64,000 nt of DNA from a virus, in IMG/VR virus record IMGVR_UViG_3300044816_000066, positions 1 through 64,000 of that record; one strand, 5' to 3'. Under the pieces are notes generated by a model, which had not been told where the DNA came from, did not search any database, and was given only the letters and a program-made list of their open reading frames with translations. Made by a program: the position numbers and the translations under genes. Below, piece by piece: positions 1 to 64,000 of the stretch. Every line of letters begins with the position of its first letter. Within the stretch, counting starts at the first letter, position 1.

Positions 1-181
1 GCTGACGGAACTCAAGGCTGATGCAGCGGAGTACGTGGACGCCAGTGGCTGCACGGCGCTGACGGAACTCAAGGCTGATGCAGCGGAGTACGTGTACGCC
101 AGAGGCTGCACGGCGCTGACGGAACTCAAGGCTGATGCAGCGGAGTACGTGTACGCCAGTGGCTGCACGGCGCTGACGGGG
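1..181 (+). repeat. 57-bp coding tandem repeat, three copies
   Basis: Three head-to-tail copies of a 57-bp unit start at positions 1, 58 and 115, and a fourth copy begins at 172 and breaks off after about 8 bases. The copies differ at only a few bases (for example gtggac versus gtgtac, and agtggc versus agaggc). The unit is 19 codons long, so the array stays in frame and encodes a 19-residue repeat beginning LTELKADAAEYV. Confidence 0.95.
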
Positions 182-199
182 AAGTGGGGACGAAAATAA
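2..199 (+). CDS. C-terminus of a 19-residue-repeat protein (partial)
   Basis: The reading frame is open from the left edge and stops at TAA 197-199, so the start lies outside the window. It encodes three repeats of the type LTELKADAAEYVDASGCTA and ends LTGKWGRK. The regular Leu, Ala, Tyr and Cys spacing resembles leucine-rich-type solenoid repeats that I recall from uncharacterised phage and bacterial proteins. The function is unknown. The near-identity of the copies at DNA level suggests recent expansion. The stop overlaps the ATG of the next gene (TAATG). Confidence 0.7.
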   Translation: MTELKADAAEYVDASGCTALTELKADAAEYVYARGCTALTELKADAAEYVYASGCTALTGKWGRK

Positions 200-609
200 T
201 GGACCGCTTTCAACCGCCCGACCATTCCGAGTACACGGAAGTTCCCTGCCCGACATGCGAACGTCCGGTTTACGAATGCGACCGGGTAAACGAAGGGTGC
301 GTGACCTGCATGGAGACATGCGCCGATTGCGGGGATCCGTCGCTACGGAGCACACACGTCACCGTCAACCCAGGCATCTCGGACGAGAAGCGAATGTGCT
401 TGGAATGCGCGTTGAATCGCCGGGCGGAGATCGACCTTGCCATCCAGCAGGTAGACGATTCGCAAGCCTATGAGGGCATCCTGCTGGCGAACGCGCTGAC
501 CATTGAGGGCTTATCGGCTCAGCTTGTGTCCTTGCGCGCCGAACTGAAGCAAGCCCGCATGACCGCGTTAGGGTTGGCGATCGGCGCAAGCATGACGGAG
601 GCCGCATGA
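199..609 (+). CDS. Small Cys-rich protein, zinc-ribbon-like
   Basis: I chose ATG at 199 over the in-frame GTG at 184 because it overlaps the preceding stop and has GGGGA 8 bases upstream. The 136-residue product has several Cys pairs in its first half (CPTC near residue 17, then CVTC, CADC and a later CLEC), which suggests one or two zinc-binding knuckles. The second half is predicted helical and Ala/Leu-rich. I do not recognise a family. It overlaps the next gene by ATGA. Confidence 0.75.
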   Translation: MDRFQPPDHSEYTEVPCPTCERPVYECDRVNEGCVTCMETCADCGDPSLRSTHVTVNPGISDEKRMCLECALNRRAEIDLAIQQVDDSQAYEGILLANALTIEGLSAQLVSLRAELKQARMTALGLAIGASMTEAA

Positions 610-851
610 CGCGACTGGACGCCTACAACGAAGCCGTGCGCTTCATGAGGCAAGCGGTGGACGCGTTCGATCAGGCGATGTCCTGTCTGAAGGATGCGAA
701 CTGCAGCCGCGGCGATCTACATAAAGCGCAGAAGGTTTTGGTCAAGGCATGTGGAGATGTGGTGTACATGAATTGCGACGAATGCTACAAGGATATCGCC
801 AAGTGCGAATGCTCCTGGCTGAAAGAGCCCGTGGGGAGGATAGCCGCATGA
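606..851 (+). CDS. Hypothetical small protein
   Basis: 81 residues, helical at the N-terminus (MTRLDAYNEAVRFMRQAVDA), with a Cys-rich C-terminal part (CDECYKDIAKCEC). It is linked to both neighbours by ATGA overlaps, which supports translation as part of one operon. Function not recognised. Confidence 0.7.
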   Translation: MTRLDAYNEAVRFMRQAVDAFDQAMSCLKDANCSRGDLHKAQKVLVKACGDVVYMNCDECYKDIAKCECSWLKEPVGRIAA

Positions 852-1057
852 CACGTCACTTGACCACGTCCCACTCAATCGATTGGCCGGAGATCGCTAT
901 CGTTTGCGCGCTGGTCACTTTCCTTACCTTGACATGGTTCGCATTGTTCAGCGATGCGTGGCTGATTGTGCGCATCCTTGCCGGGCTCATCGCCTATCTG
1001 ATTTTCATCATCCCCGTGGCTGTTTGGGTTGGGAGACTGGGAGGGTTCAATGAGTAG
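848..1057 (+). CDS. Small two-helix membrane protein
   Basis: ATG at 848 overlaps the previous stop and is preceded by GGGGAGG. The 69-residue product has two hydrophobic segments (about residues 14-32 and 36-60) separated by a very short turn, so it is probably an inner-membrane hairpin. Function unknown. A longer frame opens upstream at 749, but that part runs antiparallel in frame to the previous gene and looks like a shadow. Confidence 0.65.
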   Translation: MTRHLTTSHSIDWPEIAIVCALVTFLTLTWFALFSDAWLIVRILAGLIAYLIFIIPVAVWVGRLGGFNE

Positions 1058-1433
1058 CAAGCGAGAAAGGGAAAGCATGACCGCCGATCAAGAGTTTCTG
1101 AAATTGATGCGGATTACGCCCGATCACATCATGGAGCCGATCCGAGAGCCCGAGCGCGCTCCGTCTCGAAAAGGTATTGATCGGTTGATTGCGGACATCG
1201 CCAAGCTCGCCACGGAATCCGATTGCGAGGAAGCATTGACAGCAGCGGAAATGATTATCTCCGATCAACACGACCTGATAACGCACAAGCAGGAAACGAT
1301 TGGCATCCTCAGCCAGAACATGTGCGGCTGGCGGTCGCGAGCCCGGCTTTACAGGTGGATCGCCATGTCAGCTTTCACGTTCGCCGGGCTGGGCTGGATC
1401 GCGTTTGGAATTCGCATTTGGATGGGGAGGTAA
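1050..1433 (+). CDS. Hypothetical protein with C-terminal membrane anchor
   Basis: ATG at 1050 follows GGGAGG at 1040-1045 and overlaps the end of the membrane-protein gene by 8 bases. The product is 127 residues, mostly helical and charged, with one hydrophobic segment near the C-terminus (about residues 103-122, FTFAGLGWIAFGIRIW). It is probably a tail-anchored, cytoplasm-facing protein. Family not recognised. Confidence 0.65.
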   Translation: MSSKRERESMTADQEFLKLMRITPDHIMEPIREPERAPSRKGIDRLIADIAKLATESDCEEALTAAEMIISDQHDLITHKQETIGILSQNMCGWRSRARLYRWIAMSAFTFAGLGWIAFGIRIWMGR

Positions 1434-1436
1434 TGA

Positions 1437-1598
1437 ATGCGAACGCGATTCAAACTGATGCGCCTTTGTCCCTACGGCTGGTACCTGCGCGTGTTCGTTG
1501 CGGGCTACATGGTCAAGTCTTGGCCGCTATTCGAGACGTGGGGAGAAGCAGTTCAGGCGGGGAATCGGTATTCAAGCGGGAGCCGCGATGACCGTTAA
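1437..1598 (+). CDS. Very small Trp/Tyr-rich protein
   Basis: A 53-residue frame starting MRTRFKLMRLCPYGWYLRVF fills the gap between two solid genes. I prefer it to the alternative frame at 1433-1591, which is Arg/Ser-rich, because this one has an aromatic, protein-like composition. GGGGAGG lies 6-7 bases upstream. It overlaps the next gene by 11 bases. Function unknown. Confidence 0.5.
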   Translation: MRTRFKLMRLCPYGWYLRVFVAGYMVKSWPLFETWGEAVQAGNRYSSGSRDDR

Positions 1599-1800
1599 GG
1601 AATTGAAGGCTCTCCGGTTCGGCGACAAGGTGACCACACTGGCGGGCTCCAGGGGTGTCGTCACTTTGATATCCGATCACACAGCCTACGCCAACAGGGT
1701 TGGGCTGCATATGGAGCACGGCGGCTTCTGGTTGATGGGGCCGGATGAGATGACGTTGGGTTGGCCGGATGCCGGCGTGTCGGAAGGTTGTAGCGAATGA
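1588..1800 (+). CDS. Hypothetical small beta-rich protein
   Basis: 70 residues starting MTVKELKALRFGDKV. The GDKVTTLAGSRGVVTLI stretch looks like a small SH3-type barrel of the sort seen in many phage accessory proteins. It ends by ATGA overlap with the nuclease gene. No function assigned. Confidence 0.65.
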   Translation: MTVKELKALRFGDKVTTLAGSRGVVTLISDHTAYANRVGLHMEHGGFWLMGPDEMTLGWPDAGVSEGCSE

Positions 1801-2378
1801 CCACCATCGAACTGGATGCCGATCATCAATACACGGTCGAGGGCGTCCACTACCCGAGCGTCACGCAAGTCCTGCAATCAGTCGGGCTCGTCAACCTTTC
1901 CAATATCCCCGAGGATAGCCTGCTGCATGCGGCGGATCGCGGCACGAAGGTTCACAAGGCATGCGCGTTACTGCTTCGCGATGAACTCGACTGGACCACG
2001 CTTGATCCGGCCCTTGAGGGGTACGTGCTTGCAATGGATTCTTTCATGCGGCAAACCAAGTTCGAAGTGTTGGACGGCATGATCGAGGAGCGCGTATACG
2101 ATGCCCGGCTAGGATACTGCGGGACTGTCGATGTCGTGGGTAATTTTGATGGCGGATACAGCACCGTTCTGGATTTCAAAACCGGGATGATGGGCGCGGT
2201 TCGTTACCAACTGGCGGCTTATGCCCATGGGGTTGCGTGCGGACAGCGTGCCGCCGTGAAGCTCAACCGTGACGGCTCTTACGCGATGAAGTGGTTTCTT
2301 CCCGAGACGCGGCGGCATGATTTTGCCGTGTTCCAGTCAGCTCTTACCGTTTTCAATGCAAAGAAGGAGAAGCAATAA
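1797..2378 (+). CDS. PD-(D/E)XK superfamily nuclease (RecB/Cas4-like)
   Basis: The 193-residue protein carries the core of a PD-(D/E)XK nuclease: an early RGTKVH helix motif near residue 48, an E-rich helix (EERVYD), the metal-binding Asp in GTVDVVG near residue 110, and VLDFKTG with the catalytic D-x-K near residues 125-128, followed by a QLAAYAHG helix. Phage proteins of this type act as DNA exonucleases. It lies directly upstream of a coiled-coil protein and a RecT-like annealing protein, the usual arrangement of a two-component phage recombination system. It overlaps both neighbours by one to four bases. Confidence 0.8.
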   Translation: MTTIELDADHQYTVEGVHYPSVTQVLQSVGLVNLSNIPEDSLLHAADRGTKVHKACALLLRDELDWTTLDPALEGYVLAMDSFMRQTKFEVLDGMIEERVYDARLGYCGTVDVVGNFDGGYSTVLDFKTGMMGAVRYQLAAYAHGVACGQRAAVKLNRDGSYAMKWFLPETRRHDFAVFQSALTVFNAKKEKQ

Positions 2379-3094
2379 TGGCAGCCCTATCGCTACCAAA
2401 CGAACTCGAAACGCGAGCGCTCTCACTGACGGAGCAGGCGCAAGTACTAACGGTCCGATCTCAGCCGGACTTCGAGAGGGCGGGAAAGTTCATCACGGAA
2501 GTTATCAAGCCGTTGATCAAAGAAGCCAGCGAGATTTTCGATCCGATCATCGCCAAGGCTCACGAAGCCCACAAAGAGGCTATCACTCAAAAGAAGAAGA
2601 TTGTCGAGCCGCTGGAGTTGGCCGAACGGACCATCAAGGGTGAAATCTCCCGCTACTGCACCGAGCAGGAGCGCGTCGCACGGGAAGCGCGGCTTGCTGC
2701 GGAGCGAGAACAGCAGAGACTACTTGACGAACAGATCGAGCGCGAAGTCGAAGCGGCGGAGGAAATGGCCAAGGCGTTCGGTGACGCTCCGGAGCAAGTG
2801 GAGGCCGAAGTCAAGGCCATCATCGAACAGCCGCGCGTTTACCCTCCGACTCCCATGCCGGCCGTTCGACTGATGCCGGTGAAGGGCGTCTCGACGGTAG
2901 ACGTTTACAGCGCCGAAGTGGTGAACATCCGCGAGTTGTGTCGGGCTGTTGCCGACGGGCGCGCAGGGGCAAATCTAGTTCTTCCGAATCAGCCCGCATT
3001 GAACGGACTAGCACGGTCACTGAAGGAAGGCCTTAGCGTGCCCGGAGTGCGGTGCATCAAAACGAAACAGGTAAGCGCAAGGAGCGCTCGATAG
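2378..3094 (+). CDS. Coiled-coil phage protein of the recombination cassette
   Basis: 238 residues. Residues 60-150 are strongly charged and helical with many Glu/Arg heptads, so a long coiled coil is likely. The C-terminal 80 residues form a separate domain starting near VRLMPVKGVSTVDVYS. Similar proteins often sit between phage exonuclease and single-strand annealing genes, and some are annotated as nuclease-inhibitor-like. I see no catalytic motif. It may be a structural partner of the flanking nuclease and annealing protein. Confidence 0.7.
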   Translation: MAALSLPNELETRALSLTEQAQVLTVRSQPDFERAGKFITEVIKPLIKEASEIFDPIIAKAHEAHKEAITQKKKIVEPLELAERTIKGEISRYCTEQERVAREARLAAEREQQRLLDEQIEREVEAAEEMAKAFGDAPEQVEAEVKAIIEQPRVYPPTPMPAVRLMPVKGVSTVDVYSAEVVNIRELCRAVADGRAGANLVLPNQPALNGLARSLKEGLSVPGVRCIKTKQVSARSAR

Positions 3095-3096
3095 AC

Positions 3097-3993
3097 ATGG
3101 CATCAGGAACGGCAGTAACCGAAACGAACGCGGTCGCGACGGTCCCGCAACCTTCCACGATTTACCACTCGCCCGACGCGGAGCGCTTCGCGATGGAGCA
3201 GCGCATGGCACGGGTATTCGTCACCAGCGGATTGTTTGGCGACATCAAGGGACAAAGTGCGGAGCAGTCAATCGCCCAGGCGTACGTCAAGATTGCGCTC
3301 GGCAATTCGATGGGATTCTCACCAGCGGAATCCATGCAGGGGATCGACCTGATCCAGGGCCGCCCGGCGATCAGCGCTCAGCTTCGAGCAGCGCGCATGC
3401 AGCGGGCCGGGTTCTCGTGGGCGCCCACGGCCACGGATAAGGGTTGCTGGCTGGCAATGTTCTACCAGGGCAAGCCGATCATGATTCCGCGTATCAATCC
3501 GCAGACCGGCGAGATCGTTCGGGCATCCGACGGTAGCGTAGCGCTGGAGCAGGCGATTGTCAGCTATACGGAGATCGACGCAAGGGCGGCGGGGTTAGCG
3601 GGCAAGGACAACTACAAGAAAGATCCTAGTTCGATGTACTTCGCCAGGGCGGTAACGCGGGCGCAGCGGCGCTTCGCTCCCGGAGTGCTGAGCGGCGACA
3701 TCCTCTCTCGCGAGGAAGCTTTTGATGTTCCGGTCGATGGTTACGAGGTCATCGCCGAACCTCGATCCAAGTACGAGACGTTGCCAGCGAAGACGGAGGT
3801 GGAAGCCGAAGCACTGCAACCCATCACGGATGGTCAGTGCAAGCGATTCTACGCCATCGCGAGTGAATCCGGATGGCAGACCAGCGAGACAGACAAGCTC
3901 CTGGCCGCCAACGGCTGGACATCTGCAAAGCAGATCACGCGCGACAAGTACGACGCCATCATCGAAGCCTTGCAGGGCGGAAAAGATTCGTAG
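3097..3993 (+). CDS. RecT-like single-strand annealing protein
   Basis: ATG at 3097 (after AAGGAGC near 3080) gives 298 residues. An upstream frame extension to 3052 overlaps the previous gene and is less likely. The core contains the RecT-like pattern of a helix with a small-residue patch (LGNSMGFSPAESMQGIDL), then GRPAISAQLRAARM, a beta-rich middle, and the YFARAVTRAQRRFAPG helix. RecT proteins anneal complementary single strands during phage recombination. The C-terminal 55 residues (from about ITDGQCKRFYAIA) form a small helical module also found on other phage recombination proteins. The nuclease two genes upstream supports this role. Medium-high confidence. Confidence 0.75.
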   Translation: MASGTAVTETNAVATVPQPSTIYHSPDAERFAMEQRMARVFVTSGLFGDIKGQSAEQSIAQAYVKIALGNSMGFSPAESMQGIDLIQGRPAISAQLRAARMQRAGFSWAPTATDKGCWLAMFYQGKPIMIPRINPQTGEIVRASDGSVALEQAIVSYTEIDARAAGLAGKDNYKKDPSSMYFARAVTRAQRRFAPGVLSGDILSREEAFDVPVDGYEVIAEPRSKYETLPAKTEVEAEALQPITDGQCKRFYAIASESGWQTSETDKLLAANGWTSAKQITRDKYDAIIEALQGGKDS

Positions 3994-4043
3994 TTGAATC
4001 TAGCACATAAAGGAGGAACGCGGAACCAGTGAATTGACCGAGC

Positions 4044-4074
4044 GCGGCCTGTCAGGGCGATCTGACAGCGCCGC
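4044..4074 (+). other. Stable RNA hairpin between recombination gene and small ORF
   Basis: CTGTCAG (4049-4055) pairs perfectly with CTGACAG (4062-4068) around a 6-base loop, and the stem continues for five G-C pairs (4044-4048 with 4070-4074) with one bulged base. There is no T-tract, so this is not a standard terminator. The stretch 3994-4199 holds this hairpin, an AAGGAGG at 4010-4016 not followed by a sensible reading frame, and no other gene that I can defend. Confidence 0.6.
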
Positions 4075-4199
4075 AGGATCATCGACATGCCAGCAAGGCA
4101 TCGAGCTGGCGGTACCTAAGCTGGATTCGGACTTGTCGATGGTCCTGCAGCGCGACCTTAGCGCGAGAACGGTTCCATGTAGTGAAAGGACTAATCAAA

Positions 4200-4379
4200 A
4201 TGAAAACATTCAAGATCTTACTTCGCGGGCAAAGCACGGTAACGGTGAGCGCCGCGTCTTTCTCCCTCCAACTCTTTTTCAATAGCCGTTGGTACGTATT
4301 CGCTGACGGCGGGAACATCGAAGTAGCCCGGTTTGCGCAAGGTGAAGTGCAGGCGATCGGCGAGTATTCCCAAGCATAG
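4200..4379 (+). CDS. Hypothetical 59-residue protein
   Basis: ATG at 4200 has GAAAGGA about 12 bases upstream. The product begins MKTFKILLRGQSTVTVSAAS and has alternating polar and hydrophobic residues typical of a small beta-barrel, with FFNSRWYVFADGG in the middle. Function unknown. It precedes the glycosyltransferase gene in the same orientation. Confidence 0.6.
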   Translation: MKTFKILLRGQSTVTVSAASFSLQLFFNSRWYVFADGGNIEVARFAQGEVQAIGEYSQA

Positions 4380-4408
4380 AAGCCGGAATCAAATCTGACA
4401 GGAGACGA

Positions 4409-5479
4409 ATGCCAGTTGAGCACCATCGCAATCACCCAGACGTACATCATCCCTGGTCGGGCTGGTCTGAAGATCAGACGCTCCACGTGGCGACGGCATA
4501 CTCCAACCCATTCCGGTGGAGGATGCGCCGCGAATTGGCGAACGATTTCCGCCGGCATATGGGCCACTCCGCAAACGTCGATCTCCACTTCGGAGAACTG
4601 GCTTACGCTAACCGCCCATTCGAAGTTACGGACGTAACCAAACATCCGAATGATGTTCAGATGCGCACGCAGAATGAACTGTTTCACAAGGAAAACATTC
4701 TCAATCGCGTCATTACCCACTTTCCGGCCGATTGGAAGTACGGAGCGATCATCGATGCCGATTTCCACTTCACGCGCCACGACTGGGCTCTGGAGGCCGT
4801 GCATCAACTCCAGCACTACGACTTCGTTCAGTTGTTCTCCAGCTACGTCGATATCACTGGCGACGTCTACGGACAAAAGGACTTACCGATCCGGGCTAAC
4901 ACGGGCTTCTTTTTCAATTACATCAACAACGGATACAAGGTCAGCCCGCAGTACCACAACACGCACATCAAGTGCGGCAAGGGCAAATACGAGGATTCGG
5001 TATTCATGCGCGGCGTGGGCGCCACCGGTGGAGCATTCGCGTTCAGGCGCTCCGCATTCGATGCTGTCGGCGGCCTGCTGGATCGCTGCATCCTTGGGCA
5101 CGCAGACTGGTACATGGCGTTCGGCCTGGTGAACGTGGAGCCACCGGACATTCATTCCCAGAAGTATCACCCGGACTATAAGCACTACATCCGCACCTGG
5201 ATCGAGCGCGCCAAGGTGCTGCAAAAGAACATTGGCTACGTGGATGGAATGGCCGTCCACAACTTCCACGGATCCAAGACGCGCCGGGCTTATTCAAGTC
5301 GCGATGTGATTCTGGCGAATAACGAGTACTCTCCTTACGTTGACGTGCATCAGGATTACCAAGGGATCTGGCAACTGAATCCCAACAAGCCAAAGTTGCG
5401 GGATGACATTCGGCAGTACTTCATTCAGAGATCAGAGGATGACGCGAATCTGTACTCGCCGGAAAAGACGATGGTGTGA
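4409..5479 (+). CDS. Glycosyltransferase-like protein
   Basis: 356 residues with AGGAGA 5 bases before ATG. The N-terminus (THxVA-type strand LHVATAYSNPFRWRMRRELA) leads into a nucleotide-sugar-binding type fold. The DxD-like metal site is IIDADFHF near residue 115. A later GATGGAFAFRRSAFDAVGGL near residue 200 matches the acceptor-loop region of family-2 (GT-A) enzymes, and LGHADWYMAF follows. Phage enzymes of this kind may glycosylate phage DNA, host surface sugars or virion proteins. The acceptor cannot be read from the sequence. It is a lone gene with no sugar-nucleotide synthesis genes nearby, so it probably uses host donors. Confidence 0.7.
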   Translation: MPVEHHRNHPDVHHPWSGWSEDQTLHVATAYSNPFRWRMRRELANDFRRHMGHSANVDLHFGELAYANRPFEVTDVTKHPNDVQMRTQNELFHKENILNRVITHFPADWKYGAIIDADFHFTRHDWALEAVHQLQHYDFVQLFSSYVDITGDVYGQKDLPIRANTGFFFNYINNGYKVSPQYHNTHIKCGKGKYEDSVFMRGVGATGGAFAFRRSAFDAVGGLLDRCILGHADWYMAFGLVNVEPPDIHSQKYHPDYKHYIRTWIERAKVLQKNIGYVDGMAVHNFHGSKTRRAYSSRDVILANNEYSPYVDVHQDYQGIWQLNPNKPKLRDDIRQYFIQRSEDDANLYSPEKTMV

Positions 5480-5491
5480 GGTGGGCGGGAT

Positions 5492-5599
5492 GATCGGGAA
5501 ACCGATCGCCCTGCAAGTCCGATCGGCGCTGCCACAGAAAGGATTGGCTTCTTCCGGGGGGAGGAAATACCAATCTTGCCGATCGGACTCGCAGGGCGA
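5492..5599 (+). ncRNA. Candidate structured RNA: long foldback hairpin
   Basis: Bases 5506-5527 pair with 5578-5599 in 21 of 22 positions, with one A-C mismatch (5515/5590). The helix continues inward with 5540-5547 pairing 5570-5577, then 5549-5555 pairing 5560-5566 around a GGGG loop, and leaves only a 12-base bulge on the 5' side. Just upstream, GATCGG-GAAA-CCGATC (5492-5507) forms a hairpin with a GNRA tetraloop that competes for the base of the long stem. No reading frame of any quality covers the region. A terminator follows at 5652. It could be a small RNA, a leader that controls the next operon, or a mobile foldback element. Confidence 0.6.
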
Positions 5600-5651
5600 G
5601 CACTTGAAGGCCGCTGGCTGGCGGTGCCCGTCTCAGCCATTTAGGGAGTTT

Positions 5652-5670
5652 ACGGGGCTCCCGTGTTTTT
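5652..5670 (+). terminator. Short intrinsic terminator
   Basis: ACGGG (5652-5656) pairs with CCCGT (5660-5664) over a 3-base loop and is followed by GTTTTT. An alternative pairing of GGGAG (5644-5648) with CTCCC is possible. It lies 13 bases before the next start codon, so it would separate or attenuate transcription between the glycosyltransferase/foldback region and the following operon. Confidence 0.5.
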
Positions 5671-5682
5671 GAAAGGAACGTG

Positions 5683-5937
5683 ATGGACATAGCAATAAAC
5701 GAACAAGCGCCGATCAACGTCATCGAGCATCGCATCGTCAACCGCGTTCAGAAATGCTCCCGAGATCAGAAGTGCTTCTCGATGCAGCGATGCCTTGACG
5801 ATGCCCTTCCCAAGCATGGCTTGCGGCTACAGGGCTATCGCGGGGCCGATGGTGAAACGATCTGGTCAGTCGTCTATCACGTTGCCGGGCTGGATCAGCA
5901 TTGTTGGGTTTGTCCGTTTTGCTTGGGGGAATTATGA
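5683..5937 (+). CDS. Small protein with C-terminal Cys motif
   Basis: ATG at 5683 has GAAAGGA 6 bases upstream; GTG at 5680 is an alternative. The 84-residue product has scattered Cys in its first half (CSRDQKC) and ends with CWVCPFCLGEL, which suggests a small metal-binding protein. It overlaps the DUF3310 gene by four bases. Function unknown. Confidence 0.65.
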   Translation: MDIAINEQAPINVIEHRIVNRVQKCSRDQKCFSMQRCLDDALPKHGLRLQGYRGADGETIWSVVYHVAGLDQHCWVCPFCLGEL

Positions 5938-6530
5938 TGCAGGCCGAGATAGACCGAATCGCGGAAAACGTTGAACGCCTGGCCACCAAGCAGGAGATCC
6001 GCGCGGCGCTGGATCGATTGGCCGCGGCGGATTTCCCTGAGCCGAAATGCACATGCACGCAAACTGATGTTGATGCGTTCGACACCCGAACGTGTGAGTT
6101 TTGCAACCACGACAGCGCGTGGAATTGCGAGCTACGAAATGCTGTATTGGCCATCGAGAATAATGCCGCTCGCTGGCTGGAGTTTCTGTTGAAGGAGACC
6201 GAATGCCAAGGTGGAGGGCTTGCTGTGAGCCTGACTCCAGAATACGTGACACCGAACTACATGAACGTGACAGTACGCGGCACCGGCGGATTCGACAGGA
6301 CGGTTAACCATCCGGCGCACTACGGCGGCGCCGATGATCCCTACGAAGCCATCAAGGTGATCGAGGCATTGGGCCTTTGCTTCCATTTAGGTAACGCCTT
6401 TAAGTACATTGCGCGGGCTGGGAAAAAGGGCTCCGAGATAGAAGACTTAAAGAAGGCCGCATGGTATTTACAGCGGAGGATTGACCGGCTGGAGACTCTG
6501 GCTAGTGCGGATGACGGGCGGGCCAAATGA
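5934..6530 (+). CDS. DUF3310-family phage protein
   Basis: ATG at 5934 overlaps the previous stop and follows GGGGGA. The 198-residue protein has an N-terminal helical region with a Cys-rich insert (CTCTQTD, CEFCNHD) and a C-terminal DUF3310 domain from about residue 125: VNHPAHYGG, then VIEALGLCFHLGNAFKYIAR and EDLKKAAWYLQRRID. DUF3310 proteins are common in phage nucleotide-metabolism and replication neighbourhoods, and their biochemical role is not settled. The fusion to an N-terminal Cys region is less usual. Confidence 0.85.
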   Translation: MMQAEIDRIAENVERLATKQEIRAALDRLAAADFPEPKCTCTQTDVDAFDTRTCEFCNHDSAWNCELRNAVLAIENNAARWLEFLLKETECQGGGLAVSLTPEYVTPNYMNVTVRGTGGFDRTVNHPAHYGGADDPYEAIKVIEALGLCFHLGNAFKYIARAGKKGSEIEDLKKAAWYLQRRIDRLETLASADDGRAK

Positions 6531-6919
6531 AGACTCTCAATGATGTCCAGGTGGGCGATGCGGAAATAATTATAGCCCTAACTCAGAAAGTCATGCAATG
6601 GAAAGTAACCAATCCCGGACCCCATCCGAGAGGGCATCTCTTTAGTTACGAGTTGAAAACACCAGAAGGGAAGACGCTTTATTGCCGAGACGGAATGGGT
6701 AGCCTTCCCGGCTCTTGCTGGAATCCGCTCGAATCGATCGCCGATGCGTGGATGATCGTGGAACGTATGTATGAACTGGGCTGGACTTGGGAGATCTCCA
6801 GAACGGCGAATCCGAAATGCGTTTTTTATTCCGACCGAGAACCATTCGTCGCTTGTTCATTTGCCGAGTCCGCTCCGCGTGCCATCTGCCTTGCGGCATT
6901 GAAGGCGGTGGGCTTGTGA
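6527..6919 (+). CDS. Phage ABA-sandwich-domain-like protein
   Basis: 130 residues. The C-terminal half follows the pattern of the phage ABA sandwich domain: ADAWMIVERMYELGWTWEI, a beta strand with CVFY, and a closing SAPRAICLAALKAVG helix. Proteins with this domain are small accessory proteins of unknown role. It is translationally coupled to both neighbours (ATGA before, GTGA after). Confidence 0.7.
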   Translation: MKTLNDVQVGDAEIIIALTQKVMQWKVTNPGPHPRGHLFSYELKTPEGKTLYCRDGMGSLPGSCWNPLESIADAWMIVERMYELGWTWEISRTANPKCVFYSDREPFVACSFAESAPRAICLAALKAVGL

Positions 6920-7056
6920 CCGAGAAGCAAGGTGAAACGATCATCTCCCAACTGACCGGCATATCAATCATTCTGGTTTGCATGGTGCTCATTTTGGTCA
7001 TTGGTCAGTTAGGGCTCAGTTCAGTGCTCTATTCGATTTTGGGGAAGATTCGATGA
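6916..7056 (+). CDS. Small single-span membrane protein
   Basis: GTG at 6916 overlaps the previous stop (GTGA). The 46-residue product has one long hydrophobic stretch (about residues 14-38, ISIILVCMVLILVIGQLG). Function unknown; possibly a membrane-acting accessory peptide. It is followed by a 14-codon frame (7053-7097) that I do not call as a gene. Confidence 0.55.
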   Translation: MTEKQGETIISQLTGISIILVCMVLILVIGQLGLSSVLYSILGKIR

Positions 7057-7103
7057 CTTTGTTGGATACTTGCGCGGCGGCCAAGCTCACAAGGTAGTTC
7101 AGA

Positions 7104-7316
7104 TTGAGGAATCCATGCGCGACGGAGCGCCACTACAGCCCGAAGGAGATCGCCGAAATATGGAACTTCGACATCACAACTATCCGGCGAATCTTCAAGG
7201 ACGAACTTGGAGTGATATGCCTACCGGCGACTACCACTCGCGGCAAACGCAAATACGAAAGCATTCGCATTCCTCAGTCGGTTTTCGACCGCGTGTATCG
7301 ACGGCTGTTGAAATAG
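7104..7316 (+). CDS. Excisionase-like DNA-binding protein
   Basis: TTG at 7104 with AAGG about 9 bases upstream gives 70 residues. HYSPKEIAEIWNFDITTIRR is a winged helix-turn-helix of the MerR/excisionase type, and the basic GKRKYESIRIPQSVFDRVYR segment would be the wing. Such proteins bind next to attachment sites and direct the integrase toward excision. The integrase starts 5 bases downstream, which supports this role. An overlapping frame (7070 onward) belongs to an upstream extension of the integrase frame and looks spurious. Confidence 0.75.
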   Translation: MRNPCATERHYSPKEIAEIWNFDITTIRRIFKDELGVICLPATTTRGKRKYESIRIPQSVFDRVYRRLLK

Positions 7317-7321
7317 TCTCC

Positions 7322-8437
7322 ATGCCCCTTTTCCGCCGACATCTCAAGAGCTGTAAGCACTCCAATAAGGGCCGGGATTACACCCGATGCAATTGCCCCA
7401 TCTGGGCCGACGTCAGAATTGAAGGATTCCCGCGCGTCCTCAAGAGTACGGGCGTACGCGATTGGAATAAGGCCGAGCGGATCTATGAAGATTGGCAAGC
7501 GGGGAATATTGGTAAGTCTGCTTCCAAGATCACGATTTCCGATGCCGTGGAGCAATACCTGATCCTCCGCAAGGACAACATTTCTCCCTCCACCATCGAC
7601 AGCTATCAAGCAACGTTGCGGGCACTCGGGAGGAAGTATCCGGGCCGGACGGTCCAGTCGCTCACCTTGAATGACCTGATCCACTTTGAGAAATCCCGCA
7701 ACCTTGCCGCCAGCACGGAGCGCAAGGACATTGAATGTCTGAAGATTTTCTACAAGCACGCCATCACTCACAAGTGGACCGGCGAAAACGTCGCGCTCAA
7801 AATGGAGCACCCAAAGGATTACCGGCGCCCGACGCTTCCCTTCTCTGATGCCGAAGTGTACGCACTGCTTTCGGCATGCGACCGGATCGAAGAGAGCAAC
7901 AAGAAACGACAGCCGCGCACCCGACTGCTAGCGAAGGCCCGCGTTCTAGTTCTGCTCAATACCGGGCTCCGCGTCTCGGACGTGATGCAACTCAAGCGAT
8001 CCCAGGTTAATTTTGAGACCGGCGACATTCTCATCCGGGTAATGAAAACCGGGACAGATATGTACCTGTGGGTTGACTCCGATGTTATCGATACCCTGCG
8101 TGCGATTCCAGGCGATGGCGAATACTTTTTCTGGTCCGGCAAGTCCGATATCCATGTGGCTTGTAATGTGGCGCGACTGTCGCTCTCGCGGGTTGCCAAG
8201 ATTGCGAATGTTTCGGATGCTCACCCGCATCGCTTCCGTGATACATTCGCCGTCCGCCTGCTGGATTCCGGGGCGGACATGAGGACGGTGCAACTCCTCC
8301 TCGGGCATTCTTCGATCACCACAACGGAGCGGTATTATGCGCCGTTCGTTAAAAGCTCACAGCGCCGAATTACTGACGCGCTGAAGAAAATGCACGGCAA
8401 AGTGGGTGCGGTAAAAGATTCATATAAAGATACGTAA
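7322..8437 (+). CDS. int: Tyrosine recombinase (phage integrase)
   Basis: 371 residues from ATG 7322. An N-terminal Cys/His-containing segment (HLKSCKHSNKGRDYTRCNCP) is typical of integrases from Acidobacteria-type genomes. A SAM-like core-binding domain follows (about residues 80-160). The catalytic domain has Arg in TGLRVSD near residue 217, Lys in KTGTD, the HPHRF box with the His/Arg pair near 303-304, LLGHSS near 329 and the Tyr nucleophile in TERYYAPF near 338. All key residues are present, so the enzyme should be active. It integrates and, with the upstream excisionase-like protein, excises the phage genome. Confidence 0.93.
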   Translation: MPLFRRHLKSCKHSNKGRDYTRCNCPIWADVRIEGFPRVLKSTGVRDWNKAERIYEDWQAGNIGKSASKITISDAVEQYLILRKDNISPSTIDSYQATLRALGRKYPGRTVQSLTLNDLIHFEKSRNLAASTERKDIECLKIFYKHAITHKWTGENVALKMEHPKDYRRPTLPFSDAEVYALLSACDRIEESNKKRQPRTRLLAKARVLVLLNTGLRVSDVMQLKRSQVNFETGDILIRVMKTGTDMYLWVDSDVIDTLRAIPGDGEYFFWSGKSDIHVACNVARLSLSRVAKIANVSDAHPHRFRDTFAVRLLDSGADMRTVQLLLGHSSITTTERYYAPFVKSSQRRITDALKKMHGKVGAVKDSYKDT

Positions 8438-8638
8438 TGACTTGCTTTTGTATGTTAACGCGCGTAGAATGAGTTAATAGCAGGCGGAAGCCAGTGGGTG
8501 TCGAACTTAATCGTTTACCTCCCAACTAACTGAAACCTGCTCCAGTAAGCGGATCGCCAATAGGCGGCAACCCGCAGAAAGGGCAAGGATGCGCTATTTG
8601 GATTCACGGCTAGATACGTGGGCGCGTCCGTCTGACGT
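8438..8638 (+). other. Intergenic region downstream of integrase, candidate attP
   Basis: About 200 bases without a gene. It is locally A+T-richer at its start (ttttgtatgttaac) and holds several short imperfect repeats. Many temperate phages carry the attachment site next to the integrase gene, so this is the best place for attP. I cannot identify the core sequence without a host junction, and no tRNA-like fragment is evident. Confidence 0.35.
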
Positions 8639-9454
8639 TTGAAAAACACATACGAAGTTAGGGGCGAAACGGTCGCCATTAATCTTGCGGGTGGACTGGA
8701 ATGTCTGATCGACGAGAAGGCTTTGCCGCGTGTATCACGGGCTGCGGGCACTCACTCCTGGTTCGCCAAGCTTGACACACGAGACGGGATTTATCGGGTG
8801 GTGGCGAAGCTCACCGATGGTGAGATTTTCGTCCGGCGCGTAGTCGCCGAGGCCTCAGCCGAAATGGTCGTCTCTATGAAGAATCGGGACGGGCTAGACT
8901 GTCGGGCCGCAAACCTTAAAATCTCATTCATACCGCCGCGGATTCAGGCACCACTTATTGTTCCTCCGCAAGTCCCGGAAGGCGCTCAGCTTGTCCCGCT
9001 GAACAGGAGTTTCGCAATCGTCGATTCTGCCGATGCGGAGATGGTTCGGAAGTACCGCTGGAAAGAGAACCAAGGGTACGCTGTCCGCTCTAACGGGCGC
9101 GCCGCAACGCTGAGTATGCACCGGCTGATAATCGGCGCGGTGGATGGTCAATATGTTGACCACATCAACGGCAATCCGCTGGACAATCGCCGATCCAATC
9201 TCCGCGCCTGCACGAATGCCGAGAACTCTTGGAACGCCAAAAAACAGAAGCGATCGAAGTCGCCACTGAAGGGCATAACGCTCAATAAATCCACCGGAAA
9301 GTTTCGCGCCCAGATCATGATTAATTACAAAAAGATCAACCTGGGCGACTACCCTACGCCTGAAGAGGCTGCGCGTGTCTATGACGTTGCAGCCCGCCAA
9401 CACTTCGGCGCATTCGCCCGACCGAACTTTCCCGCACCCGAGCCAGCGGCATGA
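8639..9454 (+). CDS. HNH endonuclease with AP2 DNA-binding domain (homing type)
   Basis: 271 residues from TTG 8639. Residues about 118-205 form an HNH_3-type nuclease (MHRLIIG, then VDHINGNPLDNRRSNLRACT). Residues about 212-262 form an AP2/ERF-type domain (KGITLNKSTGKFRAQI, LGDYPTPEEAARVYDVAARQ). This domain pair is typical of free-standing homing endonucleases. The first 100 residues look like a degenerate copy of the HNH region: LIDEKALPRVSRA mirrors IVDSADAEMVRKY, and MKNRDGLDCRAANLKI mirrors HINGNPLDNRRSNLRA, but the HNH His residues are lost. The next gene overlaps by ATGA. Confidence 0.85.
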   Translation: MKNTYEVRGETVAINLAGGLECLIDEKALPRVSRAAGTHSWFAKLDTRDGIYRVVAKLTDGEIFVRRVVAEASAEMVVSMKNRDGLDCRAANLKISFIPPRIQAPLIVPPQVPEGAQLVPLNRSFAIVDSADAEMVRKYRWKENQGYAVRSNGRAATLSMHRLIIGAVDGQYVDHINGNPLDNRRSNLRACTNAENSWNAKKQKRSKSPLKGITLNKSTGKFRAQIMINYKKINLGDYPTPEEAARVYDVAARQHFGAFARPNFPAPEPAA

Positions 9455-9615
9455 CCGAGCTCTACACCATAGAATTTTCCGACGGAGACGTCCTGGCCAC
9501 GTATCACGAAGAATTCGCCGTATTCGAAACACGCGCCGAAGCTGAGGCCAAGAAAAACCAATTCGACATCGCGGATGGGCCGAAAATCGTCCGCTGGGTG
9601 AAAGGGGCTCTATGA
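9451..9615 (+). CDS. Small acidic protein, first of a paralogous pair
   Basis: 54 residues beginning MTELYTIEFSDGDVLATYHE. ATG overlaps the stop of the homing endonuclease and TGA overlaps the next start. It is clearly related to the following gene (MTELFIVEYEDGDILG). The shared core reads MTEL-hydrophobic-(E)-x-DGD, then VF-T-R-(A/E)-A-E. Function unknown. Confidence 0.65.
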   Translation: MTELYTIEFSDGDVLATYHEEFAVFETRAEAEAKKNQFDIADGPKIVRWVKGAL

Positions 9616-9788
9616 CGGAACTGTTCATCGTGGAGTACGAAGACGGCGACATCCTCGGCGATGACGACGGAATCACCGTGTTTACTACCCGCGAAGACGC
9701 TGAACTTGCGATCCACAAAATCGAAGGCTGTCGCGTCGGTGGAGAACCAAGACTCGCCATCGTTCGCTACGTGAAGGAGTCTCTATGA
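9612..9788 (+). CDS. Small acidic protein, second of a paralogous pair
   Basis: 58 residues beginning MTELFIVEYEDGDILG, a tandem paralogue of the previous gene. Both end with a basic-hydrophobic tail (VRWVKGAL and VRYVKESL). Translationally coupled on both sides. The repeated reading frame suggests gene duplication inside this operon. Function unknown. Confidence 0.65.
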   Translation: MTELFIVEYEDGDILGDDDGITVFTTREDAELAIHKIEGCRVGGEPRLAIVRYVKESL

Positions 9789-10447
9789 ACCCCTGCTGCC
9801 TCAAAACGGTCGAGCGCTGCGCCGGAATAGTGGAGGGCGTTAATACAAACAAAAAAATGCTTTCCGATCTCTTCAAATCCATCGCTGAAACCATCCGTGC
9901 CGAATTCCTCGAGCCCACGCCGGAACCACTTCAGCCGGGAGATATCGTTACCTCTGAAGACTGGGGAGACCGCAACGGGCTAACCATAGACACTATTCTG
10001 TACAAGGACGACCTGGCAATTAGGAAAGACGTTGCCATATTTAGGAACGGGAACGGTAGCTATTACTTTCCTCTTTCAAGACTCACCAAGGTCACTGGCC
10101 CGCCCGAAACTCCCAAGCCCGCCATCAAGGTCGGGGACTTAGTAACCAGCCCGTACTGGGATAAGCCGCGGATTGTGAAGCGCATCCATGTGCCGATTGG
10201 AGCTCCCGGTCAAGAGCCCAATGCCACGTTCGAAGACTTCTTTGGCACCCGTCCAGTCTCCGAACTGACCAAGGTCAGCCTCCCGGTTGATGGAGAATCC
10301 ATCAAAATCGGCGATATCGTCAGGCACCCTGAATTTTACCTACCGCATGTGGTCGAGAAAATCATCCCGGCATGGTACGGCGCGTCTGCATTGCTGGATA
10401 ACGGCTACTGGCGTCCGGTCTCCGAACTTACGAAGGTGCCCAAATGA
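9785..10447 (+). CDS. Protein of three SH3-like repeats
   Basis: 220 residues. After an N-terminal helix it contains three units of about 50-60 residues, each opening with (L/I)xxGD(I/L)V and closing with a LTKV motif: LQPGDIVTSEDWGDRNG to RLTKV, IKVGDLVTSPYWDKP to ELTKV, and IKIGDIVRHPEFYLP to ELTKV. The second and third units end RPVSELTKV. The pattern suggests tandem small beta-barrels. Two internal ATG/GTG starts exist, but ATG 9785 overlaps the preceding stop. Role unknown; a binding or scaffolding protein is possible. Confidence 0.7.
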   Translation: MNPCCLKTVERCAGIVEGVNTNKKMLSDLFKSIAETIRAEFLEPTPEPLQPGDIVTSEDWGDRNGLTIDTILYKDDLAIRKDVAIFRNGNGSYYFPLSRLTKVTGPPETPKPAIKVGDLVTSPYWDKPRIVKRIHVPIGAPGQEPNATFEDFFGTRPVSELTKVSLPVDGESIKIGDIVRHPEFYLPHVVEKIIPAWYGASALLDNGYWRPVSELTKVPK

Positions 10448-10641
10448 TGCCAATGAGCCGGGTGATGGGCCAACCCGGTCATCAGATAACGGTGACGCCC
10501 ACGACAAAGGGGCTATCAATCCTGATTGAAGAAGATGGCGCTCCAGCGGAAGTCATTATTCGATTGAGCCGTAGGAACGCCGTCATGCTCCACAGCTTCA
10601 TCGGGTGGGCACTGGACAACCCAGTGGTGGAGGGCAAGTGA
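10444..10641 (+). CDS. Hypothetical small protein
   Basis: 65 residues starting MMPMSRVMGQPGHQITVTPT. The middle is beta-rich (GLSILIEEDGAPAEVIIRL) and the end is helical. Coupled by overlaps to both neighbours. Function unknown. Confidence 0.6.
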   Translation: MMPMSRVMGQPGHQITVTPTTKGLSILIEEDGAPAEVIIRLSRRNAVMLHSFIGWALDNPVVEGK

Positions 10642-10829
10642 CGCTACTACCGTGCCCGTTCTGTGGGTCAGGAGACATGTTTGTCGATGGGGCTAATAAC
10701 CGATGGGTGACTTGCGTACAATGCTACTCGTCTGGACCGTCATTCGATGGCATGGGCAAGATTGAAAAGGCGTGCGCGGCATGGAACAAGCGCACGCCCC
10801 TGCCAGAAGATTCGGGGAGTGCCAAGTGA
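10638..10829 (+). CDS. Lar-like zinc-ribbon protein
   Basis: GTG at 10638 overlaps the previous stop. The 63-residue protein has the restriction-alleviation (Lar) type pattern: LLPCPFCGSGDMFV, then a second Cys pair VTCVQCYSSGP, and the closing AAWNKR. In enteric prophages, Lar reduces attack by host type I restriction. Many phage zinc ribbons share this fold without proven activity. It lies immediately upstream of a helicase-methyltransferase, which would also fit an anti-restriction theme. Confidence 0.7.
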   Translation: MTLLPCPFCGSGDMFVDGANNRWVTCVQCYSSGPSFDGMGKIEKACAAWNKRTPLPEDSGSAK

Positions 10830-13147
10830 AGCACGTTTCGGAACTGCTGGAGAAGATTCCGTACGCGGAGTTCCTGGCGTCGAAAGAAAAGAAAGCTCTC
10901 GATTATGGATGGGACGTCGGACTATCCGACCTGAATCCGCGAATGAAGGATTTCCAATCCGCCATTGCGAAATGGGCGCTTAAACGAGGACGTTCCGCTA
11001 TCTTCGCGGGGACCGGACTCGGCAAGACGTTCATGCAGATGGAATGGGCTAGGGCAATCGTCGATAAAACGTTCGGAGCCGTTTTGATACTGGCTCCTTT
11101 CGCTGTAGCCAATCAGACCGTGGGCGAAGGGGATAAGTTCGGCATCGAGATCTACCGGGCAATGGATCAATCGGAATGCGGGAATGAGGGTATCTATGTA
11201 ACGAACTACGATCGGCTTGATAAGTTCGACACGTCTAAGTTCGCGGGCGTCGTACTCGATGAAAGTTCAATCCTCAAGTCCCTAAACGGTGCAACCAAAA
11301 AAGAACTAATCGAGCGCTTCAGCCGAACGCAATACCGATTGTGCTGTACCGCAACCCCGGCTCCAAACGATCACATGGAACTTGGCAACCATGCTGAGTT
11401 TCTCGGGGTAATGACAGCAGTCGAGATGCTGGCGACATGGTTCGTTCATGACGGCGGCGATACGTCCAAGTGGAGACTGAAGGGCCATGCCACGAAAGAC
11501 TTCTGGCGATGGGTCTCATCATGGGCCGTGTCCATCGAGAAGCCGTCTGATCTTGGATTCAGTGACGATGGATATGACCTCCCACCGCTCCATATTATTG
11601 AGCATGTGGTGAAGGTGGATCAGTCTATAGACACCGATGGAATGCTGTTCCGCGCGCCGGACATGAGCGCCACTGGGCTACATAAAGAGATGCGGCTTAC
11701 GACCGCTCCTCGCGTCGAGAAGTTGATGGAACTCGTGGACGAAACATCCATGGGTGTGATCTGGTGCAACACGGATTACGAGGCTGATGAGATCAATAGG
11801 CAGGCCCGACTAGAGAACTTTGATCTGTATGAGGTTCGTGGTTCCGGGATGACTTCCGAGCAAAAGGAGAATATTCTATCCCGGTTCTCCCAAGGAGACA
11901 TAGACTGGATTCTCACCAAATCGAGAATCGCTGGATTTGGGATGAATTGGCAACACTGCAACTGGGTTGCATTCGTCGGACTGTCCTACTCCTATGAGCA
12001 GATGTACCAAGCCATCCGCCGATGCTGGCGTTTCGGGCAACTACGGCCCGTCTATGTCCACATCATCTGCGCGGAGACCGAGGGCAAGGTAGCGGAGTCT
12101 CTCAAGCGCAAAGAACAGGAAGATATTGTCATGCGTCGTTCACTCGTTGAAGCGATGCGCGAGACGCAACTGGACGGAGCGATGCGGACGAAGGTTCCCT
12201 ACCGAACGGAATGGCGAACGGGTGATGGTTGGAATTTAGGACTGGGGGATAGCGTGGAAGTTTTGCAAAAGGTGCCTGACGATTCGGTGGATTACATAAT
12301 TTACAGCCCGCCATTTAGTTCGTTATATTGCTATTCCAACTCTGACCGCGACATGGGCAACTCGCTCACTTACCGGCAGTTCATCGACCACTATAGGTTT
12401 CTGGCAAAGGAGTTATACCGAGTCCTCAAGCCGGGCCGCCTACTCTCCTTCCATTGCATGAACCTGCCCTTATCTAAGGAACGAGACGGAGTGATCGGGC
12501 AGCGCGACTTCCGCGGGGCGTTGATTAAAGCGCACGAACGTTGCGTCAATTGCGATAATCCACGGCCCGAGTTCGGCGATGATGAACCGCACGCTTGCGG
12601 GAACTATCAAGGCATGGTGCTCCATTCCGAGACGTGTATCTGGAAAGACCCAGTGACGGCCATGCAGCGTACGAAGGCCATTGGACTCCTTTACAAGCAG
12701 CTTCGTAAGGATTCCGCACTATCTCGGCAGGGCATTCCCGACTACCTCATCACAATGCGCAAGGATGGCGTGAATCCTGATCCGGTAACCAAGACTCACG
12801 AGTCCTTCCCGGTGTCTGAGTGGCAGGAATACGCATCGCCAGTTTGGATGGATATCGATCCATCGGACACACTACAACGCGAGTCGGCACGGGAGCACAA
12901 AGACGAACGTCATATCGCTCCGCTTCAACTCCAAGTCATCAGTCGGGCCATTCGGTTATGGACTAATCCCGGTGATCTGGTGTTATCCCCATTCGCAGGC
13001 ATCGGATCAGAGGGTGTAGTGGCGCTGGGGATGGGCCGGCGCTTTCTCGGGGTGGAACTGAAAGAGTCGTATTTTGGACAAGCCGCGCGTAATTTAGACG
13101 AACAGTCCAACTCGATCCAGGGTAATTTACTGGAGCACTTAGCATGA
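10826..13147 (+). CDS. SNF2-like helicase fused to DNA methyltransferase
   Basis: GTG at 10826 gives 773 residues. The N-terminal half is a superfamily-2 helicase/ATPase: Walker A GTGLGKT at 62-68, motif II VVLDESS near 145 (an atypical DESS box), CCTATPAPNDH (motif III) near 175, and a C-terminal helicase lobe with RIAGFGMNWQHC and QAIRRCWRFGQ near 365-400. The C-terminal third is an N4/N6-amino methyltransferase with the catalytic SPPF box near residue 493 and the AdoMet-binding motif SPFAGIGSEG near 720, giving the beta-group motif order. Such fusions occur in phages and may methylate phage DNA while moving along it. No partner restriction gene is seen. Confidence 0.85.
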   Translation: MKHVSELLEKIPYAEFLASKEKKALDYGWDVGLSDLNPRMKDFQSAIAKWALKRGRSAIFAGTGLGKTFMQMEWARAIVDKTFGAVLILAPFAVANQTVGEGDKFGIEIYRAMDQSECGNEGIYVTNYDRLDKFDTSKFAGVVLDESSILKSLNGATKKELIERFSRTQYRLCCTATPAPNDHMELGNHAEFLGVMTAVEMLATWFVHDGGDTSKWRLKGHATKDFWRWVSSWAVSIEKPSDLGFSDDGYDLPPLHIIEHVVKVDQSIDTDGMLFRAPDMSATGLHKEMRLTTAPRVEKLMELVDETSMGVIWCNTDYEADEINRQARLENFDLYEVRGSGMTSEQKENILSRFSQGDIDWILTKSRIAGFGMNWQHCNWVAFVGLSYSYEQMYQAIRRCWRFGQLRPVYVHIICAETEGKVAESLKRKEQEDIVMRRSLVEAMRETQLDGAMRTKVPYRTEWRTGDGWNLGLGDSVEVLQKVPDDSVDYIIYSPPFSSLYCYSNSDRDMGNSLTYRQFIDHYRFLAKELYRVLKPGRLLSFHCMNLPLSKERDGVIGQRDFRGALIKAHERCVNCDNPRPEFGDDEPHACGNYQGMVLHSETCIWKDPVTAMQRTKAIGLLYKQLRKDSALSRQGIPDYLITMRKDGVNPDPVTKTHESFPVSEWQEYASPVWMDIDPSDTLQRESAREHKDERHIAPLQLQVISRAIRLWTNPGDLVLSPFAGIGSEGVVALGMGRRFLGVELKESYFGQAARNLDEQSNSIQGNLLEHLA

Positions 13148-13749
13148 CGACCCTAGCCAGAATAGACGCGGAACTATGCGACATCCGCGAAGGCGACTAC
13201 ATCCAAACGTTTACTGGGCGTAAGTTCTGGCCACTGGACCCGCGACCGGAAGAGATCGACATACAGGACATTGCCCACGCACTCTCGATGACGTGCCGAT
13301 TCAATGGACACACGTCGCGCTTCTATTCAGTCGCCGAGCACTGCGTGCATGTCAGTCTGTTGGTTCCGCCAGCCGATGCTCTATGGGGATTACTTCACGA
13401 TGCAGCGGAAGCCTACATAAGCGACCTATCCAGGCCGATCAAAAAGAATTCCCGACTGGGCGATGAGTACGCGCTGATCGAGAAACGCCTCATGCTCAAT
13501 GTCGAGGTGGCGTTTGATCTCGGGGACGAACCCGCATCGATCAAAGAGGCAGATAACCGGATGCTTGCTGTTGAGGCCGGGAAGTTGATGAACCATGACC
13601 CGGAACTATGGTCTGGTCAGCTAGTTCCGTTGACTGGCAACGAGCCTGGTATTCAGTGCTGGACTCCATTCAGGGCCAGGACGATATTTAGGTGGCGTTT
13701 CAATCAACTGATGGCCGAGCGGCTGCTGGTGGAGAAGGAGAGCGCGTGA
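13144..13749 (+). CDS. HD-domain phosphohydrolase (YfbR-like)
   Basis: 201 residues. Metal-binding residues are visible: His in the VAEHCVHVS helix near 66-70, the HD pair in LLHDAAEAY at 85-86, and a later Asp in KEADNRM near 138. The FWPLDPRPEEIDIQDIAHAL start is usual for phage and host HD proteins of the YfbR/5'-nucleotidase type, which dephosphorylate deoxynucleoside monophosphates. It may adjust nucleotide pools during phage replication. Overlaps both neighbours. Confidence 0.8.
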   Translation: MTTLARIDAELCDIREGDYIQTFTGRKFWPLDPRPEEIDIQDIAHALSMTCRFNGHTSRFYSVAEHCVHVSLLVPPADALWGLLHDAAEAYISDLSRPIKKNSRLGDEYALIEKRLMLNVEVAFDLGDEPASIKEADNRMLAVEAGKLMNHDPELWSGQLVPLTGNEPGIQCWTPFRARTIFRWRFNQLMAERLLVEKESA

Positions 13750-13970
13750 CAGACAAGGAGTTACTTACTGCGGCCGCTAGGCAATTGTTCGCATTGCGGA
13801 AATTGTCAGACAAGGCCGAATCCGTTCTCATATCCCATCTTTCCAGAATCGACTTACCCCAAAATGCTTTAGCCAGAATGCTTGCAGTGAGTCCGCAGCA
13901 TATGAACGACATGATACACGGACGAAGAAGCATCACTACTGAGATGGCTGAATTGTTAGGTGACATGTGA
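13746..13970 (+). CDS. Small helix-turn-helix DNA-binding protein
   Basis: GTG at 13746 overlaps the previous stop. The 74-residue product has a Cro/XRE-like helix-turn-helix: LPQNALARMLAVSPQHMNDM, then HGRRSITTEMAELLG. It might be a transcription regulator. No toxin partner is adjacent. The gene ends overlapping a short frame that resembles the start of a cytosine methyltransferase. Confidence 0.65.
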   Translation: MTDKELLTAAARQLFALRKLSDKAESVLISHLSRIDLPQNALARMLAVSPQHMNDMIHGRRSITTEMAELLGDM

Positions 13971-14068
13971 ATGTGGCTCCACTTACCTACATATCTTTGT
14001 TCTCCGGCGCCGGAATGGGCGCGGCACTTGTCGAGCTTATTAGGAGGTCGATGAATGTGTCTGCATAA
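13967..14068 (+). pseudogene. Possible remnant of a C5-cytosine DNA methyltransferase N-terminus
   Basis: A 33-codon frame starting GTG at 13967 reads VNVAPLTYISLFSGAGMGAA and stops at TAA 14066. YISLFSGAGMG is the classic motif I (AdoMet-binding FxGxG) of Dcm/Dnmt-type methyltransferases, which starts near residue 8 of such enzymes. None of the later motifs follows. The rest has probably been deleted and replaced by the next small gene. An alternative is a chance frame of a coupled micro-protein. Confidence 0.4.
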
Positions 14069-14255
14069 CTCCCATTCCTTCCCCCAAACAGACCCGATAA
14101 CTCACCTCACCACCGTTCAATGTTTCTCTTGCGCAAATCGCCTGATTTATTCGTGGGAATCGATGAAGATTGTACGCAAACCGATGTTCCCGCGCATCCA
14201 ACAATTCATGTCTGAGCGTCGTTATTTGCGGGCATTGCGGGGGTTTAGTAGATGA
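14055..14255 (+). CDS. Small His/Cys protein
   Basis: ATG at 14055 follows AGGAGG (14042-14047) with a 7-base gap. The 66-residue product opens MCLHNSHSFPQTD, contains a CFSC pair near residue 23, and has a basic, helical C-terminal half (RIQQFMSERRYLRALRG). Possibly metal-binding. Function unknown. Overlaps the next start by ATGA. Confidence 0.6.
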   Translation: MCLHNSHSFPQTDPITHLTTVQCFSCANRLIYSWESMKIVRKPMFPRIQQFMSERRYLRALRGFSR

Positions 14256-14719
14256 ATCCCACCGTTCAGTTCCGCATCGACAACAACGGTCACGGACAGG
14301 TGCTACCGTTCATGCCGATCAATCTTAGATATGTAGCGCTTGAAAGGAGCGCAAGTAACCAAATGCAGGAAGAAGCGGAAAGTGATCACAAGGTGGCCGA
14401 TATCCTTTCGACCATCTGCGAATTGAATAGAGGTAACTTCGCCATTGAGTGTGGCCGTAAGCTCCAGGAGCTATCGGACGCCATCATCGACACGGGCGGC
14501 AAGGGAAGGCTGGTTATCACTCTCGATGTCACGCCGAGCGGGCTGAAGAAGGGGCGCATCAACCAGTTCGAAGTTCGCCCGGAAGTGAAGATTACCAAGC
14601 CGCAACATGATCAGGGGTCGAGCATCTTCTTTGTCACTCCTGACGGCAAACTAACGCGCGACGATCCGGATCAGATGGACCTGGAACTCAAAGAATTCTC
14701 CGAAGAAAGAAGGAAGTAA
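14252..14719 (+). CDS. Conserved-type phage protein upstream of DUF2303
   Basis: 155 residues from ATG 14252 (overlap with the previous stop). ATG 14363, with AAGGAG about 13 bases upstream, would instead give 118 residues starting MQEEAESDHKVADIL. The main domain has helices (GRKLQELSDAIIDTGGKG) followed by beta strands (RLVITLDVTPSGLKKG and the later SSIFFVTPDGKLTRDDP). It is paired with the DUF2303 gene, an arrangement that I recall from other phages. Function unknown. Confidence 0.7.
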   Translation: MNPTVQFRIDNNGHGQVLPFMPINLRYVALERSASNQMQEEAESDHKVADILSTICELNRGNFAIECGRKLQELSDAIIDTGGKGRLVITLDVTPSGLKKGRINQFEVRPEVKITKPQHDQGSSIFFVTPDGKLTRDDPDQMDLELKEFSEERRK

Positions 14720-14720
14720 T

Positions 14721-15551
14721 TTGGCAAACGAAACGAACTTAGACAAGACGGCGCTACTGGCGGCCGTCAGCTTGGGTCAGAAGCTCGCGGAGCCGCACCT
14801 TGGCGTAGATCTTCAAATCCCGTATGCGATTGTGCCGAACGATTCGAAGCTCGAATCGCTCATGGCACTGAAGCACCCACATGGGTTGCGGCCGGACCGG
14901 ATCAAGGCTGCCCCCGTATTTTCCAACGCGGTTAGTTTTTGCCGCTACGTGGATCTGTTCCGCGACGAGCGTACGCAGGTTTTCGCGAACCCTGAAAAGC
15001 TTTCATTCCTGGCGGTGATTGACTACCACGGAACTGGCGAGATGCGCCCGGAGTTCTGTGACCATAAGGCCCACTTCACACTGAAGCAATCAGTTCAGTG
15101 GCAAACGTGGTTCGGCAAGAACACCGTTTCATTCACGCAGGTAGAGTTCGCTGAGTTCATCGAAGACAACATGACGGACATTGCGAGCCCGGCGCCAGCT
15201 TTCATGCTGGAGGTGGCTCGGGATCTCAACGCAAAGACAGACGTCAACTTCGCTTCTTCGGTATCACTGAAGAACGGGCAGACACAACTCCGTTACGAGG
15301 AGACCATCAAAGGCAGTGTTGGCGTTGGCAACCTGGACGTTCCCGAGCGGTTCTCGATCAGTATTCCGGTGTTCTACGGAGAGGACAAGATTACCATCTC
15401 GATCCGCCTCCGGTTCCGCATCTCGCAAGGGAAACTCACCTTCCATTACAAGATGAACGGCCCGACTGAAATCCTGAACGATTCTTTCGATAAGGCGGCT
15501 GGCTCCATCGGGGAAACACTGCAATACGACATCCTGCGCGGCACCATGTAA
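14721..15551 (+). CDS. DUF2303-family phage protein
   Basis: 276 residues from TTG 14721, which has AGGAAG about 6 bases upstream. Family-like features include PYAIVPNDSKLESLMAL, the KAAPVF and FCRYVDLFRD segments, the strand FLAVIDYHG near 92, and a helical middle with FIEDNMTDI. The C-terminal half is beta-rich (IRLRFRISQGKLTFHYKM). DUF2303 proteins occur in the recombination/replication blocks of many temperate phages, and their role is unknown. Confidence 0.85.
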   Translation: MANETNLDKTALLAAVSLGQKLAEPHLGVDLQIPYAIVPNDSKLESLMALKHPHGLRPDRIKAAPVFSNAVSFCRYVDLFRDERTQVFANPEKLSFLAVIDYHGTGEMRPEFCDHKAHFTLKQSVQWQTWFGKNTVSFTQVEFAEFIEDNMTDIASPAPAFMLEVARDLNAKTDVNFASSVSLKNGQTQLRYEETIKGSVGVGNLDVPERFSISIPVFYGEDKITISIRLRFRISQGKLTFHYKMNGPTEILNDSFDKAAGSIGETLQYDILRGTM

Positions 15552-15556
15552 TCGCC

Positions 15557-16000
15557 ATGCTTTCATCAGACATCAAGGCCGTGCTCAATCCGGATCACGG
15601 CCAAATACTGTCGATCACCGTCTATGGCAAGTCAGAGCCCCAAGGTTCAACGAAAGCCTTCATGCCGAAGGGTTGGACGCGGCCCGTCATCACAACTGAC
15701 AACGCGGCACTGAAGCCCTGGCGTCAGCAGATCTCCTGGACGGCTGCGGGTCAGCTTGCCGGACAGAAGCCAACAAGCCAAGCCGTAAGCGTGGCGATGC
15801 GCTTCTACTTCGCCCGGCCGAAGAGTTTACCTAAGAAAATCATTCACAAGACGACAAAATCTGATGTCGATAAATTGGCGCGTGGAGTTCTCGACGCCTT
15901 GTCCGGAATTGCCTTTGTGGACGATTCGCAAGTGATCTCCCTGTCGGCAACGAAGCAGTTTGGGCTACCCGAGCGCGTTGAGATTGAGGTGAGTTTGTGA
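15557..16000 (+). CDS. rusA: RusA-family Holliday junction resolvase
   Basis: 147 residues. It has the RusA pattern: SEPQGSTKAFMP at the start, the FYFARPKSLPKK strand-loop, then TTKSDVDKLARGVLDALSG with the catalytic Asp residues near 103 and 105, and FVDDSQV near 121. RusA resolves Holliday junctions left by phage recombination and replication before packaging. It follows the DUF2303 gene with a 5-base gap, and its location fits the replication/recombination block. Confidence 0.9.
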   Translation: MLSSDIKAVLNPDHGQILSITVYGKSEPQGSTKAFMPKGWTRPVITTDNAALKPWRQQISWTAAGQLAGQKPTSQAVSVAMRFYFARPKSLPKKIIHKTTKSDVDKLARGVLDALSGIAFVDDSQVISLSATKQFGLPERVEIEVSL

Positions 16001-16010
16001 TCCCGCGGCT

Positions 16011-16037
16011 GGCGGATGGAGGGAAGAAATACTGATG
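16011..16037 (+). repeat. 27-bp direct repeat, copy 1 (translation start module)
   Basis: This 27-base stretch, GGCGGATGGAGGGAAGAAAT plus ACTGATG, is identical to 16349-16375. Both copies contain the ribosome binding site (GGAGGG) and start region of the following gene, so the duplication carried an entire translation-initiation module. Confidence 0.9.
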
Positions 16038-16373
16038 ACGCGATATTGGATTTCTTGGGTTCAACCGACCGAAGATTACAGGCCACTTAGTGATCCACCG
16101 AAGAACCAAGCGGTAATTGGCTGGTGGGTATCTGGCTACGATTCTCAAGATCATGCGTGCATCTGCGCCCTCGTGACGGCCAGCAGCGATACCGATGCAA
16201 TGAGTGTGGTGGCTACCGATTGGCCTGAGTCCAAATCGGCCGCTTGGCGATTTTGCCACGAACGCACGCCGCCCTACATCCCCGGTGATCGATTTACGTT
16301 CGCGCGCTGGATGGTCGATAGGGAGCGCTCTGACCGTGAGGCCCGCCAGGCGGATGGAGGGAAGAAATACTGA
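16035..16373 (+). CDS. Hypothetical protein
   Basis: 112 residues with GGAGGG 9 bases upstream of ATG. It is rich in Trp and Asp (YWISWVQPTEDYRPL, VIGWWVSGYDSQDHACICAL). A repeated phrase near the end (DRERSDREARQADGG) comes from the downstream copy of the 27-bp repeat. Function unknown. Confidence 0.65.
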   Translation: MTRYWISWVQPTEDYRPLSDPPKNQAVIGWWVSGYDSQDHACICALVTASSDTDAMSVVATDWPESKSAAWRFCHERTPPYIPGDRFTFARWMVDRERSDREARQADGGKKY

Positions 16374-16375
16374 TG
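16349..16375 (+). repeat. 27-bp direct repeat, copy 2 (translation start module)
   Basis: Exact copy of 16011-16037. It supplies the ribosome binding site of the next gene and at the same time encodes the last residues of the gene that it overlaps. Confidence 0.9.
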
Positions 16376-16630
16376 CGAGAAGAACTGGAAACAACCCATT
16401 ACATGAGCGACCCCGAGCGCTGCTTGGAGATGCTGGGAGTTTACTGCTTGCGGCCGAAGTCCGAATATCGCCAAGAATACGGGGCTGTTCTCTGGTGGAA
16501 GCCGCAAACCGAAGAAGAGCCGGTCGTCGGAGGTATGCGGGCAGCATATGGAGACTATTTCAGTCATTGGTCCCCACTGCCCGATTGCCGCAAGATGACC
16601 GTGAGCGATGGAGCGAAGCTATGCCGATAA
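16373..16630 (+). CDS. Hypothetical protein
   Basis: 85 residues starting MREELETTHYMSDPERCLEM. It has aromatic and Pro-rich parts (AVLWWKPQTEEEPVVGG) and ends SDGAKLCR. It is driven by the duplicated ribosome binding site and overlaps the next gene by 10 bases. Not recognised. Confidence 0.6.
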   Translation: MREELETTHYMSDPERCLEMLGVYCLRPKSEYRQEYGAVLWWKPQTEEEPVVGGMRAAYGDYFSHWSPLPDCRKMTVSDGAKLCR

Positions 16631-16794
16631 CCAATGACGAGATGTCCGAGTTGAAATGGGCAATAGAAGTGTTACTAAGCACTGACCGCAAATTGCGGGA
16701 TGCCCAACTTGCTAAGGATGAAGCCGAGAGCAAACTGAATGGCTTGGTATGGAAAATGAAAAACGAGAACGATAAGCCCGTACCGGACAAATGA
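16621..16794 (+). CDS. Small helical protein
   Basis: 57 residues, MPITNDEMSELKWAIEVLLS followed by charged heptads (KLRDAQLAKDEAESKLN), so a short coiled coil is likely. ATG lies inside the end of the previous gene, with GGAG upstream. Function unknown. Confidence 0.55.
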   Translation: MPITNDEMSELKWAIEVLLSTDRKLRDAQLAKDEAESKLNGLVWKMKNENDKPVPDK

Positions 16795-17015
16795 AGCAAC
16801 CCCGCCGCTTAGTCCGCATTGAGTTCATCCGCGAGTTCGACCTGGGCGCCGCGAAGCCCCACCATGTCGGTGAAGTGATCGAGGTGGCGGATTTCATAGC
16901 GAATGCGCTGATTAAGGGCGGCCGGGCGAAGGAGTGGGCACCGGGACCAGAGCGGGATTGGGAAGACGTACGTGGGTTGGTTCAGGTTCCATTGTTTAGT
17001 GATGAGATTAAGTAA
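16791..17015 (+). CDS. Hypothetical small basic protein
   Basis: 74 residues. The start RRLVRIEFIREFDLGA and VGEVIEVADFIANALIKGGRAKE match a small phage domain in which a beta hairpin precedes a helix and an ALIKGGRA loop. Such proteins are common and uncharacterised. Coupled upstream by ATGA. Confidence 0.65.
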   Translation: MKQPRRLVRIEFIREFDLGAAKPHHVGEVIEVADFIANALIKGGRAKEWAPGPERDWEDVRGLVQVPLFSDEIK

Positions 17016-17066
17016 GTTGGTCGGCTTAAATGCGGTTGAATTTCAGGAAAACACGGGGGAGTTGTT

Positions 17067-17192
17067 ATGTTGCGGAATGACCTTGGGATCAGTATGATGG
17101 TTTATGCGGGTTGGCGTGAAGCTTGCGACCTCACACCAACCCTAAAGCAATACCGGAAAGAGGTTTCCGAAAATGCTCTCAATAGAGTATAA
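17067..17192 (+). CDS. 41-residue candidate protein
   Basis: ATG at 17067 has GGGGGAG 6 bases upstream. The product MLRNDLGISMMVYAGWREAC continues 21 residues and ends NALNRV. It overlaps the nuclease gene by 20 bases. The good ribosome binding site argues for translation, but a frame this short could also be a leader that couples the next gene. Confidence 0.4.
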   Translation: MLRNDLGISMMVYAGWREACDLTPTLKQYRKEVSENALNRV

Positions 17193-17700
17193 CGCGCCGT
17201 CCGCGGACATCGTTCCAATCCCCACCAGGTACCGGCATTATCTCACCCGTAGCCGTCTTGAAGCACGCTGGATGGTTTTCTTCGACAACATCGATCTGAA
17301 GTTCGAGTATGAGACGGAGGGCTACCAGTTGGGCTCCGTCCGCTACCTTCCCGATTTCTGGTTTCCTCAAATCCGGTTGTGGGCCGAGGCCAAACCGACC
17401 ACACTAAAACCGGAAGAGCAGACCAAGGCAAACCTACTGGCGGTGCGCAGCGGATTCGATGTCCTGCTGCTTGTCGGGCCGCCTGAGTGTCGCTTGTATC
17501 CCGGCGCAACGATGGACGCCGGTGAAGTCACTCACGCCTTTTATTCCCTGGACATCCACTTTCACCGAAAACAGTTCAAGCAGGGGCGCCTATGGTCGGA
17601 GAGTGAATCCGGCGACTGGCTGGACGATGACAGCTTTACCGAGCGCTACAAGCGAGCGATGGGCGAAGCACTCAGTTACGACTTCCGGGAGGCGGCATAG
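17173..17700 (+). CDS. PD-(D/E)XK-type endonuclease
   Basis: 175 residues. The core has an early Glu helix (SRLEARWMVFFDNID near 31-45), EYETEGYQLG, the YLPDFWFP motif with the catalytic Asp near 63, and LWAEAKPTT with Glu and Lys near 72-74. That is the E...D...ExK arrangement of PD-(D/E)XK nucleases, of the type common in phages (related to VSR/T7-endonuclease-like folds). The C-terminal 80 residues are less conserved. It lies just before the replication initiator, so a role in DNA processing during replication is plausible. Confidence 0.75.
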   Translation: MLSIEYNAPSADIVPIPTRYRHYLTRSRLEARWMVFFDNIDLKFEYETEGYQLGSVRYLPDFWFPQIRLWAEAKPTTLKPEEQTKANLLAVRSGFDVLLLVGPPECRLYPGATMDAGEVTHAFYSLDIHFHRKQFKQGRLWSESESGDWLDDDSFTERYKRAMGEALSYDFREAA

Positions 17701-18591
17701 ATGCGCGCTCGTTCTATCAAGCCATCGTTTTTCAAAAGTGACACAATTGCCGAGCTTCCCTTCTGGGTCAGGATTCTGTTTCAGGGTTTATGGTCCATGG
17801 CCGACCGGCGCGGCATCATGGAGGATCGGGTAAAGAAGATCAAGGCCGAGATCTTTCCGTACGACGATGTCGATGTCGAGTCTGGGCTGATATTGCTCTC
17901 CGAAAAGGGATTCATCATCCGGTACCGTCCCGACTCCGGCGCGGCTATAGGCATTTTGAACTTCTCGAAACATCAACATCCGCATCCCAAGGAGCCGGAT
18001 GCCGAGATAGAACATTTCCAGAAATTTCTTGCAACGGCTAATTCCGGTAAAGCCACGGCTAGTTCCGGCGAAGCAACGGCTAGCAACGGAAAAGCCGGAA
18101 CCGGCCCGTCTGGTTCTTGTTTCTTGGTACTTGGTTCTTGTAACCCTTTACCCGAAACCGGGCTTGAGGAAAAAATCGTCGAGGAACCAAAATCCGAAAA
18201 CGTGTTCGCCTTCAAACCGAAGGTTAACCCGAATGAGCAGAAGCAGCTGGACACCGCGATGGAGCATGAGCAGATTGGGCCTGGCCTAAAATACTCCAAC
18301 CCTTGCGAATGGTTCATCGATACGTTCCTCGGCGAAGTCAAAGGCGACACGTGGCGATCATTCGGCAAGTACGTTGCCAGCAGCGAACTACTGCTTTCGT
18401 TGCTCACAAATCATCCCCTCTGGATGAAAACCCGCAAATGGCAGGAGGGATTTACTACAGACTCCGAAAAATACCTAAAAGGGCAAACGTGGATTCGGCC
18501 TCCCACGGCGAATCTGTTTCCGAGTGGTTTCATTCCAGGTGCGGTAAATGGACAGAGCAGTCAGCCACCCGAAGGGTCTATTCTCAGATGA
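17701..18591 (+). CDS. Replication initiator-like winged-helix protein
   Basis: 296 residues. The N-terminal domain begins KPSFFKSDTIAELPFWVRIL and contains GLWSMADRRGIMEDRVKKIK and IFPYDDVDVESGL, the pattern of phage replication proteins with a winged-helix N-terminus. A low-complexity Gly/Ser/Thr/Ala linker follows (about residues 111-145). The C-terminal part (NPCEWFIDTFLGEV, FGKYVASSELLLSLL) is helical and may recruit the helicase. It directly precedes the primase-helicase and overlaps its start. I infer origin binding. An origin could lie in or near this gene, but I see no clear iterons. Confidence 0.65.
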   Translation: MRARSIKPSFFKSDTIAELPFWVRILFQGLWSMADRRGIMEDRVKKIKAEIFPYDDVDVESGLILLSEKGFIIRYRPDSGAAIGILNFSKHQHPHPKEPDAEIEHFQKFLATANSGKATASSGEATASNGKAGTGPSGSCFLVLGSCNPLPETGLEEKIVEEPKSENVFAFKPKVNPNEQKQLDTAMEHEQIGPGLKYSNPCEWFIDTFLGEVKGDTWRSFGKYVASSELLLSLLTNHPLWMKTRKWQEGFTTDSEKYLKGQTWIRPPTANLFPSGFIPGAVNGQSSQPPEGSILR

Positions 18592-20345
18592 ATTTCCTCG
18601 AATCCGAAGTCAGAACCTACTACGCGATACGACTCCCGCAACTGACTCAGCGCGGGCGTGAATGGCGCGGACCTTGCCCTGTCCACAACGGCGAGGGAGA
18701 CAACTTTTCGGTCAATTCGAAGACTGGGTTCGCCAACTGCCACAGCAAATGCGGCAAGGGCTGGGACATCATCTCACTCGATCAGGCCTTGAGTGGAACT
18801 GAATTTCCGGTGGCCAAACGGGAGGTGTTCAAGTTACTTGGGAGGACGGATGATGATCTTTACGGAGATCGATTCGAGGCAGAATACCCGTATCACGATC
18901 AGTTTGGGAATGTAGTGTTCCGGGCCGTCCGTATGCGTTTGGGAGACGGAGACAAGAGATTCACACAGCAGCGGCCACACCGGGGAGGCTGGGCAAATGG
19001 AATCAAGGGCATTGAATTGGTCCCATATAACCTCCCGAACGTGTTGGCCGCCGATTTGGTTTTCATTGCCGAAGGTGAAAAGTCAGTTGAGACACTGCGC
19101 GGGTTAAATCTCACCGGAAGTTGCAATAATGGCGGAGCCAAAAACTTCGCACCGGGTATTGTGAAATGGTTCGCTGGTAAGCACATCGGCATTCTTCCGG
19201 ACAACGACCAAGCGGGTCGCGGGCACGCATTGAAAGTTGCCGAGATGTTGTCAGCAGTTGCCAAGTCAGTTCGCATAATTGAACTTCCTGGACTACCAGA
19301 AAAAGGGGACATCGCCGATTTCATTCAGGATGGCGGAACCGTCGACCAGGTTCTCGACCACTACGCACGGGCTCAGGATTGGTCGAAAGATTGGACGTTC
19401 TCGCTAGACGTTCCGCACGGAAATGACAAATACCTGCGCACGTACGTTCAGGCAATCGAAGATGCCGGCGGTTTTTCCGCCTTCTGGGATCTAGCCGCTA
19501 CCGAAGGGATACCAACTCCATGGTCGAAACTCACCGATGCCATGGCGGGCGGTCTACGCAACAGCGAGGTGTACATCATCGGCGCCAACCAGGGAGCCGG
19601 GAAGACTTCTCTGGCAATGCAGTTCGCTTGGACTGCATTGCGCTCTGGAATCCCTACGCTGATCTTGTCAATGGAAATGAACTGGCGGGATTGTTTTCAG
19701 CGCATCTGCTCAATCGAGGCTCGCGTCGATTTACTTGATCTTCGATGGAACCAGAAGCATCCGGCCAACAGCCCGGCGCACTTCTCTGAAATGCGCGAAT
19801 CCATCAACTCGGTCAGCTATGAACTCGCCAAGATGCCGCTTTACGTATCCAACAAGTCTTCGGTATCGCCGGAGTTTATCGTTTCGGAGGCCACCCGTCT
19901 CAAGAAGCGCGATGGCATCGGGCTGGTGATTGTCGATCACATGCAACTGATGTCGGCCGATGCCAAGGTGCGCGGCGACGTCGAGAAGTTTACTGATATT
20001 TCAAGAGCCACCAAGCGGGCTGCGATGGAGTGTAATCTTCCGGTTTTGCTTGTCAGTCAAACGAGTCGCTCCAATTCGGCGGATAAGCGTACCGAACTGG
20101 AGGTAAGCGACTTGCGTGGCTCAGGTGCTATCGAGGAAGACGCCGCTACGGTGCTCCTCCTCTATCACGACAAAGACGACCGCGACCGGACCACGGCGAA
20201 CCAAACGTTTTCCAAGGGGCCGGTGAAAACGTGGCTGAAGATCGGGAAGAATAGATACGGCCTGCAGCACATGTACATGCCGTTGATGCACTTCAAAACC
20301 TGCACGCGCTTTGATCCATTCGAATATCACCCCGAGGCCGCATAA
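18588..20345 (+). CDS. Primase-helicase (zinc finger, TOPRIM, DnaB-like)
   Basis: ATG 18588 overlaps the previous stop; the longer upstream frame (from 18303) is a shadow. 585 residues in three parts: a CHC2-like zinc finger (CPVHNGEG, then CHSKCGKGW, residues about 28-55); a TOPRIM region (VFIAEGEKSVETLRG near 160, GILPDNDQAGRGHALKVAE near 200); and a RecA/DnaB-type helicase with Walker A GANQGAGKTS near 332, LILSMEM, and Walker B VIVDHMQLM near 445, followed by LLVSQTSR. It would unwind DNA and make primers at the phage fork, as T7 gp4 does. No separate DNA polymerase is in the window. Confidence 0.9.
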   Translation: MNFLESEVRTYYAIRLPQLTQRGREWRGPCPVHNGEGDNFSVNSKTGFANCHSKCGKGWDIISLDQALSGTEFPVAKREVFKLLGRTDDDLYGDRFEAEYPYHDQFGNVVFRAVRMRLGDGDKRFTQQRPHRGGWANGIKGIELVPYNLPNVLAADLVFIAEGEKSVETLRGLNLTGSCNNGGAKNFAPGIVKWFAGKHIGILPDNDQAGRGHALKVAEMLSAVAKSVRIIELPGLPEKGDIADFIQDGGTVDQVLDHYARAQDWSKDWTFSLDVPHGNDKYLRTYVQAIEDAGGFSAFWDLAATEGIPTPWSKLTDAMAGGLRNSEVYIIGANQGAGKTSLAMQFAWTALRSGIPTLILSMEMNWRDCFQRICSIEARVDLLDLRWNQKHPANSPAHFSEMRESINSVSYELAKMPLYVSNKSSVSPEFIVSEATRLKKRDGIGLVIVDHMQLMSADAKVRGDVEKFTDISRATKRAAMECNLPVLLVSQTSRSNSADKRTELEVSDLRGSGAIEEDAATVLLLYHDKDDRDRTTANQTFSKGPVKTWLKIGKNRYGLQHMYMPLMHFKTCTRFDPFEYHPEAA

Positions 20346-20347
20346 AA

Positions 20348-20683
20348 ATGCCACAAACACCACAAGAACATTCCGAATCCCGCATCGGCCATGTATGGCG
20401 GGAATCCGACCATGAGGCCATTTGCCACCACATCGCGGAGATCGACCGCACGGCGATAGAGGTGATGCGGCAATCGCTCGGCTGGGTGGACTGCCAGGCG
20501 CACGTAACTGTGAACCACCCAGGAATGCGTCAATTTGAGTACGACCTACCGCCCAAACCAAAGTACAGAACACCGGCTGAGATTGCCAAGCAATATGGCT
20601 TGCGCCCGCCAACGCTTGAACAGCAGCAAGAATCGATCGACCAGGAAATTGGTGGGTCAGCCTCAATGATTAACCCCGAATGA
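20348..20683 (+). CDS. Hypothetical protein
   Basis: 111 residues starting MPQTPQEHSESRIGHVWRES. The N-terminal half is helical (ICHHIAEIDRTAIEVMRQSL) and the C-terminal part contains a Pro-rich stretch then TPAEIAKQYGLRPPTLEQQQ, which could be a short helix-turn-helix. Function unknown. It follows the helicase directly. Confidence 0.6.
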   Translation: MPQTPQEHSESRIGHVWRESDHEAICHHIAEIDRTAIEVMRQSLGWVDCQAHVTVNHPGMRQFEYDLPPKPKYRTPAEIAKQYGLRPPTLEQQQESIDQEIGGSASMINPE

Positions 20684-20693
20684 AGGAGCCTTC

Positions 20694-21134
20694 ATGCTAG
20701 AGATCCATTCCCACTACGCAACCCTCCAATCATGGCCGGGCAACCGGGATCCCCGCTTCGAGGAACTCGACCGGCTGATAGCAGCCGAGCAGCCGGAACG
20801 CCGCATGCATCCCGGTCGGCCGATTCCGCGCTACCGCGGGAGCTACTCGCAGGAGCAACGCGACCAGGTTATCGAACTGGCGAAGCAGGGCCTACCCAAC
20901 ACTGTGATTTCGATGCGCACCGGGATCCCAAGGCGCAGTGTTTGGGGGATGCTGAGCCGGGCGGTAATCCCGCTACGGCATCCGCCGAAAGCAGATCGCC
21001 GATTCGTTACCGAGCTGGAAGCGGTCATGATGACCAAACTCCACGATGACGGAATGAGTTACGCCCAGATCGGGCATCGGTTTGGTGTCAAGGGGCCGAC
21101 TGTCTGCAGAGTGGTTAAGAGGCAGCGGCAATGA
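20694..21134 (+). CDS. Double helix-turn-helix DNA-binding protein
   Basis: 146 residues with GAAGGAGCC about 8 bases before ATG. Two helix-turn-helix units are visible: YSQEQRDQVIELAKQGLPNT with VISMRTGIPRRSVWGML, and LHDDGMSYAQIGHRFGVKGP with TVCRVVKRQ. Each resembles the recombinase/transposase-type Hin or HTH-23 fold. It may be a regulator of the operon or a site-specific DNA-binding protein. No catalytic domain. Confidence 0.7.
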   Translation: MLEIHSHYATLQSWPGNRDPRFEELDRLIAAEQPERRMHPGRPIPRYRGSYSQEQRDQVIELAKQGLPNTVISMRTGIPRRSVWGMLSRAVIPLRHPPKADRRFVTELEAVMMTKLHDDGMSYAQIGHRFGVKGPTVCRVVKRQRQ

Positions 21135-21325
21135 CTCACTGGGTTACATCGCCAGATCGTGATGGACTCGCTCACATGATTCCAAATTATCCAAAAGACG
21201 CCGCCCCATGGGAAACGCGCACCGCAACAACACTGTGCGGGTGTACAGCCAATTACATCGAGGTGCAATGTACCGGATTAGCGGTGTGCGAACCCTGCTG
21301 GGAAATAGCCAGCACGCCATGCTAG
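21131..21325 (+). CDS. Small Cys/Trp-rich protein
   Basis: 64 residues: MTHWVTSPDRDGLAHMIPNY, then CGCTANYIEVQC and CEPCWEIASTPC. Six Cys in the C-terminal half suggest a zinc-binding knuckle. Overlaps the HTH gene. Function unknown. Confidence 0.6.
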   Translation: MTHWVTSPDRDGLAHMIPNYPKDAAPWETRTATTLCGCTANYIEVQCTGLAVCEPCWEIASTPC

Positions 21326-21338
21326 GGGAATTGAAGAA

Positions 21339-21788
21339 ATGAAACAGACAACGATCGATTGGGTAGGCGGTATCGCCGGGCTAATTCTCGGCGTGGCCCT
21401 TGGGCTCTCAATTACCTTGCCGATACGGAGGGTGGTTTCTCACGACGATCAGCAAATGAAGCAAGCGGTGGAACAAGCCATCCACCGCAAATACAACCCG
21501 CCCGGCCACTGCCCGCATCCGTACGGCTGCTTTGTGAGTTGGATAGGGCCGACCAGTATGTATGGATGGCCTTGCGAGGCGATGGCTTGCGGCGGGATTC
21601 CCTTCAATGGCGGCGATGATTCCGTGATATGGACGGATGGCGTTGGTACCGAAGATGACGGGAAGAGGGTCGCCATTGCACTTGAGTTGAGTAAGCCGGT
21701 CGGTCGCGTAACGGAAACGATTTGGAAAGTTGCTGTAATGAGCCATCCAGGCACGGATACCGGAACCATCGGGAGCATGGCCAAATGA
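21339..21788 (+). CDS. N-terminally anchored protein
   Basis: 149 residues. Residues about 8-28 (WVGGIAGLILGVALGLSITL) are hydrophobic and form a signal anchor. The rest is soluble and contains Cys-rich and Gly-rich segments (CPHPYGCFVSWIGPTSMYGW, CGGIPFNGGDDS). It is probably periplasm-facing. Function unknown. Confidence 0.6.
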   Translation: MKQTTIDWVGGIAGLILGVALGLSITLPIRRVVSHDDQQMKQAVEQAIHRKYNPPGHCPHPYGCFVSWIGPTSMYGWPCEAMACGGIPFNGGDDSVIWTDGVGTEDDGKRVAIALELSKPVGRVTETIWKVAVMSHPGTDTGTIGSMAK

Positions 21789-21952
21789 AACCCAAAACAA
21801 ACACCAAGCAAGACATCGATCATCTCGAAAAGCGGATTGAGATAATCGTCGATCAGTTCGAGCATCGCACGGCCCTGAAGGTGGGGGTAATCAAGATCAA
21901 CCACGATGCCGATCTCAACGGGGCGGCACAAGTGAAAGTGGAGGTTTCATGA
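21785..21952 (+). CDS. Small hypothetical protein
   Basis: 55 residues from ATG 21785, overlapping the previous stop. The first part is a charged helix (DIDHLEKRIEIIVDQFEHR) and the end a beta strand (AAQVKVEVS). Function unknown. Overlaps the next gene by ATGA. Confidence 0.55.
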   Translation: MKPKTNTKQDIDHLEKRIEIIVDQFEHRTALKVGVIKINHDADLNGAAQVKVEVS

Positions 21953-22173
21953 AAACGCTTCTGCCATGCCCGTTCTGCGGGTTCCCCGAAGTAAGGCAAG
22001 TGTCACGTTGCGGAACTTACTGGATAGAGTGCTTTAATTGCCAGACAAGCGGGCCGGGGAGATTAGATGAACAGGGATCGATAGATGCGTGGAACACTCG
22101 GCCCGGAACCATAACTCTCAAGTACGGCGGACGAGGCGCACCGAAACCACTCGACATGGAAGACAACTTATGA
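21949..22173 (+). CDS. Lar-like zinc-ribbon protein, second copy
   Basis: 74 residues with LLPCPFCGFPEVRQV, then WIECFNCQTSGPG and IDAWNTRPG. This repeats the pattern of the gene at 10638 (CPFC, C-x2-C, SGP, WN.R), so the two are paralogues of a Lar-type zinc ribbon. Role in anti-restriction is possible but unproven. Confidence 0.7.
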   Translation: MKTLLPCPFCGFPEVRQVSRCGTYWIECFNCQTSGPGRLDEQGSIDAWNTRPGTITLKYGGRGAPKPLDMEDNL

Positions 22174-23240
22174 AAACGACAATCGCGCTACTCATCACCA
22201 CTTCGTTCGCGTGCGCGGCGTTCGGGCAAACCACAAAGTCCGCAACTCCAACAATACTGACGATAGTCGAAAAACATCAGGAGGCCATCGATTCCATCAA
22301 CCGCTCCATTAAATACCTAGGAGATTCGGTTCACCTTCAGACAACTTTAATTCAAGCGGAACAAAAGAAACTCACCGAGAACGAGCAGAGGATAGAGCTT
22401 CTTAAGGGGAACGTTACTTCACTGGATAATCACTTGATTTCACATCAGGAAGAGATCGACACGATGGCTAGGACGCTTAGGTCGGTGGAGTCACGTGTTT
22501 ATGCCCTCGAACATCCGAAGATGAATGCGCAGCTATCAACGCGGCAGTTCCGAATAGTGAAGGCTCAGGCTATTACTCCAATGCCAAATGGTGTCATGAA
22601 GGATGGAGCTTGCATCACGCCGAATACAGATTGCCTCGTCCCATCGGGGATCGACGTTAATGGCGGTGAAGTCTTATACCAGCACCACCCATCCGTACAT
22701 CCAATACCCGACAATTGGCCAATCGTCGCTCCGCCAGTTATCGGAGCGCAACGGATGAACATTGGTGGCAATTGCGAGGTGTTCGATGGGCAGAATTGGA
22801 CCAAGATCGATTGCGGCAATATCGGCCAGCACCATGCGTTCGAGAGCAACTTGGACAATTCGAATTACATCGGCATAGCGGATGTGGTGCCGCCAATAAC
22901 GCGATCTATCAGGGTCGGAGCCTCATACACCAGCACCGACGATCCATACATGAAGTATTGCCTGCACGATTCAACTGATCCAATCGATATCCAAACCGAT
23001 TGCCTTGTGATGGTCGATCCAGCAGACGGAGCGGTCACGGTGAGCATCAAACGCCCGAATGCAGCCATTGCCGCCATGCAAGCCAAACTCACACGCTACG
23101 AGGCTCTGGGCTCAGCGGCCAACCAGCTTATCAACCAGCAGAAGCAGCAACTCATCGATGCCCACAACGCGCTGGTACTGGCGTGCTCGGCCGTGCTGGT
23201 AGCCAAGCAGCATGAGGTTTGTGGGGAGCTGGGGTATTGA
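22170..23240 (+). CDS. Exported coiled-coil protein with signal peptide
   Basis: ATG 22170 gives 356 residues. The N-terminus MKTTIALLITTSFACAAFGQ is a clear Sec signal peptide (cleavage expected after AFG). Residues about 40-130 form a coiled coil of EKHQEAIDSINRSIK, LIQAEQKKLTENEQRIELLK and IDTMARTLRSVESRVYALE. The C-terminal half is beta-rich and Cys-containing, with a repeated IDxxTDCLV phrase (TPNTDCLVPSG and DIQTDCLVMVD). A short C-terminal helix follows. It could bind the cell envelope or virion. No homologue recognised. It ends the rightward early block. Confidence 0.65.
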   Translation: MKTTIALLITTSFACAAFGQTTKSATPTILTIVEKHQEAIDSINRSIKYLGDSVHLQTTLIQAEQKKLTENEQRIELLKGNVTSLDNHLISHQEEIDTMARTLRSVESRVYALEHPKMNAQLSTRQFRIVKAQAITPMPNGVMKDGACITPNTDCLVPSGIDVNGGEVLYQHHPSVHPIPDNWPIVAPPVIGAQRMNIGGNCEVFDGQNWTKIDCGNIGQHHAFESNLDNSNYIGIADVVPPITRSIRVGASYTSTDDPYMKYCLHDSTDPIDIQTDCLVMVDPADGAVTVSIKRPNAAIAAMQAKLTRYEALGSAANQLINQQKQQLIDAHNALVLACSAVLVAKQHEVCGELGY

Positions 23241-23247
23241 ATCCCAC

Positions 23248-23457
23248 CTACGCGCGACAGTGAGATCGTGACTCAACCGCGCCATCGCACATAACCCCAC
23301 ACTTCGAGCAAGCCGTGGGTTTCTTCGGCCTCCCGCCAGCGCCACGCGACACGGACTTCATGATCGCGCTACGCTCGGCGGGTGTGGTTTTTTCCCAACG
23401 ATGCCGGACCAAGGCGGCGCCGGGTGAGAGTTTCTTCTTGCTCATTTTACCCGGCAC
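23248..23457 (-). CDS. Small AT-hook-like basic protein
   Basis: On the minus strand, GTG at 23455-23457 with AGGGGGA 6 bases upstream gives about 69 residues; ATG at 23443-23445 is an alternative, 65 residues. The product contains PGAALVRHRWEKTTPAERSA, a GGRPKKP AT-hook-like motif, and a CSKCG pair. It could bind DNA, and it is the last gene of the leftward operon, which makes a repressor-like role possible but unproven. Confidence 0.6.
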   Translation of the reverse strand: MPGKMSKKKLSPGAALVRHRWEKTTPAERSAIMKSVSRGAGGRPKKPTACSKCGVMCDGAVESRSHCRA

Positions 23458-23798
23458 AATAATCCCCCTATGTTTCGCCACTCACCGCCAGCGTCGCTCG
23501 TAACAAAGTTAATTTCGCCCCTACCGGTAGCCATCTGCCGTAGCACGTAGTCCGCGCTGCAATCACGATCCATCGCACTCCCGCGATAGAAAATGCTGTA
23601 GGTGTGGCATCCGGGCAATATCTGGTCGAGCATCATCTCCGCATTCTCCCTGTCCTGCGAGTCGCGCGCGGAGTTGTATTCGCCATTCCGATGCCGGGCT
23701 TCGATGTTGGCGAGGAATTTCTCTCCTAGCGACTTGGCGGAGCCAATCGCTGGTCCAATGTAGTTCTCGATCTGTGTCTTTGCGCTTGACGTGTTCAT
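23442..23798 (-). CDS. Hypothetical protein of the leftward operon
   Basis: 118 residues from ATG (23796-23798), which follows GGGAGGTGGGG. The N-terminal half is helical (MNTSSAKTQIENYIGPAIGS) with a charged middle, and the C-terminal half is mixed. Overlaps the next gene by about 16 bases. Function unknown. Confidence 0.65.
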   Translation of the reverse strand: MNTSSAKTQIENYIGPAIGSAKSLGEKFLANIEARHRNGEYNSARDSQDRENAEMMLDQILPGCHTYSIFYRGSAMDRDCSADYVLRQMATGRGEINFVTSDAGGEWRNIGGLLCRVK

Positions 23799-24007
23799 TT
23801 CCCCACCTCCCAAGTCCCAATCTTCGCCTTGCCTACCGTATTCGGATCGCTGATCGCCTTAGCGCACGAATCGGAACAGGCGTGAACCGTTGCTCGCATA
23901 ACAAACTCGCGACGGAACCAGCAGCCATTGTTCCCTAGTCCCCATCCGTCATTCGCGGATATCTTTGATCCGCACGAATCACAGATCCATCCGTTTTCGT
24001 TTGTCAT
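23795..24007 (-). CDS. Zinc-ribbon protein, first gene of the leftward operon
   Basis: 70 residues from ATG (24005-24007), with GAGGGAG 5 bases upstream; GTG at 24013 is an alternative. The start TNENGWICDSCGSKISANDG and the later ACSDSCAKAI give two CxxC/CxxxC knuckles, so a zinc ribbon is likely. It is transcribed from the promoter at 24026-24054. Confidence 0.65.
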   Translation of the reverse strand: MTNENGWICDSCGSKISANDGWGLGNNGCWFRREFVMRATVHACSDSCAKAISDPNTVGKAKIGTWEVGK

Positions 24008-24030
24008 GTTCACTCCCTCTACACAATAAT
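24002..24030 (+). promoter_or_regulatory. Rightward sigma70-type promoter candidate
   Basis: TTGTCA at 24002-24007 and AATAAT at 24025-24030 are 17 bases apart. The transcript would begin near 24037, giving a leader of about 10 bases before the gene at 24048. The operator palindrome at 24031-24044 lies right at the start point. Confidence 0.4.
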
Positions 24031-24054
24031 CTCATACGTACGAGTTCATGTCAA
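24026..24054 (-). promoter_or_regulatory. Leftward promoter with consensus -35 box
   Basis: On the minus strand, TTGACA (24049-24054) matches the consensus -35 exactly. GATTAT (24026-24031) lies 17 bases downstream and is a fair -10. The transcript would read the three leftward genes 23248-24007. Confidence 0.6.
24031..24044. promoter_or_regulatory. Palindromic operator between divergent promoters
   Basis: CTCATACGTACGAG is a near-perfect 14-bp palindrome (one mismatched pair). It lies between the -35 and -10 of the leftward promoter and immediately after the -10 of the rightward one. A dimeric repressor bound here could switch off both promoters. Confidence 0.5.
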
Positions 24055-24233
24055 GAGATTATGAAAATATATTTCAGCGACCCGATCATTACCGAGTTCC
24101 ACTCAGTTGTCAAAATCGACAATGTTGCGTTACCATACACAACAGACATTTCGTAACTGAAATGTTTAGGACGGCGCCACCACCCGCCACTCTGTACTGC
24201 ACGACCTGCTCGGTCGCCCATTCCCAAAAATAA
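24048..24233 (+). CDS. Small zinc-binding candidate
   Basis: 61 residues from ATG 24048: MSRDYENIFQRPDHYRVPLS, CQNRQCC, and CTTCSVAHSQK near the end. The Cys pairs suggest a zinc ribbon. There is no clear ribosome binding site; with a start point near 24037 the mRNA would have a very short leader. A smaller frame (24061-24156) overlaps and is less convincing. Confidence 0.5.
   Translation: MSRDYENIFQRPDHYRVPLSCQNRQCCVTIHNRHFVTEMFRTAPPPATLYCTTCSVAHSQK
24107..24122. promoter_or_regulatory. Inverted repeat TTGTC-N6-GACAA, possible second operator
   Basis: TTGTC (24107-24111) and GACAA (24118-24122) are perfect inverted arms 6 bases apart. TTGTCA here can also act as a -35 with TACCAT at 24131-24136 (18-base gap) for rightward transcription. 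It lies inside the 24048 gene. Confidence 0.35.
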
Positions 24234-24236
24234 ACT

Positions 24237-24617
24237 ATGACGCTCTCGCCCCAGCGCGCCTTGGCGATTATTGACCTGACAGCTACCTACGAAGTCAGGA
24301 AACCGGAAGCAAGCGGCCAATTTCGAACTCTGGAAAAGCGGGTTTCTGGCGTCGAGCTGATGTTGATGATCGATGCTCAAACCGTCGAAATAATCGGTAA
24401 TCGATCGCGCATTACTCGCGCCCTGATGGTCTGCGATGAGGCTGAAGTGAAGCATCGGATGGAGATCCGAAAACAGCAACGAGCCGCTGAGCTGAAAGCG
24501 GAATCCGGCGAAGAAACAGACGGCCGATTCAACAACCAAGCCAGTAAAACCGTCGAGCGCGTCTATTGGGATCGATTCAACGCACCCGGCTCCTGGATGT
24601 GGCAATTCTGTGCCTGA
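24237..24617 (+). CDS. Hypothetical protein
   Basis: 126 residues starting MTLSPQRALAIIDLTATYEV. The middle is a charged helix (DEAEVKHRMEIRKQQRAAEL) and the end is aromatic (VERVYWDRFNAPGSWMWQF). No domain recognised. It follows the small zinc gene by three bases. A 196-residue frame on the opposite strand covers the same DNA but looks like a shadow. Confidence 0.6.
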   Translation: MTLSPQRALAIIDLTATYEVRKPEASGQFRTLEKRVSGVELMLMIDAQTVEIIGNRSRITRALMVCDEAEVKHRMEIRKQQRAAELKAESGEETDGRFNNQASKTVERVYWDRFNAPGSWMWQFCA

Positions 24618-24900
24618 TCTCCCGCCAGCACTCGAGCGCATCGGGCGCCGAATGCAATACGAGGTAAACCTGCCTCCGACCTACTCCCGCTGCGGCCGCG
24701 TATTCCCTGGAAGATCCTATCCAATCCCTCCCTCATCCGACCCTGCAACTTACCCCGTCGCCTCATCTAAAGTGTTGATGCGCAACGGGATCTCGTGCAA
24801 TGAAATGGAAGCGCCACGGCAGCAGGAAGCGCATCCCATGGTGGCGAAGCGGAAGTATCAGCGGATGAATGGGGGATCACGAAAGGCAAGCATCCAATGA
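24610..24900 (+). CDS. Hypothetical protein
   Basis: GTG 24610 gives 96 residues, overlapping the previous gene by 8 bases and the next by ATGA. Rich in Pro, Arg and Met; no domain visible. Overlaps suggest a real coupled gene, but codon use is less convincing than for its neighbours. Confidence 0.45.
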   Translation: MPDLPPALERIGRRMQYEVNLPPTYSRCGRVFPGRSYPIPPSSDPATYPVASSKVLMRNGISCNEMEAPRQQEAHPMVAKRKYQRMNGGSRKASIQ

Positions 24901-25064
24901 GCGGATTGCAACTCATGGTCAAGGGTAAGCCGGTGCGGGAAATGTGCAAGTTCTGCTCTCTCCTGAAGGCTTCGTCTGGTTTCCGGGTGTTTCCGAGCGG
25001 AACTCGGATTTGCCCAAATTGCTACTCACGTAAAGCCGCGCGCAGAGAAGAGCGCACCGCGTGA
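24897..25064 (+). CDS. Zinc-ribbon micro-protein
   Basis: 55 residues, MSGLQLMVKGKPVREMCKFC then CPNCYSRKAARREER. Two CxxC pairs 19 residues apart define a treble-clef or ribbon zinc site, with a basic tail. It overlaps both neighbours (ATGA and GTGA). Possibly nucleic-acid binding. Confidence 0.65.
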   Translation: MSGLQLMVKGKPVREMCKFCSLLKASSGFRVFPSGTRICPNCYSRKAARREERTA

Positions 25065-25501
25065 AGTCTATATCTGTACGTGTACACCCCCAGGAGGTGA
25101 ACGGTTGCGTTCACCCCGTAGTGAACGGTCAGATTTCTTGGCTGTATTCCAAAATCCCGCCAGATGTCATGTTCGATGATCGGCTAAACCGTACAGATTT
25201 AAGGGTTTATTCCTGCATAGCAGGCGTTGTGTGGCAGGGAACCGTAGCTTCGATTGGAATCAGGCTGATTGCCAAGCAAATAAAGCGTTCGGTCGCGCTG
25301 GTCGCCAAGAGCCTTGATCGTCTCGAAAGGGCAGGACACATCAAACGTCAACCAGTTAACAACGGGAAGCGGTCAAAGATTGACCTTACGCCTTACGATG
25401 TATTCGGCACCAAGCAGCGTGACGGCATCACCGAGATTGTCAGTTGCCCCCGTGGCGATCGGCGCATGGTATCCGTCGGAAAAGAAAGACTTCGCGCTTA
25501 A
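25061..25501 (+). CDS. Winged-helix DNA-binding protein
   Basis: GTG 25061 gives 146 residues. Residues about 40-105 match a winged-helix domain used by phage replication or late regulators: DRTDLRVY-type helix (NRTDLRVYSCIAGVVWQG), IGIRLIAKQIKRSVALVAKS and the LDRLERAGHIKRQP recognition region. The remainder is basic. It sits just before the terminase genes, where a late-gene regulator would fit, but replication initiation is an alternative. Confidence 0.65.
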   Translation: MKSISVRVHPQEVNGCVHPVVNGQISWLYSKIPPDVMFDDRLNRTDLRVYSCIAGVVWQGTVASIGIRLIAKQIKRSVALVAKSLDRLERAGHIKRQPVNNGKRSKIDLTPYDVFGTKQRDGITEIVSCPRGDRRMVSVGKERLRA

Positions 25502-25506
25502 CCCTC

Positions 25507-25998
25507 ATGCCACGCGTATGCACGATCTGCGGGAGCCCGAAACGCAAGCAGATCGAGATAGAGGTACTCAAAAACAGGCCTATCCGCGAAATAGCGCAAC
25601 GGTTCGGAGTGACTCACGATTCACTCGGGCGGCACACAAAAAATTGTATTTCTACCCAAATCAAACTGGCCAAAGAGCATGTAGCCGTAAACTTTGCAGA
25701 GTTGCTCATTTCAGATCTTGAAGAAGCACGTAAATCACTGAGATCAATAGAATTAAAGGCGACTAAAGGACGTCAGTACAACGCTGCGGTATTGGCGATC
25801 GAGAAGCGAATTGAGGTAACACTGACCGGATGCGAGTTCCAGAAGCCCTCCGAAAGCGCATCGAGAAAATCCGGGGTGACTCACAGATTCGCTTTAACGA
25901 TCGAGGAGACGAAAGAGTTCTACGGTATTTCCCCTGGCCAAGTCAGCGAAAATTCCACAAACTCCGAACTCGATACCGAGGATTCTCAGGTTCAGTAG
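25507..25998 (+). CDS. Candidate terminase small subunit (HTH protein)
   Basis: ATG 25507 gives 163 residues. A CxxC near the start (MPRVCTICGSPKRKQIEIEV) leads to a helix-turn-helix (IREIAQRFGVTHDSLGRHTK), then a helical segment rich in charged residues (DLEEARKSLRSIELKATKGR). This layout and its position directly before the large subunit fit a DNA-recognising small subunit. The last 56 codons lie in a different frame over the start of the large subunit gene. If the true product ends earlier, for instance by frameshift, this region may be shadow. Confidence 0.6.
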   Translation: MPRVCTICGSPKRKQIEIEVLKNRPIREIAQRFGVTHDSLGRHTKNCISTQIKLAKEHVAVNFAELLISDLEEARKSLRSIELKATKGRQYNAAVLAIEKRIEVTLTGCEFQKPSESASRKSGVTHRFALTIEETKEFYGISPGQVSENSTNSELDTEDSQVQ

Positions 25999-27254
25999 GG
26001 TCGGGAAAGAGCTTGGCCTTGGTGGGCGAAGCTTATCGTCTAAGCGTGGTCAATGCCGGGCTTACCGGGCTGATCGGGGCTCCAACATATCGCATTCTGG
26101 AAGACGTGACCCAGCCGGCCTTCTTGGACCTACTGGACGCCAGCGGAATACCGTACCGGTTCGAGAAGCAGGCGCACCGGCTGACCCTGCTTGACACTGG
26201 AAGCAAGATATTCTTTCGTTCGCTGGATAATCCTGAGCGGCTGCGCGGTCCCAACTTGGCGTGGTTCGGAATCGACGAATTGACATATTGCCAGCCAGCG
26301 GCATGGTCGCGACTTGAGGCTAGGCTTCGGCACGGTAAAGCGTCGGAGCTTTCAGGATTCGCGGTTTGGACTCCCAAGGGATTCGATTGGGTTTACGAAC
26401 TGTTCGTCGGGGAGAAAACAAACAAAGACTACTCCATGATTCGAGGGGTGCCTAAAGAGAATGCTGCGAATCTTGCGGAGGGATTTTACGAGACCCTGGC
26501 AAGATCGTACGATGCTCGATTCTACGAGCAGGAAGTACTCGGAGAATACCTCAACATCCTGAGCGGGCGCGCTTATTACGGCTTCGAGCGGAAGCAAAAC
26601 CTGTCCGTGGATCTGAAGTTCAACCCGAACTTGCCGCTCTGTTGGGCGTTGGATTTCAACGTGGACCCGATGTGCTCGATCTTGGCGCAAGTGGAAGACA
26701 ACACCAGCCGGGCGGACATAATGCTAGGCAAGAAGCGCAAGCGGGTCAATGTGCTTGATGAGATCTGCTTACCGGATTCGGATGTGGGTAAAGCTTGCAA
26801 CGAGTTCCTGCGGAGAACGGAAGGCTTGCGAATAGCCGCGGGCGGACAGCTTCAAGTCAACGTCTATGGTGACGCGACGGGAAACAACAGGGCGCACAGC
26901 GGCAAGACGGATTGGGAGTTGGTCAAGCAGCACTTCAGGGGCAATGGGGCTTACCAGATGCACTACCGGGTGCCGGATTCCAACCCATTTGTGAAGGATC
27001 GCGTCAACGCTGTGAATGCGGCAATGATTAACGCCGCGCAGGAGGTTCGGTGCTTCATCGACCCGCGGTGCAAGCAATTGGTGGCTGATCTGGAGCAGGT
27101 GTCCTGGAAGCCGGACAGCAATGGAAACCTAACGGGCGATCTGGATGAAAGCGACAAGCAGCGCACCCACGTTAGTTCAGCGCTCGGGTACATGATCTGG
27201 AGCGAATTGCCAATCCTGCCCCGCGGCGGCCCGATGAGTTCGAGGATTATCTGA
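25830..27254 (+). CDS. terL: Terminase large subunit
   Basis: 474 residues from ATG 25830. There is no usable later start before the ATPase motif. N-terminal ATPase: WPSQRKFHKL adenine-type motif, Walker A GSVGSGKS near 55, Walker B WFGIDELTY near 145. C-terminal RNase H-type nuclease: WALDFNVDP near 275 and the later YGDATGNNR near 350, giving two of the metal-binding Asp. The enzyme cuts concatemers and pumps DNA into the capsid through the portal. It overlaps the small-subunit candidate by 169 bases in another frame. Confidence 0.92.
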   Translation: MRVPEALRKRIEKIRGDSQIRFNDRGDERVLRYFPWPSQRKFHKLRTRYRGFSGSVGSGKSLALVGEAYRLSVVNAGLTGLIGAPTYRILEDVTQPAFLDLLDASGIPYRFEKQAHRLTLLDTGSKIFFRSLDNPERLRGPNLAWFGIDELTYCQPAAWSRLEARLRHGKASELSGFAVWTPKGFDWVYELFVGEKTNKDYSMIRGVPKENAANLAEGFYETLARSYDARFYEQEVLGEYLNILSGRAYYGFERKQNLSVDLKFNPNLPLCWALDFNVDPMCSILAQVEDNTSRADIMLGKKRKRVNVLDEICLPDSDVGKACNEFLRRTEGLRIAAGGQLQVNVYGDATGNNRAHSGKTDWELVKQHFRGNGAYQMHYRVPDSNPFVKDRVNAVNAAMINAAQEVRCFIDPRCKQLVADLEQVSWKPDSNGNLTGDLDESDKQRTHVSSALGYMIWSELPILPRGGPMSSRII

Positions 27255-27255
27255 C

Positions 27256-27588
27256 ATGATGAATTTCTATCCGCAGGGCGCGCGAGTGGTTGCCACGCCC
27301 GGAGTTCTGGTTACGCTGGCGGTCACGCAAGCTTCGCCAATCGCCGGCGCTTCCAAGTTGATGGTTCAGCCACTCCCGGCTAATGTCGGGAAAGTCTACA
27401 TCGGCGTTGCCGGGATGGTGCGGGCGACGTTCGTTGGCGTCATCACCTATATCCCGCAGACGGCGATGTGGCCGCCCCTGTTCATCGAATCGCAGGATGG
27501 CGAGGGCAATCCCATCGATGAACCGCAGTTCCGGCTCGATGCGGACAACGCAGGCGATGGCGTGATCTACACATGGGTGACCGTCTAG
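27256..27588 (+). CDS. Small head-region structural protein
   Basis: 110 residues starting MMNFYPQGARVVATPGVLVT, all beta-rich and Gly/Val/Pro-rich with no charged helix. Its place between terminase and portal suggests a capsid-associated or decoration protein. Family not recognised. Confidence 0.55.
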   Translation: MMNFYPQGARVVATPGVLVTLAVTQASPIAGASKLMVQPLPANVGKVYIGVAGMVRATFVGVITYIPQTAMWPPLFIESQDGEGNPIDEPQFRLDADNAGDGVIYTWVTV

Positions 27589-27592
27589 CTCG

Positions 27593-29140
27593 ATGCCGTT
27601 CGAGTTCTCATCGTCGCTGGATGTAAAGAAGCTGGACAACCATCACCCGGAGTACAAGCTTTTCAGTAAGACGTGGCGTGACTTGGGATTGCTCTATGCG
27701 GGCGGGGATCTGCTTAAAGACAAAGCGCCCGACTTCCTCGCGCGACGTCCTAAAGAGCCGCCAGACATTTGGGCTTCGCGTCAGGACGTGTTCGATTACA
27801 CGAACCTAATTGGCAATATCTGTGGCTGGTACACAGCGGCTGCGTTCTCCAAGCCGATCGAGTTCATGTTCAAGTTGGCGAATGCGGCCAATGAAGAGGC
27901 GGCAATGAAGTTGCCGGCAGACGCTCAAGCATTCATTGATGATTGGCAAGCAGATTGTAATGGCGCTGGTGTCGATCTCCCAACATTCTGGCAGCGCGTG
28001 TTTGAGCAAGTTCTGATTTACAAGCATTCGTATGTGTTGATCGACCTGCCCGAGCCCGGCTCCGCTGTGTATGCCTCCAAGATGGAGCAGCGCATAGCTG
28101 GCGCGCTGGATCCGGTTTTAATCAACTACGATCCCACTTGCATCAAAAATTGGGGAACGGACGATTACGGAAACTTGCAATGGTGCGTGCTGAAGGTGAC
28201 CACGTTCGAGTCGAAGCCGCTCATGCCGAACATGGTGCGGGATTGCTGGTACATCTACGAACCGACTCAGGTTTGGGCATTCGCGAACGAGTATGAAGCG
28301 GACATTACGACCGGACGCCAATCGGATGCAAAGGCGACCAAGGTCGAGGGATATCCAAGGCCGCACGCACTGACATCGGTTGGACGTGTGCCCATCCGCA
28401 AGGTGTGCGTACCTGATGGGCTTTGGTTGGGCAACCGGATCATTCTCAAGCTGCGCAAGCACCTCAACATGGAGAATGCCCTAGATTGGCAACTCATCAA
28501 TTCGTGCATGGCGCAGCTTGCAGTATTCGGCGACTACGATGAGAATCCGCAAATCTCAGAAGTCGCGTGGCACCATTTCCCGAAGGGAACTGACGCAAGG
28601 TGGTTAGAGCCCGAAGGAAAGGCCTCGACCATCACCAGTGAGAGGCTGGCCAAGATTGAGGAGAACATCTACAAGTCCTGTTACCTGATGGATCAGGCGC
28701 GCACCAATAAGTCCACGCCGAGCGCTCAGAGCGGCATCAGCAAGCAGATGGACAAGACGCCCTCGCGCGATGCCTTGCAGTCGTACATGGGAATCCTTGG
28801 GCCTGAGGCCCAGCGGGTAATCGATGATGTTCTGATCGTGCGGCAATTCGGGGATCAGATCACGGCAGATGTCCGAATGCCTCAGTTTGTGGATCGGGAT
28901 TCGACGGACACACTGGAAGAAGTGCAAATCCTGCAATCGATGAATATCCAATCGGATTCATTCGATAAGGAACTTCAGAAGCAGGCTATTCGGGTGGCAT
29001 TACCGGAGGGGAATCCGGCCCTGATCGAATTGATCGAAAAAGAGATTGAAGCGGCTCCGACCAAATCGGAGATGGCAGCGCAGCAGGCGCAAGTACAGCA
29101 GTTGGCGTTCGAGCAGTCGTTCGCCAAAAACCTACAGTAG
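27593..29140 (+). CDS. Portal protein
   Basis: 515 residues, in the size range of dodecameric portals. It starts with DVKKLDNHHPEYKLFSKTWR and contains a portal-like core with helices at ASRQDVFDYTNLIGNICGWY and YKHSYVLIDLPE, and a C-terminal helix-rich part with SNIQSDSFDKELQKQAI-like regions. It resembles DUF4055-type portals. The ring occupies one capsid vertex and lets DNA pass. The position after terminase and before scaffold and coat is the standard order. Confidence 0.85.
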   Translation: MPFEFSSSLDVKKLDNHHPEYKLFSKTWRDLGLLYAGGDLLKDKAPDFLARRPKEPPDIWASRQDVFDYTNLIGNICGWYTAAAFSKPIEFMFKLANAANEEAAMKLPADAQAFIDDWQADCNGAGVDLPTFWQRVFEQVLIYKHSYVLIDLPEPGSAVYASKMEQRIAGALDPVLINYDPTCIKNWGTDDYGNLQWCVLKVTTFESKPLMPNMVRDCWYIYEPTQVWAFANEYEADITTGRQSDAKATKVEGYPRPHALTSVGRVPIRKVCVPDGLWLGNRIILKLRKHLNMENALDWQLINSCMAQLAVFGDYDENPQISEVAWHHFPKGTDARWLEPEGKASTITSERLAKIEENIYKSCYLMDQARTNKSTPSAQSGISKQMDKTPSRDALQSYMGILGPEAQRVIDDVLIVRQFGDQITADVRMPQFVDRDSTDTLEEVQILQSMNIQSDSFDKELQKQAIRVALPEGNPALIELIEKEIEAAPTKSEMAAQQAQVQQLAFEQSFAKNLQ

Positions 29141-29152
29141 GGAGAAATTTAA

Positions 29153-29341
29153 ATGACAATCGAAACCGAAGCAATCCTGTTTTTGTTGGATCAGGCATGC
29201 AAGCAATCCGAGCCGCTGATGGTCGAAAGAGCGGAAGTTCTGAAGAGTGAAATCAAGGCGGCCAATAAGCCGGTCCTGGTTCCAGTTGCTCCTGTTGGTC
29301 CAGCCGCGGTGCCGCCCGTGCCGCCGAAGGACGTCAAGTAA
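29153..29341 (+). CDS. Small hypothetical protein
   Basis: 62 residues starting MTIETEAILFLLDQACKQSE, a helix followed by a Pro/Val-rich tail (VPVAPVGPAAVPPVPPKD). GGGAG is about 8 bases upstream. Function unknown. Confidence 0.55.
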   Translation: MTIETEAILFLLDQACKQSEPLMVERAEVLKSEIKAANKPVLVPVAPVGPAAVPPVPPKDVK

Positions 29342-29343
29342 AA

Positions 29344-29790
29344 ATGGCGCACGCTCACCTCACTCAAGTGCAAGTCAACGGCTTGCTAGGAGTGGCTGCT
29401 ACGGTCAGCGCAACTGCGAAGACGATCACGGGGGCCGTTGCGCTTACCGGGCTGGTCAAGCTGACCGCTACCGCGCACGGCTATTCGACCGGGAACGTAG
29501 TCCTCAATACCGGCATCGTTGGCACAACCGAAGGTAACGGCCTTTTCTCGATCACGGTGATAGATGCGAACAATTTCACCATTCCGGTCACGTTCGTCAA
29601 TGCCTATACCTCGGGCGGGACGGCGCAGTTGGTCACATCGCAAGGGACGACAATCTCTGGGTTGAGTACTTTGTCAGGCGGCCTAACGGCACAACTGACG
29701 AAGCGGCAACTGTACGAGTTGTACGATTTGTCTCAGCATATTCCTGATAGCGGATTGCCTATCAGCGTCACGCTGGCGGTGGCTCCGTAG
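29344..29790 (+). CDS. Beta-rich virion protein with FCCH-like module
   Basis: 148 residues. Residues about 28-100 carry a recurring beta module: TGLVKLTATAHGYSTGNVVL, then GNGLFSITVIDANNFTIPVT and YTSGGTAQLV. The same pattern (HGY-x-GD/N-xV, NG-xx-I, A-x-x-F) appears in several tail proteins downstream. The rest includes AQLTKRQLYELYDLSQHIPD. Likely a head or head-fibre structural protein. Confidence 0.6.
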   Translation: MAHAHLTQVQVNGLLGVAATVSATAKTITGAVALTGLVKLTATAHGYSTGNVVLNTGIVGTTEGNGLFSITVIDANNFTIPVTFVNAYTSGGTAQLVTSQGTTISGLSTLSGGLTAQLTKRQLYELYDLSQHIPDSGLPISVTLAVAP

Positions 29791-29814
29791 GGATTCCAAG
29801 AAAGGAAACGTAAC

Positions 29815-29964
29815 GTGATCCTTCTCCTCATTTTGTTGCTAATTCTGTTCGGTGGCGGTGGCGGATATTGGGGCTATCAGGCCTATGGCGCGCCGGGCGG
29901 GCTCGGGATCGTTCTGTTGGTTATCGTCCTGTTGTTCCTGTTCGGTCGAGGGCGTATTTTCTAG
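29815..29964 (+). CDS. Tiny membrane protein, DUF3309-like
   Basis: 49 residues from GTG 29815, preceded by AAAGGAA. It is almost wholly hydrophobic with two stretches (LLLILLLILFGG and GIVLLVIVLLFLFG) around a Gly-rich turn. This looks like a DUF3309-type small membrane protein. It is unusual to find such a gene inside the capsid block. Confidence 0.65.
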   Translation: MILLLILLLILFGGGGGYWGYQAYGAPGGLGIVLLVIVLLFLFGRGRIF

Positions 29965-29988
29965 CAACTAGGGCGTAATGAAACGCAG

Positions 29989-30005
29989 AACGGAGGTGAT
30001 CCGTT
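29989..30005 (+). other. Hairpin enclosing an anti-16S sequence
   Basis: AACGGA-GGTGA-TCCGTT forms a 6-bp stem. The stem and loop contain GGAGGTGAT, a perfect complement to the 16S 3' end. No normal start codon follows at standard spacing; GTG at 30011 would give only 11 codons. The 29965-30105 stretch is otherwise gene-free. Confidence 0.4.
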
Positions 30006-30105
30006 TAGCAGTGCAGTACCAAGCATCGCCGTGGATGCTCACCTAATCACGGGTAGAAGCAAATGGGCCGCGCCATCTCGCGGGGTAAGGAAATCCAAAC
30101 AAAAC

Positions 30106-30816
30106 ATGAAACCATTCGGCATATTTGGTCGCGGCGTGCTCCGCGACCCAGACCCAGCACCGGGCGGGGGCGGCCCTCCTCCAGTAGCCTTCGACTCGGC
30201 CAAGTTCTTCGCCGATCTCGACACCAAACTGAACGGCTGGCAGAAGTCCACCGACAAGGCAATCGAAAAGAGATTGGCGGATTGGAAGCCAGCCGGTCCT
30301 CCACCGAAAGCGGATGATCCTCCACCACCGCATTCTGATCCCAAGCCCGCGGATGGCATTACGGATCCCGCACTTGCAGCGAAACTGGCAGCGCTCGAAC
30401 GCACCAACAAGGAAATGCGACAGCAGATGGACGAGAATACCGCGTCCACGAAGCGGGAGCGTGAGGCCGCGCTGGAGATGGACCGAGTAGCACAGGTGCG
30501 CACTGCCCTGGCGAAGCATCCGCTAAACAATCCGGATCGTGCGCTTGCCATGTTCCTGCCGGACGTGAAGCGTGGCGAAGATGGCCAGCTTTATGGCGGC
30601 ACCGGCAATATCCCGCTAGCCCAGTTCGTTGACGACACAGTGAAGGTCGAAGACTGGATGCTTAAGCCGGTCAACGTCGGGGGAAGCGGCGCCCGTCCGA
30701 ACCAAGGCGGGAATGGCGGCAACAAGATGGCCGATTTAGAATCTCTCAAGCCCGGTGCTAGCAAAGAAGATCTTGCTGCATACCGGGCATCGATATTAGG
30801 CGTCCTGCAAGGGTAG
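30106..30816 (+). CDS. Scaffolding-like protein
   Basis: 236 residues from ATG 30106 (AAGGAAA upstream); an in-frame GTG at 30031 is less likely. The start MKPFGIFGRGVLRDPDPAPG is followed by a Pro-rich disordered stretch, a long charged coiled-coil region (LAALERTNKEMRQQMDENTA), and a helical C-terminus that ends SKEDLAAYRASILGVLQG. Helical, highly charged proteins just before the major coat gene usually act as scaffolds that direct capsid assembly. It might also carry a minor head protein. Confidence 0.65.
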   Translation: MKPFGIFGRGVLRDPDPAPGGGGPPPVAFDSAKFFADLDTKLNGWQKSTDKAIEKRLADWKPAGPPPKADDPPPPHSDPKPADGITDPALAAKLAALERTNKEMRQQMDENTASTKREREAALEMDRVAQVRTALAKHPLNNPDRALAMFLPDVKRGEDGQLYGGTGNIPLAQFVDDTVKVEDWMLKPVNVGGSGARPNQGGNGGNKMADLESLKPGASKEDLAAYRASILGVLQG

Positions 30817-30856
30817 GACGCCAATTCCTGATACAGCGCTCCGGGATGGAGAGCGC
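30799..30856 (+). other. Tandem hairpins upstream of the coat gene
   Basis: Stem 1 is perfect over 8 bp: GGCGTCCT (30799-30806) pairs with AGGACGCC (30815-30822), straddling the scaffold stop codon. Stem 2 is GCGCTC (30836-30841) with GAGCGC (30851-30856). Neither has a T-tract. They lie between the scaffold and coat genes, where differential mRNA stability or partial termination would be useful. Confidence 0.55.
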
Positions 30857-30884
30857 ATATTCCACACAGTAGGAGGCGTGCATC

Positions 30885-31793
30885 ATGCCCGCTATCACAT
30901 CAGCAAATGTAGCTCAAGCAATCGTCAAGTTGGTAGCTGCGGACGCGCTTCCGGCGTTAGTCGGCCAGCTCGTAATGGGGAATCTGGTCAATCGTGACTA
31001 CGAACCCGTTCTGGCGCAATCCGGCGATACGGTAAACATCCCGATCAGCCCGGTACTGACCGCAAACAACATCGCGGAGGGCGGGACGGTAGCAACGCAG
31101 AATCCATCGCTCGGTAACGCGCAACTGGTCCTCAATCGTCACATCGAATCAACGTTCCAGATTCCCGACGTAACCCGCTGCCTAGCCGTCCCTGACCTGC
31201 TCATGACGTATATGAGCCCGGCCATGATCGCTCTTGCAGAGGCGATGGAAACCGATCTCCTGAATCTCTATGCCGGGCTTACGGTTAATACCGCGGTCGG
31301 TGGCATCACGGCGATGGACGAAGCCCGCATCGATCTTGCCGATACTGAACTGGTCACCAGCAAGGTTCCGATGAACAACGAATGGAACTTAGTCCTAAGC
31401 CCCACGGCTTACGGGCAAGTCCGTCAAATCGGCCGATTCACCGAACTGCAAACCATCGGCTCGGGACTCCGCGGCGTCAACTCCATTGAAAATGGCATGG
31501 TGATGATGGTGAAGGGTTTCCGCACCATGCGCTCGGTGTATGTGGCCAAACCGAGCACTACGACTTTCAATGTGGCGTTCCATCGCAATGCCTTCGGTAT
31601 GGTGATGCGCCGCTTGCCCATCCCACTGCCGGGCACTGGCGCCATTGCCGAATACGCCGAAATGGGCAACTTCGGGATGCGCATCACGATGAGCTACCAA
31701 CCCAACGTGCTGGCTCAGCAGTTCACTGTCGACGTGCTCTATGGAACGGGCATTCTGCGCGCCTCTCATGGCGTCCAGGTGCAAAGCAACTAG
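30885..31793 (+). CDS. Major capsid protein (P22 coat-like)
   Basis: 302 residues with AGGAGG 8 bases before ATG. The features are those of the P22 gp5-like coat family: a helical start (NVAQAIVKLVAADALPALVG), NRDYEPVLAQSGDTVNIPIS, then the conserved QLVLNRHIESTFQIPDVTRC strand, AEAMETDLLNLYAGL and a beta-rich C-terminus with YAEMGNFGMRITMSYQPN. It would form the capsid shell with scaffold and portal. The strong ribosome binding site fits a highly expressed protein. Confidence 0.85.
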   Translation: MPAITSANVAQAIVKLVAADALPALVGQLVMGNLVNRDYEPVLAQSGDTVNIPISPVLTANNIAEGGTVATQNPSLGNAQLVLNRHIESTFQIPDVTRCLAVPDLLMTYMSPAMIALAEAMETDLLNLYAGLTVNTAVGGITAMDEARIDLADTELVTSKVPMNNEWNLVLSPTAYGQVRQIGRFTELQTIGSGLRGVNSIENGMVMMVKGFRTMRSVYVAKPSTTTFNVAFHRNAFGMVMRRLPIPLPGTGAIAEYAEMGNFGMRITMSYQPNVLAQQFTVDVLYGTGILRASHGVQVQSN

Positions 31794-31815
31794 CGTTTCC
31801 TCAAAGGTAAAATCC

Positions 31816-32166
31816 ATGTTCAAAGACACGAAAGATTACTGGAACCAGGTCCGTACCATTGCCGAATCTCACCCTGGACCGATCTTCATTACCTCGCTTG
31901 ATTCCGCGCGCATGACAAGCGAGGTTTACCCCGAGCGGGGAGCGCGCTTCATTGTCGAAGGGACGCATCGGCTTTCGACCGATGAAGACGTGGCCGCGTA
32001 CAAGGCGGACGCCAAGGCGCGCGTGGATTCCTATCACGTCGCTGAGATGAATAAGAAGCAGGCAGTTCGGATCGAGATGGACACCCAAGGGATGATCCAA
32101 ACCGCAGTCGCGGCGGGTATCGCGGCAGCAACGAAAGAAGCCGGCAGGCCCGGTAAAGGAGCGTAA
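31816..32166 (+). CDS. Hypothetical head-region protein
   Basis: 116 residues from ATG 31816, with AAAGGTAAA upstream. Mixed helical protein with FVEGTHRLSTDEDVAAYK-like segment and a long charged helix at the end (ARVDSYHVAEMNKKQAVRIE). Position after the coat gene suggests a connector or decoration protein. Not recognised. Confidence 0.6.
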   Translation: MFKDTKDYWNQVRTIAESHPGPIFITSLDSARMTSEVYPERGARFIVEGTHRLSTDEDVAAYKADAKARVDSYHVAEMNKKQAVRIEMDTQGMIQTAVAAGIAAATKEAGRPGKGA

Positions 32167-32169
32167 AAA

Positions 32170-32532
32170 ATGGCTAGGACAAACATTACTACTGGTGAAC
32201 AAACAGTCACCGCTACCGGGGCCATCACAGGGACTCTCGACACCTCCGGGTTGAGCGGGAATTACTACATTGCGCTGCGAGTGCGCGGGTTGGTAGGTGG
32301 ATCGATCCAGATCGTTTTGGAAGATACCACCAATGCCACTCCATTCGCGACCTTATCGCAGCCTTGGAGCTACACGTTTACAACGTCTAGCTCGATTGAC
32401 GGAGTGGAAGCGGGTGTCAATTCGTACCTGATTCCATTGGCGTCGTTTGGGGTCGCTAATTCGAAGTTCCGATTCAACACGCAGAAGATCACGGCATCGA
32501 CTTGCTTCGTATTGGGCGAACTGGTTCAGTAA
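32170..32532 (+). CDS. Small beta-rich virion protein
   Basis: 120 residues starting MARTNITTGEQTVTATGAIT, all beta-type with Thr, Ser and Gly, and a central QIVLEDTTNATPFATLSQPW. It resembles small decoration or adaptor proteins. Stop and next start are separated by no gap (TAA then TTG). Confidence 0.55.
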   Translation: MARTNITTGEQTVTATGAITGTLDTSGLSGNYYIALRVRGLVGGSIQIVLEDTTNATPFATLSQPWSYTFTTSSSIDGVEAGVNSYLIPLASFGVANSKFRFNTQKITASTCFVLGELVQ

Positions 32533-33525
32533 TTGGCTCTCTTTACCGATTCTGATGTGGTAACCGTCGCGGATCTCAGCGCAATCGATGCTGAGATCGT
32601 GGCGGCTGCTGCAAGCGCCGCGCCCGGGTCGCCCATCGTCCTTTCTGGCGATGGGAGTATCATCCGGCAAGCATGGTCGGAAGTCGGAGTCATGATCCTA
32701 GAGGATCAGCAGCTTTATAACACCTACTACGGCTATCAGAGCACACCGGGCGGGGCCGCTTATGCGGTCTCAATCGTTGGAACGGCCGGCCGTTCGCAGG
32801 CCCGGTTGCGGCTCAATCAAATCGTTGTCGATTTCTCTTATGGCAATGTGATTTCGGCGATGAAGCAGTGGATCGCCTACTACGCACTGTACTTGTTTTA
32901 CCGCGATGCTTCCGTCCGCAAGTCGGTAAAGAAAGAAGATCGGCTGAGCGACAAGCGCGACATGTTTGAGATCATGGCGAAGAAGCGCCGGTCGAACATC
33001 CGCAATATCGGGATCCCGTTCGTGGCCCAGATGATGGAGTGTCCTGGAGCGCTACACGCCTTCAATCCGGGCACGTGGGGAGCGGCCAATCTTTCCAACG
33101 TCACGCTGGGATCGGCAACTCAGCAGATCGTCTTCGTGGCGATTACCTATATTGACCGAAGTCTTTACGGCGGCCCTGGAATCCTCAACCTTAACGGGGA
33201 AAGCGGGCCGAGCGCCAAACTGCAATTCACCATCACGGCCAATTCAGTGCTTGGTGTGTCCATCGCTTCCCTGATTCCGCCTAACGGCGTGGATGATCCG
33301 GTTGGTACGGCCGATGGGCTCTGGGTGCCACTCAACGCAACGGGTTGGAATGTTTACGTAGGTGCGAGCGCTACAGTGATGTACCTCCAGAATGCGACAC
33401 CGATCCCGATTGCGACCAAGACATATCAATTGGCGGCGGCTCCGGTTCTATCTGGAACGCTCTTGGGAACCGGGCAATTTAGCAACTTGAACTTGGTGTT
33501 TGCGCGAACGATCAACCGGATGTAG
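32533..33525 (+). CDS. Structural protein with C-terminal beta domain
   Basis: 330 residues from TTG 32533. The N-terminal half is helical with a packing of charged segments (IAYYALYLFYRDASVRKSVK, RLSDKRDMFEIMAKKRRSN). The C-terminal half, from about residue 180, is beta-rich (QLQFTITANSVLGVSIA-like, GWNVYVGASATVMYL) and resembles an immunoglobulin or fibronectin-type module. The combination suggests a head-tail connector-associated or decorating virion protein. Specific family not recognised. Confidence 0.55.
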   Translation: MALFTDSDVVTVADLSAIDAEIVAAAASAAPGSPIVLSGDGSIIRQAWSEVGVMILEDQQLYNTYYGYQSTPGGAAYAVSIVGTAGRSQARLRLNQIVVDFSYGNVISAMKQWIAYYALYLFYRDASVRKSVKKEDRLSDKRDMFEIMAKKRRSNIRNIGIPFVAQMMECPGALHAFNPGTWGAANLSNVTLGSATQQIVFVAITYIDRSLYGGPGILNLNGESGPSAKLQFTITANSVLGVSIASLIPPNGVDDPVGTADGLWVPLNATGWNVYVGASATVMYLQNATPIPIATKTYQLAAAPVLSGTLLGTGQFSNLNLVFARTINRM

Positions 33526-33531
33526 CGCGCG

Positions 33532-34380
33532 ATGCCTTCCCTTGAGCAGATTCATGCCGATCAGGACCGCGGCATAACCGCACTCGTCTCCGCATTCGAG
33601 CAGCACCTAAAGCAGATTGTCTCCCGCGCCGAAACGCGCGTGATTGCGATCCTGCAAGCGCGGCTGGCAACAGAAAATGGCTCTATCCTTCGCACTCCTG
33701 GTAATTCGCGTTTGCTTAGGCGTGTGGATGTTCTGTTCACGGATGCGCTGGACAAAGAGGGCTACCAACGGCTGGTCGACGCGTATGTGAATCAGTTCGC
33801 CGGTCAGATCCCGTTCTTTCAGGAGACACTTGCGGAACTGAGCCGGATCGCGGGGACGTCGCTAGGTCCGGTACGGTTCACCGGTGCGGATAAGGCTTCG
33901 TTCGCGGCCTACCAGTTGGACATTGCAAGCGCCATTCGATCGGCGGTAGAAGGTGCGGCGGGACGCGCAACCCAGCAAGCTCTATTCAATGTGGCTGGAC
34001 TGAAGTTCGGCGCTCTGGTGGAGTTGCTGAAAGAGAAGCTGAATGTAAGCGTGGCGCAAGCAAAGACGTTGGCGGACACGGGAGTAACCAGTTTCATCAG
34101 GACGGTCAATGCGCGTGGCTATGAAATCGTTGAGGAAGCAAATCCGTCGTTCGAATTTCGGTACAGATACTTCGGGCCGCTCGATAAGAAAAACCGCCCG
34201 TTTTGCAGACGCATGGAAGAAGGCTCAAAGGCGGGCGCGCAATTCACTCGGGCGGAGATTGACAAGATGGATAACGGGCTAAGTCCTGTCGGTACCGTAT
34301 TCACGCTATGCGGTTTTTGGAACTGCCGGCATGTCTGGCTCTTGGTGCCAATCGCGCAATCCGCAACAAAGGCCGCCTAA
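33532..34380 (+). CDS. Minor head protein (SPP1 gp7 / Mu gpF type)
   Basis: 282 residues. N-terminal helical region, then a C-terminal domain with the family pattern: FEFRYRYFGPLDKKNRPFCR, KAGAQFTRAEIDKMDNG and FTLCGFWNCRHVWLLV. Such proteins associate with the portal inside the procapsid and help DNA ejection. It ends overlapping the next gene (TAATG). Confidence 0.8.
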   Translation: MPSLEQIHADQDRGITALVSAFEQHLKQIVSRAETRVIAILQARLATENGSILRTPGNSRLLRRVDVLFTDALDKEGYQRLVDAYVNQFAGQIPFFQETLAELSRIAGTSLGPVRFTGADKASFAAYQLDIASAIRSAVEGAAGRATQQALFNVAGLKFGALVELLKEKLNVSVAQAKTLADTGVTSFIRTVNARGYEIVEEANPSFEFRYRYFGPLDKKNRPFCRRMEEGSKAGAQFTRAEIDKMDNGLSPVGTVFTLCGFWNCRHVWLLVPIAQSATKAA

Positions 34381-34568
34381 TGGAAGACAACGCTCCAGTA
34401 ATCATCTGTTTCCGGCGCGATAACGATTTGTGCATCGGCTTCAAGAATGTGGCAATCGTTGAGGTAGAGGGAGCGCTGATGCCCATCGTTGCGATGACGC
34501 CCGAGACGGCTGCAACGTTGGCGGGCGTGCTGTTTGAGTACGCGGAGCACAAAATCAAAACGAGCTAA
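34380..34568 (+). CDS. Small beta protein
   Basis: 62 residues from ATG 34380 (overlaps the previous TAA). MEDNAPVIICFRRDNDLCIG then a strand pair and an end helix, TAATLAGVLFEYAEHKIKTS. A related C-terminal fragment lies directly downstream at 34567-34614. Function unknown. Confidence 0.6.
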   Translation: MEDNAPVIICFRRDNDLCIGFKNVAIVEVEGALMPIVAMTPETAATLAGVLFEYAEHKIKTS

Positions 34569-34614
34569 GGTTGCTGGGATTCTTCTGGAGTATGCGGAGC
34601 AGTCTCAGATTTGA
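34567..34614 (+). pseudogene. Remnant of a second copy of the preceding small gene
   Basis: Right after the stop of the 34380 gene, the DNA reads (K)VAGILLEYAEQSQI then stop. This closely matches the end of that gene (TLAGVLFEYAEHKIKTS), with roughly 65% base identity in the best-aligned stretch by eye. There is no start codon or N-terminus. It looks like a duplicated gene whose front was lost, next to the inserted HNH gene. Confidence 0.6.
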
Positions 34615-34636
34615 TCGATTCGGGAGTTAGTTATAC

Positions 34637-35344
34637 ATGGACGCCATATTCCTTAAATGCAGGGCGTGCTTGACACTTAAGCCGTCCACGTTGTTTAAAA
34701 AGAGGAATGACAGGAAGTCTGGTGTATGCACGATTTGTAAGCAGTGCAGAAACGCAAGAGAGGGTAGATTACCAAAACAGAAGTTCGAACCCCTCATCGA
34801 CGGACATAAGCGTTGCTGTAGTTGCAAAGAACAAAAGGCCCTCCACGAATTTCCGATAGATAGGTCCAACAAGGACGGCAGATTCGCATACTGCAGGCCC
34901 TGCGTTTCTTCGCGTTTCACGAAGACTGACTCTGCAAGAAAGAATGTGTCGGTTTGTGGCGCTCGTTATCGAGCAGCCAATCCAGAAAAAATAGCCCTTA
35001 AGGGGTGGCGACGGAGGAACGGCCCGGGTCGCGATGAACTACTTAAAAGGCAGCGCTCAAGTGAGCACAAGAGAAGAACACAAAGAACGCAGGCTGGCGG
35101 CTCATATTCTGTTGAGGAGTGGGAGTCTTTAGTAAAAAAGTTCAAGGGCCTATGTGTTCGCTGCGGAGAGAAAAAGCCCCTAACCGCTGATCACATAGTC
35201 CCAGTCTCGCGCGGCGGCTCCAGTCACATATCAAATATCCAACCACTCTGCAAGGCGTGTAATTGCAGTAAAGGCAACCGCATTTCATCCGATTACACCT
35301 TGATGCCGTTTACAGGAAAATTCCAATCTGTTCTTTTTGGTTGA
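34637..35344 (+). CDS. HNH endonuclease with zinc ribbons (homing type)
   Basis: 235 residues. Three CxxC sites precede the nuclease: CRACLTLK, CTICKQCRN, and CCSCKEQKALHEFP with YCRPCVSS. The C-terminal HNH domain is CVRCGEKKPLTADHIVPVSR then SNIQPLCKACNCSKGN, with the His-Asn-His core and treble-clef Cys. It interrupts head and tail genes and is A+T-richer than its neighbours, as for a free-standing homing endonuclease. A paralogue is at 39311, which shares the same C-terminal third. Confidence 0.85.
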   Translation: MDAIFLKCRACLTLKPSTLFKKRNDRKSGVCTICKQCRNAREGRLPKQKFEPLIDGHKRCCSCKEQKALHEFPIDRSNKDGRFAYCRPCVSSRFTKTDSARKNVSVCGARYRAANPEKIALKGWRRRNGPGRDELLKRQRSSEHKRRTQRTQAGGSYSVEEWESLVKKFKGLCVRCGEKKPLTADHIVPVSRGGSSHISNIQPLCKACNCSKGNRISSDYTLMPFTGKFQSVLFG

Positions 35345-35350
35345 TCTTAG

Positions 35351-35872
35351 ATGAACGCTTCATTCACCACTTCCGCCGGGCGTGATCCCTTGACCGCTTG
35401 GATCGATCTCCGTCTTGCCGCTAACCCGACCGTCGCTGATGCACTGTACGCGGGCTCGATCTTCCACTACAACATCCGAACGCGCACCGAGCAAGGGGTG
35501 GACTACCAGAATCAACCGTTTATTCCCTATTCGAAAGCCTATGCGCGAGAGAAATCTAAACGCCTTGGACATGCCGATACGGTAGACCTATTCGGCTTTC
35601 AATTGCATCCGCATATGCTCAATTCTATCGTGTTCAGTGGTGGCGGTATCCAACAACCCTTGGACGGTGGAATCTCGATCGCGGGTACAGATCCCATCGA
35701 TCATTTCGAGATCGGGTTTTACGGGGAAGAAGCAGTTCGCGCCGAGGCGATCAACGAAGGTCGCCAGCCTCAACCCATTCGCCGATTCTTCGACGTAACG
35801 GCGGATGATGTGGCGCAAGCTGAGCGCGGTGTCGGGGAATTGATCGATGCGCGATTGTCCTCCAAAATCTAA
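35351..35872 (+). CDS. Phage tail completion / virion morphogenesis-like protein
   Basis: 173 residues. The features QPFIPYSKAYAREKSKRLGH, then GFYGEEAVRAEAINEGRQPQ and PIRRFFDVTADDVAQAERGV match the gpS/virion morphogenesis type (HK97 gp10-like) tail completion proteins. These join head and tail. It follows the HNH gene. Confidence 0.7.
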   Translation: MNASFTTSAGRDPLTAWIDLRLAANPTVADALYAGSIFHYNIRTRTEQGVDYQNQPFIPYSKAYAREKSKRLGHADTVDLFGFQLHPHMLNSIVFSGGGIQQPLDGGISIAGTDPIDHFEIGFYGEEAVRAEAINEGRQPQPIRRFFDVTADDVAQAERGVGELIDARLSSKI

Positions 35873-35985
35873 TGCCGAGGTTGCTCGGCTTTAAGGCTAT
35901 GGTTGTGAACGGGCAGGCTGTCTACCTGTTTGCCTACATGCGGCTGGTTAACGCAATGGTGAGTGTCCCGTATTGCCTGAACTAA
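35872..35985 (+). CDS. Short hydrophobic protein
   Basis: 37 residues from ATG 35872, overlapping the previous TAA. MPRLLGFKAMVVNGQAVYLF is followed by AYMRLVNAMVSVPYCLN. Coupling suggests translation. Function unknown. Confidence 0.45.
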   Translation: MPRLLGFKAMVVNGQAVYLFAYMRLVNAMVSVPYCLN

Positions 35986-35997
35986 ACCGGGAAGCAA

Positions 35998-36264
35998 ATG
36001 AAGTATCTCACCGATGTGACGTTCAAGCATAATTGCGAACTGGAGCAGTTTGCCGAATTGAGCGATGAGCAACTTGCAGCGATGATGCGGGACGCGCTGC
36101 ACATGGCGATGAATGACCGCAACAGGCAAACGCGAATGGCTGAACATCTTGCTGCTGCTGAGAAGAGCTTCTCCAAACGTCAGTCGGCCAACGATAAGAA
36201 CGCCTTGAAAGAGGCTGAGAAGCGATTCGCCAAGATCGACATTACGTGTTTTATGCGCGACTAG
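35998..36264 (+). CDS. Small helical protein
   Basis: 88 residues starting MKYLTDVTFKHNCELEQFAE and almost all helical and charged (LKEAEKRFAKIDITCFMRD). Position suggests tail assembly. Not recognised. Confidence 0.6.
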   Translation: MKYLTDVTFKHNCELEQFAELSDEQLAAMMRDALHMAMNDRNRQTRMAEHLAAAEKSFSKRQSANDKNALKEAEKRFAKIDITCFMRD

Positions 36265-36267
36265 CCC

Positions 36268-36837
36268 ATGAGTTTCGTCGAAGTAATCCAGCCCGTCCAG
36301 CTATCCATCCTTGCGCGGCTCGCCGATGGAGCGCTAGGCTTCAATGCCAACTTCGCGGCTGCTGTGGCTACTGGGCATTACACCCTTCCGGCCGAAGCCA
36401 CCGCAACGCCGATCACATGGACATTGACAGCAGGATCCAATGTTGCGTTCGGGCGCATCGATAATCCCGCCATTCTGACCGAGACGTCCAATTTCAATTA
36501 CCCGTTCTTCACAGTGGAAGTAGTTACCGGGAGCGCTGCGGCTCCTCTCGGGCAGCGCATTCTTGCCTATCGGTTCAGTGGGCCGGTGCGGTGCAGTATC
36601 CAGGTGTTCCTGTCATGGGAAGCGCAACAATTCGTCGATTTCTCTAGTTGGGGAAACGCTGTCATCGATTCCCTGATTGCCACGATCAATACGCCTTTTA
36701 CCAATCCGTGGGGCGTCGAGAACGGGGCGCAGTACGCGGGTGAAATGACATTCGCCAAATCGCCAATACGCCAAGGCGGGATGGGTTTCCTGATGGGAAT
36801 CGACTTTGGTTTCAACATGCGGTTAAACGTTCAGTGA
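36268..36837 (+). CDS. Tail terminator-like protein
   Basis: 189 residues. Beta-rich with a central RILAYRFSGPVRCSIQVFLS and a QQFVDFSSWGNAVIDSLIAT helix, and a closing GGMGFLMGIDFGFNMRLNVQ. Position between completion protein and tail tube fits a tail terminator, which caps the tube. Identification rests on gene order, so confidence is modest. Confidence 0.5.
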   Translation: MSFVEVIQPVQLSILARLADGALGFNANFAAAVATGHYTLPAEATATPITWTLTAGSNVAFGRIDNPAILTETSNFNYPFFTVEVVTGSAAAPLGQRILAYRFSGPVRCSIQVFLSWEAQQFVDFSSWGNAVIDSLIATINTPFTNPWGVENGAQYAGEMTFAKSPIRQGGMGFLMGIDFGFNMRLNVQ

Positions 36838-36847
36838 GGTTTTTAAC

Positions 36848-37231
36848 ATGGCAAAATACGTATTTCTCGGGTTTGAATCCGTAGTGGGCACCGTCAAACT
36901 GACGCGCTTCGGACAGACCATCGAACTTCCCGAAGATGTGGCCGATCGGGAGATTTTCAATAACGTTCCCATTCTGCCGGCTGCTAAGTTTGACGCCATT
37001 TTCAACACGGAAGAATTGAAGGCGGACTTGGTAAAGTTTCATGCGGCTCCGTTGCATGAACAGGCGTCGCCGGAGTTCCAAGCCAAGGTGCTGGCAGCCC
37101 GGATTGCGTTGCATGAATGGCGCGAATCCATCGTTAACCCGGTCGACAAGCCCGTGCCAACTCCGGTAGTGATCCAGCCGGAGCCTGTCGGCTTCGTTAA
37201 ACCCCACGCCGCGTCCGAACCCGTCGAATAG
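36848..37231 (+). CDS. Hypothetical tail-region protein
   Basis: 127 residues. The start MAKYVFLGFESVVGTVKLTR with QTIELPEDVADREIFNNVPI resembles a small phage domain, and the C-terminal 35 residues are Pro/Val-rich and probably disordered. Not recognised. Confidence 0.55.
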   Translation: MAKYVFLGFESVVGTVKLTRFGQTIELPEDVADREIFNNVPILPAAKFDAIFNTEELKADLVKFHAAPLHEQASPEFQAKVLAARIALHEWRESIVNPVDKPVPTPVVIQPEPVGFVKPHAASEPVE

Positions 37232-37267
37232 TTTGAGCAACCGGCCATTGGCCAAAGGAGAATTCCC

Positions 37268-38323
37268 ATGTCTTTTTTCAATCCATCCAATAGCCGCGAT
37301 TGGACTCATTACGTTATTCCGCAGACAGACCCGCGGGTTGTGCCGAATACCGCAGGTGTCATCACCACCACGGGCGGCGCCCGCATCCGTGTTGACTCGG
37401 TTGGGCTGTCGCCCGGCACTCCCGAGTTGAACCCGCAGAATTACAAGACTGGTTCCAGTTCCTCGCTGGTCGGGATTCCGGGCCGCGTACTGGCTCAGGT
37501 GCCCATTAAAATGCCATTCATCCCGAGCGGAGCCGCGGGTACTAAGCCGGACTTTGATCTTCTATTGCAATCCATCTTCGGGCAGGCTCCCACGGTATCG
37601 GCGGGGGTCAGCGTCACCTATGCGTATTCCGACGCTATCCTTTTCAGTACGATTCTGGCGTACAATAAGACGCCCGGATTGACGGCGGCGCGCACCAGCG
37701 ACATGTACGCCTTTGGCTGGTCTCCGCTGTCTTGGGAACTTGCCTATAACGGCACCGAGTTCACGCTGACGCTCAATGGTCAGGCGATCAACGTTGCCTC
37801 CAAGCGGCTGTTCAGTGTGAGCTATACCGGCACGTACGTTGCCGCGAAGGGCGGGCTTACCACCTATCCGGTAGAGCCTTCGTTCAGCACCAATGGCCAA
37901 TCGGTACCGGCATTCGGCGGCGTGTTTACCTTGGGCGGCGGGCAGGTGTTTGAGGTAGTTGGACCGTTCACGGTGGGCGGAACGACTGGGATCAATTACC
38001 AGAACGACGGATACCTCGATGCCTTCGCACTGACGGCGACGCGCGGCCTGCGTACCACGTACATCACCTGTAAGGTTCTGGACACCGATTCCACCATCCT
38101 CCAAACGCTGTCGCAAGCCACCTTCAGCAAGGCTCCATTGACGCTTTCTCTCTCGCTCGGGGCTACGGCGGGGCAGATCGTTACGGTCAACATGACGAAC
38201 ATCCAGTTACCCGCGGAGTCATGGTCTGAGACCGAATCGACCGTGGAGATCAACTACAACACGGCGACCGCGCATGAAACCACGGCTGGCGCGAAAGATG
38301 ATTTGACAATTGTTCTTAGTTGA
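37268..38323 (+). CDS. Major tail tube protein (probable)
   Basis: 351 residues with AAAGGAG 7 bases before ATG. All-beta composition with repeated Gly/Thr/Ser strands (GARIRVDSVGLSPGTPELNP, TTYITCKVLDTDSTIL). It lies between the terminator-like gene and the tail chaperones. Tail tube proteins in siphophages occupy this position. It is large for the family, which often includes an Ig-like C-terminal extension. Confidence 0.65.
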   Translation: MSFFNPSNSRDWTHYVIPQTDPRVVPNTAGVITTTGGARIRVDSVGLSPGTPELNPQNYKTGSSSSLVGIPGRVLAQVPIKMPFIPSGAAGTKPDFDLLLQSIFGQAPTVSAGVSVTYAYSDAILFSTILAYNKTPGLTAARTSDMYAFGWSPLSWELAYNGTEFTLTLNGQAINVASKRLFSVSYTGTYVAAKGGLTTYPVEPSFSTNGQSVPAFGGVFTLGGGQVFEVVGPFTVGGTTGINYQNDGYLDAFALTATRGLRTTYITCKVLDTDSTILQTLSQATFSKAPLTLSLSLGATAGQIVTVNMTNIQLPAESWSETESTVEINYNTATAHETTAGAKDDLTIVLS

Positions 38324-38339
38324 AAACAAAGGACTTACA

Positions 38340-38939
38340 TTGCAATCTAGAACGATCAGCTTTCCATCGAAAGCACATCCGGGAGTGGCCGTTACCATCG
38401 CGCGAGTTGGCCCGAAGATGCGGGCCGAATTCCAACGCGAGAATGCGGCCGCACTTGCGGAACTATCCGACCTAGGGATGGAGATTCTCCGCAACCGGGA
38501 ACAACTCACTGCCATCATTCGTGCGGCACTCCCATCGAAGGATGCGGTTCCTGAACCTTCGTTCGAGCCAACCGACGAAATGAAGGCGCTCAGTTCCAAA
38601 CTCAACGAACTGGAGCGCGATTACAACCTGATCGAGTCGGAAAAGCTGGTTCCACTCTGGATCAAACGGACGCTGCTATCGGTGACCGGCGGCGGGATGG
38701 ATGGAACGACCGCCGATGACCTGGCTGAGTTCGGTCCGGACACCTTGGTAGCTGAGATCGTTCTGGCGATCGGCCAATGTCGCGAGATGACGCCTGATGA
38801 AATTCAGGCTTTTTGGTTGCCTTCCACTTCTGGCGCTCAAGCGGATGGCGAGATGAAAACTGGCAGTGCGCCACCTGTAGAGACCGCGGCCTTTACGTCA
38901 ATCGCAATTGCCGGAAATATCCCGATTTCTCCCATCTGA
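38340..38939 (+). CDS. Tail assembly chaperone, short form (gpG-like)
   Basis: TTG 38340 with AAAGGA 6 bases upstream gives 199 residues. Start MQSRTISFPSKAHPGVAVTI; core helices LAELSDLGMEILRNREQLTA and KLNELERDYNLIESEKLVPL. The position between tail tube and tape measure is that of lambda gpG. A frame downstream (38813-39307) lies in the -1 frame and could be fused by slippage. The last 42 codons overlap that frame and may be only partly functional. Confidence 0.65.
   Translation: MQSRTISFPSKAHPGVAVTIARVGPKMRAEFQRENAAALAELSDLGMEILRNREQLTAIIRAALPSKDAVPEPSFEPTDEMKALSSKLNELERDYNLIESEKLVPLWIKRTLLSVTGGGMDGTTADDLAEFGPDTLVAEIVLAIGQCREMTPDEIQAFWLPSTSGAQADGEMKTGSAPPVETAAFTSIAIAGNIPISPI
38810..38816 (+). 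promoter_or_regulatory. Possible -1 frameshift site (T-run)
   Basis: Five consecutive T (38810-38814) followed by GG occur just where the second frame opens. In the first frame this reads GCT-TTT-TGG. A -1 slip on TTT would continue as TTG-GTT-GCC into the 38813 frame. It is not a canonical X-XXY-YYZ heptamer for both tRNAs, so efficiency is uncertain. Confidence 0.4.
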
Positions 38940-39307
38940 TAAAAACGCGCATCCGTGCGTTCATTCCCTCCTTACGATTCGTCTATGAAGGCCCGGAACT
39001 TCCGATAGTTTGGCGTCCGACCTACGGGACGACGGTGATGGAAGGCAAAACCGAGCGCAAGAAATCGGCCCAGCCCGAGGGGATCGAGTCGGACGAATGC
39101 CCGGTTAGCGTGGTGCACCGCAATCCAGAGATGCAGCAACTGGTCCAGATTCTTGACCAATCATGCGCTGCGCGGATGAGGCCGGTTACCGTGTTCGGCC
39201 CTGTCGCCAGATGGGACGCCAAGACTCTTGACCTCATGGCGATGTATCACCAGCAACGCTCTATCGAGAAGTCTACCTACATGCAAGCCGTTCGATCCCC
39301 TTACTAA
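38813..39307 (+). CDS. Tail assembly chaperone extension (gpT-like), -1 frame
   Basis: 164 codons from TTG 38813, with no good ribosome binding site. A stop at 38798 in the same frame shows that the frame opens just before the T-run. The product includes NWQCATCRDRGLYVNRNCRK, a Cys pattern often seen where phage tail proteins carry a small zinc-binding extension, and a C-terminal helical region. I interpret it as the C-terminal part of a fused G-T product, as in lambda. A separate start at TTG is the alternative. Confidence 0.55.
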   Translation: MVAFHFWRSSGWRDENWQCATCRDRGLYVNRNCRKYPDFSHLIKTRIRAFIPSLRFVYEGPELPIVWRPTYGTTVMEGKTERKKSAQPEGIESDECPVSVVHRNPEMQQLVQILDQSCAARMRPVTVFGPVARWDAKTLDLMAMYHQQRSIEKSTYMQAVRSPY

Positions 39308-39310
39308 ACA

Positions 39311-40024
39311 ATGACTAGGATTTGCCGATTGTGCTCAACAGAAAAGCCGATCGATGAGTTTTCAATTTACCGCCTCGTTAATGGCTCGGCCCGTAGATTT
39401 CAATGTAAGAGATGCATACAGGATAGAGAACTTGAGCGCAGACAGAGAACTGGCGATGGCAAGAGGTATTCGCGGGAGCACCGGGAACGCGTTGGCCCGG
39501 ATGTCCTCGGTGAATCCAGAAGGGCCGCATATAAAGCAAACCCGAAACCCTCCATTGAAGCAACGACGCGATGGAGGTTAAATAACCTCGAAAAAGATGG
39601 CGAAAGGCAAAGGTTGTGGAGAGAAAAGAATCCCACATACCAGAGCGCATGGTATCAGAAAAACAAAGTAAAGAGGGACGCCAAGAGCAGGGAGTGGGAG
39701 GCAATCCATCCCGCGAAGATACGCCAGTACTCGCTCCTCTCAGGCCATAAGAGAAGGGCAGAAAAAGCCCAGTCTGGTGGATCTTTTACCGGGCAACAAT
39801 GGCTGGAAGTTATAAAGAAGTTCGACGAAAGATGCGTTTGTTGTGGTGACAAAAAACCACTTACCGCCGATCACGTTGTTCCGCTTTCGCGCGGCGGGTC
39901 AAGCTTTATAGAAAACATACAGCCCCTTTGTAAGTCCTGTAATTCCAGCAAGGGAAATCACCACAGCACTGACTACAGAAAGTTCCCATTCAGCCGGATG
40001 GGGCAGTCTATCCTTTTCGCCTAA
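39311..40024 (+). CDS. HNH endonuclease with zinc ribbons (homing type), second copy
   Basis: 237 residues. Zinc-ribbon start CRLCSTEKPIDEFSIYRLVN and CKRCIQDRELERRQ, a long charged middle (NKVKRDAKSREWEAI), then CVCCGDKKPLTADHVVPLSR and NIQPLCKSCNSSKGN. The last 70 residues are clearly homologous to the gene at 34637. It is placed between the chaperone and the tape measure gene, without disturbing either. Confidence 0.85.
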   Translation: MTRICRLCSTEKPIDEFSIYRLVNGSARRFQCKRCIQDRELERRQRTGDGKRYSREHRERVGPDVLGESRRAAYKANPKPSIEATTRWRLNNLEKDGERQRLWREKNPTYQSAWYQKNKVKRDAKSREWEAIHPAKIRQYSLLSGHKRRAEKAQSGGSFTGQQWLEVIKKFDERCVCCGDKKPLTADHVVPLSRGGSSFIENIQPLCKSCNSSKGNHHSTDYRKFPFSRMGQSILFA

Positions 40025-40032
40025 TCCTAAAA

Positions 40033-43000
40033 ATGTATACCCTCGGGTTTGATCTCCGAACGCAAGGCGCGGATGCCCTCAAGCAGATTGACGCGATCGT
40101 TGCTAACCTCCAGAAGAGCACCAGCGCTACGTCTGCACAGCTAAGCATCTTTGCTCAGCAGATGAAGTTCGGGATCGACAACGGAAAGTCTCTTGAGGCA
40201 ACCCTTCGGGCGCTCTCATCTTCTACGGCCAAGGTTGACTCCACCACCCGTAATTATGCGCGCGGGTTGGTAGACCAAGCCAACTCACAAAAGAAAGCCG
40301 AAGACGCAGCCAAAGCCCACGCCAGGGAGATAGACAATCAAGAAAAGGCCTATCGCCGTCTCGCGGCGGCGCAGGATGCGGCCAACAAGGAAAACGCCAA
40401 GCGCAGCGCTGCCCCTCCAGGATTGCTCGATGGGTTCGGCAAAGGATTCGGATCATCCGCACTTGGACTTGGGGTAGTTGGCGGTATTGGTCTCCAGTTA
40501 GGCCGTGCGGCATTCGACGCGATTTCAGGCAGTGTCCGAGCGCTTACTTCCGACTTCGGAAAATATGCCCAGGCAGTTGTAAACGCATCCGATCGGACGG
40601 GATTAACTACCAGAGAGTTCCAGCAGTTCAGTGGTGCCGCGTCGATTGCTGGTGTCAATGCTGGGGCGTTGACGACCGCCATGCGTACCCTTTCGCGCGG
40701 GCTGGCGGAGGGTGAAGACGAAGGCAAGAAGCAAGCCGCCGTATTGCGCAAGATGGGAGTGGATGCGGCCGAAGCGAGCGGCAAGATTCGCCCGGTCGGG
40801 GATATCATTCTCGACGTCTACAAGAAGCTTGGGGATATTCCGGCTGGCGCACAGCGCGATTTCTTCGCGCAGACGATATTCGGGCGTGGTGGACTCGAAA
40901 CGCTTCCGCTTGCTGGGCGGCTAGATGAACTCTCGGCGGCTGTTAAGCGTTCTGGCGCGGTGATTTCCGATCAGGGCATCAAAACCGGGCAGCAATACGC
41001 GGAGCAACTTGCCCGCATTGGGCTGGCATGGGATGGATTGGTTCATCGGCTTGCGGTTCCAATCGTCGGGACAATCAATCTACTCCTTGATGCCGGCAAT
41101 CCGCAAATCCAGACGGCCACGGGCGCGCAAGCCGCGGCTTTCGGTAGGCGTGGACGCGCGGGCACTATTGGCGCAAGCGACCCGCGCGGGACGCAAGGCC
41201 TATTCGACCAGGCCATCTTTGGAGCGAATTCCCTTGTAAGCTCGAGTTCCACCCAATCAGCCAACAAAGCTGCTTACGATCGATTCGTAAAGGGAAACCT
41301 CCGCGAGCAGTTGAGTTTGGCTGAGGGTGACCTTGCGGCTACTCCTCGCCCGAATGCGTCTACCGGGCAAGCGGGGATTGATGCCTACAATGCCGCGCAA
41401 GCGAACGTCGAACGGCTCCGTAAGGCTATTTCTGAGGCTGGTTCAGACGCCAAACGCAGCGCAGCGGAGATTCGTGAATTCGATCAGGCCGTACGGTCAC
41501 TATCGGGTGCTGGTGAATCTAAACTCCTCACGCTCCAGAACCGCTACCAGGACACCGTTGAGCGGCTGAGCGGGACGGGAAAACTCACATCAGCGCAGCG
41601 CGCAACGCTGTATGGTGCATACAGCCAAGGTGCGTCGAATGAGATTGCCGATTCAGCGGCGCAGGTTCGCAAGTCCTTGGCAACGAAGTCTCTCGAAAAA
41701 GAAAAGAAGGACGTCGAAGGCGCTCTCACCTTCCTGGAGTTCCAGAACTCGGAAGACATCCGGGCAAGAACGGAAGCGACACGAAACTCCGATCGACAAA
41801 CAAAAGAAGAAGATACTCAAAAGATCTCTGGTATCCGGGACAACGCATCTAGGCGTGCGCGTCTACTCGGGGTCAACACTCAGCCCGGACAGGAACTTTC
41901 CCAATTATCTCAAGAGCGTAGTATCCGCCGTGAGGCAATCGACCAAGAACGGCAGATCTTAGAGTCCCATAGTGGGATTTATGACATCGACGCCAAACGT
42001 TATGAACTTCAAAAGCAAGCCAATGATGCAGATCTAGAATATCTCGAACAGGCAGCTCGATTGGCGAAGGAGCGAGAGCAGTCTTTCGCCTCTACATTCG
42101 CCACGGGTGCATCCGCAATCCTACGTGGACAGGGGCGCGGGTTCATTCAAAGCGTTGGCAATCAATTAGAAAATACAGTACTCACAAATGCCGGGAAGCT
42201 CATTTACGAATCTCCCCAATTCAAAGGCATTGCCTCATCGCTGCATATCGGTGGCGACCCAAACTCCACATTCGGCCGGCTGCTAGCGGGAACGCCCTTC
42301 GGCCCGAAGGACGGACAATCCAGCGCTGTAAGCATCAACACTCAAGCCACGATAGACAACACGGCGGCCACGGGTGCGCTGACCAATCTCATCGGGGCGA
42401 CTACCGGCACTCCGGTCAACGGGGTAGCTGGTGCGGGTTCTATCGGGACTCCGGGCAGTCTGTCTTTCCCCGGATTCGGCAGTGGCACGGTAGCGGGCGG
42501 AATCCTCGGTGGCATCGGCGCCGCTTCCAGTTTGCCCGGACTTGGCGGGATTCCTGGACTTGGATCGCTCTCCGGCATTCTCAAGGCTGGCTTCCCGATC
42601 AGTTCGACCCAATCCTATTCGGGATTCTCCGGCTTCGCTGGGGGGCTAGCGCATACCGGCGACCTGCAAGGCATATTTACGGGCGTGGGGAGCAATGCGG
42701 AATCCCTCAGCACCTCGGAACGTTTCGGCGCTGGAATCGGCAGCATCGGTGCAGCGGCTGGCGGAACACTGAGCGCAATCAGCGGGTTTAAGCGCGGCGG
42801 TGGACGCGGGATCACCCAAGGTATCGGCTCAATTGCAGGGACGGCGGCTTTATTCGATCCAGAACCGATCAGCAAGGCGGTTTTGGCTGGAGTGGCGCTG
42901 GTCAGCGGCGTTATCAGTGGAATATTTGGCGACCCGAAACAGAATCGCGAGAACGCCATTAGCAAGTACATCGCGCAGAACCGCTACCTTGCTCCTGAAT

Positions 43001-43365
43001 CACTGAACGTCAGGCAAGGGCCGGGCGGGACATTCGAGGACTTCGACGCCCGCGGGAATATCCGAACGTCCAGCTTGCGGGCGCTACCCACGGTGGCGCA
43101 GCCGTACATTGCTTACCACGGATTCAACGGCACATCGGGCGGGACGCCTTACTACGATGTGCCGGGCTATCAATCCGCCCCATTCAGCGGCTCGCCATCG
43201 GGTTCGGGCCAAGCACCGGTAACCAACGTGACCATCATGGCGTTGGACGCCCAGAGTTTTGCGGATTTCGCTCAGAAGAATCATGCAGCATTGGGCAACG
43301 CGGTAGCCACCCATCTCCAGATTCACGAGGGACGGTTGTCGAATGCCATCAGGAACGTGGTGTAA
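40033..43365 (+). CDS. Tape measure protein
   Basis: 1110 residues. The first 130 residues are a coiled coil (LGFDLRTQGADALKQIDAIV). Gly-rich hydrophobic regions (GFGSSALGLGVVGGIGLQLG near 130 and a longer Gly/Ser-rich stretch near 800-990) could be membrane-interacting. A second coiled coil lies at about 450-650. Tape measure proteins set the tail length; at the usual 1.5 Angstrom per residue, this predicts a tail of about 160 nm (inference). It follows the chaperones, as expected. The C-terminus ends NAIRNVV. Confidence 0.85.
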   Translation: MYTLGFDLRTQGADALKQIDAIVANLQKSTSATSAQLSIFAQQMKFGIDNGKSLEATLRALSSSTAKVDSTTRNYARGLVDQANSQKKAEDAAKAHAREIDNQEKAYRRLAAAQDAANKENAKRSAAPPGLLDGFGKGFGSSALGLGVVGGIGLQLGRAAFDAISGSVRALTSDFGKYAQAVVNASDRTGLTTREFQQFSGAASIAGVNAGALTTAMRTLSRGLAEGEDEGKKQAAVLRKMGVDAAEASGKIRPVGDIILDVYKKLGDIPAGAQRDFFAQTIFGRGGLETLPLAGRLDELSAAVKRSGAVISDQGIKTGQQYAEQLARIGLAWDGLVHRLAVPIVGTINLLLDAGNPQIQTATGAQAAAFGRRGRAGTIGASDPRGTQGLFDQAIFGANSLVSSSSTQSANKAAYDRFVKGNLREQLSLAEGDLAATPRPNASTGQAGIDAYNAAQANVERLRKAISEAGSDAKRSAAEIREFDQAVRSLSGAGESKLLTLQNRYQDTVERLSGTGKLTSAQRATLYGAYSQGASNEIADSAAQVRKSLATKSLEKEKKDVEGALTFLEFQNSEDIRARTEATRNSDRQTKEEDTQKISGIRDNASRRARLLGVNTQPGQELSQLSQERSIRREAIDQERQILESHSGIYDIDAKRYELQKQANDADLEYLEQAARLAKEREQSFASTFATGASAILRGQGRGFIQSVGNQLENTVLTNAGKLIYESPQFKGIASSLHIGGDPNSTFGRLLAGTPFGPKDGQSSAVSINTQATIDNTAATGALTNLIGATTGTPVNGVAGAGSIGTPGSLSFPGFGSGTVAGGILGGIGAASSLPGLGGIPGLGSLSGILKAGFPISSTQSYSGFSGFAGGLAHTGDLQGIFTGVGSNAESLSTSERFGAGIGSIGAAAGGTLSAISGFKRGGGRGITQGIGSIAGTAALFDPEPISKAVLAGVALVSGVISGIFGDPKQNRENAISKYIAQNRYLAPESLNVRQGPGGTFEDFDARGNIRTSSLRALPTVAQPYIAYHGFNGTSGGTPYYDVPGYQSAPFSGSPSGSGQAPVTNVTIMALDAQSFADFAQKNHAALGNAVATHLQIHEGRLSNAIRNVV

Positions 43366-44126
43366 TGCCGTTCTCCCCGCTTCCGATCATCCGCGGCACG
43401 TCGACGGCGCTCTATCCGTTCACGCAAACGTTCATCACATTCACGGGCGTCAGTGATTCACAGAGCGCCAACCCGGTGCGATGGGTGCAGGCACTCCCCA
43501 TTGTTCAGTTCGCCCTGCCCTACAAGCCGGTGACGCTGGCAGACAAGAACACACTTCGCGCGGCATTCGTGAGCGCGAAGGGGCAATTCGTTTCAGGCGG
43601 CTCGGGCTCGCTGTCAGTGACTACCGATATCGAGTACGACTATCTTTCATTCGACGATGACGAATTCGGCGCAGCTCAGCCGCAGGCGGCCCTGTACGGA
43701 ACGAACTGGACGCTGACCCAGACCTTACCGCAGAACCTTTCACCCGGTACCGCGGGGACCGCTTACCCGACCATCGGCGGGCACATCTCGAAACTACCCT
43801 ACACGCAGAAGGAACGATTCCAGACCATCGTCAGCAAGTCGGCATTCGGGCCGAAATACACGTTCGCCGAGTTTGCCGGTGGGCTGACGAACTTCCCGAG
43901 CACCTCCCTGATGGGCTGGGAGTTCGATGAAGTTCTGACCGATACCGAAGTGGCTACGAAGGTTGCTCACTTTCTCAATAACTGGGGCAGGTTCAGCCCG
44001 TTCCAGTTCACGGACGAAGGTCCAGTTACCTATTCCAACGTTTACTACGCCGCTGACCGCTTCACCATCGAGCGCCTTCAATTCAATCAGAGCCGCGTCA
44101 AAACGGTCCTGATCCAGATGAACTAA
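43365..44126 (+). CDS. Distal tail protein-like
   Basis: 253 residues, TAATG overlap with the tape measure gene. The pattern (ALYPFTQTFITFTGVSD, then RAAFVSAKGQFVSGGSGSLS, YTQKERFQTIVSKSAFGPKY, LTDTEVATKVAHFLNNWG) is like DUF2460-type tail proteins, in which a domain starting FP or YP joins tail tube to tip. It lies between tape measure and tip genes. Confidence 0.65.
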   Translation: MPFSPLPIIRGTSTALYPFTQTFITFTGVSDSQSANPVRWVQALPIVQFALPYKPVTLADKNTLRAAFVSAKGQFVSGGSGSLSVTTDIEYDYLSFDDDEFGAAQPQAALYGTNWTLTQTLPQNLSPGTAGTAYPTIGGHISKLPYTQKERFQTIVSKSAFGPKYTFAEFAGGLTNFPSTSLMGWEFDEVLTDTEVATKVAHFLNNWGRFSPFQFTDEGPVTYSNVYYAADRFTIERLQFNQSRVKTVLIQMN

Positions 44127-47100
44127 TGTCTTTCACGATCTATTCTGGGAAGGAAGGTAATTCTCCCAAGCGCCCGCTCTTTCTAGTCTCTATCGTGGCA
44201 CCGGACGGAGACGTGTGCCTGCTTACCACGGTTCCGTATATCGGCACGACGGACATCGTTTACAACTCAAGCACCTATTTGGCACGCATCCAATCGAACA
44301 CGTTTCAGCCCATCCAAGCCATGAGCCCGCAGGGATACGACACCGTGCCCGGTTTCTCCATGACGATCAACGATGGAGACAAGTTCATCTGGACCAACCA
44401 TTGCTTGCAACACGGATGGCGCGGCTCTGCCGTAACGTTAACGGTCATCCTTTGGGATGTGGTGGCGAATCAATACTCCACCGATTCCCTCAACTGGACC
44501 TTCATCGGCGGGAATCCGGGATACGATCATTCAAGCGGTACTGTCAATTTCAGCACCAGTTCATCAACAAACTTCACGCGGCTGAAACTTCCCAGTATCG
44601 CGATTCAGTATCGCTGTCCGTGGGACTTCCCTACTACTTACCTACAGCGGCTGGACGGTCTGATAAACCCGTCCTCGCTCTTTTACCAGTGCGGCTATTC
44701 GGCGGATGTCAATGCCGGAGTAGGCAACCTGATCGCGAGCACCACGCTATCGGGGGCGATTGCAACCACGGGCGCAACGTCCTGCACTGTGGCATCTGCC
44801 ACGGGCTTCCCCGCGGTTCCGTTTCAGGCCGTAGTTGGCTCTGAGGAGTTGCTGGTGACGTTGGTTGCCGGAACCACGCTGACCATCGCGCGCGGCCGGC
44901 ATCTGACTACGCCAGCAACGCATGGTTCAGGATCTCCGTTTCTGGTTCCATATACGAAATGCGAGTTGGTCAGGAGTTCGGCCGATCTTTCCGTGGGCTG
45001 CATGGCGCGGCTTGGAAATCACTCTACAACTTCAGTGGCGCCCGATGGCGACATTGACCATGACATCGCCGGGCACTTAACCGGGAGGTACGGTGGTGTC
45101 ACTTGGATTGCACCGTCGCAAGGATTCACTGGAAAGCAGTTCGTTAGCGGGAACAGGGTTTTTGGCTTCAATAGCCCAAACACGGCCATTGCGGGCGACT
45201 ACTACAACATGGTTTATGGCACGCAATGGGTGGATTGTGCGGTCCTGGCTCCCGCAGGTGATCCGAACTCCAACCGCTCGGAGTGCGTTCCATGCAGCGC
45301 ATTGTACGGCCCGGCGCAAGTGCAGGTTGTTCTGGTCAATGGCGTCACGATTCCAAAGGACAATTCGGACGTTCTGAACACGTGGCGGTACATCAACCCG
45401 GGCGGACGTGCCGGACACCTCAACGGTGATGCCATTTACGATCAGCACGGCGACCCGCACGGTTCGGTCTGCTGTTTTGAGTTTGTAGTCCCGCAGGAGA
45501 TTGCCGCGGCCGGCTCCGTCCCGGAAGTAAAGGCGCTGGTCAGCGGGCCGCCAATCCTGAATGTCTATGCGATTGCAACGGCAACGGCGTCAGGGGGCGC
45601 CATCACAGTCACGTTCACCGGCCCGAACTGGGCAGCATTCCCCGGACTGAACCAATATACGGGCGCGTCGGTGTCCCTGATTATCGTAGGGAGCACTTGG
45701 GCGGGACTGAATAACGTCTGGACGGTTACCGCGGCTACAACCGGACCTCCCGGAACGGTTACCTTGAACGGCGGGCCATTCACCGGAAGCGGAACGGGCG
45801 GCGCCGCGTTCTTCTATTCGACGCCAAGCCTCAGCGACACGGGCGGGAACTTGGTTAGCAATCCGTCAGTTCAGACACAGAACGTTTCCGGCCCGGCCGC
45901 GAACTTGGCCTATGTCGTCATGGATCTGATGACGTGGGGCAATATCACAATCGACCAGTTCGATGCGCCTAGTTGGTATGCGGCGGCCCAGGTATGCGCC
46001 ACGCCTGTCGCCTATATTGCGGCCAATGGATCGACACAGACACATGCGCAGTTCAAGTGTTCGTTTGCATTGAATGGATTACAGCGACAGACCCTTGCGC
46101 AAGTCATAACGGCCGTGCGCAACGCGGGCAATCTGATGGTTGCCCCTAATTCGATAACGGGATTAATTCAGGCATTTGTCAAACAGACACTCCACGATCA
46201 GCAACCCGCGGCGATTTCTGGATCGAATTACTCTACCCCGGTCAGTTCACTTACAGCGGCAAACACTGTTGCCAATGGATTCTATGCCTACCTGTTCGAT
46301 GAGACAAATATTGACAAAGACAGTTTTCGGGTGTCGGTCACTAACATCGAATCGACGCCAAACACAGTCAATTTCGCTTTCCAGGACGAACAAAACGGAT
46401 TTCAGCAAGACTCCATCACCGAAATTGATCCCATTGCTTACCAATATTCTGGTAACCAAGAGATCGCGGTACCCGTTCCTATACTGGGCGTTCCTAATTT
46501 CGACCAAGCGACTCGCGTATCAAACGTTCAGTTAGCCGAAGCGTTGTTCGGGAATTTCCGAAACGATGCGGGGGGAACATTGTACTTCGAGTTTAAAACG
46601 AATCATCGCGTATTGCATTTAGCATCGCGAATAGGGCTAATTTGCGGTTTAACGTGGCAGACATTGGGAGTGGGTGTTTCCGCTCCTCAGTCTGTTCGCA
46701 TTCTTTCAGTTCAACCTGACACTGACGGCGAAAGCTGGAATGTGAAAGCAGCATGGCACCAGGATCAGTGGTACACGTATGCGTACGGTCAGAATCCGGG
46801 TGCATTCCATCGGAATCCATTGCTGTTCGCGCCGGATCGTCCTCCTTATCCGTGGCGACCGGGCGAGACTACATGGAGTCCAAACGATGTCCTGTATCCA
46901 AACCAGTCCAGCTTCCATTTGGTAGTTGATCCATCGTCCTATCCAACTCAGGTGAAAGTGGGGGGGTTCGTTCCGGTTAATGCGCAGCAAATCACGCTTG
47001 CGCCATTGCTACCTCTCCAATGCGCGACAGCGCCAACTGGCGGGAGTATCAAACCGGGAACCTATTTCATTTCCCTGAGCCCGAATGGGGCGAGCGGCCC

Positions 47101-48130
47101 GGCATCTCTGTTCAGTTCATGCGTTGTCCCGGTCGGCACCAATACCAACACGATCACATTGTCGGGTGTTCAATGGAGGGATAACGTGGCGGCGCCGAAT
47201 GTGACTCTATTCGCGGGCGCATCCGCCATGCAGATGTCGTCCATTACGAACATTGGAAATTGGACCAGCAGCACGCCGGATGCGTTCGGCAATGACACCA
47301 TGTTTGTCATCAACAAGATACCGAGCATCATAGGCCTTGGATTGCCAGATGTGAATTTCAATAAATTCCTAGTCGAAGAGACTGATATATTCCACGGCGG
47401 CGTGTTTGGAGATGCTGTTGCGACGGCTACTCTGGTCACGATCACGGCAGGGGTTTTTGGAACTAAACTGACGATGCCCCATGGAACCGGTTGGGGTGTT
47501 AATCAATGGGCCGGATACACGCTGTCTCTGTACTACCGTCCAATCCCAACACTAGGCGACCAGCCCGGCATCAACGCTCCCGTAGTGTCTAATGACGCAA
47601 CGTCAATCACGGTTCTGGGCACCTTGGTATTCAATCCCGGCGACATCGTTGTGATGCGAGCGCAGGCATCGATCGTAAGCGCGAACACAATAGGCGATCC
47701 CAACTTTGTTAACGCTCTGGAGCCTGCCGGCTTTAATGTCAACGAGGAAGCCGGGCGGCAAATCCTCATCATCGCCGGTACTGGGGTCGGATATCCAGCC
47801 AAGACGGTTGCATCGAACACGAACACCACCTTTACTATCAATGGTTCTTGGGAGGTAATGCCGGACATCACTACGGTATTCATTGTCCTGTCGCCAACGA
47901 TCACGTATTCATATGCAACAAAGCCGTTTGATTCACCAGATCCAACGGTCAGCGCGTACAGCGAAATCGCAACCACCAAGGCCGTAACGACGCTGGAGCA
48001 GCAATTTCTCATCCGGGTATCGACGGCGGATGTGAACGGCAAGACAGCGCCATCGCAGTATCAGCCATTCCGGGAAGTCTACATCCCAGTCCAGAATCTT
48101 CTAGGTCCGGGCTCCGGCATTCAGTTCTAA
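44126..48130 (+). CDS. Large tail tip / hub protein
   Basis: 1334 residues starting in a TAATG overlap. N-terminal hub-like part (LFLVSIVAPDGDVCLLTTVP, YLARIQSNTFQPIQAMSPQG) of DUF2163/BR0599 type. Middle: repeated beta modules TTGATSCTVASATGFPAVPF with VGSEELLVTLVAGTTLTIAR, and another FCCH-like module (ASVSLIIVGSTWAGLNNVWT). The end has Ig-like repeats. It probably combines the hub and tip (gpL/gpJ roles) and contacts the receptor-binding proteins. Five Cys near CGYSADVN and CVPCSALYG are notable. Confidence 0.7.
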   Translation: MSFTIYSGKEGNSPKRPLFLVSIVAPDGDVCLLTTVPYIGTTDIVYNSSTYLARIQSNTFQPIQAMSPQGYDTVPGFSMTINDGDKFIWTNHCLQHGWRGSAVTLTVILWDVVANQYSTDSLNWTFIGGNPGYDHSSGTVNFSTSSSTNFTRLKLPSIAIQYRCPWDFPTTYLQRLDGLINPSSLFYQCGYSADVNAGVGNLIASTTLSGAIATTGATSCTVASATGFPAVPFQAVVGSEELLVTLVAGTTLTIARGRHLTTPATHGSGSPFLVPYTKCELVRSSADLSVGCMARLGNHSTTSVAPDGDIDHDIAGHLTGRYGGVTWIAPSQGFTGKQFVSGNRVFGFNSPNTAIAGDYYNMVYGTQWVDCAVLAPAGDPNSNRSECVPCSALYGPAQVQVVLVNGVTIPKDNSDVLNTWRYINPGGRAGHLNGDAIYDQHGDPHGSVCCFEFVVPQEIAAAGSVPEVKALVSGPPILNVYAIATATASGGAITVTFTGPNWAAFPGLNQYTGASVSLIIVGSTWAGLNNVWTVTAATTGPPGTVTLNGGPFTGSGTGGAAFFYSTPSLSDTGGNLVSNPSVQTQNVSGPAANLAYVVMDLMTWGNITIDQFDAPSWYAAAQVCATPVAYIAANGSTQTHAQFKCSFALNGLQRQTLAQVITAVRNAGNLMVAPNSITGLIQAFVKQTLHDQQPAAISGSNYSTPVSSLTAANTVANGFYAYLFDETNIDKDSFRVSVTNIESTPNTVNFAFQDEQNGFQQDSITEIDPIAYQYSGNQEIAVPVPILGVPNFDQATRVSNVQLAEALFGNFRNDAGGTLYFEFKTNHRVLHLASRIGLICGLTWQTLGVGVSAPQSVRILSVQPDTDGESWNVKAAWHQDQWYTYAYGQNPGAFHRNPLLFAPDRPPYPWRPGETTWSPNDVLYPNQSSFHLVVDPSSYPTQVKVGGFVPVNAQQITLAPLLPLQCATAPTGGSIKPGTYFISLSPNGASGPASLFSSCVVPVGTNTNTITLSGVQWRDNVAAPNVTLFAGASAMQMSSITNIGNWTSSTPDAFGNDTMFVINKIPSIIGLGLPDVNFNKFLVEETDIFHGGVFGDAVATATLVTITAGVFGTKLTMPHGTGWGVNQWAGYTLSLYYRPIPTLGDQPGINAPVVSNDATSITVLGTLVFNPGDIVVMRAQASIVSANTIGDPNFVNALEPAGFNVNEEAGRQILIIAGTGVGYPAKTVASNTNTTFTINGSWEVMPDITTVFIVLSPTITYSYATKPFDSPDPTVSAYSEIATTKAVTTLEQQFLIRVSTADVNGKTAPSQYQPFREVYIPVQNLLGPGSGIQF

Positions 48131-48164
48131 GTAAAATACTCAACCCGACAATTCGACCACCTAA

Positions 48165-48190
48165 GCCTCGCGGAAACGCGGGGCTTTTTC
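48165..48190 (+). terminator. Intrinsic terminator immediately before the fibre gene
   Basis: GCCTCGCG (48165-48172) pairs with CGCGGGGC (48177-48184) around a GAAA tetraloop, followed by TTTTTC. The start codon of the next gene is only 8 bases after the T-run, and no separate ribosome binding site is visible. Read-through is therefore needed for the next gene unless it has its own promoter inside this region. Confidence 0.75.
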
Positions 48191-48197
48191 TTGCCAC

Positions 48198-51100
48198 ATG
48201 CCAACACAATACCCACATTCGATATTTCTGTCACCCAGTCCGGCCGATGCGAGAAATCTCTGGAGCAAGACCGGAGAATCTCCCGCGTTCACCGATTTCG
48301 AGCTCGGTCCGGGCATGTGTGGTGCGCAGGGCGATCTGATTTGGGTCAGTTCGATATCGGCAACGGCCGGCAGTCCAACCGTTACCGCTAGCGCTGGTTC
48401 AACCACCACTACGTCGGCCGTAACCTCGACCGGATCTCAAACGGTCAACGTTGCCAGCCTTGCAATCTTCAACGCTGGAACACAATCCTTCAACGCTCTG
48501 GGCTATGTGGTGGCACGCGGTGCGGCCGATCAGGAAATCATATTCCCCACGTCGAGCACCGGAACGCCGTCAATCACGGCGGTATTTGGCAAGACACACC
48601 TCTCGGGCGTCACGATTGAATGCGTCATCTTCGTGCCCAATGACGGCGGATATGTGGACTCCCAAGGGCGGACACATCCGGCGAAGTACGTCTATATCCC
48701 CGGCGCAGGGCCGACCGTGGACAACCTGGTAGTGGCCAACACGCAGGGCGGGCTCAGCGATGACGGAACCAACGGCGGGCTGACGCATACCGCACTGACG
48801 GTCACGGACCAAAGCATCATTCCGTCCCAGGGTGGAACGAAGATCAAGTTCGGTACGTTCTCTATCGGGCAAGCGGGATTCCTCAACCCCGTCGCCTTTG
48901 TGATCTACGGCGGCGCGTCCCATGCGGCGGTAAAAAGCGGCACGCGCACCATTGTCTATGGCAGCGACATTACCAGCATCACGGTGTCCGGCGGCTCGCT
49001 GATTATCGGCCTGAACGCGGGGCATGGGTTCTCCGTCAGCGATCAACTTTCCGTCCTTCAGGTTGCCGGGCTCACTGGCGTGTTCCCGATCACGGCGGTC
49101 ACGTCCACATCCGCAACCGTCACGGGAACATACGGCGGCACCTACGTCTCTGGCGGCGTGGCCGCGCACGTTCTGCAACCGAATACGGCGACTGGCTTCA
49201 ATTACGGGCATGATTGCGCAACCCTGTTCGCCCCTCTGTCGTTCGCTTTCTACGGAATTGGGTTCGCCAGCGCGAATCCAGGAGCATCCGGTATCGCATG
49301 GGGAAGCCTGACTACGTTTGGCAAGGGGCTAACGTCCCAGATCGCGAGCTATATCGATCCCTGCACGGTCACGATATCGACCAATGCGACCACAACGGTA
49401 ACGGGCGTGACCGGATTTCAGAATGCTTTCTTCGGGACGGCGAACGATGGCGCATGGACCAACATGGTCTCATCGCTGACGCAAAACCCGCAGCAATTTA
49501 CCGGGCCGCAATTCAACGGGCAAGGCGGGCATGGCGTTCTGTTCTCCAAGGGGAATTACCTCTTTCTCAACACGATCAATTCGTCCGTGGTGCGAATGGT
49601 CGTGAACAATTCCATGCAGGCCGTGAACATCGTTTTCGATCCGACGATGACGCCAGCCAGCATGGTAGTTAACGGGATCGACCTGAAGCCCCAGCTTGTT
49701 CTGGGCGACCTCCAACTATTCGATCGATTTGGTTCAGGCGCCCATGACCTTACCGTGAACGGCATGTCCGTTCCGGGCGCGACAAACGTTGTGTTCGAGC
49801 GCCAAGAAGAGGGATGCATCTTGGCGCGCATCCAGGTATTCCAGCACAGCAAGCGCGGCTTTGTATTCGTCAATCCGAGCGAGACGGCGGCATCGCGGTT
49901 ATGGATGCCGGGCGGCTCCGGTTGGGATTCGTTCCCGTTGTTCCCGATTCGCGTAACGGCAGCGGTAACACCCATTGTCGGCACCGTGACCACATGGACA
50001 CCGAGCGGCGGAAGCGTCATTATCGGCTTCGCTGTCGATCCGGCAACGCTGGGCTTCACCGTTGGCGGGCAGGTGGCTATCAGCGGGGTGTTTGGGGTCT
50101 ACGGCCCGTACGCAATCACGGCGATCAACTCCGGGGCGCACACGCTCACCTTTACGCTGACCTACACGGGTGCGACTCCCACAAATGTTGTCACCGCGGC
50201 GGGCGTCCAAAACGTTGCAGTGAACAAAACCGGCTTCACTGCTGGTGATGGGCTGGTTGGTTATGGCGTCACTGAAATCTGGATGGGCTTCAATACGGTA
50301 CGTTCTGAGCGGATGTCTAACTCGACACTGGTAGTCAACGACACCACCATCTCATGCGCGCCAACACAAACCCATCCGATCGGTGAGGCCATCGTGGTCG
50401 GCCCCGCCAATCAGGCATATGGGATTCAAGCGCTGAGCCCGGCCGGTACAAACTCCCTGCACGATTGCACTGTCAATATCGGCGGTTTCAACTCCGTATG
50501 GGGAATCGGGACGGACCTCCAGCAGGGTTTCATCGAATCGGCCCAGCACTATGAAAGCGTGATGATCGGCTCTTTGAACCCGCTGGATCTAAATTTCTCC
50601 TTCGGAAACCACAACGTGACCGATATGGTTTACGTCGATTCCGGCATCCAGGAATGCAAAATAAGGAACATCTCGGCGTACTCGAAAGCGTACAACGTGT
50701 TCGACGCAATGACCGGGTTCGCTGACAACAATTACAACCTAAGTATCTATCAGTCCAGCAACCTTCCCAACGTGTACGCGTGCTCGGGCGTGTCCGGCTC
50801 CTACGATTTTAACTACACCCACTCAGGCCTGGGCATGAAGGCGGACAACAGCGGGGTACAAATTGGGCTCCTGAAGGTGGGCGATGGCTCATCTCTAGGG
50901 CCGGTTCTTCCATTTGGCTTTCCGGTTTCCACGGGGCGTCATCAATTGCGGGCGTTCAGCTTCTTCCAGAATCTTGCGGGATTCTACGGCAGTTCGAACT
51001 CGGGATCTTCGTTCGCGCCCGTGCTTACGTGGGACGTGTTCGGCCACGTGTTCGCTGCCATGCTTTATTTCGGCGACGGAGCAACGCAGGGGAACCTGCT

Positions 51101-51362
51101 ACCGATCGGCAATGACATCACGGCGAATCGAGCCTACTTCTTCCACGGCAACACATCGGCGCAAGATCTTGAAATCCTCGTATCGACGAACTCCGGAACC
51201 ACCAAGAATCCAGCGCTAACGATTCACATCCCAACGCGCGATGTCACTGTCCCGGCTGCCCTGAATGCGGCTACGCTGCACGCTGGCAACGGCGCGACGG
51301 CGACTGTCGGCACTCCCGTATCTGTGACTGTCGTCAACGGGATCGTGACGGCCATATCCTAA
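48198..51362 (+). CDS. Tail spike/fibre protein
   Basis: 1054 residues, beta-rich and low in charge. An N-terminal region HSIFLSPSPADARNLWSKTG is followed by modules of the FCCH-like type (SGGSLIIGLNAGHGFSVSDQ and SGGSVIIGFAVDPATLGFTV) and a long Gly/Asn/Ser-rich central part compatible with a beta-helix (NVVFERQEEGCILARIQVFQ). The C-terminus is beta-rich (NAATLHAGNGATATVGTPVS). Likely receptor-binding. It ends overlapping the next gene by TAATG. Confidence 0.65.
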   Translation: MPTQYPHSIFLSPSPADARNLWSKTGESPAFTDFELGPGMCGAQGDLIWVSSISATAGSPTVTASAGSTTTTSAVTSTGSQTVNVASLAIFNAGTQSFNALGYVVARGAADQEIIFPTSSTGTPSITAVFGKTHLSGVTIECVIFVPNDGGYVDSQGRTHPAKYVYIPGAGPTVDNLVVANTQGGLSDDGTNGGLTHTALTVTDQSIIPSQGGTKIKFGTFSIGQAGFLNPVAFVIYGGASHAAVKSGTRTIVYGSDITSITVSGGSLIIGLNAGHGFSVSDQLSVLQVAGLTGVFPITAVTSTSATVTGTYGGTYVSGGVAAHVLQPNTATGFNYGHDCATLFAPLSFAFYGIGFASANPGASGIAWGSLTTFGKGLTSQIASYIDPCTVTISTNATTTVTGVTGFQNAFFGTANDGAWTNMVSSLTQNPQQFTGPQFNGQGGHGVLFSKGNYLFLNTINSSVVRMVVNNSMQAVNIVFDPTMTPASMVVNGIDLKPQLVLGDLQLFDRFGSGAHDLTVNGMSVPGATNVVFERQEEGCILARIQVFQHSKRGFVFVNPSETAASRLWMPGGSGWDSFPLFPIRVTAAVTPIVGTVTTWTPSGGSVIIGFAVDPATLGFTVGGQVAISGVFGVYGPYAITAINSGAHTLTFTLTYTGATPTNVVTAAGVQNVAVNKTGFTAGDGLVGYGVTEIWMGFNTVRSERMSNSTLVVNDTTISCAPTQTHPIGEAIVVGPANQAYGIQALSPAGTNSLHDCTVNIGGFNSVWGIGTDLQQGFIESAQHYESVMIGSLNPLDLNFSFGNHNVTDMVYVDSGIQECKIRNISAYSKAYNVFDAMTGFADNNYNLSIYQSSNLPNVYACSGVSGSYDFNYTHSGLGMKADNSGVQIGLLKVGDGSSLGPVLPFGFPVSTGRHQLRAFSFFQNLAGFYGSSNSGSSFAPVLTWDVFGHVFAAMLYFGDGATQGNLLPIGNDITANRAYFFHGNTSAQDLEILVSTNSGTTKNPALTIHIPTRDVTVPAALNAATLHAGNGATATVGTPVSVTVVNGIVTAIS

Positions 51363-51553
51363 TGCCCACCACAATTCTCAGCATCACCGATCCGACTCAG
51401 TTCGTGACGGCCTCAACGCTACTAGTCTCCGGGTACATCTTCTTCGGCTCGGAATGGGCCGGACCCAACACTATGACATTTGCTACCGCGGAGATTGCAG
51501 CCTCAGCCGTTATTGTGCTCTCCGATCAGAGCGTCGATTCCACTTACGTCTAA
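51362..51553 (+). CDS. Small beta protein
   Basis: 63 residues from ATG 51362, overlapping the previous TAA. MPTTILSITDPTQFVTASTL then a beta-rich rest. Position suggests a fibre-associated protein. Function unknown. Confidence 0.5.
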   Translation: MPTTILSITDPTQFVTASTLLVSGYIFFGSEWAGPNTMTFATAEIAASAVIVLSDQSVDSTYV

Positions 51554-51569
51554 CCGAAAAAGGAAAACA

Positions 51570-51824
51570 ATGAACATTTTCAATTACATCGCCCTTGCGT
51601 TTGCTGCGCTGTCAGCCGTCCAGCAAATCCTTCTGTTCACAAAGGATCACCAGCCGCTCTCGACCGTTCTGCTGAAGTCGATCATCGATCCTCTTTTGTT
51701 CACGCTGGCGCAGACCGTGCCGGCCGCCAAGGTAACTCCTGATCTGGAGACAAAGATTCTGGATGCAATCGTGGCGGCCGTGAATGAGCACAACGGCACC
51801 CCGGCCGCACCGACTGCGGTTTGA
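51570..51824 (+). CDS. Small protein with hydrophobic N-terminus, holin candidate
   Basis: 84 residues from ATG 51570, with AAAAAGGAAAA upstream. Residues about 4-25 are hydrophobic (IFNYIALAFAALSAVQQILL), followed by another hydrophobic stretch (LLKSIIDPLLFTLA) and a charged helix. Two membrane-associated segments fit a holin, but this is not a recognisable family. Confidence 0.4.
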   Translation: MNIFNYIALAFAALSAVQQILLFTKDHQPLSTVLLKSIIDPLLFTLAQTVPAAKVTPDLETKILDAIVAAVNEHNGTPAAPTAV

Positions 51825-51826
51825 CC

Positions 51827-52348
51827 ATGAAGTTATTCTGCCTGCTGACCTTCGCATGCTCACTGGCGGCGCAAGTCACCGTCACGTTCTCGCCGGGATC
51901 CGGACTTACCAGGCATTCGCAGCGCTGGTCTGTTTGGACGTGTAATGCCGGGCCACAGAGAAACCTGGACTCGGGCAAGGTCTATCAGGCAGCATCAACG
52001 AAGATCTCCCCGCTTGCCGTATCTGACGCGCAATGGCAGTATTCCAGATCGAGACGCCGCGATCCTTTGGTAATTCTCAGTAACGGTGTCTCGATCGCAG
52101 GCAACGGTACGGCCGTGTTGATTGCGGGCGGGGCCATCCGTGCCGGATCAAGCTGGCTCACAGGCGCGCTGGTTGCTGGTCAGATTGCTCAGATCATCAG
52201 CGGGATGTTGCAGCCCGATCTTCCGCCGTCCGGGATTGCTGATCTGCTGATGGGCACTGTTGTTCTGCCAGAGGGCGGATGTTTCGGAAATTCTCTGGTG
52301 GCCGTAAAAATGAAAGACGCAAAGGCATTCACGGTAACCATCCAATGA
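51827..52348 (+). CDS. Exported protein with signal peptide
   Basis: ATG 51827 gives 173 residues. The first 16 residues (MKLFCLLTFACSLAAQ) form a short Sec signal with an AAQ cleavage site. The mature part includes a Gly/Ala-rich hydrophobic stretch near residues 75-120 (AVLIAGGAIRAGSSWLTGAL) and ends beta-rich. Possibly an envelope-acting or virion-surface protein. Function unknown. Confidence 0.55.
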   Translation: MKLFCLLTFACSLAAQVTVTFSPGSGLTRHSQRWSVWTCNAGPQRNLDSGKVYQAASTKISPLAVSDAQWQYSRSRRRDPLVILSNGVSIAGNGTAVLIAGGAIRAGSSWLTGALVAGQIAQIISGMLQPDLPPSGIADLLMGTVVLPEGGCFGNSLVAVKMKDAKAFTVTIQ

Positions 52349-52776
52349 ATCAATTCACCCCGAAAGACTGGCTTGAACTGGGCGCCGAGCTAGTGACGAT
52401 CGTAACGGTAGTGTTTGGATACCTCGACCAGCGTCTCAGACTGAACAAGGGAATCAACACAGTAACCGGAAAGCTAGATACCAACACGGCATTAACGCAG
52501 GACAACCACGACGCGATTACCAGCGCTACCGAAAAAATCGATACAAATACTGCCTTGACCCAGAACAATCAGGACGCGATTGCTATCACTCAGGTTGCAG
52601 TTGCGCAGACTAAGAATGTAGTTTCCGATACGAAGGATGCCATGAACGCATTGGAAAGGCACACTAATTCGAAGTTAGACGCTCTCTTGAAAGTAACTGG
52701 TGAATCAGAGAAGGCAAAGGGTAAACTGGAAGGGCGGGCCGAAGTCACCGCTGAGAATGAACAGAGAGGCAACTGA
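52345..52776 (+). CDS. Membrane-anchored coiled-coil protein
   Basis: 143 residues from ATG 52345, overlapping the previous stop. The first 30 residues (LELGAELVTIVTVVFGYLDQ) form one membrane span. The rest is a coiled coil with two repeated units: TNTALTQDNHDAITSATEKI and TNTALTQNNQDAIAITQVAV. Possibly a spanin-like or holin-like accessory, but no family is recognised. Confidence 0.55.
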   Translation: MNQFTPKDWLELGAELVTIVTVVFGYLDQRLRLNKGINTVTGKLDTNTALTQDNHDAITSATEKIDTNTALTQNNQDAIAITQVAVAQTKNVVSDTKDAMNALERHTNSKLDALLKVTGESEKAKGKLEGRAEVTAENEQRGN

Positions 52777-53037
52777 ATGCCTGTTGTGGATTGGACAATC
52801 AACCCTGCGACCCTGATGGCATTGGGCGCGTTCTCGGTCAGTTTGTGGAGAGCCCGGCGCGATGTGCAAAAGGCGCGGGATCAGACTACCGAGCAACTGG
52901 ATTCGCGGTTGGATGATATCGAGAAATCTCTATCGTTGATCGTTCTGCGCGTGGAGCCGCTCGAAGCTTGGTACAGAGATTTTGAAAAAGAAGCCCGGAA
53001 GCAATTCGCATGGGGCGGCGGAAAGTCTGGAGATTAA
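52777..53037 (+). CDS. Membrane-anchored coiled-coil protein
   Basis: 86 residues. One N-terminal hydrophobic segment (about residues 10-25, PATLMALGAFSVSLW) is followed by a charged coiled coil (QTTEQLDSRLDDIEKSLSLI). Similar in layout to the gene before it and the one at 53300. Function unknown; may take part in lysis. Confidence 0.55.
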   Translation: MPVVDWTINPATLMALGAFSVSLWRARRDVQKARDQTTEQLDSRLDDIEKSLSLIVLRVEPLEAWYRDFEKEARKQFAWGGGKSGD

Positions 53038-53057
53038 GAAAAAAGGATGTTCTGTTT

Positions 53058-53258
53058 ATGAAACAAAAAGGTGAAGTAGCTTACGAGGCTTATCGGGCAA
53101 ATGCGTGCGAAGTCCCGACAGTATTGACATTTCCGCTCCCTCCTTTTTCTGAATTAAGAACACCCGTTCAGGAAGCATGGGCAGCAGCCGAACAAGCCGT
53201 GATCGAGGCACTCTCGGAGCCGAAGCGTCCGCCCATTCCGCCCGGCGCGCCAAGGTAA
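53058..53258 (+). CDS. Hypothetical protein
   Basis: 66 residues from ATG 53058. Helical middle (VQEAWAAAEQAVIEALSEPK) and a Pro-rich end. Function unknown. Confidence 0.5.
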   Translation: MKQKGEVAYEAYRANACEVPTVLTFPLPPFSELRTPVQEAWAAAEQAVIEALSEPKRPPIPPGAPR

Positions 53259-53299
53259 AAATACACACACTTTACGCGATTAAATGATACGCTGAACGT

Positions 53300-53530
53300 G
53301 TGATTTTCCACGCTCCAGCGTTGAATATAGTTCTGGGAGTCGCGGCAATATATTACGCAGCCAAGAGCGCTTACCGCGTTCATCAATCCAAGCGCGAATC
53401 ACGGCTGGATAGGCTGGAAATTGCGGTACGCCAAATCGAAGCGAGGGTGAATAAATACCACCCAAGCCCAAGCAATATAGCAGCAGCCGATGGCAAGCAT
53501 ATTGGCGTCTCCGCAATTCCGCCAAAGTGA
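53300..53530 (+). CDS. Membrane-anchored coiled-coil protein
   Basis: 76 residues from GTG 53300. One hydrophobic segment (about residues 8-22, LNIVLGVAAIYYAAK) and a coiled coil (SRLDRLEIAVRQIEARVNKY) give the same layout as 52777. Its last 132 bases overlap a gene on the opposite strand. I keep both, but one may be a shadow. Confidence 0.45.
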   Translation: MIFHAPALNIVLGVAAIYYAAKSAYRVHQSKRESRLDRLEIAVRQIEARVNKYHPSPSNIAAADGKHIGVSAIPPK

Positions 53531-54031
53531 ATCATTCCATTTTGGCGGCACCATCCACAGTACGTCACAAATCAGCGTAGGAATCCACGATAAGGTCAGG
53601 ATCGTCAGGTGCGGCCCGCGTGTCTCGGCTTTTCGTCTCGGTGCGATCCAGGCGGTAATGAGTGAGCACGCGCAAGCGATCTGAATCAGTACTTGAATCT
53701 GCACAAAGTTAGTCAGCCCATCCCGCACAAAAGACACTTCGCACAACGAAGCATCGAACATTCCCAACATTAAAGACGTGGTGAGCAATCCCGGAATCCT
53801 TTGCCGGTGAATTGCCTCGATGCAGGCCAGCAAACTCAACAGAGCTAGCCCCGCGGACACGGGCAGCCATACCGAGCGCAGCCATGAGTAGGAATCGGGA
53901 TGGTAGAGCCATGCAAGCACAGCCGAAGGCAACAGCGTAGCCAGGAATAGAGGATACCGACAGCGAACCACGGGACTGCGTAGTCCAGTCAGCAAGGCGA
54001 GACATTCACAGATCGCCAGAAAGTAATGCAC
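53399..54031 (-). CDS. Multi-pass membrane protein on the opposite strand
   Basis: GTG at 54029-54031 on the minus strand gives 210 residues. About six hydrophobic segments are visible (for example RYPLFLATLLPSAVLAWLYH, WLPVSAGLALLSLLACIEAI, IQVLIQIACACSLITAWIAP, NMLAIGCCYIAWAWVVFIHP). It is the only leftward gene in this block and starts 8 bases from the start of a rightward gene, so it looks like a separate accessory (moron-like) unit, perhaps for superinfection exclusion. Function unproven. Confidence 0.65.
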   Translation of the reverse strand: MHYFLAICECLALLTGLRSPVVRCRYPLFLATLLPSAVLAWLYHPDSYSWLRSVWLPVSAGLALLSLLACIEAIHRQRIPGLLTTSLMLGMFDASLCEVSFVRDGLTNFVQIQVLIQIACACSLITAWIAPRRKAETRGPHLTILTLSWIPTLICDVLWMVPPKWNDSLWRNCGDANMLAIGCCYIAWAWVVFIHPRFDLAYRNFQPIQP

Positions 54032-54039
54032 AAACCATT

Positions 54040-54375
54040 ATGACCGGCTTACGCAGATTCATCATCTCTATCGTGATTGCCGTTGCGATCGCGAATGCCC
54101 AATCTTTCTCGAACGATCCAAAGTTTCTCATGCAAATGCATCTCGAACAGAGCCGGAGGGACGCGTTCAACGCTCCACTGGAAGCCATGCTTCGCCAGCA
54201 AGCGACGGCGTACAGTGCCCGTCATGCTCGGCGCGTAGCACTGAACAAGTTGGATATCGATCTTCACATAGCCATCGAGGCCCTTGAATCCCATATGACT
54301 GACGTCCGTGAATCAAGAAGGTTATTGGCCGATTGGAAAAGTCTCGCCAGAGCTTACGAAATGAATTACCGATGA
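54040..54375 (+). CDS. Exported small helical protein
   Basis: 111 residues. Signal peptide MTGLRRFIISIVIAVAIANA with Ala-Asn-Ala/Gln cleavage, then an all-helical charged domain (RRDAFNAPLEAMLRQQATAY) with ESHMTDVRESRRLLADWKSL. Small exported coiled coil next to the amidase; a spanin-type or lysis-regulating role is possible. Overlaps the amidase by ATGA. Confidence 0.6.
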   Translation: MTGLRRFIISIVIAVAIANAQSFSNDPKFLMQMHLEQSRRDAFNAPLEAMLRQQATAYSARHARRVALNKLDIDLHIAIEALESHMTDVRESRRLLADWKSLARAYEMNYR

Positions 54376-54914
54376 GTAAGTGGAAGGGGATTGTGGCGAG
54401 AGGCTTCACCGCCGAATCCTTACCGGATTACCTGGAGACGGTTGAGATGAACGCATGGCACCCGCTGTTCGTCGTTCTGCACAACACGTTCGCGCCGCGG
54501 CTCGACCAATGGCACTCGGTGCCCATCGCCGATCGAATGCAGAATCTCCAGCACTACTACCGCGATGAACTGAAGTGGTCTGCCGGCCCCCATCTGTTCG
54601 TGGCCGATGATCTCATCTGGGTATTCACTCCGTTGAAAGTGCCGGGCGTTCATTCGCCCTCATGGAACGGTGTTTCGTGGGGCGTGGAAGTGGTGGGCGA
54701 TTACGATTCGGAGTCGTTCGGTACTGGCGTGCAGCGGAACACGCTGGCTGCTCTGGCGGCGCTCCACCAATGGGGCGGGCTGAATCCTGATTTGCTCCGG
54801 CTCCACAAGGAAGATCCCAAGACGACGCACAAGAATTGCCCTGGCAAGAACATCGTAAAGGAACAAGTGGTCAGCGAACTGAAAGCCTTACTCGCTACGC
54901 CCGTGACCTCTTGA
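54372..54914 (+). CDS. N-acetylmuramoyl-L-alanine amidase endolysin
   Basis: 180 residues from ATG 54372. Amidase_2 type: VVLHNTFAPR with the first zinc His near 36, the central AGPHLFVADDLIWVFTPLKV with its His, GVEVVGDYDSESF, and THKNCPGKN near the end with the His and Cys that complete the zinc site. No signal peptide, so export would depend on a holin. The gene is the core of the lysis block and precedes a 111-residue unknown. Confidence 0.85.
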   Translation: MSKWKGIVARGFTAESLPDYLETVEMNAWHPLFVVLHNTFAPRLDQWHSVPIADRMQNLQHYYRDELKWSAGPHLFVADDLIWVFTPLKVPGVHSPSWNGVSWGVEVVGDYDSESFGTGVQRNTLAALAALHQWGGLNPDLLRLHKEDPKTTHKNCPGKNIVKEQVVSELKALLATPVTS

Positions 54915-55249
54915 TGCAAAGCAGACTGCAAGAGGCCACCCATGCCGCTGCCACTTCGCTTGTGTTCGCGATCCGGGATTGTGAGGCCGGACGCGCGATG
55001 TATGAGCGTATTTGCGCTCGCGCCAAGATCCTGGAGGATGCCGCGGATTGCGAGCTGCGGGCGATCTCCTTCGATGATGTCCGCCAGACTCCGAAGATAA
55101 GAACGGTTCCGCTCGAACGCCTTGCCAACTCTATCGAATCGATTGAACGAAAACCTTATTCCCGGCTGCATGAACGTGCCGCTTTCCTGATCGCGACCGC
55201 TGATCTCGCGGCGAACGCCCAAGCAATCTGCTGGGAACTTCTCGACTAA
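54914..55249 (+). CDS. Hypothetical helical protein
   Basis: 111 residues from ATG 54914, overlapping the amidase stop by one base. All helical (QSRLQEATHAAATSLVFAIR, LERLANSIESIERKPYSRLH). Not recognised. May be a lysis accessory. Confidence 0.55.
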   Translation: MQSRLQEATHAAATSLVFAIRDCEAGRAMYERICARAKILEDAADCELRAISFDDVRQTPKIRTVPLERLANSIESIERKPYSRLHERAAFLIATADLAANAQAICWELLD

Positions 55250-55275
55250 CCAACTTCTTCCAAAGGTAGACCCAA

Positions 55276-58200
55276 ATGAAAACCAGAACCGCCATGCGGC
55301 GCTTTGCGCTGCTTGTAATCCTCGCCTGCTCGCTCGGGGAATTGTATGGACAGCAGACCGTGGACAACTCAGGAGCGGCCGTAGTTATCCCGTTTCCAAT
55401 GGTTAGCGACTTCCCCGGACGGTGCCGGGCAGGACAGCACGTCATCTATACTCCAACCGTTCCTCCCAACGTCTACGAGTGCGCGGCGGATGGCGTGTCT
55501 TGGGTGCTCGCCAGTGGCAGCGCAGCAAGCCTTCCTAGCAACATCAATGTCATCTCAACCAACGGTGCGGGGACACCCGGATCATCCAACGCGCACAACC
55601 TTTCCGCGCCATCAACCTGCGTTGTCAGCTCCAGTTCGGCCACGGTTTACGCCTGCACAACCAGCCCGACATTCGTGCCGGCAGATGGCGATGCAATCTA
55701 TTTCAAGGCGAACCTGGCTAACACCGGCGCGGCAACCCTGAACGTAAATGCGAGTTCCGCGGTGGCCATGACGACACAGGGCGGAACGTTCACGCCGCTT
55801 GTGGCCAATGACCTCAAGGTGAACCAGCAGAGCCTGTTTGTGTTCGACGGGACGCACTGGCAGATGCAAGGACAGACCGGCAACGCAGCGGCTGGCGGTG
55901 GGGTATCCGCCGTTTCCGGTACCGGCCCTATCTCATCGACGGGCGGCGCCACTCCAGCAATTGCTTGCGCAACCTGCATCATCAGTTCGACCACCTATTC
56001 CAATCCGGCTTGGATAACGAGCATTGCATCGTCCATATTGAGCGGAGCTCTCCCAGCAGGCAACGAGCCAGCGCACACGGGCGACATGACGAACACGGCT
56101 GGTTCACTGGCCACTACAGTGTCTCGAATCAATGGCACGGCATTATCCGGGTTGGCGACCGGGATCGTAAAAAATACAACTGGTACGGGCGTGCCCTCGA
56201 TAGCGATCGCTTCTGACTTTCCCACTTTGAACCAGAACACAACCGGGACCGCCGCGAATATCACCGGCGTGGCTGCGGTAGTTAATGGCGGATCGGGCGT
56301 CACGGCGGCGCAGGGCAACGGCACTAAGGTCCAGCTAAGCACCGGCACAACTACATCCAACAATTGCGTTAAATTTGACGCAAATGGGAACACGGTGGAT
56401 GCGGGCGCAGCTTGCGGGACGGGAGGGAGCACGTCTCCGGGAGGTGTGGCGACGGACGTACAGATCAATGGCGGCACGTTCGCGGCGGATACTGGGAACT
56501 TCCAGGAAGACAACGTTTCGCACACACTGACCATCCCGAACGTAACCAGCAGCGGCACAATGCAATCAGCCATCAGCAGCGCCCAGCGCTCCAACGCCGT
56601 TTATCAGATGGCGGCGTATCCGGCCGGCGTCTCCTGGACTTCATTTCCCGGAGCAGGTACCGTATACAATCCACCCACTCTATCGACGGGATGTCAGGCC
56701 GTTGGCAATTCGACTGACGGCGTGACTTACATCTTCGTAGGTCCGTCTCCGTTCACTTCGCTGTCTACTCAATCTAGCGACCTTGTCCATTGGTGGCCTA
56801 TTCCGGGATCGGACGGAACGACCAACAAAACACCAGCGAATGCCGATTGCGCACATTACCTAGCCCTCGCGGATCTCAACGCGCGTGGCCTGAAAGTAGG
56901 CATGATGCACGTGGTTGGCGTCAACCTGACCAACTACGGATTGTGTATGCCCACGGATTCCACGCTTCCGACATTGATGTACTTCGGAGAGGCATCATCC
57001 AACAACAATCCATCCTCAAGCGAGATCCGGGCGACCGGAACGATCCCTAATTACCCGCGCGTTTGCGATGCCATTATCACTTACCCGGAGACGACCGCCA
57101 GCCCGAGGACGGCAGCTGGGGTATGGAACCTCTCTTTGATCGGCAACAACAACGCAAACAATATCAATTCGTTTGCTGCTCATGGCCTTTCAAATTACAA
57201 CTCCCACTCAATCACCTTTCAAGGGGTTTATGTAACTGGCGTTTACAATAACTCGTTCCAACTCGGGCCGCAGAACGGTTTCCAGGGCGACAATTGGGGA
57301 GCGGGGAATTACAACGCTGGCGGCTACGAAGTCACCTTGAGAGACGTAAGTCTCAAGGCCAATGGACGCACGCCCGGATCATGGGCGCACGTAGCGGCGA
57401 TCACGCCCTCGGGTGGATCGATCAACGGAACGTACAGCACTTTCACGGGCCTCAACTCCTATATCAATCAGCCGTTTTTCAACAAGATCATCTCGGCGGT
57501 GATGGCCGGAACCGCTACGGTCACGGGGACGCGCGATCAGTACTGCATCGTCAACACTTTCAATGGTGGCGGAACCGGGCAAACCGGGCGCGTCTACCTA
57601 ACTGGCGTGAACACGATCACCACCGGGCAGCCGATCTCATTGGACTTCGGGGCGGGCTCCGATGGCTACACTGGGGCGGTTACGACAGCGAACCTCGTGA
57701 ACGGTACCGCTACCTGCTCAGTCACTGGGCAAGCGGTTACCGCCAACGTCTACTCGTCTGTGACGGTGAACGGTACGGGAGCTACGGGTGCCGTGGCGTG
57801 TTCGACTACGCCACCTGTTATCACGGGTGCTTCGTCCGGTTCAGCGGGCGCGTATTCCATGACCAGCATTACCCTGTCTGGCTCGTCTGGCTGCGTGGGT
57901 TCGGCCTACATCGTGGCGAACGATATAGCGCCAATCGAATATGGTCTATACATCGCAAGTACGACTGACGGAAGAACATTCAACGTAACCACTAGCTCGC
58001 TCGGAACGGATGCCGCAATCGGCGATTTCGCGGGGGCATGGGTTCATCATGGACCGCACCCGATCCAAGGCAATACCTGCATTCGGGATAGCGGTATCGG
58101 CGATCAATGGTATGGTCCTCAGTTCGACTCATGCCCTGGATTCGGGGCGCGCATATATGCCAACGAGAGTCGCTGGTATGGTGGCCTTGCCGAAATGAAC

Positions 58201-60645
58201 GATGCACAAACCAGCCTTGCAGTAGGCGGATATACCCAATGGTTTCTGGGGCCATCCGCAACGCGGATTGAGGCGTATGGCCTAACCGCTGGTTCGATCC
58301 TGCTGACCGGCGGCGGATACCATATGTGGAACGTCAATGGCACGTTAGCCGCGAACAGTTCGCTTGCTACCCTGCTCCCGCAATCCACATTCCAGGGGAT
58401 GTACAACGCCGATAGCAGCACGCTGACTACAACGTTTTTTGGGCCAGCAATAACCACGCCAAAACTCCAGATTCCTCTAGACAGTTCTACGGTGTCAGCG
58501 GCGACCTTCGGGAGTGGAGCGAATGCCAATGTCTACCTGGACTTTGCAACTAGATGGACGCCCGGTTGGACATCGGGCTTTATCGTCGAGATGGGAGCCA
58601 AGAACAACTATTGCTTCGGTACGAATGGCTCATCGGCTGGCTTCGGAAACACCACGGCGGATTGTTCTTTCTGGATCGGCAACGCAGGTCTCGGACTGAG
58701 TGCGCTCGGGGCCGGCAGTTCCACCATTTTGAACAATGCGGTTTGGCTAACGGCCACGCCCGGAAGCAATCACGGGATCGTTCCCGGAAACATGTTTGAG
58801 AATCAGGACACATCAGTTACTTCCAGGACCATCGGAGCAAACTGCTCCGCTAACTGTGTAATCGTAAACGGCACTGGTGCGGTTTCCTTGGTTACCGGAT
58901 CGGCTCTTATTACCGTTACGGCGGGAACGACCGGCTTCGTTAATCTCTACATCGATGAGGCTGGAGTGTATCAGGTGACAACGCCCACGGGTGTAACCGT
59001 TACGTGCGTCGGAACCGGGGCCACTTGCACCATCACGGCGCTTGGGACTGCTCAGCCAGGATGGATTCCCCTATACCAGTACGGGGTGAACGCATCTACC
59101 CAATTCAGCCAAGATGTGGATGTGCGGACGCCAATGAAATCGAACGGGGCGAACCGCGCGACCAAGCCAAACACGGTAACATTCGCCACTTGTAATAATT
59201 GCGCTCCGGCCGTAACGGCATCTTCGAACACAAACACCATCGTCAACATCACGCTGACCGGCAACATGCTGGTAGGTACGGGCGGCGGCACACTCACCGG
59301 GCTTGTGGCCGGGCAGTATGCAACCTTCTCCTATTGCGCTGGCGCTGGCGGCCCCTTCACGGCTTACCTGCCCACCAATGTTCTCGGCGTGGCATCCCCC
59401 TTCTCCGTTGCGGCCAACACGTGCGTGAACTGGATTTCTCTGTCTGACGGAACGAACGCCAACCTGGTCAGCACAGTTCAGTCGACAGGCAGCGGAGTGC
59501 TCCCTGGAATATCGATACCGGCTTCTGGTGGCGGAACAGGCTCCACGTTCCATCAATCGGCCAACACTTCATCGGCCCTTACCGTCACTGATCCGGCATT
59601 CAGCGGGACGCTGGTAGGGCTCGCGGGTGTCAACACCTTCACGGCGGCCGGTACGGCGGACTTCAGCGCTTCGACCGTGGCCGATGCCTTCAAGGTTCCG
59701 GTCAAGGCCGCATTCACGGCCGGGGCCAATGGCTCCATCGGCTTCGATTCAACGAACCTGAACTATCACGGTTATAACGGGGCGGACGGGATCGTGCCGC
59801 TCACAACGGGCACGCCGGCGAATAACGATTGCGTCAAGTATGTTGTTGCCTCCGGGAAGGTAACTCAGACCACAGCGGGCGCGGCTTGCGGTAGTGGCTC
59901 TGGTGGAGGGGTTCCCTTCGCGGCAGACACAACGAACAACGGAACGCAATATACCAACGCCCCAAGCGGGTTTGTCCTGACAACCGGTGCTGTGGTTGGG
60001 ATGACAACCACAGCGGCGAACTCCACGGGCGCCCCTACTCTGAATGTGAACGGCACCGGAGTCAAGAACATCATTATCTGTAACGGGAACGGGAGCCAAT
60101 CTTTGCAGAACGGCGACCTGGACACCCTTGCCAACGGTCAAGTTCATTACTTTGCATACAACGGAACGGCATGGAATCTCCAGAATCCAAAGATTACGAA
60201 CTGCACGACTCTGATGACGGGCATCAACAATGGATTCTCTACCAACGGTAGGCTCACTGGATTCAACGGAAACAGCACCGGTGGTCTTGGGTTGTACGCT
60301 ATCCACGGCGATTCGAACTTCATCAGCAATCACGGGACGGCCGCAATTACTACCACGACCCTCGCGGCATGGCAGGGCAATACCGGTGAGTTCTGGAATG
60401 TCCAGTGTTACGCGAACGTCCACACCACTGGCACCGGCACGCTCACGGTGACTATCGGTTGGACAGACGGAAATGCAACGGCAAAAACAGATGCCACGAT
60501 GACACTGGCGATGACGGGAGCCGCTGGCTCACTCGCCAGACTAAACATACCTATCATCGTCGGCGCGGGAAATATCACCTACGCGGGTAGCGCTACCACG
60601 ACCGGCACGTACGATCTTCGCTGTCTGGCGGCGAGGGGCGCGTAA
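55276..60645 (+). CDS. Giant exported beta-helix-like protein
   Basis: 1789 residues. The N-terminus MKTRTAMRRFALLVILACSL leads to a Sec-type signal (ELYGQQ cleavage). N-terminal and C-terminal parts share a repeat: AATLNVNASSAVAMT and later FDGTHWQMQG, compared with APTLNVNGTGVKNII and FAYNGTAWNLQN. Centre (residues about 630-1050) contains repeated Gly/Asn/Ser strands (HGLSNYNSHSITFQGVYVTG, EVTLRDVSLKANG) typical of a right-handed beta-helix. It may be a polysaccharide-degrading tailspike or an exported surface protein. No catalytic residues assigned. It ends directly overlapping the next exported protein. Confidence 0.65.
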   Translation: MKTRTAMRRFALLVILACSLGELYGQQTVDNSGAAVVIPFPMVSDFPGRCRAGQHVIYTPTVPPNVYECAADGVSWVLASGSAASLPSNINVISTNGAGTPGSSNAHNLSAPSTCVVSSSSATVYACTTSPTFVPADGDAIYFKANLANTGAATLNVNASSAVAMTTQGGTFTPLVANDLKVNQQSLFVFDGTHWQMQGQTGNAAAGGGVSAVSGTGPISSTGGATPAIACATCIISSTTYSNPAWITSIASSILSGALPAGNEPAHTGDMTNTAGSLATTVSRINGTALSGLATGIVKNTTGTGVPSIAIASDFPTLNQNTTGTAANITGVAAVVNGGSGVTAAQGNGTKVQLSTGTTTSNNCVKFDANGNTVDAGAACGTGGSTSPGGVATDVQINGGTFAADTGNFQEDNVSHTLTIPNVTSSGTMQSAISSAQRSNAVYQMAAYPAGVSWTSFPGAGTVYNPPTLSTGCQAVGNSTDGVTYIFVGPSPFTSLSTQSSDLVHWWPIPGSDGTTNKTPANADCAHYLALADLNARGLKVGMMHVVGVNLTNYGLCMPTDSTLPTLMYFGEASSNNNPSSSEIRATGTIPNYPRVCDAIITYPETTASPRTAAGVWNLSLIGNNNANNINSFAAHGLSNYNSHSITFQGVYVTGVYNNSFQLGPQNGFQGDNWGAGNYNAGGYEVTLRDVSLKANGRTPGSWAHVAAITPSGGSINGTYSTFTGLNSYINQPFFNKIISAVMAGTATVTGTRDQYCIVNTFNGGGTGQTGRVYLTGVNTITTGQPISLDFGAGSDGYTGAVTTANLVNGTATCSVTGQAVTANVYSSVTVNGTGATGAVACSTTPPVITGASSGSAGAYSMTSITLSGSSGCVGSAYIVANDIAPIEYGLYIASTTDGRTFNVTTSSLGTDAAIGDFAGAWVHHGPHPIQGNTCIRDSGIGDQWYGPQFDSCPGFGARIYANESRWYGGLAEMNDAQTSLAVGGYTQWFLGPSATRIEAYGLTAGSILLTGGGYHMWNVNGTLAANSSLATLLPQSTFQGMYNADSSTLTTTFFGPAITTPKLQIPLDSSTVSAATFGSGANANVYLDFATRWTPGWTSGFIVEMGAKNNYCFGTNGSSAGFGNTTADCSFWIGNAGLGLSALGAGSSTILNNAVWLTATPGSNHGIVPGNMFENQDTSVTSRTIGANCSANCVIVNGTGAVSLVTGSALITVTAGTTGFVNLYIDEAGVYQVTTPTGVTVTCVGTGATCTITALGTAQPGWIPLYQYGVNASTQFSQDVDVRTPMKSNGANRATKPNTVTFATCNNCAPAVTASSNTNTIVNITLTGNMLVGTGGGTLTGLVAGQYATFSYCAGAGGPFTAYLPTNVLGVASPFSVAANTCVNWISLSDGTNANLVSTVQSTGSGVLPGISIPASGGGTGSTFHQSANTSSALTVTDPAFSGTLVGLAGVNTFTAAGTADFSASTVADAFKVPVKAAFTAGANGSIGFDSTNLNYHGYNGADGIVPLTTGTPANNDCVKYVVASGKVTQTTAGAACGSGSGGGVPFAADTTNNGTQYTNAPSGFVLTTGAVVGMTTTAANSTGAPTLNVNGTGVKNIIICNGNGSQSLQNGDLDTLANGQVHYFAYNGTAWNLQNPKITNCTTLMTGINNGFSTNGRLTGFNGNSTGGLGLYAIHGDSNFISNHGTAAITTTTLAAWQGNTGEFWNVQCYANVHTTGTGTLTVTIGWTDGNATAKTDATMTLAMTGAAGSLARLNIPIIVGAGNITYAGSATTTGTYDLRCLAARGA

Positions 60646-63600
60646 TGCGAGCGCTTTTTCTCTGCTTGGTTCTGTGCGGGGCTCTCTCCGCACAGCAGAC
60701 TTACACACTCACCGAAGCGACTACGGTTCAAGCAACGCCGCTACGGCCCGGCATCAACTTCGCGCAAACTTCCGTTTCTGGAGTGGGTCAGCCGTGGAAG
60801 GATCTGTTTTATCCGGCCAATGGTCAGATGGAGGGGTATGTCACCTCGCAACTATGGGCGTGCGGGGCGGGAACAACCACTTCCTGCTCGATGTACAACA
60901 TCCATCAGGGCGATCTCTATGACTCTCAAATCCCGCTGAACTTCTTCGCCGGAGGGACCTTCACAGTCTTGGTGGCAAATACCAACGGTGGAGGTGCGGG
61001 AGCGGCGCGCGGTTGTACTGGTTCAATCACTGGGAATTATCAAGGCGCGCAATCGGTTCACAACACCCTGACGGCCACATACAACAATGGAACGGGAGTC
61101 GCCACCTACACCAATTCGAGCGCGCTCCCGGCATCGTGGGCTAATGGTGACTACGTTGCGATTGATGGCGGTCAAGGCGGCGGCTTCTCCCAGAACGGAT
61201 ACGGCAATAACAACAACCCAGTAATCGGGGCTTTGCTCAATGTCACCGGGACAACCTTTCAACTCCAGCTTGCCACCGGTCTAGGGCTTACTTCCGATAG
61301 CAATGGCAACGGCGGGAGACTGATTAAATTCTCGTTTGGTACAACATGCGGAGCGGCCATCCAAAACGGAGACGTGATCGGCATTACGACGTCTGGCGCT
61401 CCAGCGGCCTGCTCTTCTTCGTGCGTCAATCATTTCAATTCAGGAGACTATCAGGGTAGTTCGGGAGGTGTCGGTAGCCTTGAGAGTACCGACCTTCCTC
61501 CGGGAAGCACCGGGCATTACGCGCTTAAGATAGACAACTCGGCCAACTCCAGTTCACAATCCAACGTTGAGGTATCGGTGGATACAGGCGGCGGCGGAGA
61601 CTCTCCCGGTGTGCTCATGAACGGCGGCACGTGGCGCGTGCAATTTCAGATCAAGACAACCTCCTGCACGGGAACCTGCACAGTGAACGCGAGCATCGCC
61701 AGATATGGTGGGACTGGATTCACAACCAATTTCGCGGGCAACCCGTACACTATTACGCCGAATGGGACGGCAGGCGCAGGATGGCAGACGATCACGCAAG
61801 ACTTTACGCCGGCTGAAACGGCAGCATCGGCCGCGGGCGGGAAGATCAGATTTTTACTTTCGACATCGGCAACGCAGGGCGTTTACCTTCTCAAGAATGT
61901 AAAGGTATTCCAGCTCACCGGAACAAACGGGGCAAACACCACCGTCTACCGAGATGCGATCGTAACGGCGCTGACGAATTTCAAGCCCGGAACGCTTCGC
62001 CTATGGGATGGAAACACCGGCGAGACGCTTGATAATTGGATCTCGAATCCAGACGGCCATGCGATCGCACGGTTCAATGAATATCCAGGATCTGCTGACG
62101 GTAAAATTCAATCCCTTCCGGAGTTTCTTGAGTTGTGCGTATTTCATGGGGCGGACCCGTTCATCTCCGTACCGACTTGGTTCGATAACACATCCGCCAG
62201 CAACCTCATCGATTACCTTGCCGGGAGTGGCGCAACCACATACGGAGCGAAACGGAACGCATGGCTGGCGGCAAATGGCTACGCGCAAACCACCTTTACC
62301 TCGCTGTTCAATAAGATCCACCTCGAGCTTGGGGATGAATCCTGGAACAGTGCTGGCGGTTTCACCGGACAGAACCTTATCTATCAGATTCAGATGGGTC
62401 AACTAGACAAATACACCTTTGGAGCGATGAAGGCAAATTCCAATTACACCTCGGGCAAGTTCGACATGGTGCTGAACTGTCGGCAGGGCGACAACAGCAC
62501 CTTCGGGCCGTGCTACGCCAATCACCAAGCAGACACGACCGGCCATGACTCGATTACCCAGTCTGGCTATACGTATCTTGTCGACGGAATGACCACGACG
62601 AACTCAACGACGGAGTGGACCGCCAAGGTCGCTACTACGTGGGGATATATCAACGATGCAACCAACGGCAATGGCGCGGTGATGACCGCCCTGATCGCTG
62701 GAAGCGGACGGGTTGTCCCGATCAACATCTATGAGGAGCAGGACAGCCAGCAGGGCTTCGGCGGCACCACCACCGTCAACAATGCTCAAATGTCCAATGA
62801 TGTTTCGGCGCAGGGTTCGGGATTGGCGCAAGTAATCGGCTACATGGAAATCATGAAAGCATGGAATGCCCCCCAAAACATCTGGAATTTTATGCAGTAT
62901 GTGGACCAAGCCTGTTGCAGTCTAGGGAACATTCCCATATGGGGAATCGGTATCGGCTATGGGGGCGGGAACAATCAACAACGTCCCGTTCAAGTCATGC
63001 AGGGCGCGGCTAACCAGTGCATCATCGGCACCGAGTACGGCGGGGCATGGACCTCACGCAACACCTTCAACAGCGCGGCGCTAAATGGCTATAACGCCCT
63101 GAATGGCGTTCCGTACGCGCACATGTGGGCATTCAAGAGCGGAACGAGTCGCTGTATCGTCGCGGTCAACGCTGATCCTACGAATGCCCAAGTGGTGACG
63201 TGGGGCGGAAACGTCCCGTCCGGCTCGATGACGCAAACGCTTATCAGCGCGGCCGAGAATGCGACGAACGAAGTTGCTGGCACGATTAGTATCGCCCCGG
63301 CGGTCTCCACAGTGACGGCAGCCAGCACGTACAGCATCCCGGCCCACTCCATGGTCACCTTGGCCTTCACCTCGGGTGCCCCAACGCCCTCCATCGCCTC
63401 GGTGACGCCAAACACCGGCGCGCAAGGCACAACTATCAGTAGCGTGGCCATCGTCGGCACATCTACCAACTTCGTTAACGGAACATCCGTGGGGAGCTTC
63501 TCGGGTACCGGGATCACGGTGAACACCACCACGGTATCGGACGCCACCCACGCCACGCTGAATATCACCATCGCAGGCGGGGCAACCCTTGGCGCGCGAG

Positions 63601-63734
63601 ACGTCACGGTAACGACTGGCGCTGAGGTGGCAACTATGACATCGGGTTTTACTGTAAGCGCCGCCGCCGTTCCAAGTCATCAGTCTACAATGTACGGCAA
63701 CGCGCACCCGTCCGGTAACATCTCGGTTCACTAA
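60645..63734 (+). CDS. Putative exported glycoside hydrolase with IPT/TIG domain
   Basis: 1029 residues from ATG 60645 (TAATG). Signal peptide MRALFLCLVLCGALSAQQ. An N-terminal beta-rich domain is followed by a TIM-barrel-like region (about residues 430-830) with LRLWDGNTGETLDNWI, FLELCVFHGADPFISVPTWF, and the acid/base candidate in HLELGDESWN near 558-566. The nucleophile candidate is INIYEEQD near 694-698. This layout resembles clan GH-A glycosidases. The C-terminal 100 residues contain an IPT/TIG-like domain (SVTPNTGAQGTTISSVAIVG, ARDVTVTTGAEVATMTSGF). It may degrade capsular or biofilm polysaccharide. Confidence 0.6.
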   Translation: MRALFLCLVLCGALSAQQTYTLTEATTVQATPLRPGINFAQTSVSGVGQPWKDLFYPANGQMEGYVTSQLWACGAGTTTSCSMYNIHQGDLYDSQIPLNFFAGGTFTVLVANTNGGGAGAARGCTGSITGNYQGAQSVHNTLTATYNNGTGVATYTNSSALPASWANGDYVAIDGGQGGGFSQNGYGNNNNPVIGALLNVTGTTFQLQLATGLGLTSDSNGNGGRLIKFSFGTTCGAAIQNGDVIGITTSGAPAACSSSCVNHFNSGDYQGSSGGVGSLESTDLPPGSTGHYALKIDNSANSSSQSNVEVSVDTGGGGDSPGVLMNGGTWRVQFQIKTTSCTGTCTVNASIARYGGTGFTTNFAGNPYTITPNGTAGAGWQTITQDFTPAETAASAAGGKIRFLLSTSATQGVYLLKNVKVFQLTGTNGANTTVYRDAIVTALTNFKPGTLRLWDGNTGETLDNWISNPDGHAIARFNEYPGSADGKIQSLPEFLELCVFHGADPFISVPTWFDNTSASNLIDYLAGSGATTYGAKRNAWLAANGYAQTTFTSLFNKIHLELGDESWNSAGGFTGQNLIYQIQMGQLDKYTFGAMKANSNYTSGKFDMVLNCRQGDNSTFGPCYANHQADTTGHDSITQSGYTYLVDGMTTTNSTTEWTAKVATTWGYINDATNGNGAVMTALIAGSGRVVPINIYEEQDSQQGFGGTTTVNNAQMSNDVSAQGSGLAQVIGYMEIMKAWNAPQNIWNFMQYVDQACCSLGNIPIWGIGIGYGGGNNQQRPVQVMQGAANQCIIGTEYGGAWTSRNTFNSAALNGYNALNGVPYAHMWAFKSGTSRCIVAVNADPTNAQVVTWGGNVPSGSMTQTLISAAENATNEVAGTISIAPAVSTVTAASTYSIPAHSMVTLAFTSGAPTPSIASVTPNTGAQGTTISSVAIVGTSTNFVNGTSVGSFSGTGITVNTTTVSDATHATLNITIAGGATLGARDVTVTTGAEVATMTSGFTVSAAAVPSHQSTMYGNAHPSGNISVH

Positions 63735-63751
63735 GTAAAGTTTTCCGCCTG

Positions 63752-63784
63752 ATCCTTTCGTTGGCCAATCCCTAGCGAAAGGAT
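63752..63784. terminator. Hairpin between convergent operons
   Basis: ATCCTTTCG (63752-63760) pairs perfectly with CGAAAGGAT (63776-63784), loop 15 bases. There is only a weak T-tract in either direction. It lies between the end of the rightward block and the leftward genes, so a bidirectional terminator role is likely. Confidence 0.5.
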
Positions 63785-63795
63785 TTCCCTCCTTA

Positions 63796-63873
63796 CTACT
63801 TAGTCCAAATCAACGTGGCGATCACGGCGAGTATCCCGGCGATCACAAGCAGTAGGATGCGGATCGGTTTCAT
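63796..63873 (-). CDS. 25-residue single-span membrane peptide
   Basis: Minus strand: MKPIRILLLVIAGILAVIAT LIWTK, one hydrophobic span after a short basic start. ATG overlaps the stop of the upstream leftward gene (ATGA). Very small, but coupling and composition support a real gene. Function unknown. Confidence 0.5.
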   Translation of the reverse strand: MKPIRILLLVIAGILAVIATLIWTK

Positions 63874-64000
63874 GCAGACATCGTTTCTTCAACTTCGGGA
63901 GCCCCACAGCTACCGCAGAAATGATGTCTTAGTGGGATCGACGCTCCGCATTCACCGCAGAACTTACCCTTGGAAACTACTTCTTCAATGGTCTGCTCTC
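63870..64000 (-). CDS. Double zinc-ribbon protein (partial)
   Basis: Minus-strand frame open to the right edge, stop at 63870-63872. It contains FCGECGASIPLRHHFCGSCG, two CxxC pairs 15-16 residues apart, the pattern of a double zinc ribbon, then EVEETMSA. The start lies outside the window. Confidence 0.65.
   Translation of the reverse strand, partial: EQTIEEVVSKGKFCGECGASIPLRHHFCGSCGAPEVEETMSA

Follow-up and report, generated by a model that had tools for sequence, protein, structure and literature searches.

A long inverted repeat lies directly behind a glycosyltransferase-like gene in a phage record from IMG/VR, raising the question of whether it acts as an RNA, acts as a DNA element, or is incidental to a coding sequence. 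A first-pass annotation of the locus had considered a stable RNA, a two-state leader, and a miniature inverted-repeat element. We analyzed the window, that is, the whole stretch of DNA available to us, which covers 64,000 of the 66,154 bases of the record. Its phage genes (exonucleases, RecT, integrase, helicase-methyltransferase, terminase, portal, and head protein) are on the + strand. It is a soil phage, and Bryobacterales is its likely host order because the integrase finds its three best genome matches in Bryobacterales/Bryobacteraceae. The ORF at 10772-13144 encodes both a DNA helicase (PHROGs 62/16) and, fused to it, a DNA methyltransferase domain (PHROG 67), and the left end of the record (1-199) encodes GCTALTELKADAAEYVYA-type repeats. 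The foldback behind the glycosyltransferase-like gene, designated E1, and the hairpin that follows it are made up of these parts:

5480..5642, + strand: element E1, a four-way-junction foldback that fills the intergenic space behind the stop codon of the glycosyltransferase (TGA 5477-5479)
5480..5488 / 5628-5638, + strand: closing stem P1 of 3+6 bp (MFE helices; pair probability about 0.6)
5492..5507, + strand: hairpin P2 (5492-5497/5502-5507), GAUCGG-GAAA-CCGAUC with a GNRA tetraloop (MFE; pair probability 0.96)
5506..5527, + strand: 5' arm of the long stem P3 (inverted repeat of 22 nt, 21/22 complementary)
5528..5577, + strand: apical region, a 12-nt bulge and then 8-bp and 7-bp helices (MFE helices)
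5578..5599, + strand: 3' arm of the long stem P3 (inverted repeat, 50 nt from the 5' arm)
5600..5627, + strand: 3' hairpin P4, GCACU/GGUGC with inner GGCC/GGCU (MFE helices)
5644..5670, + strand: weak intrinsic-terminator-like hairpin with a T tract (pattern scan; pair probability 0.98)

The pairing described earlier was borne out. The 22-bp arm pairs at 21 of 22 positions (5506-5527 / 5578-5599), and the GAAA hairpin, the 12-base bulge (5528-5539), and the inner helices of 8 bp (5540-5547/5570-5577) and 7 bp (5549-5555/5560-5566) are all present in the MFE structure. E1 is larger than first described: with the closing stem (5480-5488/5628-5638) and the 3' hairpin (5600-5627) it becomes a four-way junction. 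In this MFE anatomy P3 spans 5508-5527/5578-5597, and P2 and P3 abut with zero nucleotides between them. Folded as RNA, 5480-5642 had an MFE of -92.6 kcal/mol (z -6.64; overall z -6.2 to -6.6), and 0 of 200 shuffles were as stable. Whether 100, 160, or 200 nt were folded at a time, no stretch of the window outranked E1 (regression z -7.5, -5.9, and -5.1, respectively). We simulated 15 sequences of 64 kb that matched the dinucleotide content of the window; allowing one mismatch or none, their longest arms measured 13-16 nt, compared with 22 in E1, so the earlier description of the structure as far beyond chance holds. The minus strand folds too (z -6.5); because any inverted repeat folds on both strands, the fold does not indicate which strand is transcribed.

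Relatives of E1 were sought at several levels. None of 4227 Rfam covariance models matched within the window at its gathering score, in agreement with the earlier statement that the structure belongs to no known family. The best match of a permissive Rfam scan of the window was MIR918, at 22.6 of 268 bits and through stem pairing alone, and the permissive matches to the long stem of E1 were rejected as chance matches to miRNA precursors. E1 gave no blastn match in phage and plasmid collections, the exact 21-mer of its arm was not found in viral contigs, and DNA searches of 257 Bryobacterales genomes returned chance-level matches only. A single-sequence covariance model of E1 gave no accepted homologue in these 257 genomes or in related viral contigs; one match at <0.01 (G149; L147) lay inside a long ORF, had a z of -2.0 and many broken pairs, and was dismissed as chance. 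No E1 homologue was found near relatives of the glycosyltransferase, portal, RecT, or integrase genes. The first-pass annotation had proposed a covariance-model search for homologues and had itself named the lack of compensatory base-pair changes and of a second genome carrying the element as evidence against its claim. The search recovered neither homologues with compensatory changes nor another genome with E1, and the RNA claim therefore stays unproven. E1 is real and strongly non-random and has no known relatives.

A hairpin pattern, GATCGGGNAACCGATCGCCC, matched four viral contigs and was set aside, as these have the GNRA hairpin alone in common and not the whole of E1. This hairpin, CGATCGG-GNAA-CCGATCG, lies between genes on unrelated phage contigs (L247 456-475, L248 3472-3491, L249 2347-2366, and L250 2649-2668); in L247 and L248, which are near-identical, it is an ordinary terminator with a T tract.

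A second foldback, E2, was missed in the first pass. Like E1 it is intergenic, with genes of the same strand (+) on each side. Its parts and the genes around the two elements are as follows:

4018..4182, + strand: element E2, laid out like E1 and located between the RecT-like gene (stop 3993) and the 59-aa ORF (start 4200)
4046..4072, + strand: hairpin of E2 that borders directly on the long stem and has a GCGA (GNRA) tetraloop (MFE helices)
4068..4087, + strand: 5' arm of the long stem of E2 (inverted repeat of 20 nt, 18/20 complementary)
4134..4153, + strand: 3' arm of the long stem of E2 (inverted repeat; 46 nt between arms)
3052..3993, + strand: RecT-like annealing protein gene (PHROG 561, E 4.6e-10), upstream of E2
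4200..4379, + strand: small ORF of 59 aa without known relatives, first gene of the unit bracketed by E2 and E1
4409..5479, + strand: GT-A-fold glycosyltransferase-like gene (TGA 5477-5479), second gene of the bracketed unit
5683..5937, + strand: 84-aa ORF of no known family, downstream of E1

The E2 region (3994-4190) folded with a z of -3.4, and 0 of 200 shuffles were as stable. Among the 100-nt folds of the window, E2 (at 4061) ranks second, behind E1. Both elements show the same order of parts: a closing stem comes first, then a GNRA hairpin immediately next to the long stem, the apical helices, and finally a short 3' hairpin. The long stem of E2 has 15 contiguous bp, or 20 when one mismatch and one G-U pair are admitted. 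With G-U pairs allowed and a loop of 25-80 nt, the only stems of at least 16 bp in the window were those of E1 (23 bp) and E2 (20 bp), and simulations gave 0.08 stems of at least 18 bp per 64 kb. No terminator was seen at E2. Together, E1 and E2 bracket a two-gene unit consisting of the 59-aa ORF and the glycosyltransferase-like gene, and E2 is the best new support for E1 having a function.

The 59-aa ORF is coding by codon usage, with a score typical of real genes, and gave zero matches in the phage collection. The glycosyltransferase-like gene had no match in Pfam, NCBIfam, and PDB sequence searches; its AlphaFold model (pLDDT 80) matched GT-A glycosyltransferases in Foldseek, which supports the name given to the gene earlier. 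We found 32 viral relatives of this gene, and a portal gene related to that of the window was absent from 22 of the 22 records of these relatives that were tested, indicating that the glycosyltransferase gene moves between phages. The family, which has no Pfam or NCBIfam model, is thus present in at least 32 viral contigs (loci L005-L036); Xanthomonas phage XaC1 (OR258281.1) also carries a member, annotated as hypothetical.

We then compared the foldbacks with related phages. Relatives of the glycosyltransferase at 61-63% identity lack E1, and L150, the nearest phage by RecT (73% identity), keeps the exonuclease-RecT order and has neither foldback. In the more distant L151 (RecT 52% identical), a foldback with a 23-25-bp stem and a loop of 43-47 nt (9020-9150) fills a different intergenic gap, the one separating an SMC-like gene from a small ORF. 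Only seven stems of at least 18 nt with at most one mismatch occurred in 1.71 Mb from 141 viral loci; such stems are therefore rare, yet not unique to the phage of the window. A comparison of the E1 and E2 cores gave a pairwise p of 0.0045, and whole elements compared against structure-preserving shuffles gave p 0.045, with unrelated controls at 0.005 and 0.02. Since unrelated controls reach similar p-values, we do not claim sequence homology among E1, E2, and the L151 foldback: what is supported is a common geometry and not a common sequence.

Some further loci came to light in this comparison. A strong fold near the glycosyltransferase relative in L024 proved to be simple repeats of GGTCAGTG type and was rejected. 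L023 has a separate long intergenic foldback of about 19 bp with a structured loop (3763-3860), right behind a gene that is upstream of its glycosyltransferase relative. At L149 (2633-3676), in a Bryobacterales genome, a RecT-like gene of 47% identity is interrupted by TGA and stands in the same exonuclease-RecT order as in the window; this locus is a probable decayed prophage relative.

E1 is likely to be either a stable RNA or an element for RNA processing. As the best explanation, to which we give somewhat short of even confidence, we propose that E1 and E2 are intercistronic double-stranded RNA hairpins of an early operon that are cut by host RNase III or protect mRNA ends. We infer that both elements would be transcribed as non-coding parts of a rightward early operon, where their long stems (about 20-23 bp, two helical turns) would offer double-stranded RNA to host RNase III or block exonucleases. 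The mRNA of the 59-aa ORF and the glycosyltransferase would be released, or would be given its own stabilized 5' and 3' ends, and the two-gene unit would be separated from the upstream recombination genes and the downstream genes. Only a fraction of the transcripts would read on past the weak terminator behind E1.

Precedents for such a role exist. RNase III cuts several sites in the phage RNAs of lambda, T7, and T3, a study of E. coli sites set 22 nt as the minimum double-stranded target, and cutting sometimes leaves stabilizing hairpins (PMC5371410). Several operons, among them prophage dicA-dicF-dicB, have known RNase III sites between their genes (PMC2777011). Measured against a length of about two turns (at least 22 bp), the stems of E1 (22-23 bp) and L151 (23-25 bp) are long enough and that of E2 falls slightly short. 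All four Bryobacterales genomes examined encode RNase III (above the PF14622 cut-off), the host itself being deduced from integrase similarity. What counts for processing is the beyond-chance stems, their intergenic bracketing positions, the L151 foldback, the non-coding look of E1, RNase III in the likely host order, and these precedents. What counts against it is that the stems are not conserved beside the glycosyltransferase in relatives or after RecT in L150, and that the closing stem, GNRA hairpin, and 3' hairpin of E1 exceed what a processing site needs.

E1 and E2 resemble the RNase III sites in T7/T3 early mRNA and in lambda, including that of int/sib retroregulation, in being long imperfect hairpins of about two turns, placed between genes that would belong to the same operon. 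They are likewise several per genome, E1 stands right behind a stop codon, and RNase III is present in the likely host order. Unlike those sites, E1 has an extra closing stem, an abutting GNRA hairpin, and a 3' hairpin, its cleavage is a prediction, and it has no sequence match in the phage collection. E1 would also resemble DicF, an intergenic RNA of a prophage operon that is bounded by a terminator and by processing (PMC2777011). In contrast to DicF, E1 has no Rfam match and is a predicted RNA. DicF is also far less self-paired than E1.

The main rival to processing hairpins is a stable trans-acting RNA of about 190 nt, of which E1 would be all or part and which would pair with or titrate host or phage targets, with E2 as a second such RNA; release would come through the downstream terminator and perhaps RNase processing. 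We regard this as possible but unlikely. It draws on the very stable multi-branched fold with its GNRA hairpin, on the terminator-like hairpin and T tract behind this fold, on the presence of two elements of like layout within one genome, and on prophage DicF, which arises from an intergenic region through termination and RNase III/E processing (PMC2777011). However, a consensus scan found no promoter-like site upstream of E1, no homologue turned up in any collection searched, E1 is paired almost throughout and so offers few unpaired bases as a seed, and E2 is without a terminator. A cis-acting leader or attenuator, in which the GNRA hairpin, the long stem, and terminating ribosomes would tune terminator read-through into the downstream genes, appears quite improbable. 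E1 does begin at the first base past the stop codon, with its closing stem within the footprint of a terminating ribosome. The competition between GNRA hairpin and long stem claimed earlier is real but kinetic: at equilibrium P2 overlaps the long stem by just 2 bp and both form together, whereas in the folding model transcripts ending at 5527-5577, before the 3' arm, recruit the 5' strand of the long stem into an extended GNRA hairpin, which is displaced once the 3' arm is transcribed. This early hairpin gives the two-state leader idea a structural basis, but the terminator part of that idea fares worse. The intrinsic terminator reported 50 bases downstream does have a hairpin and T tract; it lies 45 nt after the arm, however, and is weak and of a type found at near-chance frequency (5 in 4 kb, with 3.7 expected by chance), and no counterpart was seen at E2. 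Because its hairpin pairs at 0.95-0.98 in every modelled state, whether the 5' end is blocked or free, no terminator switch is predicted.

The foldback could instead act at the DNA level, as a MITE-like foldback element, an inverted-repeat site for recombination, replication, or protein binding, or, together with E2, as one of the possible ends of a mobile glycosyltransferase cassette. Bacterial foldback and MITE elements such as ERIC, NEMIS, and REP are about 90-160 bp long and intergenic with a long inverted repeat, as E1 is; the occurrence of the glycosyltransferase family in unrelated phages, where it behaves as cargo, and its bracketing by two foldbacks of like geometry would also suit such a role. 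Unlike those elements, E1 is present in a single copy in the record, with neither arm having an approximate second copy; no direct repeat of 5-9 bp flanks the element, whichever ends are chosen within 5470-5500 and 5630-5680, so no target-site duplication was seen, and copies are absent from the candidate host genomes (chance-level matches only among the 257 of Bryobacterales), phages, and plasmids. The miniature inverted-repeat reading of the first-pass annotation is not supported by these results. Sequence homology between E1 and E2 could not be demonstrated, the controls giving equal p-values, and relatives of the glycosyltransferase are not bracketed by foldbacks. We consider a DNA-level element very unlikely. 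That E1 lies within a short protein gene, its inverted repeat being incidental to coding, is highly improbable. An open frame of 60 aa (ATG 5490 to TGA 5672) does cross E1 and has a plausible ribosome-binding site in the Shine-Dalgarno-like stretch GAGGTG. However, its codon score of -0.03 places it in the 6th percentile among real genes, 13% of off-frame segments score higher, no significant protein relative was found among the loci examined, and coding would not explain the 21/22 repeat. The sequence of E1 thus leans towards non-coding. A retron ncRNA (msr-msd) was rejected: no reverse transcriptase gene lies beside E1, and the neighbouring genes are otherwise assigned. Among long ORFs, [YF]xDD matched only 3 times, always as F-V/I-D-D and in genes otherwise assigned or in a head/structural position.

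Going beyond single processing sites, E1, E2, and perhaps the L151 foldback might form an undescribed class of phage RNA, defined by a four-way junction whose GNRA hairpin sits directly against a two-turn stem and competes with it kinetically, and used in pairs to bracket and insulate accessory genes in Acidobacteriota phages. We hold this extension to be quite improbable. The most economical reading takes E1 as one more example of a known functional type, here in a group of phages that is unstudied.

At present, E1 is a well-supported structural oddity without relatives; the bracketing E2 adds to the interest of the finding, and the failure to find homologues takes from it. Should E1 and E2 prove to be one RNA class, they would represent a new structured phage RNA. 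If the processing reading is true, phages from uncultured Acidobacteriota of the soil would use intercistronic hairpins like those of T7 and lambda, by which accessory genes would get their own mRNA, and a simple screen for two-turn stems in intergenic gaps would find such sites without sequence homology.
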